35,539 bases of DNA from positions 1 through 35,539 of the forward strand of contig JAATFA010000180.1 in the NCBI GenBank assembly GCA_015655445.1. Direction: 5' to 3'. The notes under the pieces were generated by a model. It worked only from the letters and a program-made list of their open reading frames with translations. It had not been told where the DNA came from and searched no databases. Source of the DNA: Actinomycetales bacterium (GTDB lineage Bacteria; Actinomycetota; Actinomycetes; Actinomycetales; Microbacteriaceae). Within the stretch, counting starts at the first letter, position 1. Each line of letters opens with the position of its first letter. This document shows, in pieces, positions 1 through 35,539 of this stretch. The position numbers and the translations under genes were made by a program.

Positions 1-126
1 CCATTCACCTCGAACGATGACCGCACCGCGGCACTTGACCCCTGGCTCGAGCACTACAACACTCGACGACGCCACTCAGCCCTCGGCGGTCACCCGCCGC
101 TCAGCCTGCTGGCACCAAAGTGCTGA
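1..126 (+). CDS. C-terminal fragment of IS481/IS3-like transposase (integrase core), truncated by window start
   Basis: Frame +1 reads PFTSNDDRTAALDPWLEHYNTRRRHSALGGHPPLSLLAPKC*. The W-x-x-x-YN-x-RRRHSALGG-x-PP motif is typical of rve-domain transposase C-termini. No ATG, so it is absent from the ORF track. Confidence 0.88.
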   Translation, partial: PFTSNDDRTAALDPWLEHYNTRRRHSALGGHPPLSLLAPKC

Positions 127-135
127 CCGAGTACA
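1..135 (+). mobile_element. Right end of an IS481-family insertion sequence (putative IR end ...GAGTACA)
   Basis: Transposase C-terminus followed 9 nt later by ...GTACA (reverse complement TGTAC...), then GCTAGA, which matches the IS481 target consensus NCTAGN. Confidence 0.6.
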
Positions 136-136
136 G

Positions 137-1489
137 CTAGAAGGCGGGCGCGATCACGCGATCCTGCGCCCCCTGGGCGAACGCGAGGCGCACGGCCTCC
201 TGCACGGACGACGCCTCGGCGTCGAGCACGGTCGAGTAGCCGAGCCGGCGGGCCTCCGCGGCGCGCTGCCGCGACGAGGCGACCGGGCGGATCTCGCCCG
301 CGAGGCTGATCTCGCCGACGGCCGCGAGGCTCGGCGGGAGCGCGGCGTCGCGCGCGGCGCTCGCGACCGCGAGCGCGATCGCGAGGTCGGCGGCGGGCTC
401 GGTCAGGCGCACGCCGCCCACGGTCGAGACGTACACCTCGGAGCTCGCGAGCGCGAGCCGACAGCGTCGCTCGAGCACAGCGAGGAGCATCGCGACGCGC
501 GAGGAGTCCACGCCGTTGACGACGCGGCGCGGCTGCGGCGCGGTCGTGCGCACGATGAGCGCCTGCACCTCGACGGGGAACGCGCGCCGGCCCTCGACCG
601 CGATCGTCACGCACGTGCCGCTCACGGGCACGCGCGAGCGCGAGAGGAACAGCCCGCTCGGGTCCGGCACCTCGGCGATGCCGTCGCCCGTCATCTCGAA
701 GCAGCCCACCTCGTCGGTCGGGCCGAAGCGGTTCTTGAGCGCGCGCACGAAGCGCAGCGCGGTCTGGCGGTCGCCCTCGAAGGTGCACACGACGTCCACG
801 AGGTGCTCGAGGAGGCGGGGGCCGGCGATCGAGCCGTCCTTCGTGACGTGCCCCACGAGCAGCACGGGCAGGCCGCGCTCCTTCGCGACGCGGATGAGGG
901 TCGCGGCGACCTCGCGCACTTGCGCGGGGCCGCCCGCGAGACCGTCGGTGAGGCTCGACGACACCGTCTGCACGGAGTCGACGATGAGCAGCGAGGGCCG
1001 CACCTCGTCGATGTGGCCGAGCACGGTCGCGAGGTCGGTCTCCGCGGCGAGGTAGAGGCGATCGCTCAACGATCCCGTGCGGGCGGCGCGCATGCGCACC
1101 TGCCCGACGGACTCCTCGGCGCTCACGTAGAGTACGCGCGAGCCCGCCGCGGCGGCGCGCGCGGCGACCGCGAGCAGGAGGGTGGACTTGCCCACGCCCG
1201 GCTCCCCGGAGAGCAGGATCGCGGCGCCCGGCACGAGGCCGCCTCCGAGCACGCGGTCGAACTCGGCGATGCCGCTCGGCCAGTGCGTCGCGTCGGCGTC
1301 GTCGCCGAGCGCGGTGATGGGTCGTGCGGCGCGGGCCTCGGCGACGGCCGCGGGGGCGACGGCGCGCGGTGCGACCGGGACGGTCTCGACGACCGTGCCC
1401 CACGACTGGCACTCGGCGCAGCGCCCCGCCCACTTCACGGTCGTCCACCCGCACTCCGTGCAGCGGAAGGAGGAGACGGTGCGAGCCAT
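137..1489 (-). CDS. radA: DNA repair protein RadA (Sms)
   Basis: MARTVSSFRCTECGWTTVKWAGRCAECQSWGT zinc finger, GEPGVGKSTLL Walker A, KNRFGPTDEVGCFEM RadA motif. Confidence 0.96.
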   Translation of the reverse strand: MARTVSSFRCTECGWTTVKWAGRCAECQSWGTVVETVPVAPRAVAPAAVAEARAARPITALGDDADATHWPSGIAEFDRVLGGGLVPGAAILLSGEPGVGKSTLLLAVAARAAAAGSRVLYVSAEESVGQVRMRAARTGSLSDRLYLAAETDLATVLGHIDEVRPSLLIVDSVQTVSSSLTDGLAGGPAQVREVAATLIRVAKERGLPVLLVGHVTKDGSIAGPRLLEHLVDVVCTFEGDRQTALRFVRALKNRFGPTDEVGCFEMTGDGIAEVPDPSGLFLSRSRVPVSGTCVTIAVEGRRAFPVEVQALIVRTTAPQPRRVVNGVDSSRVAMLLAVLERRCRLALASSEVYVSTVGGVRLTEPAADLAIALAVASAARDAALPPSLAAVGEISLAGEIRPVASSRQRAAEARRLGYSTVLDAEASSVQEAVRLAFAQGAQDRVIAPAF

Positions 1490-1671
1490 GGGCACGAGCT
1501 TAGGCGCGCCCTCCGTCACTCGCCCCGGACGCGCCCGCGGCAGTGGGAGCCGGCGCCCCGAGCGCGGGTGGGGAGGAGCGGACGCGGCGCTCGTCGGCCG
1601 GCCATAACGATCCGGCAACGGCACCCGGTGCCGTGTCGGGGCCCGGCGTAGAGTAACCGCGGAAACAACTA

Positions 1672-1705
1672 GAACGCCTCCGCACAACGGCGCGCGGAGG
1701 CGTTC
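1672..1705 (-). terminator. Hairpin, 12-bp perfect stem, downstream of the 1761-2636 gene
   Basis: GAACGCCTCCGC (1672-1683) / GCGGAGGCGTTC (1694-1705), 10-nt loop; on the minus strand followed by TAGTTGTTT. Confidence 0.65.
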
Positions 1706-1760
1706 TCGTTGCCCGCGCACACCGGCCCGGGTGTGCGGCCTCGCGCGTCCGCGGAGGACG

Positions 1761-2636
1761 TCAGCCCGGCGCGATCCCCGTGCTCCTGCGCGCGCCCTTC
1801 CGCGTGCGCGCCGTGCTCCGCCTCGTCGCCCGCGCGCGCTCCTCGAGCCGGCGCTCGAGCTCGGCCTGGGCGTCGGCCTGCAGGCGCGCGTCGACGGGGG
1901 CCGACTCCACCCTGCTCGTGCCGTGGTGCCTCTCGATGTAGGCGTCGAGGAGGGGGCCCGACTCCCACGAGGTGATGAGGCAGTAGCGCGGCGCGGTCCC
2001 CACGTGCCACACGGCGTGCCACAGGCGCTGGGTGTCGACGATGACCTGCGTGCCGGCCGGCAGGGGGATGCGCGACTCGGTCGACGGGTCCGCGCGATCC
2101 TCGCGGAGCACGAGCACCGATTCGCGGTCGTCGGAGAGGTTGAAGAACGCGCGCACGATCCAGCCGCTCCCGTCCGGGTTGAGCCGGTTGTTGTCGTCCT
2201 GGTGCTGGTTGCGCAGCGCGCTCGCGTACGAGTTCGGCTGCAGCTCGATCACGCGGCAGCGTCCGATGTTCACGCCCGGCTCCTCCGCGCGCGAGCGCAG
2301 GCGCGGCGCCCGCTCGGCGTTCCGCCGCACCCAGACGCCGTCCTTGTCGGTGCGCGGCGGCGTGTGGTTCCAGAAGCCGTCGCACTCGAGCTCGCCGAAC
2401 GCGCTCGTGAGCGGGGCGAAGCGTGTGACGCCCGACGATCGCCAGTCCACGTACTCGAGGTCGAGCCACTCCTCCGGGTCGCGCGACTGGTCGTATCGGT
2501 CGAGCAGGACGTAGCCGGTCTCGGCGAGCGCGCCGGATCTGATGTAGCTCATGTCGAGGAGGGGCCTTCCGTCGGCGGGCGCGCTCGTCCTCGCGCCTGC
2601 TGAGGTCAGCCTAAGTTCCAGCGGAACGCGTGCCAA
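1761..2636 (-). CDS. Hypothetical protein, 2OG-Fe(II)-dioxygenase-like
   Basis: ORF with HxD-like NQHQDDNNR, distal LWHAVWHV His and downstream RYCLITSWE Arg, resembling a double-stranded beta-helix oxygenase facial triad. The start could be internal. Confidence 0.6.
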   Translation of the reverse strand: MARVPLELRLTSAGARTSAPADGRPLLDMSYIRSGALAETGYVLLDRYDQSRDPEEWLDLEYVDWRSSGVTRFAPLTSAFGELECDGFWNHTPPRTDKDGVWVRRNAERAPRLRSRAEEPGVNIGRCRVIELQPNSYASALRNQHQDDNNRLNPDGSGWIVRAFFNLSDDRESVLVLREDRADPSTESRIPLPAGTQVIVDTQRLWHAVWHVGTAPRYCLITSWESGPLLDAYIERHHGTSRVESAPVDARLQADAQAELERRLEERARATRRSTARTRKGARRSTGIAPG

Positions 2637-2660
2637 GCGTGTGTCGCCGGGCGGCGCACC

Positions 2661-3407
2661 TCAGGGCAGGAGCCCGAGGTCCCGCAGCCGCGCGTCGACC
2701 GCGGGACGGAAGGCGTGCGCCCACACGCGGTAGCCGCGATCGTTCGGATGGAAGAGGTCGCCCGCGAACTGCGTGACGATGCCCCATGCCCCCTGCCGTC
2801 GCGTTCGGGCATGCAGCGGGACGACGGGGAGCCCGCGCTCCGCGGCGACGGCGCGGAGGATCCGGTTGGCCTGGACGACGCGGCGCTCGCGCGGCGGGAA
2901 GTAGAACGAGGGCACGTCGGCGACGATCGCGTGGTCGGGCAGGGCGTCGACGAGCGCGCGCAGCCCCGCGGCGAACGCCTCGGGATCGAAGGCGGCGATG
3001 TCGTTCGCCCCGATCGCGACCGTGCACAGCGCCGGCCGGAGGCGGCGGATGCGCGGCAGCTGGTCGCGCACGGCGAGCGCGACGGTCGCGCCCGAGACCC
3101 CGACGTTGACGACGCGCCAGCGGCGGCGCGTGCGCTCGGCGACGTACTGCGCGAGCTGCCCCACGTATCCCTTGCCCGGACGGCTCGCCCCGATCCCCTG
3201 CGCGGCCGAGTCCCCGATCGCGAGGTAGAGCAGATCGCCCTCGCGCCGCGCGCGCTCCCGCCAGTAGGCCGCGTGCGTCGGGATCGCGTCGTTGAGCCGC
3301 GTGAACCAGATCCGCCGCCGCCGCGCGAGCCAGCGTGCCCACGCGGCGACCCCGGCCGCGGCCGCGAGCGCGGCTGCTGCCGCGACGATCCCCACGAGCG
3401 GACGCAT
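2661..3407 (-). CDS. SGNH/GDSL-type hydrolase, N-terminal membrane anchor
   Basis: AIGDSAAQGIGA (block I), GANDIAAF (block III), DLFHPNDRGY (block V). Confidence 0.88.
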   Translation of the reverse strand: MRPLVGIVAAAAALAAAAGVAAWARWLARRRRIWFTRLNDAIPTHAAYWRERARREGDLLYLAIGDSAAQGIGASRPGKGYVGQLAQYVAERTRRRWRVVNVGVSGATVALAVRDQLPRIRRLRPALCTVAIGANDIAAFDPEAFAAGLRALVDALPDHAIVADVPSFYFPPRERRVVQANRILRAVAAERGLPVVPLHARTRRQGAWGIVTQFAGDLFHPNDRGYRVWAHAFRPAVDARLRDLGLLP

Positions 3408-3490
3408 GCCGCCACATTAACGCCGGCTGCCCGGGATCGCCGACGCCGGGCCCATCCCCTCTCGCCGAACTCTGTACTACGCTCGTACGC

Positions 3491-3580
3491 GGTGGCGTGT
3501 CCGAGCGGCCTAAGGAGCACGCCTCGAAAGCGTGTGAGCGTGAGAGCGTTCCGTGGGTTCAAATCCCACCGCCACCGCCA
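3491..3580 (+). tRNA. tRNA-Ser (anticodon CGA), CCA encoded
   Basis: Acceptor GGTGGCG/CGCCACC, D-arm, anticodon loop CTCGAAA, long variable arm, GGTTCAAATCC T-arm, terminal GCCA. Confidence 0.96.
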
Positions 3581-3584
3581 GACG

Positions 3585-3629
3585 GAGACCCCCCGGGCCC
3601 CGGCGATCGCCAGGGGTCCGGGGGGTCTC
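3585..3629 (+). terminator. Strong GC hairpin terminator after tRNA-Ser
   Basis: GAGACCCCCCGG... / ...CCGGGGGGTCTC, 12-bp perfect outer stem. Confidence 0.75.
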
Positions 3630-3683
3630 GTGCGTGCTGCGCGCGTGCTCGCGGGGCGTGGTGCCGCTCGCCGGCATGCGAGG

Positions 3684-5054
3684 CTAGGCGACCGCCTCGC
3701 CGATCGCCGTCAGACGCTCCGCCTGGGCGCGGAACCGATCGGCGAGCTCGTCGACGTCGATGAGCTCGGGCTCGTCGACGAGGTAGTTCTGCATGCGGTT
3801 CCGGAACGGCTCGCGCCAGTGCGCGGGGACGTTCGACTCGCCGATCACGGCGCCCGTGATGCTCGCGGCGGTCGCCCCCGTGCAGTCGTTGTCGAACCCC
3901 ATCGCGACCGTCTCACCGACGACCTTCGTGAAGTCGCGGCCGCCGAGGAGGATGCCGAAGGTGACGTAGAGCGCGTTGTTGATCGCGTGCCCCTCGAACA
4001 TGCGCCCGTAGCGCTCGTGGACGAGCCGTGCCGCGTCGCGGTACCCCTCGACCTCGGGCGCGACGTCGAACGCCCAGCGCAGCGCGTCCGCGAGGAGCGA
4101 CGTCTCGGGGATCTCCTGCAGCCCGATCCGGAGCGCCTCGACGGGGTCGTCGACGCAGAACGCGGCCGCGACGCTCGCGGCCATGTACATCGTGCCGTAC
4201 ACGCCGTTGCGGCGGTGGTTGATCGAGGAGTCCCGGTAGGCGAGCTCGGCCGCCTTCTCCGGCCAGCCGGGGGCGGCGTATCCCCACGCGTCCGCGCGCG
4301 TCCACGCCGCGATGGACTGGATGTTCGGGTTGCGCAGCGTGCCCGCCTGCTCGGCCGGCACGCCCTCGGCGAGGTTGAGGAGCATGGTGCGCTCGCCCCA
4401 GTAGGCCCCCCAACTGCCGTTCGTGGGCGAGGTGAGCGTGAAGTTGCGCTGCCACAGCGCGGCCTGCTGCTCGTGCGTGAACCCCGGCCCGAAGTTCTCG
4501 AGCGTGAGGAGGCCGATGAGCGTGTAGACGGTGTCGTCGTCGACCGGGATGTACGCCATGCTCCCGCGCGTGAGATCCGAGTGGTTGCCGACGATGTAGC
4601 GGGGCTGCCCGGGGCTGCGCGTGTACTGGAAGAAGTCGGTGGGAGGGTAGGCCTCACCGAACTGCCGGGACCAGTTCTCCATCTGCTCGACGCTCCAGAA
4701 CTCGACGGTCGCCCCGAGCGTGCACCCGGCGCCGCGGCCGAGGAAGGACCCGCGCCACCGCTCGCGATAGTCGGTCGGCACCCGGTCGGTCATGCGGCGC
4801 ACCCCCGCGGGCCGCAGCGCGCGGATCGCCTCGAGGTCGTCGGGCTCGTCGGCGGACGGCCCCGCGCCGCGGACGAGTCGGTCGAAGCGGTCCATCGCGG
4901 ACCTGAGCTCCTCGCTCACGCGCTCGACGATCTCGGCGCCGGCGTCCGCCTGCTGGAGCTCCGCCGCCAGGCTCGAGTAGCGCGAGAGCTTGTCGGCGTA
5001 GTCCTCGAACTCCTTGTGCGGCGGCTCGGCGTAGTGGACGTCGCTGATCTTCAC
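3684..5054 (-). CDS. ADP-ribosylglycohydrolase (ARH) family protein
   Basis: GTG start at 5054 with upstream GAAAGGAAA. Motifs: RWRGSFLGRGAGCTLGATVEFW (Gly-rich N-term), VDDDTVYT (DDT), MGFDNDCTGATAASITGAVIG (D-x-D metal motif). Confidence 0.87.
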   Translation of the reverse strand: MKISDVHYAEPPHKEFEDYADKLSRYSSLAAELQQADAGAEIVERVSEELRSAMDRFDRLVRGAGPSADEPDDLEAIRALRPAGVRRMTDRVPTDYRERWRGSFLGRGAGCTLGATVEFWSVEQMENWSRQFGEAYPPTDFFQYTRSPGQPRYIVGNHSDLTRGSMAYIPVDDDTVYTLIGLLTLENFGPGFTHEQQAALWQRNFTLTSPTNGSWGAYWGERTMLLNLAEGVPAEQAGTLRNPNIQSIAAWTRADAWGYAAPGWPEKAAELAYRDSSINHRRNGVYGTMYMAASVAAAFCVDDPVEALRIGLQEIPETSLLADALRWAFDVAPEVEGYRDAARLVHERYGRMFEGHAINNALYVTFGILLGGRDFTKVVGETVAMGFDNDCTGATAASITGAVIGESNVPAHWREPFRNRMQNYLVDEPELIDVDELADRFRAQAERLTAIGEAVA

Positions 5055-5083
5055 GGGGTTTCCTTTCTGATGGGGAGCATCGG

Positions 5084-5968
5084 TCACTTGATGGCGCCGT
5101 TCGTCATGCCCTCGACGAACCGGCGCTGCAGCAGCACGCTCACGACGATCAAGGGCGCGACGATCGTGACGATCGCGGCGCAGATGAGGGGGGCGTTGGA
5201 TCCGCCGAACTCGGTCGTGAAGAAGCTCAGGCCGAGGGAGACCGTCCGCAGGTCGTCGCTCGTCGCGAGCAGGAGCGGCTCGATGTACATGCCCCACGTC
5301 CACACGCCCGAGAACACCGCGAGCGTCGCGAGCCCGGGCCGCGCGAGCGGCAGCATGACGCGGAAGAACACCGTGAGCTCGCCCGCGCCGTCGATGCGCG
5401 CGGCCTCGGCGAGCTCGTCCGGTATGCCGAGGAAGAAGGTGCGCATGTAGAACGTCGCGAACGGGAGCGTCATCGCGACCGCGACGACGACGATCCCCGC
5501 TCGCGTGTTGATGAGGCCGAAGAACTGCACGACGTCGTAGACGGAGAACATGATCGAGCTGAAGGGCACGGTGAGGGCGACGACGAGGGAGAGCATCATC
5601 GCGAGGCGGCCGGGGAAGCGGAATCGCGCGAGGCCGTATCCGGCGGCGGACGCGATCGCGACCACGAGCACGACGACCGATCCCGTGTAGATGAGGGAGT
5701 TCGGCACGTACGACGAGAAGTTAGCGGTGTTCCACGCGTCCGCGAAGTTCGAGAACCGCCATTCGAAGCCGCCGACGGGGTTCTGCGCGTACGCCTCCGG
5801 CGAGCGCAGGGCCGTCATCGCGATCCACAGGAGCGGGAGCGTGATGAGGAGGAAGAACACGATCATGAGCCCATAGCTCAGCCACGTCGGCGCGAAGCGG
5901 ATGGTGTCCCGGCTCAGCTCGCGGGGCCGGCCCCGGCGGCGCAGCGGCATGCGGATCTCAGCTGTCAC
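5084..5968 (-). CDS. Carbohydrate ABC transporter permease (MalG-like, CUT1)
   Basis: Multi-TM protein with EAARIDGAGELTVFFRVMLPLARPG (EAA loop) and C-terminal RRFVEGMTNGAIK. Confidence 0.94.
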   Translation of the reverse strand: MTAEIRMPLRRRGRPRELSRDTIRFAPTWLSYGLMIVFFLLITLPLLWIAMTALRSPEAYAQNPVGGFEWRFSNFADAWNTANFSSYVPNSLIYTGSVVVLVVAIASAAGYGLARFRFPGRLAMMLSLVVALTVPFSSIMFSVYDVVQFFGLINTRAGIVVVAVAMTLPFATFYMRTFFLGIPDELAEAARIDGAGELTVFFRVMLPLARPGLATLAVFSGVWTWGMYIEPLLLATSDDLRTVSLGLSFFTTEFGGSNAPLICAAIVTIVAPLIVVSVLLQRRFVEGMTNGAIK

Positions 5969-6899
5969 GGACGTTCCTCCGCCCCGTCAGGAGGGTGAAG
6001 GCGAGCGCGATGAGGACCATGACGCACGCGATCGCGGACGCGTGGCCGAAGTCGCTCTGGCTGAACGCCTTCGTGTAGGCGTAGGTGCCGAGGAGCTGGG
6101 TCGCGTTGCCTGGGCCTCCCTGCGTCATGACCCAGACGAGGTCGAACGCCTTGAGGCCGGCGATCGTCGCGAGCATCGTCATGAGGGCGAGGAAGGGGCG
6201 CATCGACGGGATGACGACGTAGCGCAGGCGTTGCCACCGGCCCGCGCCGTCGACGGCGGCGGCGTCGAGGAGGCTCGGGTCGAGGCTCTGCAGGCCGCCG
6301 AGCGCGACGACGACGAAGAAGCCCGTCGAGGCCCACACCTGGGTGAGGGCGAGCACCCAGATGGCGCCGCCCGGGCTCGCGAGCGGGCTCGACGCGAGGA
6401 CGGGGATGTGCAGGGCGTCGCCGAGCGCGGCGAGACCGCCGTTCGCGGGCTGCCACAGGCGGAGCCACACGAGGCCGACGATCGCCGGGCCGAGCATCTC
6501 CGGGATGAGGAAGACGGTGCGGAACACGACCCAGCCGCGCGGGCGCACCCACAGGAGCACGGCGATCGCGAAGCCGAGCACGACGGAGACGAAGAAGCCG
6601 CCGATGTAGATGAGGTTGCGCACGACGCTCGCCTGGAACGTGCCGTCCGCGAGGATGTCGGCGAAGTTCTGCAGGCCCACGAAGGTCCGCGTGGGCGAGA
6701 AGCCGTCCCAGTCGGTGAGCGAGAGCGCGACGGTGCCGACGATGGGGTAGATCACGAACACGGCGACGAGCACGATCGCGGGCGTCGCGAACACGAGACC
6801 GGTGATCTGCGAGCGGTGCACGCCCTTGCCGGCCTTGCGCGCTCGGGGGGCGCTGCCGGCGCCGCTCCTCACGGCGCCGGCGAGCGAGTGGCTGCTCAT
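5958..6899 (-). CDS. Sugar ABC transporter permease (MalF-like, CUT1)
   Basis: EAA-type loop DAAAVDGAGRWQRLRYVVIPSMRP; VMTQGGPGNATQLLGTYAYTKAF motif. Start overlaps the SBP stop (ATGA). Confidence 0.94.
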   Translation of the reverse strand: MSSHSLAGAVRSGAGSAPRARKAGKGVHRSQITGLVFATPAIVLVAVFVIYPIVGTVALSLTDWDGFSPTRTFVGLQNFADILADGTFQASVVRNLIYIGGFFVSVVLGFAIAVLLWVRPRGWVVFRTVFLIPEMLGPAIVGLVWLRLWQPANGGLAALGDALHIPVLASSPLASPGGAIWVLALTQVWASTGFFVVVALGGLQSLDPSLLDAAAVDGAGRWQRLRYVVIPSMRPFLALMTMLATIAGLKAFDLVWVMTQGGPGNATQLLGTYAYTKAFSQSDFGHASAIACVMVLIALAFTLLTGRRNVRDS

Positions 6900-8197
6900 A
6901 TCTTGTCCTTCACCCATTGCGCCTGGAGGTCCTTCAGGTACTGGTCGACAGTGATCTGCCCGTCGAACACCTCCTGGCCCTCGCGACCGATGAGGTCGTT
7001 GAACTTGTCAGAGCTCACGAGGTCGACGGTCGTGCCCGTGTCCTCGCTGTGGTTGATGAGGATGTCGGCACCCTGTTTGAAGAGGTCGGGGATCCGCAGC
7101 GCGTCGACGTCGATGCCCGTGACGGGCGGCAGGAAGCCGGCCTTCTCGATGTACTGCTCGGCGATGTCCTTCTGGAACATGAAGTCGACGAACTCGAGGG
7201 CGGCTTTCTGGTGCTCGCTCTTCTTGTTGACGACGAAGGCCGAGCCCATGCCCTGCAGGTTGAACTGCCCCTTACCGCCGGGGACGGCGACCCATGGGGC
7301 GAAGTCGTATGCGCTCTTGGGGTCGGCCGCCGCGACGGGCCCAAGATTGCCGGTGAACGCGGGCGCGAGAGCGACGGCCTTGTTGCCGGTGAGCATGTCG
7401 ATCGCGGCACCGTTGTCGAGCGTGCTCATCTCGGGGATGAAGCAGTCGGCCTTCTTCGCGGCGTCGAAGACCGTCTGCACGGCCGTCTTGATCTCGGGGT
7501 CGGTCCACTTGCCCGACTTGTGGCTCACGAAGTCCTTCTCGGCCTGCGGCCCGAGGGCGTTGACGATCGGGAGCCCGAGGTAGAAGTACCAGATCCACCC
7601 GCCGCCGCCCGCGCCGGTCGCGATCGGCACGAGGTCGTTCTTGCGCGCGGCCTGGCAGAAGCTCGTGAGCTCGTCGACCGTCGTCGGCACCTTCGTGCCG
7701 AGCTTGTCGAGGAGCGTGGTGTTCCACAGGACGCCCGAGAGCTCGCTCTCGAGGCCGAGTCCGTAGAGCTTGCCGTCCGCCGTCGTCGTCCACGCGAGGC
7801 CCGAGGGGGTGATGCGGTCCTTCCAGCCGTAGGTCTTGGCCGCCGCGTCGAGGTCGAGCGCGAGGCCCGCGTTGAACAGGTCCCTCCCCGTCGAGACCTC
7901 GGCGTAGACGACGTCGGGCGTCGAGCCGCTGCGGAACGCGTTCTTCGCGAGGGAGGGCAGCTGCGCCTGCGGCTGATAGCGCGTCTGCTTGACCGTGATG
8001 TCGGGGTGCTCCTTCTCAAACTCGGCGATGATCGCGTCCTCGGCCTTCGTCGTGTCCGTCGAGGTGATCTGGTTCCAGTAGGTGAGCGTGATCTTGCCGC
8101 CCCCGCTGTCGCCGCCGGATGAGCAGCCGGTGAGCACGGCCGCGAGCACCACGCCAGCGGCGCCGGCCGCGACCAGCCCTCGAAGTGGTCGAAACAT
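6896..8197 (-). CDS. Extracellular solute-binding lipoprotein (ABC importer 1)
   Basis: MFRPLRGLVAAGAAGVVLAAVLTGCSSGGDS lipobox; KITLTYWNQITSTDTTKAEDAIIAEFEKEHPDITVK typical of family 1 SBPs. Confidence 0.94.
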   Translation of the reverse strand: MFRPLRGLVAAGAAGVVLAAVLTGCSSGGDSGGGKITLTYWNQITSTDTTKAEDAIIAEFEKEHPDITVKQTRYQPQAQLPSLAKNAFRSGSTPDVVYAEVSTGRDLFNAGLALDLDAAAKTYGWKDRITPSGLAWTTTADGKLYGLGLESELSGVLWNTTLLDKLGTKVPTTVDELTSFCQAARKNDLVPIATGAGGGGWIWYFYLGLPIVNALGPQAEKDFVSHKSGKWTDPEIKTAVQTVFDAAKKADCFIPEMSTLDNGAAIDMLTGNKAVALAPAFTGNLGPVAAADPKSAYDFAPWVAVPGGKGQFNLQGMGSAFVVNKKSEHQKAALEFVDFMFQKDIAEQYIEKAGFLPPVTGIDVDALRIPDLFKQGADILINHSEDTGTTVDLVSSDKFNDLIGREGQEVFDGQITVDQYLKDLQAQWVKDKI

Positions 8198-8211
8198 GTC
8201 TCCTCCTCGTT

Positions 8212-8240
8212 GAGTCGCTTCGTCGAGTCGCTTCGTCGAG
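8212..8240. repeat. 13-bp tandem direct repeat (GAGTCGCTTCGTC x2 + GAG)
   Basis: Read directly in the intergenic region upstream of the SBP gene. Confidence 0.9.
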
Positions 8241-8326
8241 TGGCGCCCCGGCTCCGCGTGACGGCCTCGGGCGGCCTCGTCAGGCACACGATAGGGGCGG
8301 GCCAGCGGCGGCCGCACCGCGAGTTG

Positions 8327-8368
8327 GGAAAAGGTTTCGCGCCCCTCTCGGGCAGGAAATTGTTTCCT
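8327..8368. promoter_or_regulatory. Pair of operator-like palindromes GGAAA-N3-TTTCC/G between importer 1 and the divergent lacI gene
   Basis: AGGAAATTGTTTCCT at 8354-8368 (perfect 6-bp arms); GGAAAAGGTTTCG at 8327-8339 (one mismatch); 28 bp apart. Confidence 0.6.
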
Positions 8369-8449
8369 CGGCGAGCTTGTGCGGCGCCCCGCGAGGCGAT
8401 AACGTGCGCGGGGACTCGCGTCGGCGAGGTCTCCGGTTCGAGGTCGGTC

Positions 8450-9460
8450 ATGGTGGACGAGCGCTCGTCGCGAACGACGATCTACGACGTCGCGCGCGCC
8501 GCGCGCGTCTCGCCTGCGACCGTCTCGAAGGTGCTCAACGGGCGCGGCTCGTTCCGCACGGAGACGCGTCAGCGCGTCGTCGCCGCGGCGCGCCGCCTGC
8601 GCTTCCGCCCGAGTCTCATCGCGCGGGACCCCGAGTTCCGCGACTCGCTCATGATCGGGGTGCTCACGGCCGACAGCTACGGCCGCTTCACGATCCCGCT
8701 CATGCTCGGCGCCGAGGACGCGTTCGGCCCGGGCAAGATCTCCGTGCTCATGTGCGACGCGCGCGACGACCCGATCCGCGAGGAGTACTACCTGCGCTTC
8801 CTGCTGCACCGTCGCGTCGACGGCGTGATCGTGACGGGCAAGACGAACGATCCCCGGCCCTCGCTCGGACGCGACCTCCCTTTCCCTGTGCTCTACGCCT
8901 ACCAGCCGTCGGAGGACCGCAAGGACTGCTCGATCGTCCCCGACAACCTGCGGGTCGCCTCCCTTGCGGTGGAGCACCTCGTGCAGACGGGACGGCGCCG
9001 CATCGCGCACGTGACGGGACCGATGCGCACGACGGTCGTGCGCGAGCGCATCGAGGGCGCGCACCGCGCCCTCGCCCGTCATGGCCTCGCCCTCGCGCTG
9101 CCCGAGCTCGACGGGGAGTGGAGCGAGCGCTGGGGGCGGGAGGCGGCCGGCATCCTGCTCGCCTCGGGCGCCGGGGTGGACGGCGTGTTCTGCGCGAGCG
9201 ACGAGATCGCGCGCGGCGTCGTCACGGGGCTGCGCGAGGCGGGCGTCCGCGTGCCGGGACAGGTCGGGGTCGTCGGCGTCGACAACTGGGTCGTGCTCGC
9301 GGAGGCGTCGCGCCCGCCGCTCACGACGATCGACCTCGAGCTGCGGGAGCTCGGGGTCACGGCCGCGCGCATGCTCGCCGACTCGATCCGGGGCCTCCGG
9401 TCGCTCCCCCGCGGCGTCCACGCGCATCCCGGACGCCTCGTCGTGCGCGAGTCCACCTGA
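8450..9460 (+). CDS. LacI-family transcriptional regulator (LacI-1)
   Basis: TTIYDVARAARVSPATVSKVLNGRGSF HTH; GVDGVFCASDEIARGVVTGLREAGVRVPGQVGVVGVDN effector domain. Confidence 0.94.
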   Translation: MVDERSSRTTIYDVARAARVSPATVSKVLNGRGSFRTETRQRVVAAARRLRFRPSLIARDPEFRDSLMIGVLTADSYGRFTIPLMLGAEDAFGPGKISVLMCDARDDPIREEYYLRFLLHRRVDGVIVTGKTNDPRPSLGRDLPFPVLYAYQPSEDRKDCSIVPDNLRVASLAVEHLVQTGRRRIAHVTGPMRTTVVRERIEGAHRALARHGLALALPELDGEWSERWGREAAGILLASGAGVDGVFCASDEIARGVVTGLREAGVRVPGQVGVVGVDNWVVLAEASRPPLTTIDLELRELGVTAARMLADSIRGLRSLPRGVHAHPGRLVVREST

Positions 9461-9484
9461 CAGGGGCGAGCGCGCCGGCGTGGC

Positions 9485-9515
9485 CCGGCGGCCCACGCTG
9501 GACGAGGGCCGCCGG
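9485..9515 (+). terminator. Hairpin after LacI-1 (10-bp perfect stem)
   Basis: CCGGCGGCCC (9485-9494) / GGGCCGCCGG (9506-9515), 11-nt loop; no clear T-tract. Confidence 0.5.
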
Positions 9516-9522
9516 ACAGGGC

Positions 9523-9582
9523 TTGACCTCGTCGGGCCTCATTGGTAGCGTTACCATGCTCGGCTTGGTAGCGTTACCATGC
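9523..9582 (+). promoter_or_regulatory. Promoter with two identical LacI-type operators
   Basis: TTGACC (9523-9528), 17 bp, TAGCGT (9546-9551). Perfect 18-nt direct duplication TTGGTAGCGTTACCATGC at 9542-9559 and 9565-9582; near-palindromic core TGGTAGC/GTTACCA with a central CpG. Confidence 0.8.
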
Positions 9583-9609
9583 CGGGTTCGCCGAAGAGCA
9601 AGGAGAGAG

Positions 9610-10536
9610 ATGCCCAAGGGTGTGACCATCCCGGAGTTCCAGAACCGCCCGCGGGTCATCATCGACACCGATGCGAAGAACGAGGCCGACGACCAGTACG
9701 CGATCGTGCACGCCCTGCTCTCGCCGAGCCTCGACCTGCGCGGATTCGTGGCCGCGCACTTCGGCACGCGCCCGGACAAGAGCGTGCGAAGCATGAAGGA
9801 CAGCAAGGAGGAGATCGACCTCCTCGTGCGCCTGCTCGGCATGGAGGGACGCCACCGCGTCGAGGAGGGAGCCGCCGTCGCCCTGCCCGACGCGAAGACG
9901 CCCGTCGTCTCCGCCGGCGCCGACCTCATCGTCGAGGAGTGCTTGCGGGAGGACCCGCGACGTCTCTACATCGCCTTCTTCGGGCCGCTCACCGACATGG
10001 CGACCGCGCTCATGCTGCACCCGGAGATCGCCGAGCGTGACGTGACCGTCATCTGGATCGGCGGATCCTCGTACGACCGCGCGACCCACCCGCGCTACTG
10101 GCCCGAGTTCAACCTCGTCAACGACCTCGTCGCGGCCAACATCGTCTTCTCCTCCGCGATCGACGTGTGGCAGATCCCGATGTCGGTCTACCTGCAGATG
10201 GCCGTGACCTACGCCGAGCTCGTCGACAAGGTCGCGCCGCACGGCGAGATCGGCCGATACCTCGCGCAGCAGCTCTTCGACTGGAACGCGAAGTACGTGC
10301 AGCAGGCGATGGAGTACCGGTCGCTCGGCGACTCGCCCGCCGTGGGCGTGCTGCTCAACCCTTACTGCGGCGAGTTCGAGACGCGGCCCGCGCCGAACTT
10401 CCGGTGGGACGCGAGCTACGACTTCTCCCGGGAGAACCGGCCGATCCGCGTCTACAAGGACATCGACACGCGATTCGTGCTCGACGACTTCTTCGCCAAG
10501 CTCAAGCTCTTCGCCGAGGGCGAGTCGCTCGTCTGA
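9610..10536 (+). CDS. Nucleoside hydrolase-like protein (NH-1)
   Basis: RVIIDTDAKNEADDQYAIVHALLSP; FFGPLTDMATAL; VTVIWIGGS; RBS AAGGAGAG. Confidence 0.85.
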   Translation: MPKGVTIPEFQNRPRVIIDTDAKNEADDQYAIVHALLSPSLDLRGFVAAHFGTRPDKSVRSMKDSKEEIDLLVRLLGMEGRHRVEEGAAVALPDAKTPVVSAGADLIVEECLREDPRRLYIAFFGPLTDMATALMLHPEIAERDVTVIWIGGSSYDRATHPRYWPEFNLVNDLVAANIVFSSAIDVWQIPMSVYLQMAVTYAELVDKVAPHGEIGRYLAQQLFDWNAKYVQQAMEYRSLGDSPAVGVLLNPYCGEFETRPAPNFRWDASYDFSRENRPIRVYKDIDTRFVLDDFFAKLKLFAEGESLV

Positions 10537-10594
10537 CCTCCGCCCCCACGACGGCGAAGCGGCCGGGGCGACCCATCGATCGAAAGGACACAAC

Positions 10595-11893
10595 GTGGTG
10601 CACACGAGAACACGGTGGCGGCGGGTGATCGCGGGCGTCGCCATGTGCGCCGTCGCGGGCCTCGGGCTCGTCGGATGCAGCTCCGGGGGCTCCTCCTCCG
10701 ACGACACCTTCAAGGTGTGGCTGTACTCCGACCCCTCCCAGGCGGAGTCGCAGATGTGGCAGGCGTCGCTCAAGGAGCTTCAGAAGCGGCACCCGGATCT
10801 CACGATCGACTTCCAGCAGAAGGCCTTCCAGCAGGTGCGGGCGAACGGCGCGATGGTGCTGAGCTCGAGCAGCGCCCCCGACGTGCTGCAGTTCAACCAG
10901 GGCACGGGCGACACGGGCTTCCTCGCGAAGAACGGGCTCATCGCCAACCTCGACGACTACGCGAAGAAGTACGACTGGGCCTCCGCGATCCCCACGGGCG
11001 GCCAGTTCGTCGACAAGTACGACAGCAAGGGAGTCATGGGCTCGGGGGACTGGTACGGCGTCGCCGACTTCCCGATCTTCGTGACCCTCTACTACAACAA
11101 GACGTGGTTCGAGAAGTACGGCCTCACCGCGCCCACGACGTTCGACCAGCTCGAGACGGACATGCAGACGTTCGTCGACAACGGCGTCACGCCGCTCTCC
11201 CTCGCGGGCGGCGAGTACCCGGGATGGCAGCTGTGGTATGAGCTCGCGCTCGCGAAGGCCGAGCGGAGCTGGGTCGACGACTTCATCCTCTTCAAGGGCA
11301 AGGTCGATTTCCACGGACCCGAGATGACCTACGGCGCCGAGAAGATGGCCGACTGGGTCAAGCGCGGCTTCATCTCGTCGTCCGCGACGAGCCTCAAGGC
11401 CGACGACGCGGCCACCCAGTTCGCCTCGGGCAAGGCGCCCATCCTCATCTCCGGCAGCTGGTACTCGGCGACCTTCCAGAGCGAGGTCAAGGACTTCGAC
11501 TGGGGCGTGCTGCCCTTCCCCGGCAACAAGCTCTTCGAGGGATCGGGCGGCAACACGCTCGTCGTGCCGACCTCCTCGAAGCACAAGGACCTCGCGGCCG
11601 AGTTCATCGACATCACGCTCTCGCCCACGATGCAGGCCATGCTCGGCAACCTCGGCAACGTGCCCATCACGGGCGACGCGACGGGCGTCGACGACGCGCA
11701 TGCCCAGGAGATCATCCAGGTCTACAACCAGATCCAGGACGGCCTCGCGTACTGGCCCGACATGTCCGTGCCGGGCTACGACCCGCCCATGGTCAACGCG
11801 TTCCAGTCCCTCATCAACGGGACGATGACGCCGTCGCAGGTCCTCGACGCCATCAAGGCGCCTTATGAGAAGGGCGCCGCCGACTACCGATAG
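10595..11893 (+). CDS. Extracellular solute-binding lipoprotein (ABC importer 2)
   Basis: VIAGVAMCAVAGLGLVGCSSGGSSS lipobox; HPDLTIDFQQKAFQQVRANG. Start GTG at 10595 or 10598. Confidence 0.93.
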   Translation: MVHTRTRWRRVIAGVAMCAVAGLGLVGCSSGGSSSDDTFKVWLYSDPSQAESQMWQASLKELQKRHPDLTIDFQQKAFQQVRANGAMVLSSSSAPDVLQFNQGTGDTGFLAKNGLIANLDDYAKKYDWASAIPTGGQFVDKYDSKGVMGSGDWYGVADFPIFVTLYYNKTWFEKYGLTAPTTFDQLETDMQTFVDNGVTPLSLAGGEYPGWQLWYELALAKAERSWVDDFILFKGKVDFHGPEMTYGAEKMADWVKRGFISSSATSLKADDAATQFASGKAPILISGSWYSATFQSEVKDFDWGVLPFPGNKLFEGSGGNTLVVPTSSKHKDLAAEFIDITLSPTMQAMLGNLGNVPITGDATGVDDAHAQEIIQVYNQIQDGLAYWPDMSVPGYDPPMVNAFQSLINGTMTPSQVLDAIKAPYEKGAADYR

Positions 11894-11908
11894 TCGGCAC
11901 GACGCATC

Positions 11909-11943
11909 GCGCGGGAGCCGGCCGTCGCTTCCGGCTCCCGCGC
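11909..11943 (+). other. Intercistronic 13-bp hairpin between SBP and permease genes
   Basis: GCGCGGGAGCCGG (11909-11921) / CCGGCTCCCGCGC (11931-11943), 9-nt loop, no T-tract. Confidence 0.8.
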
Positions 11944-11968
11944 CCCGGCACGAGTGCGAGGTGGATCC

Positions 11969-12916
11969 ATGAGTGACACGCAGCTGACGTCAGCCCGCCC
12001 GAGGGCGCGCCGTGCGCGATCCCCGCTGCAGGACCGCAGGGGGTACTGGCTGTACTTCATCCCGGGAGGAGTGCTGCTCCTCGCGGTCATCCTCGTGCCC
12101 TTCGCCTGGGGCTTCGTGCTGTCGTTCAGCCGGTGGTCGGGCGTCGGCGACATCGTGTGGGTCGGGCTCGACAACTACCGGCAGCTGCTCTCCGACAGCG
12201 TCTTCCTGAGCTCGTTCGCGAACGTGCTCGCGATGATCGTCGCGGTCGTCGTCATCCCCACGCTCCTGGGCCTCGTGATCGCCGCCGTGCTCTTCGACTA
12301 CCTCGGCCGGCGATTCGCGGGCAACGTCGTCGCGGTGCTGCGCGCGACCTTCTACCTGCCGCAGATCATCCCGATCGTGATCGCCGGGATCGTGTGGGGC
12401 TGGGTGCTGCAGCCCGACGGATCGCTCAACACGATCCTGCGCGCGGTCGGTCTCGGCTTCCTCGCCCAGAACTGGCTCGGGCAGCCCCACCTGGCCCTCG
12501 GCTCGCTCATGACGGTGCTCGTATGGGTGCAGATCGGCTATCCCGTCGTCGTCTTCATGGCTGCCCTCTCGCGCGTCGACCCCGAGCTCTACGAGGCTGC
12601 TCAGCTCGACGGCGCGGGCGCGATCCGGCGGTTCCGCGCGATCACGATCCCCCAGATCCGGCCGGAGACGTTCGTTGTCGTGCTCACGTGCACGGTCGCG
12701 GCGCTCAAGGTCTTCGGCCCCGTCTACGCGCTCACCTCGGGCGGCCCCGGCAATGCGACGTATGTGCCCTCCTACCTGTCGTACCAGACGTTCTTCCAGA
12801 AGCTGCAGGTGGGGTACGGCTCGGCGATGGCGACCGTGCTCGCGCTGCTCGTCCTGCTGGTCTCCCTCGCCATCCTCTGGGCACAGCGCCGCAGCGAGGC
12901 GAAGGAGGAGCGATGA
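11969..12916 (+). CDS. Sugar ABC transporter permease (MalF-like)
   Basis: EAAQLDGAGAIRRFRAITIPQIRP EAA loop; ALTSGGPGNATYVPSYLSYQTFF. Confidence 0.94.
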   Translation: MSDTQLTSARPRARRARSPLQDRRGYWLYFIPGGVLLLAVILVPFAWGFVLSFSRWSGVGDIVWVGLDNYRQLLSDSVFLSSFANVLAMIVAVVVIPTLLGLVIAAVLFDYLGRRFAGNVVAVLRATFYLPQIIPIVIAGIVWGWVLQPDGSLNTILRAVGLGFLAQNWLGQPHLALGSLMTVLVWVQIGYPVVVFMAALSRVDPELYEAAQLDGAGAIRRFRAITIPQIRPETFVVVLTCTVAALKVFGPVYALTSGGPGNATYVPSYLSYQTFFQKLQVGYGSAMATVLALLVLLVSLAILWAQRRSEAKEER

Positions 12917-13794
12917 CCGCGCCCGTCCCCGGGATCCCCGCACGCACGGCGGAGGCTCCCCGCCGCGCGCGCCGCCGTGACGTCGGCCGCTGGGTTATGC
13001 TCGCGATCTTCGTCGCCGTCGGGATCGTCATCGTCTCGCCGATGCTGCTCGTCGTCGTCAACGCGTTCAAGACGCAGCCGGACTACACGACCCGCGGCTT
13101 CCTGAGCCTGCCGCAGCCGTGGACGTTCGACCAGATCTCGACCTACTGGACGCAGTCCGACTTCCCGCTCAAGCTCGCGAACTCGTTCATCATCTCCGCC
13201 GCGACGTCCGTGCTCGCGGTGCTCGTCTCGCTCCTCAACGCGTATGCGATCGGCATCGGCCGCGTGCGGGGGCGCCTCACGCTCGTCGTGCTCTTCCTGC
13301 TCGCGAACCTGCTGCCGGCCGAGGCGATGATCTACCCGCTGTACTACGTCGCGAAGCAGGTCGGGCTCTACAACACGCAGCTCGGCGTCATCATCATCTT
13401 CGTCGCGATCCACAGCGCCTTCGGCACCTACCTGCTCGCCTCAGTGTTCGGCACGTTCCCCACCGCGCTCCTCGAGGCCGCGGCGCTCGACGGCGCGTCG
13501 CGCTGGCGCATCCTGTGGCGCGTGGTCTTCCCCATCTCGCGTCCGACGCTCGTCGTGCTCTTCACGCTCTTCTTCGTGTGGACGTGGAACGAGTTCTACA
13601 TCCCGCTCGTCATGCTCGTCGACGACAGCGTGCAGACGGTCCCGATCGCGCTCATCGCCCAGCAGGGGCAGCACCAGACCTCGATCCCGCTGCTCAACGC
13701 GGGGGCGCTGCTGAGCCTCGTGCCGACGCTCGTGTTCTTCTTCATCTTCCAGCGCACCCTCACCCGCGGGGTGACCGTGGGCGCCGTCAAGTGA
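12913..13794 (+). CDS. Carbohydrate ABC transporter permease (MalG-like)
   Basis: LLEAAALDGASRWRILWRVVFPISRP; C-term RTLTRGVTVGAVK; ATGA overlap with the preceding gene. Confidence 0.94.
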   Translation: MTAPVPGIPARTAEAPRRARRRDVGRWVMLAIFVAVGIVIVSPMLLVVVNAFKTQPDYTTRGFLSLPQPWTFDQISTYWTQSDFPLKLANSFIISAATSVLAVLVSLLNAYAIGIGRVRGRLTLVVLFLLANLLPAEAMIYPLYYVAKQVGLYNTQLGVIIIFVAIHSAFGTYLLASVFGTFPTALLEAAALDGASRWRILWRVVFPISRPTLVVLFTLFFVWTWNEFYIPLVMLVDDSVQTVPIALIAQQGQHQTSIPLLNAGALLSLVPTLVFFFIFQRTLTRGVTVGAVK

Positions 13795-13814
13795 CCGTCG
13801 AGAGCAGGAGCCCC

Positions 13815-14813
13815 ATGACAGACCGAGACCTCCTCGCCGCCGGCCTGCGCCCCGCGCGCGCCGATCGCGTGGTGCTCCCGCGCTGCCGCGTCATCATCGA
13901 CAACGACTTCTCCGGAGACCCGGACGATCTCTTCGCGCTCGTCCACCACGTGCTCTCGCCGTCGGTCGACATCCGCGCGATCGTCGGCTCGCACATCAGC
14001 GTGGACGACGAGTGGGACCGCTCGCAGGCGCAGGCCGAGAACGCCGTGCGCGTCGTGCACGAGACGCTTGCGGCGATGGGACTCGACGGGGAGTACCGCG
14101 TCGTGCAGGGTTCGAACCACGGCCTCGCCTCGCGCGACGAGCCGCGTCCGTCGGAGGCCGCGGACGCGATCGTCGCCGAAGCGATGCGGGAGGACAGCGA
14201 CCTGCCGCTGTTCGTCCTGTGCGGAGGTGGGCTCACCGACATCGCGAGCGCGTATCTGCTCGAGCCGCGGATCGCGCAGCGGCTGACCCTCGTGTGGATC
14301 GGCGGCCCCGAGTACGAGGGGCTCGCGTCGCCGCCGCCCGATCCGGGGCCGATGGAGTACAACCTGCGCATCGACCTCACGGCGGCTCAGGTCGTCTTCG
14401 ACTCGACGATCCCGATGTGGCACGTTCCGCGCGACGTCTACCGCCAGTACCTCATGTCGTATGCCGAGATCGTGCGGAACGTGCGCCCGCACGGGGAGAT
14501 CGGCCGGCTCCTCCACGACGCGATCGTTCGCGTCATGCGGTGGACACGCGAGGGCGGAGCGCCGGGGATCGGCGAGACCTACATCATGGGCGACCAGCCC
14601 CTCGTGACCCTCACCGCCCTGCTCTCGTCGTTCCACGCGGACGGCTCGTCGAGCGCATACGTGCGGCGCCGCGCGCCGCGCATCACCGACGCGGGCACGT
14701 ACGAGGACGCGCCCGACGGCCGTGAGATCCGCGTCTACGTGCGCGGCGATGCACGACTGACCTTCGACGACCTGTTCGCGAAGCTCGCCTGGTTCGCCGG
14801 CTCTGCCGCGTAG
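13815..14813 (+). CDS. Nucleoside hydrolase-like protein (NH-2), paralogous to NH-1
   Basis: CRVIIDNDFSGDPDDLFALVHHVLSPSVDIRAIVGSH; GGGLTDIASAYLLEPRIAQRLTLVWIGGP; PHGEIGRLL shared with NH-1. In-frame GTG at 13791 is an alternative start. Confidence 0.85.
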   Translation: MTDRDLLAAGLRPARADRVVLPRCRVIIDNDFSGDPDDLFALVHHVLSPSVDIRAIVGSHISVDDEWDRSQAQAENAVRVVHETLAAMGLDGEYRVVQGSNHGLASRDEPRPSEAADAIVAEAMREDSDLPLFVLCGGGLTDIASAYLLEPRIAQRLTLVWIGGPEYEGLASPPPDPGPMEYNLRIDLTAAQVVFDSTIPMWHVPRDVYRQYLMSYAEIVRNVRPHGEIGRLLHDAIVRVMRWTREGGAPGIGETYIMGDQPLVTLTALLSSFHADGSSSAYVRRRAPRITDAGTYEDAPDGREIRVYVRGDARLTFDDLFAKLAWFAGSAA

Positions 14814-14841
14814 ACCGCGACAGCGCTAGAGTTCAGCCGAG

Positions 14842-15936
14842 ATGTCGGTTTCCGAGTCATCCCCGCACGCGGGCGCGCGGCACGGCCGTCGCCCGCTTGC
14901 GATCGCGGACATCGCCAAGCTCGCCGGCGTGTCGCCCATGACCGTCTCGCGCGTCGTCAACGGTGGCGTCGGCGTCGCCGAGGCCACGCGCCGTCGCGTG
15001 GAAGCGGTCATGCGTGAGGTCGACTTCACGCCGAACGCGTCCGCGCAGGCGCTGCGCGCGGGCCGCGCGCGCTCGATCGGCTTCCTCAGCCTCACGAGCG
15101 AGCTCGTCGGCGCGCTCGCAAAGGTGCTCGTGAGCCTCGAGCAGCAGGCGCGGGCGGCGGGCTACGCGGTCACGGTTGTGACCCTCGACGACATCAACGA
15201 GCAGACGGTGCACCAGGCGCGGCGCCAGTTCCGACAGAACGCCGTCGAGGTCGTCGTCGTCATCTCCCCCATGGTCGCGAGCCGCGCGGCCGTCGAGATG
15301 CTCGCGCGCTCGATCCCATGCGTGGGCATCTGGACGCCGCCCGGCACGATGCGCCCGGTCGCGGCCCCCGACAACGAGCGCGGCGGGTATCTCGCGACCT
15401 CCCACCTGCTCGACCTCGGGCACCGGAGGATAGCGCACATTTCGGGTCCGCGCGGCTGGATGGAGACGGAGAACCGCGAGCGGGGCTGGCGGCGCGCGCT
15501 CGAGGAGCGCGGGCTCGCTCCGGGGCCTGTCATCGCGGGCGACTGGGGACCGGGATCCGGGTTCGAGGCGGCGCAGCAGATCCTCGAGGACCCGGACGTG
15601 ACCGCGATCTTCGTCGCATGCGACGCGATGGCGCTCGGGGTGCTCGACGCTGCGCGGCTCATGGGCCGCTCGGTGCCGGAGGACATCAGCATCATCGGGT
15701 ACGACGACATCCCGGAGGCGCAGTTCTACTTCCCGCCCCTCACGACCATGGCGCAGCGGTTCTACGAGCTCGGCGAGCGCGCCTTCCATGTCGCAATGCA
15801 GGAGATCGGCGAGGAGGAGGAGCAGGACGCCCAGCCCGCGCAGCTCGACCCCGTCCTCGTCGTCCGCAGCACGACCGCGTCGCCGCGCTCGCGCGCCCGC
15901 GCGATCCGGCGGCGGAGGGCGACGCGCACGACGTGA
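14842..15936 (+). CDS. LacI-family transcriptional regulator (LacI-2)
   Basis: LAIADIAKLAGVSPMTVSRVVNGGVGV HTH; canonical hinge PNASAQALRAGRA; DISIIGYDDIPEAQFYFPPLTTM. Confidence 0.94.
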   Translation: MSVSESSPHAGARHGRRPLAIADIAKLAGVSPMTVSRVVNGGVGVAEATRRRVEAVMREVDFTPNASAQALRAGRARSIGFLSLTSELVGALAKVLVSLEQQARAAGYAVTVVTLDDINEQTVHQARRQFRQNAVEVVVVISPMVASRAAVEMLARSIPCVGIWTPPGTMRPVAAPDNERGGYLATSHLLDLGHRRIAHISGPRGWMETENRERGWRRALEERGLAPGPVIAGDWGPGSGFEAAQQILEDPDVTAIFVACDAMALGVLDAARLMGRSVPEDISIIGYDDIPEAQFYFPPLTTMAQRFYELGERAFHVAMQEIGEEEEQDAQPAQLDPVLVVRSTTASPRSRARAIRRRRATRTT

Positions 15937-16015
15937 CGTCGCGGGCTCGGGCAGGCCGGGCACGACGGCGTGGGTGGTCCGGGCGGGTGGTGCCGGGCAG
16001 GAAGGGGATGACGTC

Positions 16016-16406
16016 GTGACGAGCTCCGACGACACGGGAGGGCGGGAGCGGCGCACGGCCGCGCGCAACGAGTGGTCCTTCCCGCGTGGCTCGCTCGCAC
16101 GGGAGGGCTGGGAGTCGGTGGTCGACGCGGGCATCCCAGGGTAACGGCACATGGCGAGATATTCGTCGACCGCGGGCGCGATCGACACGCACGCGCTCGC
16201 GCGCACGGGCGACGTCGCCCTCGTGCCGTACGGCTACCACGGTCCCGCCGGAGTACGACCTGTACTACCTCAACGTCATGGCCGGACCCGACCCGGAGCG
16301 GGTCTCGGACGACCCGCGTCAGGCGTGGATCCGCTCGCGCTGGGAGCGCGAGGCCCCCGATGCGCGGCTGCCCTATCCCGCGGGATCGGACGGCGCGGGC
16401 GCCTGA
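16016..16406 (+). pseudogene. iolB: Degraded 5-deoxy-glucuronate isomerase (iolB) remnant
   Basis: Three frame pieces: NEWSFPRGSLAREGWESVVDAGIPG*, then ARYSSTAGAIDTHALARTGDVALVPYGYHGP, then EYDLYYLNVMAGPDPERVSDDPRQAWIRSRWEREAPDARLPYPAG. The last two match the conserved IolB C-terminus (GDVxLVPxGYHGP...GYDxYYLNVMAGP). Central domain missing. Confidence 0.8.
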
Positions 16407-16698
16407 CGGCGGCGGGGGTGACTGCCGCGCGGTGACCGTGCGCGGACTGCCGGCGCGCCAGGGACGGGGGCGGGCACCCGGGCAGCGCCGGGCGCCCAGG
16501 CGGCTGCGCCCCAATCCCCATCTACCGTGACGTCGCCGCCTGCCCCCACCATACGAGGCAGGCGGGGGCCGGTGGCAAGTAGACCGACCGTGCCGACCGG
16601 TCCCCGGTCGGAGCGTCGACCGTCGCCCGCACGGCGGTCGTGTGGGAGGCGCCGGCGTGCGCGCGATGCCCACTAGGCTCGCGGCAGGAGGGAAGGAC

Positions 16699-17334
16699 AT
16701 GCCGAACGAGAGCTCTCCGCGCTTCGATCCGCGCTACGACCCCATCTTCCAACGCGGCTACAGCCCGGGCGCGTCCGGCTCGGGCCGGCCGACGCTCGTG
16801 CCGACGAGCCTCGCGACCTCCGCGCCGCCCTCCGCTCCCGATCTCGACCGGCTGTTCCCGGACGACGGATCGGAGCGGCCCGCGGCCGACGCCGCGCCAC
16901 GCGACGAGACGGCCGCGCCCGCGCCCGATCCCCAGCCGCCGCGTGCGACGGTGACGCTCGCGGGCAACCCCTTCCTGCGCGGCCTGTGGATCGCCGCGAT
17001 CGCGCTCGTCGCCTGCGGCGTGCTCGCGTGCATCGCGAGCGAGAGCGTCTACACGAGTGCGAGCGGGTTCAGCGGACCGCACGTGCTCGTGCTCACGCGT
17101 CTGCTCGGCGACGTCGGGCCCGCGCTCATCGTCGGCGGCATCCTCGCGGGGCTCGCGCTCGTCGTCGTGCACGCGGTCGCCTGGCACCCTGCGCCGGGCG
17201 CGGACGGGCGGGAGGGGAGCGACGACTCCGCCGCACGTCCCGGCACGCCCGATCCCGGACCGCGCGCGGTCCCCGCGCACGCCGACGCGGCCCGCGCGCG
17301 CGTCAGCGCTGGCAGTGCGGGCACCAGAAGGTGA
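16699..17334 (+). CDS. Hypothetical two-TM membrane protein
   Basis: MPNESSPRFDPRYDPIFQRGY; two hydrophobic segments; RBS GGAGGGAAGG. Confidence 0.75.
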   Translation: MPNESSPRFDPRYDPIFQRGYSPGASGSGRPTLVPTSLATSAPPSAPDLDRLFPDDGSERPAADAAPRDETAAPAPDPQPPRATVTLAGNPFLRGLWIAAIALVACGVLACIASESVYTSASGFSGPHVLVLTRLLGDVGPALIVGGILAGLALVVVHAVAWHPAPGADGREGSDDSAARPGTPDPGPRAVPAHADAARARVSAGSAGTRR

Positions 17335-18082
17335 TGCGCTCCTGCAGCTCGTCGGGACCGAGCTCCCCCGAGCGGATGCTCGTGCCGCAGCGACGGCAGG
17401 GCTCGCCCGCGCGCCCGTAGACCCACGTCCGGGAGCCGCGTCGGTCGACGCCCGTCGTGACGCGCGCGACGCGTGTGCGGTTCGCCCGGATGAGCCGCTC
17501 GGCGAGCTCGATCGCGCCCTCGACGTCCTCGACCTCGCCGACCGGACGCGTCGGCAGCACGCCGCGCAGGAAGCACAGCTCGTTCGCGTAGACGTTGCCG
17601 AGACCCGCGAGGTTGCGCTGGTCGAGCACGGCGACGAAGAACGGCGTCTCGGGCCGCGCACACACGCGCCGCGTCGCCTCGTCGCGGTCCCAGTCCACGC
17701 CCAGCAGGTCCGGGCCGAGGTGACCGACGACGCGGTCCTCCTCGGCGCGCGGCACGAGCTCGGTGACGCCGAGCGAGAACCCCACCGCCTCCCACGGCTC
17801 GGTGCCGAGCACCGCGCGGGCCTGGTGTGCGGGCCGGCGCCACCTCTGGCCGGGCGCGTAGAGCTGCCAGGCGCCTTCCATCTTGAGGTGCGTGTGGAGT
17901 GTGTAGGCGCCGATGCGGTGCAGCAGGTGCTTGCCGCGGCTCACGACCTCGTCGATGCGCTCGCCCGTGAGGTCGGCGGTCGCGAACCGCGGCACGCGCA
18001 GCTCGAACCGGGTGAGGACGCGGCCCGCGAGCGCCTCGTGCATGCGTCGCGCGGCCTGGTAGACGGTATCGCCCTCGGGCAT
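17303..18082 (-). CDS. Fpg/Nei family DNA glycosylase
   Basis: MPEGDTVYQAARRMHEAL N-terminus; NLAGLGNVYANELCFLRG (H2TH); C-terminal zinc finger CRRCGTSIRSGELG...TFWCPHCQR. Confidence 0.94.
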   Translation of the reverse strand: MPEGDTVYQAARRMHEALAGRVLTRFELRVPRFATADLTGERIDEVVSRGKHLLHRIGAYTLHTHLKMEGAWQLYAPGQRWRRPAHQARAVLGTEPWEAVGFSLGVTELVPRAEEDRVVGHLGPDLLGVDWDRDEATRRVCARPETPFFVAVLDQRNLAGLGNVYANELCFLRGVLPTRPVGEVEDVEGAIELAERLIRANRTRVARVTTGVDRRGSRTWVYGRAGEPCRRCGTSIRSGELGPDELQERITFWCPHCQR

Positions 18083-18086
18083 CCGC

Positions 18087-19883
18087 TCAACGTCCGACCG
18101 CGTAACCCTGCATGCCGCGCGGGTTCGCCGCCGCCCGCAGCGTGCCGTCCTCCTCGCGCGCGACCGCGGACAGGCGGCCGAGGCTCCACTCGTCACCGAC
18201 GACGAGGTCGTGCCCGCGCAGGATGAGCTCGGCGAGCGCGTCGTCGCCGAGGCCGGGTTCCGCGACGACGCCGTTGGGAACGCGCTCGCGCGGCCAGAAC
18301 GACGAGGGGGCCGAGGTCGAGTGGAACGTCGGCGCGTCGATGGCCTGCTGGAGGTCCCAGCCGCCCGCGAGCACGCGCACGAGCAGCGGGAGCTGCCACT
18401 GGTCCTGCTGGTCGCCGCCGGGTGTGCCGAGAGCGATGACGGCGCGGCCGTCACGCTCGACGATCGTCGGGCTGAGCGTCGTGCGCGGCCGCGCCCCCGG
18501 ACGCAGCGAGGAGGGGAGCCCGTGCTCGAGCCACGTCATCTGGAGGCGCGTGCCGAGGCACATCCCGAGCTCGGGGATGTACGGCGAGGACTGCAGCCAG
18601 CCGCCCGACGGCGTCGCGGAGACCATGTTGCCCCAGCGGTCGACGACATCGAGGTGGCACGTGTCGCCGCGCGCAGCGCCCGAGGACTCGAGGGTCGGCT
18701 CCCCCGTCGAGCCCGCGCCGTCCGAGGCACCGCCCGCCGCGCCATCCCCCACCGCGCGGAGGTCGCGCGGCAGGTGCGCCGTGAGGCCGTCGACACGGCC
18801 GGGTCGCAGGTCGCCGTTCGCCCACTCGGCGATCTCGCCGCGTCGCGTCGCCGCGTACTCGGGCGAGAGCAGAGGGTCGATGGGTGCGCCGTCGCCGTAG
18901 TATGCCTCGCGATCTGCCTGCGCGAGCTTCATGGCCTCGAGCAGGAGGTGCGCGCCGCGTCCCGTCGACGGGTCGATCTCCTCGTCCGAGTACCCGTCGA
19001 GGATCGCGAGCGCCTCCAGGAGGGTCGGCCCCTGGCTCCACGCGCCCGCCTTCGCGACCGTCGCGCCGCGGAAGGAGGCGCGCACCGCGTCCTCCCAGCT
19101 CGCGCGCCATCCGGCGAGGTCGCTCGCACGCAGGACGCCCGCGTGGTCCTCCCCCGAGGAGTCGCGCACGGGCTCGCGCACGAAGCGGTCGATCTCCTGG
19201 GCGACGAACCCCTCTGCCCACTCCCGGCGCACGGCGTCGATGCGCTCCTCGCGCGAGTCGCCCGCGGCGGCTGCCGCGAGCCGCTCGAGGGACGCGGCCC
19301 ACGCCTCGTTGCGCAGCACCGTCCCCGCCTCGGGCACCGCCCCGTCGGCGAGCCACTGGCCCGCGGACGTCGTCCAGCTGGAGAGGAAGAGGTCGCGCAC
19401 GCTCGCGATCGTGCGGACGATCCCGGGAAGGGCGGGGAAACCCGTGCGCGCGTAGTGCTGGGCGTATCCGGCGACCTCGGCGAACTCCTTCGTCCCGTGG
19501 TCGCGCAGGAGCAGCAGCCACGCGTCGAAAGCCCCGGGCACGGCCGCGGCGAGCAGACCCGCCCCCGGCACGAGCTCGAGGCCCAGCGCGCGGTAGGCGT
19601 CGATGCTCGCCTCGGCGGGCGCGACGCCCTGGCCGCAGAGCACCTTCGTGGGCTCCCCCTCGGGGGCGACGAGCGCGACGAGGTCGCCGCCGGGTCCGTT
19701 GAGGTGGGGCTCGACGACCTGGAGCACGAGGGCCGCGGCGACGGCGCCGTCGAACGCGTTGCCCCCCGACTCGAGGACCGCCATCGCGCTCTGCGAGGCG
19801 AGCCAGTGGGTGGACGCGGCCATGCCGAAGGAGCCGCTCAGCGTCGGGCGAGTCGTGAAGCTCGGCGGAGCAGTGAAATTCAT
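18087..19883 (-). CDS. Gamma-glutamyltransferase family protein
   Basis: GMAASTHWLASQSAMAVLESGGNAFDGAVAAALVLQVVEPHLNGPGGD; nucleophile region GDTCHLDVVDRWGNMVSATPSGGW; LGTPGGDQQDQWQLPLLVRVL. Confidence 0.93.
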   Translation of the reverse strand: MNFTAPPSFTTRPTLSGSFGMAASTHWLASQSAMAVLESGGNAFDGAVAAALVLQVVEPHLNGPGGDLVALVAPEGEPTKVLCGQGVAPAEASIDAYRALGLELVPGAGLLAAAVPGAFDAWLLLLRDHGTKEFAEVAGYAQHYARTGFPALPGIVRTIASVRDLFLSSWTTSAGQWLADGAVPEAGTVLRNEAWAASLERLAAAAAGDSREERIDAVRREWAEGFVAQEIDRFVREPVRDSSGEDHAGVLRASDLAGWRASWEDAVRASFRGATVAKAGAWSQGPTLLEALAILDGYSDEEIDPSTGRGAHLLLEAMKLAQADREAYYGDGAPIDPLLSPEYAATRRGEIAEWANGDLRPGRVDGLTAHLPRDLRAVGDGAAGGASDGAGSTGEPTLESSGAARGDTCHLDVVDRWGNMVSATPSGGWLQSSPYIPELGMCLGTRLQMTWLEHGLPSSLRPGARPRTTLSPTIVERDGRAVIALGTPGGDQQDQWQLPLLVRVLAGGWDLQQAIDAPTFHSTSAPSSFWPRERVPNGVVAEPGLGDDALAELILRGHDLVVGDEWSLGRLSAVAREEDGTLRAAANPRGMQGYAVGR

Positions 19884-19904
19884 CCGTCTAGCTTGACAGT
19901 TTCC

Positions 19905-24491
<4,587 letters not shown>

Positions 24492-24595
24492 CCTCGCCCG
24501 TCCCGGCGACATGCGGAGCGCCTCGGGACTGCGGCGCATCGACGGCGACGGGATGCGCCGCGCGGTGGATTGCGCGCGGTGGATTGGTGGAGTGG

Positions 24596-25363
24596 TCAGT
24601 AGACCGTGTAGCCGCCGTCGATCACGAGCACGGATCCCGTCATGAAGCTCGAGGCGTCGCTCGCGAGGTAGACGATCGCCGGCCCGAGCTCGTCCGGCTG
24701 CCCCGCGCGCTGCAGCGGCGCGTCCTCGATCCAGTGCCGCCGGAACCGGGGCTCGTGCACGGGCGCCATGTCCGTCTCCATGTAGCCGGGGGCGATCGCG
24801 TTGACGCGCACCCCGTGCGGGGCCCACTCGGCCGCGAGGCTCTTCGTGAGCTGGTGGACGGCGGCCTTCGACGCGTTGTACGCGGGCTGCCACTGCGGCC
24901 GGTTGACGATCTGGGCGGAGATCGAGCCGACGTTGACGATCGTGCCGCTCCCCCGCTCGACCATGTGACGCCCGAAGGTCTGGCATGCGAACCAGAGCCC
25001 GTCGAGGTTGACGTCGAGCACGTGCCGCCACTCGTCGTCGGTGACCTCGAGCGCAGGGCGGTGGATGCACGCGCCCGCGTTGTTGACGAGCACGTCCACG
25101 TTCCCGAACTCGCGCACCGCCTCGTCGAGCACGCGCTCCACGTGCGCGCGCTCGGTGACGTCGGCGAGCGAGACGAGCGCGCGGCGGCCGAGCCCGCGGA
25201 TCTCGTCCGCGACCTCCGCCGCGGCGGACTCGTCCCGACCCACGAGCACGAGGTCGGCCCCGACCTCGGCGAGGGCTCGCGCGAACGCGCGGCCGAGCCC
25301 GCGCGTGGCGCCGGTCACGACCGCCGTGCGGCCGGTGAGGTCGAAGCGGGAGAGCACGGACAT
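24596..25363 (-). CDS. SDR family oxidoreductase
   Basis: TGATRGLG, NNAGA, S...YNASK, C-terminal VLVIDGGYTVY. Confidence 0.94.
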   Translation of the reverse strand: MSVLSRFDLTGRTAVVTGATRGLGRAFARALAEVGADLVLVGRDESAAAEVADEIRGLGRRALVSLADVTERAHVERVLDEAVREFGNVDVLVNNAGACIHRPALEVTDDEWRHVLDVNLDGLWFACQTFGRHMVERGSGTIVNVGSISAQIVNRPQWQPAYNASKAAVHQLTKSLAAEWAPHGVRVNAIAPGYMETDMAPVHEPRFRRHWIEDAPLQRAGQPDELGPAIVYLASDASSFMTGSVLVIDGGYTVY

Positions 25364-25445
25364 GGCAAGGAGACTACCGGCGTCGTGCGCGACGCGCGCG
25401 GGCGCGCACGACGCCGCACCGGCCGCGCGGCGGTAAGAATGGAGC

Positions 25446-25985
25446 ATGAGCTCCGTGGGCACTCCCGATCCCAACCCCGGCTGGCTCTCCGACGACGAGC
25501 TCGCGCAGATCCGGCGCCGCCTGCCGCTGCTCTACGTCGAGGCCGTGCCCGTCCGCGTCGACGGCATGGGGATCGTGACCGAGATCGGGCTCCTCCTGCG
25601 CGTCAACGACGCCGGCGCGATCATGCGCACGGTCGTCTCCGGGCGCGTCCTCTACGGCGAGACGCTCCGGGACGCCCTCTTCCGGCACCTCGAGAAGGAC
25701 CTCGGCCCCATGGCGTTCCCGCAGCTGCCGCCCTCGCCCGTGCCGTTCTCCGTGGCCGAGTACTTCCCGCTGCCCGGCCTCGGCCGATACAGCGACGAGA
25801 GGCAGCACGCCGTCTCGCTCGCCTACGTCGTGCCCGTCACGGGCACGTGCGATCCGCGCCAGGACGCGCTCGAGCTCACGTGGATGTCGCCCGCCGACGC
25901 GGCGTCCGACCGCATCGCGGCGGACATGGAGGGCGGGCGCGGCTCGCTCGTGCGCGCCGCCCTCGCCTCCGTCGGCGTGCTCTGA
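25446..25985 (+). CDS. NUDIX-related protein (DUF4916-like)
   Basis: WLSDDELAQIRRRLPLLYVEAVPVRVD; degenerate Nudix region GRVLYGETLRDALFRHLEKDLG. Confidence 0.8.
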   Translation: MSSVGTPDPNPGWLSDDELAQIRRRLPLLYVEAVPVRVDGMGIVTEIGLLLRVNDAGAIMRTVVSGRVLYGETLRDALFRHLEKDLGPMAFPQLPPSPVPFSVAEYFPLPGLGRYSDERQHAVSLAYVVPVTGTCDPRQDALELTWMSPADAASDRIAADMEGGRGSLVRAALASVGVL

Positions 25986-26025
25986 CCGGCGTCGCACCGT
26001 GCGGCGGACACCGAGCGGATGAGGC

Positions 26026-27537
26026 TCAGGCGCGTCCCTGCTGCGACTGCGCGCGACGCGAGCGGCGCTCGCCGCCCGTGCGCGGCGCGGCGACGTACGC
26101 GCCGCCCGTGCCCGAGCCGGTCGAGTAGACGGAGCGCGACCGCTGCGCCCGCGCGGCGGGCTGCTGGGCGCTCGAGGCGGATGCGGTCGCCACGGCGCCG
26201 CCGCTCGCGCGTCCGCGGCCGCCGCGCCGGCGGCGCGATCCGGAAGCAGGAGCGCCCGCGGGTCCGCCGACAGCGGGTCCGCCACGGCCCTCGCTCACAC
26301 GCGCGCGCTCGCGCGGCGGCTGCGATCCGCGCGCCGGCGGTGCCGGGGACGGCGCGACGTGCGCGGCGACCTCGCCGACGAGCGCGGCGACCGCCGGCGA
26401 GCCGGCCGTGGCCGATTGGGGCCTGACCGCGATGGCGGCCTTGCGCAGCAGGGCGAGCACGTCGCCGCGCTGCTCCGGGAGCATGATCGTCACGACGTCG
26501 CCCTCCGCGCCCGCGCGCGCGGTGCGACCGGAGCGGTGCACGTAGGCCTTGTGCTCGGCCGGAGGGTCGACGTGCACGACGAGCTCGACGTCGTCCACGT
26601 GCACGCCGCGCGCGGCGACGTCGGTCGCGACGAGCACGCGCACGGCACCGGAGGCGAAGGCGGCGAGGTTGCGGTCGCGCTGCGGCTGCGAGAGGTTGCC
26701 GTGCAGGTCGACGGCGGGGATCCCCGCGGCCGTGAGCTGACGCGCGAGCTTCTTCGCGTGGTGCTTCGTGCGGCTGAACAGGATGCGACGGCCGGTGCCC
26801 GACGCGAGCTCCTGCACGACGGCGCGCTTGCCGTCCGCGTCCGCGACCTCGAGCACGTGGTGCGTCATGGCCGCGACGGGCGCGTCGACCTCGTCGACCG
26901 AGTGCAGCACGGGACGCTCGAGGAATCGCTTGACGAGCACGTCGACGCCGTTGTCGAGCGTCGCGCTGAAGAGCAGCCGCTGGCCGCTGCGCGGCGTGCG
27001 GGAGAGGATGCGCGTGACGACGGGCAGGAAGCCGAGGTCGGCCATGTGGTCCGCCTCGTCGATGACGGTGACCTCGACGTCGCCGAGGTCGACCGCGCGC
27101 TGGCCGATGAGGTCCTCGAGCCGTCCGGGGCACGCGACGAGGATCTCGACGCCTGCGCGCAGGGCCGTCACCTGGCGCTGCGGGGACACGCCGCCGAACA
27201 CCGTGGTCGTGCGGAGGCCGTAGACGTCCGCGAGCGGGGCCACGGTCGCGGCGATCTGCGTCGCGAGCTCGCGCGTGGGGGCGAGCACGAGGGCGCGCGG
27301 GCGCGTCGGGCGGGCCCGCACGGCGCGGCCCTCGGGCGCCAGGCGCGTGACGAGGGGGAGTGCGAAGGCGAGCGTCTTGCCGGACCCCGTGCGGCCGCGG
27401 CCGAGCACGTCGCGGCCCGCGAGGGAGTCGGGGAGCGTGTCCGCCTGGATGGGGAACGCCGTCGTCTTGCCGTCCGCGGCGAGCGTGGCGACGAGGGCGG
27501 AGGGCACGCCGAGCGTGCCGAAATCGGTGGAGGTCAT
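26026..27537 (-). CDS. DEAD/DEAH-box RNA helicase
   Basis: GRTGSGKTLAFALPL, PTRELATQI, DEAD variant IDEADHM, SATLD, HRSGRTARAG; basic Arg/Gly-rich C-terminus. Confidence 0.95.
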   Translation of the reverse strand: MTSTDFGTLGVPSALVATLAADGKTTAFPIQADTLPDSLAGRDVLGRGRTGSGKTLAFALPLVTRLAPEGRAVRARPTRPRALVLAPTRELATQIAATVAPLADVYGLRTTTVFGGVSPQRQVTALRAGVEILVACPGRLEDLIGQRAVDLGDVEVTVIDEADHMADLGFLPVVTRILSRTPRSGQRLLFSATLDNGVDVLVKRFLERPVLHSVDEVDAPVAAMTHHVLEVADADGKRAVVQELASGTGRRILFSRTKHHAKKLARQLTAAGIPAVDLHGNLSQPQRDRNLAAFASGAVRVLVATDVAARGVHVDDVELVVHVDPPAEHKAYVHRSGRTARAGAEGDVVTIMLPEQRGDVLALLRKAAIAVRPQSATAGSPAVAALVGEVAAHVAPSPAPPARGSQPPRERARVSEGRGGPAVGGPAGAPASGSRRRRGGRGRASGGAVATASASSAQQPAARAQRSRSVYSTGSGTGGAYVAAPRTGGERRSRRAQSQQGRA

Positions 27538-27710
27538 GGTGCCTTTCGGGCGGAAGCGCCGCGTCGGATCGCGGCTCATGGCGAAGGTGCCGGGAGGCAC
27601 ATCCGTTCGCCGAAGAAGATGTCAACCGGGATGCGGTGAGGGATGCGTTCTGCGACGCAAGAAGCGCGCGATGCGCGCTGCATGTGCCTCCAGCCTACCG
27701 CATGCCGTGC

Positions 27711-28181
27711 TCACACGAGCGGCAGGAGGGCGGCGAGGGCTCGCCAGCGCGCGCCGCGCCACTGCCAGAGGGCCCACAGCGCGGGCCACGCGAGCACGGC
27801 GGCGGGACCTCCCCCGACGTCGAGCCGCTCGCGGTAGAGCGTGCGGCCGCCCGGCGCGGGAGCGACGGCGATGCGGTGCCGCCAGCCGGTGAGGAGCGCG
27901 AGCGGGCCGCCGGTCGCGCGACCGTCGTCCTCCTGGATGCGCGCGCCCCGGCGCGTCGAGCGACGGATGCGCAGCACGTGCACGCCCACGGGCACGAGCC
28001 CGAGCGCGAGGACCTCGACGCGGTGCTCGCCCTCGGGCCAGCGGTCGGGGAAGCCCCCCGGCTCGAGCGACCGGAACGACAGGATCGGCGCCGCCACGTG
28101 CTCCATGCCCGCAGGCGAGGTCACCGCCTCCCACGCCGCGTCGGGCGAGCAGTCGAGCACCATCCGGAGTGTCACGCGCAT
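27711..28181 (-). CDS. SRPBCC/START-like domain protein
   Basis: MRVTLRMVLDCSPDAAWEAVTSPAGMEHVAAPILSFRSL typical polyketide-cyclase/SRPBCC N-terminus. Confidence 0.75.
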   Translation of the reverse strand: MRVTLRMVLDCSPDAAWEAVTSPAGMEHVAAPILSFRSLEPGGFPDRWPEGEHRVEVLALGLVPVGVHVLRIRRSTRRGARIQEDDGRATGGPLALLTGWRHRIAVAPAPGGRTLYRERLDVGGGPAAVLAWPALWALWQWRGARWRALAALLPLV

Positions 28182-28317
28182 GCGCCCAGTCTGGACCCGT
28201 GCGAGCCGGCGCGGGCGGCTCGCGGCGTCCTCCATGCCGTTGCGCGCCGTCGTGGGCCGTGCGGCGCGGCCGCGTCACACTCCGTGCCGCGGGCGGTCGC
28301 GCGACTAGGGTCGAGGC

Positions 28318-28935
28318 GTGCCTGCTCCCGCCTCTCCGCTCGACCAGTCCACGTATCAGGTCCGCTTCGAGTGGGGGGCGGACGGCCTCCGGCGGCTCGC
28401 CGCCGCCGACGTCGTCGTGTTCGTCGACGTGCTCGCTCCTGCCGCTTCCGGCGCGCGCGGCGCGGGCGGCGGAGACCGCGGGGTCGGCGCGCGCGGCGCG
28501 GACGCGACGGCCGCTCTCCTGGAGGCTGTCCCGCCGCGCTCCGCAGTCGTGCGCGGCGGCCTGCGCGATCGCCGCGCCGTCGCCGAGTGGGTGCTCGCGC
28601 GCCAGGCGGAGAAGGGCGACCGCTTCTCGGTCGCGGTCGTCGCGGCGGGCGAGACGCACGAGGGCGCGCTGCGGCTCGCCGTCGAGGACCTCCTCGCCGC
28701 GGGCGCGATCGTCGACGCGCTCGCCGACCTCGGCATAGACCACTCGTCGCCGGAGGCCGCCGCCGCTGGCGCCGCGTTCGCGGGGCTGCGCAACGCCGTG
28801 CGGCACCTCGTGCGGGCCTCCGGGAGCGGGCGCGTGCTCCTCGCGGCGGGACGCGAGGAGGAGCTCGACGCGGCCGTCGAGCTCGACGCGGACGCGGAGG
28901 CGCACGTCGTGCGGGAATCCAGGCTCGACGCCTAG
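28318..28935 (+). CDS. ComB-like 2-phosphosulfolactate phosphatase family protein
   Basis: YQVRFEWGADGLRRLAAADVVVFVDVLAPA; VRGGLRDRRAVAEWVLA; GETHEGALRLAVEDLLAAGAIVDAL; GTG start. Confidence 0.78.
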   Translation: MPAPASPLDQSTYQVRFEWGADGLRRLAAADVVVFVDVLAPAASGARGAGGGDRGVGARGADATAALLEAVPPRSAVVRGGLRDRRAVAEWVLARQAEKGDRFSVAVVAAGETHEGALRLAVEDLLAAGAIVDALADLGIDHSSPEAAAAGAAFAGLRNAVRHLVRASGSGRVLLAAGREEELDAAVELDADAEAHVVRESRLDA

Positions 28936-29006
28936 CGTTGCCCCGTCGGCGGGCGCGGGCGCATCGTGACGCCCCGCCGGACGATGCCGACGAAGAGGAG
29001 GACGCC

Positions 29007-29309
29007 ATGAAGGCCGTGCTGAACGGGACCGTGATCGCCGAGGCGCCGAAGGAGGAGCTCATCCAGATCGAGGGCAACTGGTACTTCCCGCCGTCGAGCG
29101 TGCACACCGAGTACCTCGAGAAGAGCCCGACGCCCTACACGTGCCCGTGGAAGGGGGAGTGCCAGTACTTCAGCGTGAAGGACGGCGACACCCTGCTGCA
29201 GGACCGCGGGTGGAGCTACCCGACGCCGTACCCGAGCGCGTTCGAGCGCGTCGGCAAGGACTTCAGCGGCTACGTCGCCTTCTGGAAGGACGTGCAGGTC
29301 ACCGAGTGA
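29007..29309 (+). CDS. DUF427 domain-containing protein
   Basis: MKAVLNGTVIAEAPKEELIQIEGNWYFPPSSVHTEYLEKSPTPYTCPWKGECQYFSV. Confidence 0.92.
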   Translation: MKAVLNGTVIAEAPKEELIQIEGNWYFPPSSVHTEYLEKSPTPYTCPWKGECQYFSVKDGDTLLQDRGWSYPTPYPSAFERVGKDFSGYVAFWKDVQVTE

Positions 29310-29342
29310 CCCGCGGTCTCCGAACGACCGCAGTCACCGCAC

Positions 29343-29837
29343 TCACCGAGCGACCCGCACCCACGCGATCGCGTGCGCGGGGTCGTAGCGGGTCGAGCAG
29401 CGTCCGCACGCCATCGGTCGCGACGGCCGGCGGTAGCGGTAGTGCACGTGGCCCGCGGGGCACGTGCCGACCCACGGGGCGAGCTCGGTCGCGGTCTCGC
29501 CGTCGTGCGTGCGCCGGCCGCCGTAGCCGAGCTCGCGCGCGATCGCGCGCCAGCGCGGGCCGTGGCCGGCGGCGTGGCCCGCGAGCGCGTGCGCGACCTC
29601 GTGCAGGAGCACCTGATGGATGTCGTCGTCCTCGAAGCGAGCGGCGAGGTGCCGGGATACGGTGATGCGCTTGGCCGAGTAGTTGCACAGACCCGCGCGC
29701 GTCTTCGCCGAGTCGAAGCCGAACGACCAGATCGCCGGGTCCAGGTGCAGCGCGATGAGCGCCTCCGCCCACCTCCTCACGCGCTCGAGCTCTGCCACGG
29801 AGTCGAGGCTAAGCCCTGCGCGCGACTGCCTCGGCAT
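29343..29837 (-). CDS. SprT-like zinc metalloprotease-domain protein
   Basis: VLLHEVAHALAGHAAGHGPRW (HExxH) and C-terminal zinc ribbon CPAGH...CGRC. Confidence 0.88.
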   Translation of the reverse strand: MPRQSRAGLSLDSVAELERVRRWAEALIALHLDPAIWSFGFDSAKTRAGLCNYSAKRITVSRHLAARFEDDDIHQVLLHEVAHALAGHAAGHGPRWRAIARELGYGGRRTHDGETATELAPWVGTCPAGHVHYRYRRPSRPMACGRCSTRYDPAHAIAWVRVAR

Positions 29838-29954
29838 CGCTCGGCCGGCTGGTGAGGCACGCGGCGCGGTGCCGCTCTGGAGAGGAGGAGTGGCGCCCCG
29901 TCCGGCGCACGGCGCCGCTCCCGCGGGAGGCCCCGCCCGTCCGCAACCATCCCG

Positions 29955-30013
29955 CTGAGGGGCGCCATATCGTCGCGTGGAGGGCCCCACTCCGGCAGTT
30001 CGGCGCCCCTCAG
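29955..30013. repeat. 12-bp perfect inverted repeat enclosing 35 nt
   Basis: CTGAGGGGCGCC (29955-29966) / GGCGCCCCTCAG (30002-30013). Confidence 0.9.
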
Positions 30014-30032
30014 CCTGGGTGCTGGCGCGGCG

Positions 30033-30072
30033 CCCGCGCTCGGCAGGTCAGTCCCGCGCTCGGCAGGTCAGT
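30033..30072. repeat. Perfect 20-bp tandem duplication spanning the stop codon of the spermidine-synthase-like gene
   Basis: CCCGCGCTCGGCAGGTCAGT x2 (30033-30052, 30053-30072). Confidence 0.92.
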
Positions 30073-30970
30073 CGCCCGTGCTCCGCACGCCGAAAATCCC
30101 CCGCGCGGGCGGCGGGGAGGGCGTCGCCGTCGCATCGGTCACGACCGGCGCGGCCCCGATCCAGTCCCGCACGTCCGCGCCCGCGACGAGGACGGCCGGA
30201 TGCGGTCCCTGCGCGAGCAGGCGCGGGAGCATGTCGAGCGGCAGGGCTGCGGGCGAGCCGAGCAGCACGAGGTTGCCGTACCGGCGGCCGCGCACGACCC
30301 CGCTCTCGGCGAGCACCGCGACGTGGCCGAAGGCCAACTGCACGGTCGCTGCCTGACCCCGCGCGAAGGACAGCCCCGGGCCGTCGGCGACGTTCACGAG
30401 CACGATCCCGTCCGGGCGGAGCAGTCGCAGGAGACTCGCGTAGAACTCGAGGCTCGTCACGTGCGCGGGGATGCGCGATCCGCCGAACACGTCGACGATG
30501 ATCGCGTCGACGCCGTGGTCGAGCCCCGACGGCAGGTGCGAGACGACCTCGCGCGCGTCCCCGTAGCGGATGCGGATGGAAGCCCCCGCCGGCAACGGCA
30601 GGTGCTCGCGCACGAACTCGACGAGGTCCCGCTCGAGCTCGATCACCTGCTGCCGCGATCCCGGCCGCGTCGCCTCGACATAGCGCGGGAGGGTGAGCGC
30701 ACCCGCGCCCAGGTGCACGACCGTGATCGGCTCCCCGGGCGGACGGAACCGGTCGAGCACGTGACCCATGCGCTGCACGTACTCGAAGAACAGGTGGGTC
30801 GGATCGGCCGGGTCGACGTGGGACTGGGGCGTGCCGTCGACGACGAGCTGCACCGACCCGGGGTTCCATCGGTCCGGCTCGAGCACGGCGCGCATGCCGC
30901 TGCCGCGCAGGATGATCTCGGGGGGAGCGGCCACGACGAGCATCCTCCCACGCGTCGTTCGGATCTCCAC
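30068..30970 (-). CDS. Spermidine synthase-like methyltransferase-fold protein
   Basis: VHLGAGALTLPRYVEATRPGSRQQVIELERDLVEFVREHLPL; YGDAREVV; DAIIVDVFGGSRIPAHVTSLEFY. Start uncertain (GTG 30970 or ATG 30943). Confidence 0.85.
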   Translation of the reverse strand: MEIRTTRGRMLVVAAPPEIILRGSGMRAVLEPDRWNPGSVQLVVDGTPQSHVDPADPTHLFFEYVQRMGHVLDRFRPPGEPITVVHLGAGALTLPRYVEATRPGSRQQVIELERDLVEFVREHLPLPAGASIRIRYGDAREVVSHLPSGLDHGVDAIIVDVFGGSRIPAHVTSLEFYASLLRLLRPDGIVLVNVADGPGLSFARGQAATVQLAFGHVAVLAESGVVRGRRYGNLVLLGSPAALPLDMLPRLLAQGPHPAVLVAGADVRDWIGAAPVVTDATATPSPPPARGIFGVRSTGD

Positions 30971-31062
30971 CCGGGCTCCACCCGGAGGTGGTGGGCCGAA
31001 CGGGCCCGCCGCGGGAGCCTGGAACCGGGCGCGCCGACCGCGCCCGGAGCGAGGAGACCCCC

Positions 31063-31593
31063 ATGACACTGCAGACCGTCGGCTACGTCCTGCTCGCCGT
31101 CGCGGCGATCGCGTTCCTCGTCTACCGCCAGACGACGTGGCAGCCCGTGCAGCTCGGACGCATGCTGCGCCTCCCGCTCATCCTCGCCGCGATCGGCGTC
31201 TACTCGCTGCTGAGCGAGAAGCACATCGCGATCCACCCGATCGACGTCGCCGCGCTCGCCGCGGAGCTCGTCGTCTCGCTCGCGCTCGGCGCCGTCATGG
31301 GCATGCTCTCCGTCTTCCGGCCGATCACCGACGCGGCCCTCGAGCGCTGGCGCGCACGACGCCGTCCCTCGGACGCGTCCCCGCGCGCGGAGGTGCGCAC
31401 GGGCTGGCTCGGCGCGGCGCTGTGGATCGTCCTCATCGCGATCCGGGTCGGCATGGACGTCGGCGCGGAGGCGCTCGGGGCGCACGCGGCCGCGTCGACG
31501 GGCGTCATCCTCATCGTCGTCGCCGCGAACCGGGTCGCGCGCGCGCTCGTCGTCGCGCAGCGCCTGGACCGGCATCCGCCGCTCGCCGCATGA
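31063..31593 (+). CDS. Integral membrane protein (DUF1453-like)
   Basis: Several hydrophobic segments, QTTWQPVQLGRMLRLPLILAAIGVY; RBS GAGGAG. Confidence 0.75.
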   Translation: MTLQTVGYVLLAVAAIAFLVYRQTTWQPVQLGRMLRLPLILAAIGVYSLLSEKHIAIHPIDVAALAAELVVSLALGAVMGMLSVFRPITDAALERWRARRRPSDASPRAEVRTGWLGAALWIVLIAIRVGMDVGAEALGAHAAASTGVILIVVAANRVARALVVAQRLDRHPPLAA

Positions 31594-31600
31594 TGAAGTC

Positions 31601-32818
31601 GTGAGCGCCTTCAGCCCGTCGCACGGGAGCCCGCTTCCCCCGGCCCCGACCTGGAGGGAGCGGCTCGTCGTCGCGGTGCTCCGCCGCGGGATCCTCCTCG
31701 CGCTCGCCGCGTACCTCGCGGTCGAGCTGTGGCTCCAGCGCGGGCCGGCCCATCCGCGCTGGATGCTCGTCGTCGCGGTCGGCGGCATCCTCGTGTGGCT
31801 CGTCTCGATCCTGCTGCCGCCGCGTGCGCGACGCGTGGAGCCCGTGCTGAGCGCCGTCATGCTCGCGGTCGTCTTCACGGCCCCCGCGACCGACCTGCTC
31901 GGGGTCATCCCCCCGGCCGTCGCGCTCGTCGGCGTGCTGCGACGTCCCGAGCGGCCCGTGTGGCACGGGGCGGCCGCCCTCGCCGGATGCCTCGCCGTGC
32001 TCGCGGGCACGGGGGCGGCCGGCGCGCCCGCAGAGCTCGCGCTCGGCGCGGCGGCGGCGCTCGTCATCGCGGCCCTCGTCGGCGTGAGCCGGCGCCAGGC
32101 CGCGCACGCGGCCGCGCAGGGCCGGGAGCTCGAGCGCGAGCGTCTCGCCGTGCGCGAGGAGCAGGCGCGCGCCGAGCTGCTCGCCGACCGGTCGCGCGTC
32201 GCGCGGGAGATCCACGACGTGCTCGCCCACAGCCTCGGCGGCCTCGTCATCCAGCTCGACGCGCTCGAGGCCCTCCTCGAGTCGGGTCGCGCGGACGACG
32301 CGCTCGCCCGCGTGCGCGAGGCGCGCGCCCTCGCCGCCGACGGCCTCGGCGAGGCCCGGCGCGCGGTCGCCGCGCTGCGCGACCCCGTGTCCGGCGCGGC
32401 GGGCCCGCACCCGGGCGCGGTGCCCGGCGGCGAGCTCGTGCGGTCCCTCGGCGACGTCGTGCGCGTGCACGAGCGGCTCGGCGGCGGCATCCGCTTCGAG
32501 GTCGCGGGAGCTCCGCGCTCGTCGTCCGCCGAGACGGCGACCGCTCTCACGCGCGCCCTGCAGGAGGCGCTCGCGAACGCGCGCAAGCACGCGCCGGGGG
32601 TCGAGGTGCGCGCGGCGCTCTCCTTCCGGCCGGACGCGATCGCGCTCGAGGTGCGCACGCCGTTCGCGCCGCGGGGACGCGTGAGCGACCTCGCCGCGAC
32701 GGGTGGCGGCCACGGCCTCTCCGGCATGGCCGAGCGGTTCCGCGAGCTCCCCGGCGCGTCCCTCGAGTACGGCGCGCGCACGGACGCGTTCGTCGTGCGC
32801 GCCGAGGTCGCGGCGTGA
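31601..32818 (+). CDS. Two-component sensor histidine kinase (NarL/HisKA_3 type)
   Basis: N-terminal TM segments; RSRVAREIHDVLAHSLGGLVIQLDALEALL; ALQEALANARKHAPG; GGGHGLSGMAERFREL. Confidence 0.94.
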   Translation: MSAFSPSHGSPLPPAPTWRERLVVAVLRRGILLALAAYLAVELWLQRGPAHPRWMLVVAVGGILVWLVSILLPPRARRVEPVLSAVMLAVVFTAPATDLLGVIPPAVALVGVLRRPERPVWHGAAALAGCLAVLAGTGAAGAPAELALGAAAALVIAALVGVSRRQAAHAAAQGRELERERLAVREEQARAELLADRSRVAREIHDVLAHSLGGLVIQLDALEALLESGRADDALARVREARALAADGLGEARRAVAALRDPVSGAAGPHPGAVPGGELVRSLGDVVRVHERLGGGIRFEVAGAPRSSSAETATALTRALQEALANARKHAPGVEVRAALSFRPDAIALEVRTPFAPRGRVSDLAATGGGHGLSGMAERFRELPGASLEYGARTDAFVVRAEVAA

Positions 32819-33504
32819 CGGAGGAGCCCATCCGCGTGCTCGTCGCCGACGATCAGGCGATCGTGCGGGACGGCCTCGCGACAGTGCTCGGGCTGCTGCC
32901 GGATGTCGAGGTCGTCGGTCGTGCCGCCGACGGCGAGGAGGCGGTGCGCGCGGTCGCCGAGCTCGCGCCCGACGTCGTCCTCATGGACCTGCGCATGCCG
33001 CGCGTGGACGGGGTCGAGGCGACGGCGCGCATCGCGCGCGACCATCCGTCGACGGCCGTGCTCGTGCTCACGACGTTCGCCGACGACTCCTCGATCGCCG
33101 CGGCGCTCTCCGCGGGCGCGCGCGGGTACCTCACGAAGGACGCCGGACGGGAGGAGGTCGCGGCCGCGCTGCGCGCCGTCGCGGCGGGACAGGCGACGTT
33201 CGCCGCGGAGGTCGGCGAGCGGCTCGTGCGCGGGCTGCGCGCGAGCGTCGACGCCGCGTCCGCCGCTCCCGTCGCGCCGGTGGCGCCTGCGGAGGCGCTC
33301 GCGCGGAGCCTCCCCGCGCTCACGCCGCGCGAGGCGGAGGTGCTCGCGCTCATCGCGGACGGGCTCAGCAACGGCGAGATCGCGTCCCTCCTCTTCGTGA
33401 GCGTCGCGACCGTCAAGACCCACATCAACGCGATCTTCGCGAAGCTCGGCGTGCGCGACCGGCCGCGCGCGATCGCGCTCGCGCGCGAGGCCCTCGGCCG
33501 CTGA
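32815..33504 (+). CDS. LuxR/NarL-family response regulator
   Basis: VLVADDQAIVRDGLATVL, VVLMDLRMPRVDG, GYLTKDA, LTPREAEVLALIADGLSNGEIASLLFVSVATVKTHINAIFAKLGV; GTGA overlap with the kinase. Confidence 0.96.
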   Translation: MTEEPIRVLVADDQAIVRDGLATVLGLLPDVEVVGRAADGEEAVRAVAELAPDVVLMDLRMPRVDGVEATARIARDHPSTAVLVLTTFADDSSIAAALSAGARGYLTKDAGREEVAAALRAVAAGQATFAAEVGERLVRGLRASVDAASAAPVAPVAPAEALARSLPALTPREAEVLALIADGLSNGEIASLLFVSVATVKTHINAIFAKLGVRDRPRAIALAREALGR

Positions 33505-33525
33505 TGCGGGACCGTCGAGACGGGG

Positions 33526-34704
33526 TCAGCCCGTGGGGGCGAGTCGTACCGAGAGGATGCGGTCGTCGCCCGCGTGCGGGGATCCGCGTCCGTCCGTGTT
33601 GTCGGTGAGGATCCAGAGCGTGCCCCCCGGACCGGGCGCGACGTCCCGCAGCCGTCCGTACCGGCTGGCGTAGAGCGCGGTCGCGGTCGGACCGCGGCCG
33701 CCGCGCACGCGGATCGACCACAGCCGCTCGCCGCGCAGCGCGGCGAGGAAGAACGTCCCGTCGACGTAGGCGAGGCCGCTCGGGCTCGCCTCGTCCGTCG
33801 ACCACTGCAGCGTGGGGTCGACGAAGCGCGCGTCGTGGGCGACGCCCTCGACGACCGGCCACCCGTAGTTCGACCCGGCGACGATGCGGTTGAGCTCATC
33901 CCACGTGTCCTGTCCGAACTCGGAGGCCCACAGCTGCCCGTTCGCGTCCCACGCGAGGCCCTGCGGGTTGCGGTGGCCGAGCGTGTAGACGAGGGATCCG
34001 GGGAAGGGGTTGTCCGCGGGCGCGTCCCCGGCCGGCGTCATGCGCAGGACCTTGCCGTTGAGGGATCCGCGGTCCTGGGCGCGCGAGGTGACGCCCGCGT
34101 CGCCCACCGTCGCGTAGAGCATCCCGTCGGGCCCGAACGCGATCCGGCCGCCGTTATGGTAGCTCGCCCTCGCGAGCCCGTCGAGCACGACGCTCGCGGG
34201 GCCGAGCGAGAGGTCGCCCCCGTCGTCGTGCAGCGGCATGCGGACGATGCGGTTGTCGTCGCGCGTCGTCTCGTACGCGTAGAGCTCGCGGCCGGCGCCG
34301 GACCCGTGCAAGGCGAGGCCGAGCAGGCCGCCCTCGCCCGTGTGGACGACGCCGGGCACCGTCCCGATGCGTCGGACCGTCGTCGCGCGCGAGGAGACGA
34401 GGACGACGTCGCCGGTGTCGCGCTCGCTCACGAGCACGCGCGTGTCGTCGAGACGCGCCATCGACCACGGGGAGTCGAGGCCCGTGACGACGTCCGCGGG
34501 CGTGCCGGCGGGAGCGACGCCGCCGGATGTGCGCCCCGGGGAGCCGGAGCCCGGGGAGCCGGACGCGCTCGGGTGCGGGCCGGGGGAGCCGGAGGCCGCG
34601 GGAGCGCTCGCGCGCGGCGTCCCCGCCGGAGCCGAGGGGACGCATCCGGCGAGCAGCGCGACGCTCGCGAGCGCGACGGCCGCGGCGGCGGACAGGCGGC
34701 GCAT
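33526..34704 (-). CDS. PQQ-dependent sugar dehydrogenase-like lipoprotein (glucose/sorbosone dehydrogenase family)
   Basis: LASVALLAGC lipobox; GLDSPWSMARLDDTRVLVSERDTGDV, GEGGLLGLALH, HNGGRIAFGPDGMLYATVGD, LGHRNPQGLAWD, EFGQDTWDELNRI. Confidence 0.93.
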   Translation of the reverse strand: MRRLSAAAAVALASVALLAGCVPSAPAGTPRASAPAASGSPGPHPSASGSPGSGSPGRTSGGVAPAGTPADVVTGLDSPWSMARLDDTRVLVSERDTGDVVLVSSRATTVRRIGTVPGVVHTGEGGLLGLALHGSGAGRELYAYETTRDDNRIVRMPLHDDGGDLSLGPASVVLDGLARASYHNGGRIAFGPDGMLYATVGDAGVTSRAQDRGSLNGKVLRMTPAGDAPADNPFPGSLVYTLGHRNPQGLAWDANGQLWASEFGQDTWDELNRIVAGSNYGWPVVEGVAHDARFVDPTLQWSTDEASPSGLAYVDGTFFLAALRGERLWSIRVRGGRGPTATALYASRYGRLRDVAPGPGGTLWILTDNTDGRGSPHAGDDRILSVRLAPTG

Positions 34705-34926
34705 GGCCCGACCCTAGACCCCGCTCCACCCTTGCGCGGCAGGTCTTCCCAAAACGAAGGAGTCTCCCGAGCGGATGGGTCGCGAACGGCGGTTCGCGGC
34801 GCCGGACCGCCGGTTTCTCCTTCATTTTCGGTGGATGGGCGGGGAGGCCGGGACGGCAGGGGGAGGGAATGGAGCGCAGGCCCGCGCGGTTATACCGGAT
34901 GTCGACGAGCAGGTCAAGGATACGGG

Positions 34927-34956
34927 TGGACAATTCCCGGCATCCCGGCCTATGAT
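34927..34956 (+). promoter_or_regulatory. Putative sigma-A-type promoter for rpoB
   Basis: TGGACA (34927-34932), 18-bp spacer, TATGAT (34951-34956). Confidence 0.65.
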
Positions 34957-35108
34957 TGTCTTTTGCGCTCCCAGACTCCCTCGACCGTCATATGGTGGAC
35001 GGCCGGCGCGCCCCGAGTATAGCGGCGGGGCGGATCTCGACGAGGTGCTGGCGAGTGTTCTCCCATTCCGAAACGGCATGGCCCTGATGGGCCCCGGAGG
35101 TTATTTCC

Positions 35109-35539
35109 TTGGCTGCTGCGCCTCACGCATCGTCCACCATCGCTCCCAAGAACGGCCGTAACGCCAAGCGGCTCTCTTTCGCCAAGATCACCGACACCCT
35201 CACCGTCCCCGACCTGCTCGCCCTTCAGACCGAGAGCTTCGACTGGCTCGTCGGCAACGAGGCGTGGCGCGCGCGCATCGCCGAGAACGGCGGATCGACC
35301 AAGACCGGCCTCGACGAGATCTTCGAGGAGATCAGCCCCATCGAGGACCTCGGCGAGACGATGCAGCTGTCGTTCTCGAACCCCGAGCTCGAGGAGCCGA
35401 AGTACTCCATCGAGGAGTGCAAGGAGCGCGGCAAGACCTACGCCGCCCCGCTCTACGTGAACGCCGAGTTCATGAACCACATGACGGGCGAGATCAAGAC
35501 CCAGACGGTCTTCATGGGCGACTTCCCGCTCATGACCGA
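35109..35539 (+). CDS. rpoB: DNA-directed RNA polymerase subunit beta, N-terminal part (runs off window)
   Basis: TTG start at 35109 after GGAGG (35096-35100): (M)[52 protein letters not shown]...GDFPLMT. Not in the ORF track because of the TTG start and truncation. Confidence 0.97.

Follow-up and report, generated by a model that had tools for sequence, protein, structure and literature searches.

A Microbacteriaceae gene island with NH-fold and ARH-fold hydrolases and two CUT1 importers as a candidate system for scavenging D-apiose glycosides

Proteins with the folds of nucleoside hydrolases (NH) and ADP-ribosylglycohydrolases (ARH) are encoded beside two CUT1 importers on a contig from a bacterium of the Microbacteriaceae (assembly GCA_015655445.1, contig JAATFA010000180.1; the whole stretch of 35,539 nucleotides analysed is referred to as the window), which raises the question of what these importers bring in and which bond the hydrolases cleave. 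Within positions 3684-15936, open reading frames, family matches and coding bias reveal 11 genes with GC3 values of 0.92-0.98 and full-length family matches: a minus-strand block in the order SBP-permease-permease-ARH and, on the plus strand, LacI-1, NH-1-SBP-permease-permease-NH-2 and LacI-2. The gene list and order of the initial annotation are borne out by the reading frames, family matches and GC3, and its placements hold apart from small corrections, namely an ARH start near 5054 and the limits given below for LacI-1, NH-1 and NH-2. Gene content and family matches likewise support its description of the island as a catabolic unit that combines paired hydrolases with CUT1 importers. As it also noted, genes for downstream metabolism are missing, no ABC ATPase, kinase, isomerase or phosphorylase gene being found within the island. 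In Actinomycetota, the ATPase of CUT1 systems is often shared and encoded elsewhere.

The substrate originally favored was a ribosylated or nucleoside-like compound, with unusual N- or O-glycosides as a further option. This latter option stands, whereas a main function in the catabolism of nucleosides or ADP-ribosyl compounds is probably wrong, as the genes around homologues of the two NHs and the ARH protein point to D-apiose. Our preferred reading, to which we assign a probability of roughly 0.58, is that the island is an apioside-scavenging system, composed of importers and of NH- and ARH-fold furanosidases for D-apiose glycosides. The two CUT1 importers would take up small plant glycosides bearing a D-apiofuranosyl residue, and NH-1, NH-2 and the ARH protein would hydrolyse the apiofuranosyl bond in the cytosol, with a metal in the active site, Ca2+ for the NH fold and Mg2+/Mn2+ for the ARH fold, binding the furanose cis-diol as it does that of ribose. 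Since the cis-diol of D-apiofuranose is like that of ribofuranose, the reuse of both metal-dependent folds appears chemically plausible. The released apiose would be oxidised via an apionate-type operon on another contig of the same genome (C184), and the two LacI regulators would govern the two blocks. We infer the substrate, the bond cleaved, the specificity of the importers and the regulation of the island from its gene content, the folds and metal-site positions of its enzymes, the loss of the NH leaving-group histidine, and the recurrent linkage of homologues to apiose pathways. The broader proposition, that the NH and ARH superfamilies have each given rise to cytosolic D-apiofuranoside O-glycosidases with dedicated importers, both constituting new GH families, is more tentative, and we hold it at somewhat less than even odds.

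To our knowledge, neither the NH nor the ARH fold is known to include apiosidases, and GH140 is the sole bacterial apiosidase family that we know of. The reaction predicted here is the same as that of the GH140/PF13204 apiosidases, but the NH and ARH folds are unrelated to these enzymes. PF13204 genes are co-located with relatives of NH-2 or of the ARH protein, and in some loci they could already supply the apiosidase activity, which counts against our reading. In the papers searched, apiose was not found together with a nucleoside hydrolase, nor were the further combinations sought. If the apioside reading is correct, two enzyme types would be added to apiose use, many annotations as "nucleoside hydrolase" or "ADP-ribosylglycohydrolase" in plant-associated and gut bacteria would be misassigned, new biocatalysts for apiose removal would become available, and orphan CUT1 importers would gain a concrete substrate. 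Apiose, a branched sugar, is a component of many plant glycosides, with more than 1,200 metabolites containing it (PMC10602602).

NH-1 (9610..10536, plus strand; PF01156, 3e-22) and NH-2 (13815..14813, plus strand; PF01156, 2.7e-18), both predicted apiofuranosidases of the NH fold, are 37% identical. They fall in two separate groups of the NH tree, in which the tool flags long branches, NH-2 belonging to the second clade; the pair therefore does not appear to be the product of a recent duplication. The structure model of NH-1 (pLDDT 92) matches inosine-uridine nucleoside hydrolases (IU-NHs) in Foldseek, with an E-value of 1.9e-16. In common with those PF01156 enzymes, NH-1 retains the metal- and ribose-site residues D21, D27, D28, E166, N168 and D241, and such residues are largely retained across 40 aligned NH-1/NH-2-type proteins. 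The DD pair is kept in both window NHs; in some members of the NH-2 clade, its second Asp is Gly. Unlike IU-NHs, however, the window proteins possess a two-residue insertion in the DxD..DD motif, and they differ in the residue preceding the last Ca ligand. In nucleoside hydrolases this residue is a histidine that activates the leaving group, and it is Gly in 40/40 of the aligned NH-1- and NH-2-type rows, the window pair included. NH-1 and NH-2 thus combine the fold and the Ca- and ribose-binding residues of a nucleosidase with the loss of its leaving-group histidine, which makes a leaving group other than that of a nucleoside plausible. Both proteins also score far under every NCBIfam nucleosidase cut-off. 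On inspection by eye, no signal peptide is recognisable on NH-1, NH-2 or the ARH protein.

These features bear directly on the alternative that the island takes up and hydrolyses nucleosides, ribosides or ADP-ribosyl compounds. The two folds and their conserved metal-site positions would suit such substrates, and other ARH or NH subfamilies do occur with ribokinase-like genes (loci L076, L085, L107 and L109). Yet the subfamilies nearest to the window proteins are not beside ribokinase, and the position of the histidine, Gly in all NH-1/NH-2 members, is Trp in the ribokinase-linked outgroups L107 and L109, as it is throughout the outgroups L107-L110. With the scores under the nucleosidase cut-offs also against it, we regard this alternative as quite improbable. 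L107 and L109 form a Lachnospiraceae/Treponema pair whose NH genes encode WD at the histidine site and lie beside ribokinase-family genes; these NHs are possibly true ribosidases.

The linkage of the NHs to apiose is strong. The characterized D-apiose and D-apionate operons proceed through AplK and the transketolase AptAB, through ApnO-OiaK-OiaX, or through ApnO-OiaC, and homologues of NH-1 and NH-2 are neighbors or members of such operons. Genes related to NH-1 (51-54% identity) adjoin apiose pathways of three kinds, each in another phylum: in Microvirga the pathway is a RuBisCO-like apionate operon, in Lachnospirales it is a transketolase operon, and the genome of the window itself has an apionate operon on contig C184. 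In Microvirga ossetica, the run comprises a Gfo/Idh gene, a gene for a 642-aa protein, a GntR gene in the opposite orientation, and genes for a RuBisCO-like protein and a four-carbon acid sugar kinase, and ends with PGDH_C (ApnO type)-SBP-permease-permease-NH. This final gene encodes a protein 51% identical to NH-1, and the order is kept in M. lotononidis. In the Lachnospirales genome G697, an NH gene (54% to NH-1) adjoins LacI-isomerase-AptA-AptB-AplK, and an NH-1-like gene accompanies isomerase-AptA-AptB-AplK in three other Lachnospirales genomes as well. Contig C184 (genome G000; loci L048 and L088) carries a third NH (54% to NH-1) with a CUT1 importer that is 41-44% identical to the Microvirga CUT1, as well as genes for LacI, a TIM-like isomerase, OiaC-like and ApnO-like proteins, an SDR and a 721-aa protein. 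Unlike these operons, the island contains no sugar-metabolising genes and provides only for import and predicted glycoside cleavage; no apiose pathway gene lies in the window, and those of this genome are found on C184. On that contig, CAACCGGTTG is found upstream of the TIM-like gene and again upstream of the OiaC-like operon. The 638-721 aa proteins gave no Pfam match that would identify them as lactonases. When 297 genomes of the phylum were searched with NH-1 at E <= 1e-35, the only matches came from its own genome and from one genome of the same family.

Such proximity could also arise from a shared plant-glycoside niche, if the enzymes in fact act on different furanosides from plant glycosides or pectin, such as arabinofuranosides, ribosides or aceric acid. 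Apiose itself also occurs in pectin. NH relatives are indeed found beside GH78, GH3, GH42, GH43, GH28-like and rhamnose genes, and apiose genes are missing from most NH-1-like loci of Lachnospirales: beyond G697, only 3/20 have an apiose operon within ~10 kb, the remainder being beside pectin or other glycosidases, or alone, which also counts against our reading. What the linkage in three phyla involves, however, is complete apiose or apionate operons, one of them with the NH as its last gene, and we consider cleavage of other furanosides unlikely. Three Lachnospirales loci (L147, L148 and L150) hold NH-1-like genes, 59-64% identical to the G697 NH, without a surrounding apiose operon or importer.

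Within the same family, NH-1/NH-2-type proteins, defined by a cut-off that we chose (E < ~1e-25), occur in 23/200 sampled genomes. An apiose pathway marker is present in 21 of these 23 genomes and in 31 of the 177 without the NH type (odds ratio 49; Fisher 2e-12), a test that ignores kinship and plant-associated lifestyle. Relatives of NH-2 (55-58%) have transketolase or apionate genes as neighbors. Four genomes (G042, G129, G141 and G009) carry a split transketolase (AptA) at 82-141 bp from the NH-2-type gene, whose neighbors also include a kinase (AplK) and a SorC regulator, and in L072-L074 such NH-2-type genes adjoin PF13204 Apiosidase-family genes. Other NH loci are located 3-13 kb from a gene of the PGDH_C type, that of apionate oxidoisomerase (G000, G003, G107, G110, G144 and G203), those near ApnO in G203 and G110 being of the NH-2 type. 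Several of these loci also include OiaC-type xylose-isomerase-fold, dihydroxyacetone-kinase-like, RpiB-like or TIM-like genes, which presumably represent the apionate/erythrulose branch of the apiose pathway reported in 2018. Comparison of coordinates by eye revealed no comparable closeness to ApnO genes for the canonical nucleoside hydrolases of the same-family genomes. The AplK, AptA and AptB relatives that adjoin NH-2 homologues correspond to the E. coli apiose operon: compared with E. coli SE15, identity is 35-48% for the kinase, the SorC regulator and both halves of the transketolase. In E. coli, growth on apiose is associated with the presence of this operon (PMC13001218). The ApnO-OiaK-OiaX route has been annotated in a strain growing on apiose (PMC11747546).

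The ARH-fold protein (3684..5054, minus strand; PF03747, 1.1e-40) is a predicted metal-dependent furanosidase of apiose glycosides. It shares with DraG/ARH ADP-ribosylglycohydrolases the full-length PF03747 domain (profile positions 1-287/287 covered), the conserved metal-site Asp positions D172-174, D388 and D390, and the fold, its structure model (pLDDT 94) matching DraG, ARH3 and MJ1187 in Foldseek. In contrast to those enzymes, it has ~100 extra N-terminal residues, DDD in place of the usual TDD and DNDCT in place of DxDT, and its gene sits in an importer operon. Against the NCBIfam ADP-ribosylglycohydrolase equivalogs it remains far under cut-off, with 31.8 of 337 bits. Its closest relatives (54-58%) belong to Treponema, Lachnospiraceae and Clostridia; at E <= 1e-60, no window-type ARH besides that of its own genome was found among 397 sampled genomes of the phylum. 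In Clostridia (L093, 57%), the ARH gene faces isomerase-AptA-AptB-LacI-Apiosidase (PF13204 family)-AplK, and in Treponema (L091, 55%) the same enzymes are accompanied by CUT1 genes, the transketolase frames being partly broken in the assembly. A Lachnospiraceae locus (L092, 57%) shows the same order, SBP-permease-permease-ARH, and contains a further ARH; apiose genes are not nearby, and its genome carries an isomerase-AptA-AptB set at another place. The apiose linkage of the ARH protein is therefore moderate, and this arm of the argument is weaker than that of the NHs, as only two loci are apiose-linked.

The minus-strand importer consists of SBP-1 (6896..8197; PF01547, 2.8e-31), the MalF-type permease pF1 (5958..6917), recognised by similarity to other CUT1 permeases only, and a MalG-type permease (5084..5968; family models). 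Its plus-strand counterpart comprises SBP-2 (10595..11893; PF01547, 7.3e-34) and, by family models, MalF-type (11954..12916) and MalG-type (12913..13794) permeases. Each set thus has the SBP_bac_1 lipoprotein, with a lipobox, and the MalF- and MalG-type permeases of a CUT1 importer, the ATPase gene lying outside the island. The island permeases match MalF/MalG- and UgpA/E-type models with scores far under the equivalog cut-offs, and the window SBPs are just 19-31% identical to those of the relatives. LacI-1 (8450..9460) and LacI-2 (14842..15936), both on the plus strand, match PF00356/PF13377. Two features add to those initially listed: a tRNA-Ser (cga) gene (3491..3580, plus strand; ARAGORN), which borders the island on the left, and the operator-like palindrome TGGTAGCGTTACCA, present twice upstream of NH-1 (9543..9556 and 9566..9579), with 0 further copies at <=1 mismatch elsewhere in the genome sequence searched. 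Between SBP-1 and LacI-1 lies a candidate operator-like palindrome of the ARH block, AGGAAATTGTTTCCT (8354..8368), together with a candidate weaker repeat, GGGAAAAGGTTTCGC (8326..8340). As AGGAAATTGTTTCCT differs from the sites of the NH block, the two blocks may be under separate control.

This difference is in keeping with a further alternative, namely that a variable tRNA site holds two unrelated sugar units side by side and that only the NH block concerns apiose, a proposal that overlaps our own as regards that block. In the same-genus genome G001, the left flank and tRNA-Ser are the same and are followed by a different sugar-gene cluster, so that the position looks like a variable site. 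Co-occurrence of the blocks elsewhere, which the initial annotation had set as a test of its single system, is only partly seen: window-type ARH and NH-1 are adjacent in no other locus found, and both types are present in the genomes G697 and G628. The closest ARH relatives are, however, themselves in apiose loci, and with both types carried by G697 we judge the two-unit alternative unlikely. No convincing attachment-site repeats of the tRNA-Ser were seen at the island's tRNA site. Base composition was considered as a sign of recent horizontal transfer and gave no support, since the island is lower in GC yet equal to its flanks in GC3; transfer is suggested solely by the ARH relatives, which belong to Bacillota and Spirochaetota.

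Further combinations of these enzymes with CUT1 importers were observed. At each of the CUT1 loci L108, L076 and L085, ARH and NH genes of other subfamilies occur together, as in the Lachnospiraceae run SBP-permease-permease-NH-ARH (712 aa) of L108 (5786-12396), where both enzymes accompany one importer. On contig C165 of G000 (L049, 8912-10273), a second CUT1-ARH-LacI unit encodes an ARH 33-36% identical to that of the window, and no apiose genes were observed in its vicinity. In L077-L083, ARH genes occur in pairs together with CUT1 genes and make up a different catabolic locus, to which several members add a ribokinase-like kinase, a CoA-transferase, a citrate-lyase-like protein and an FGE/EgtB-like protein.
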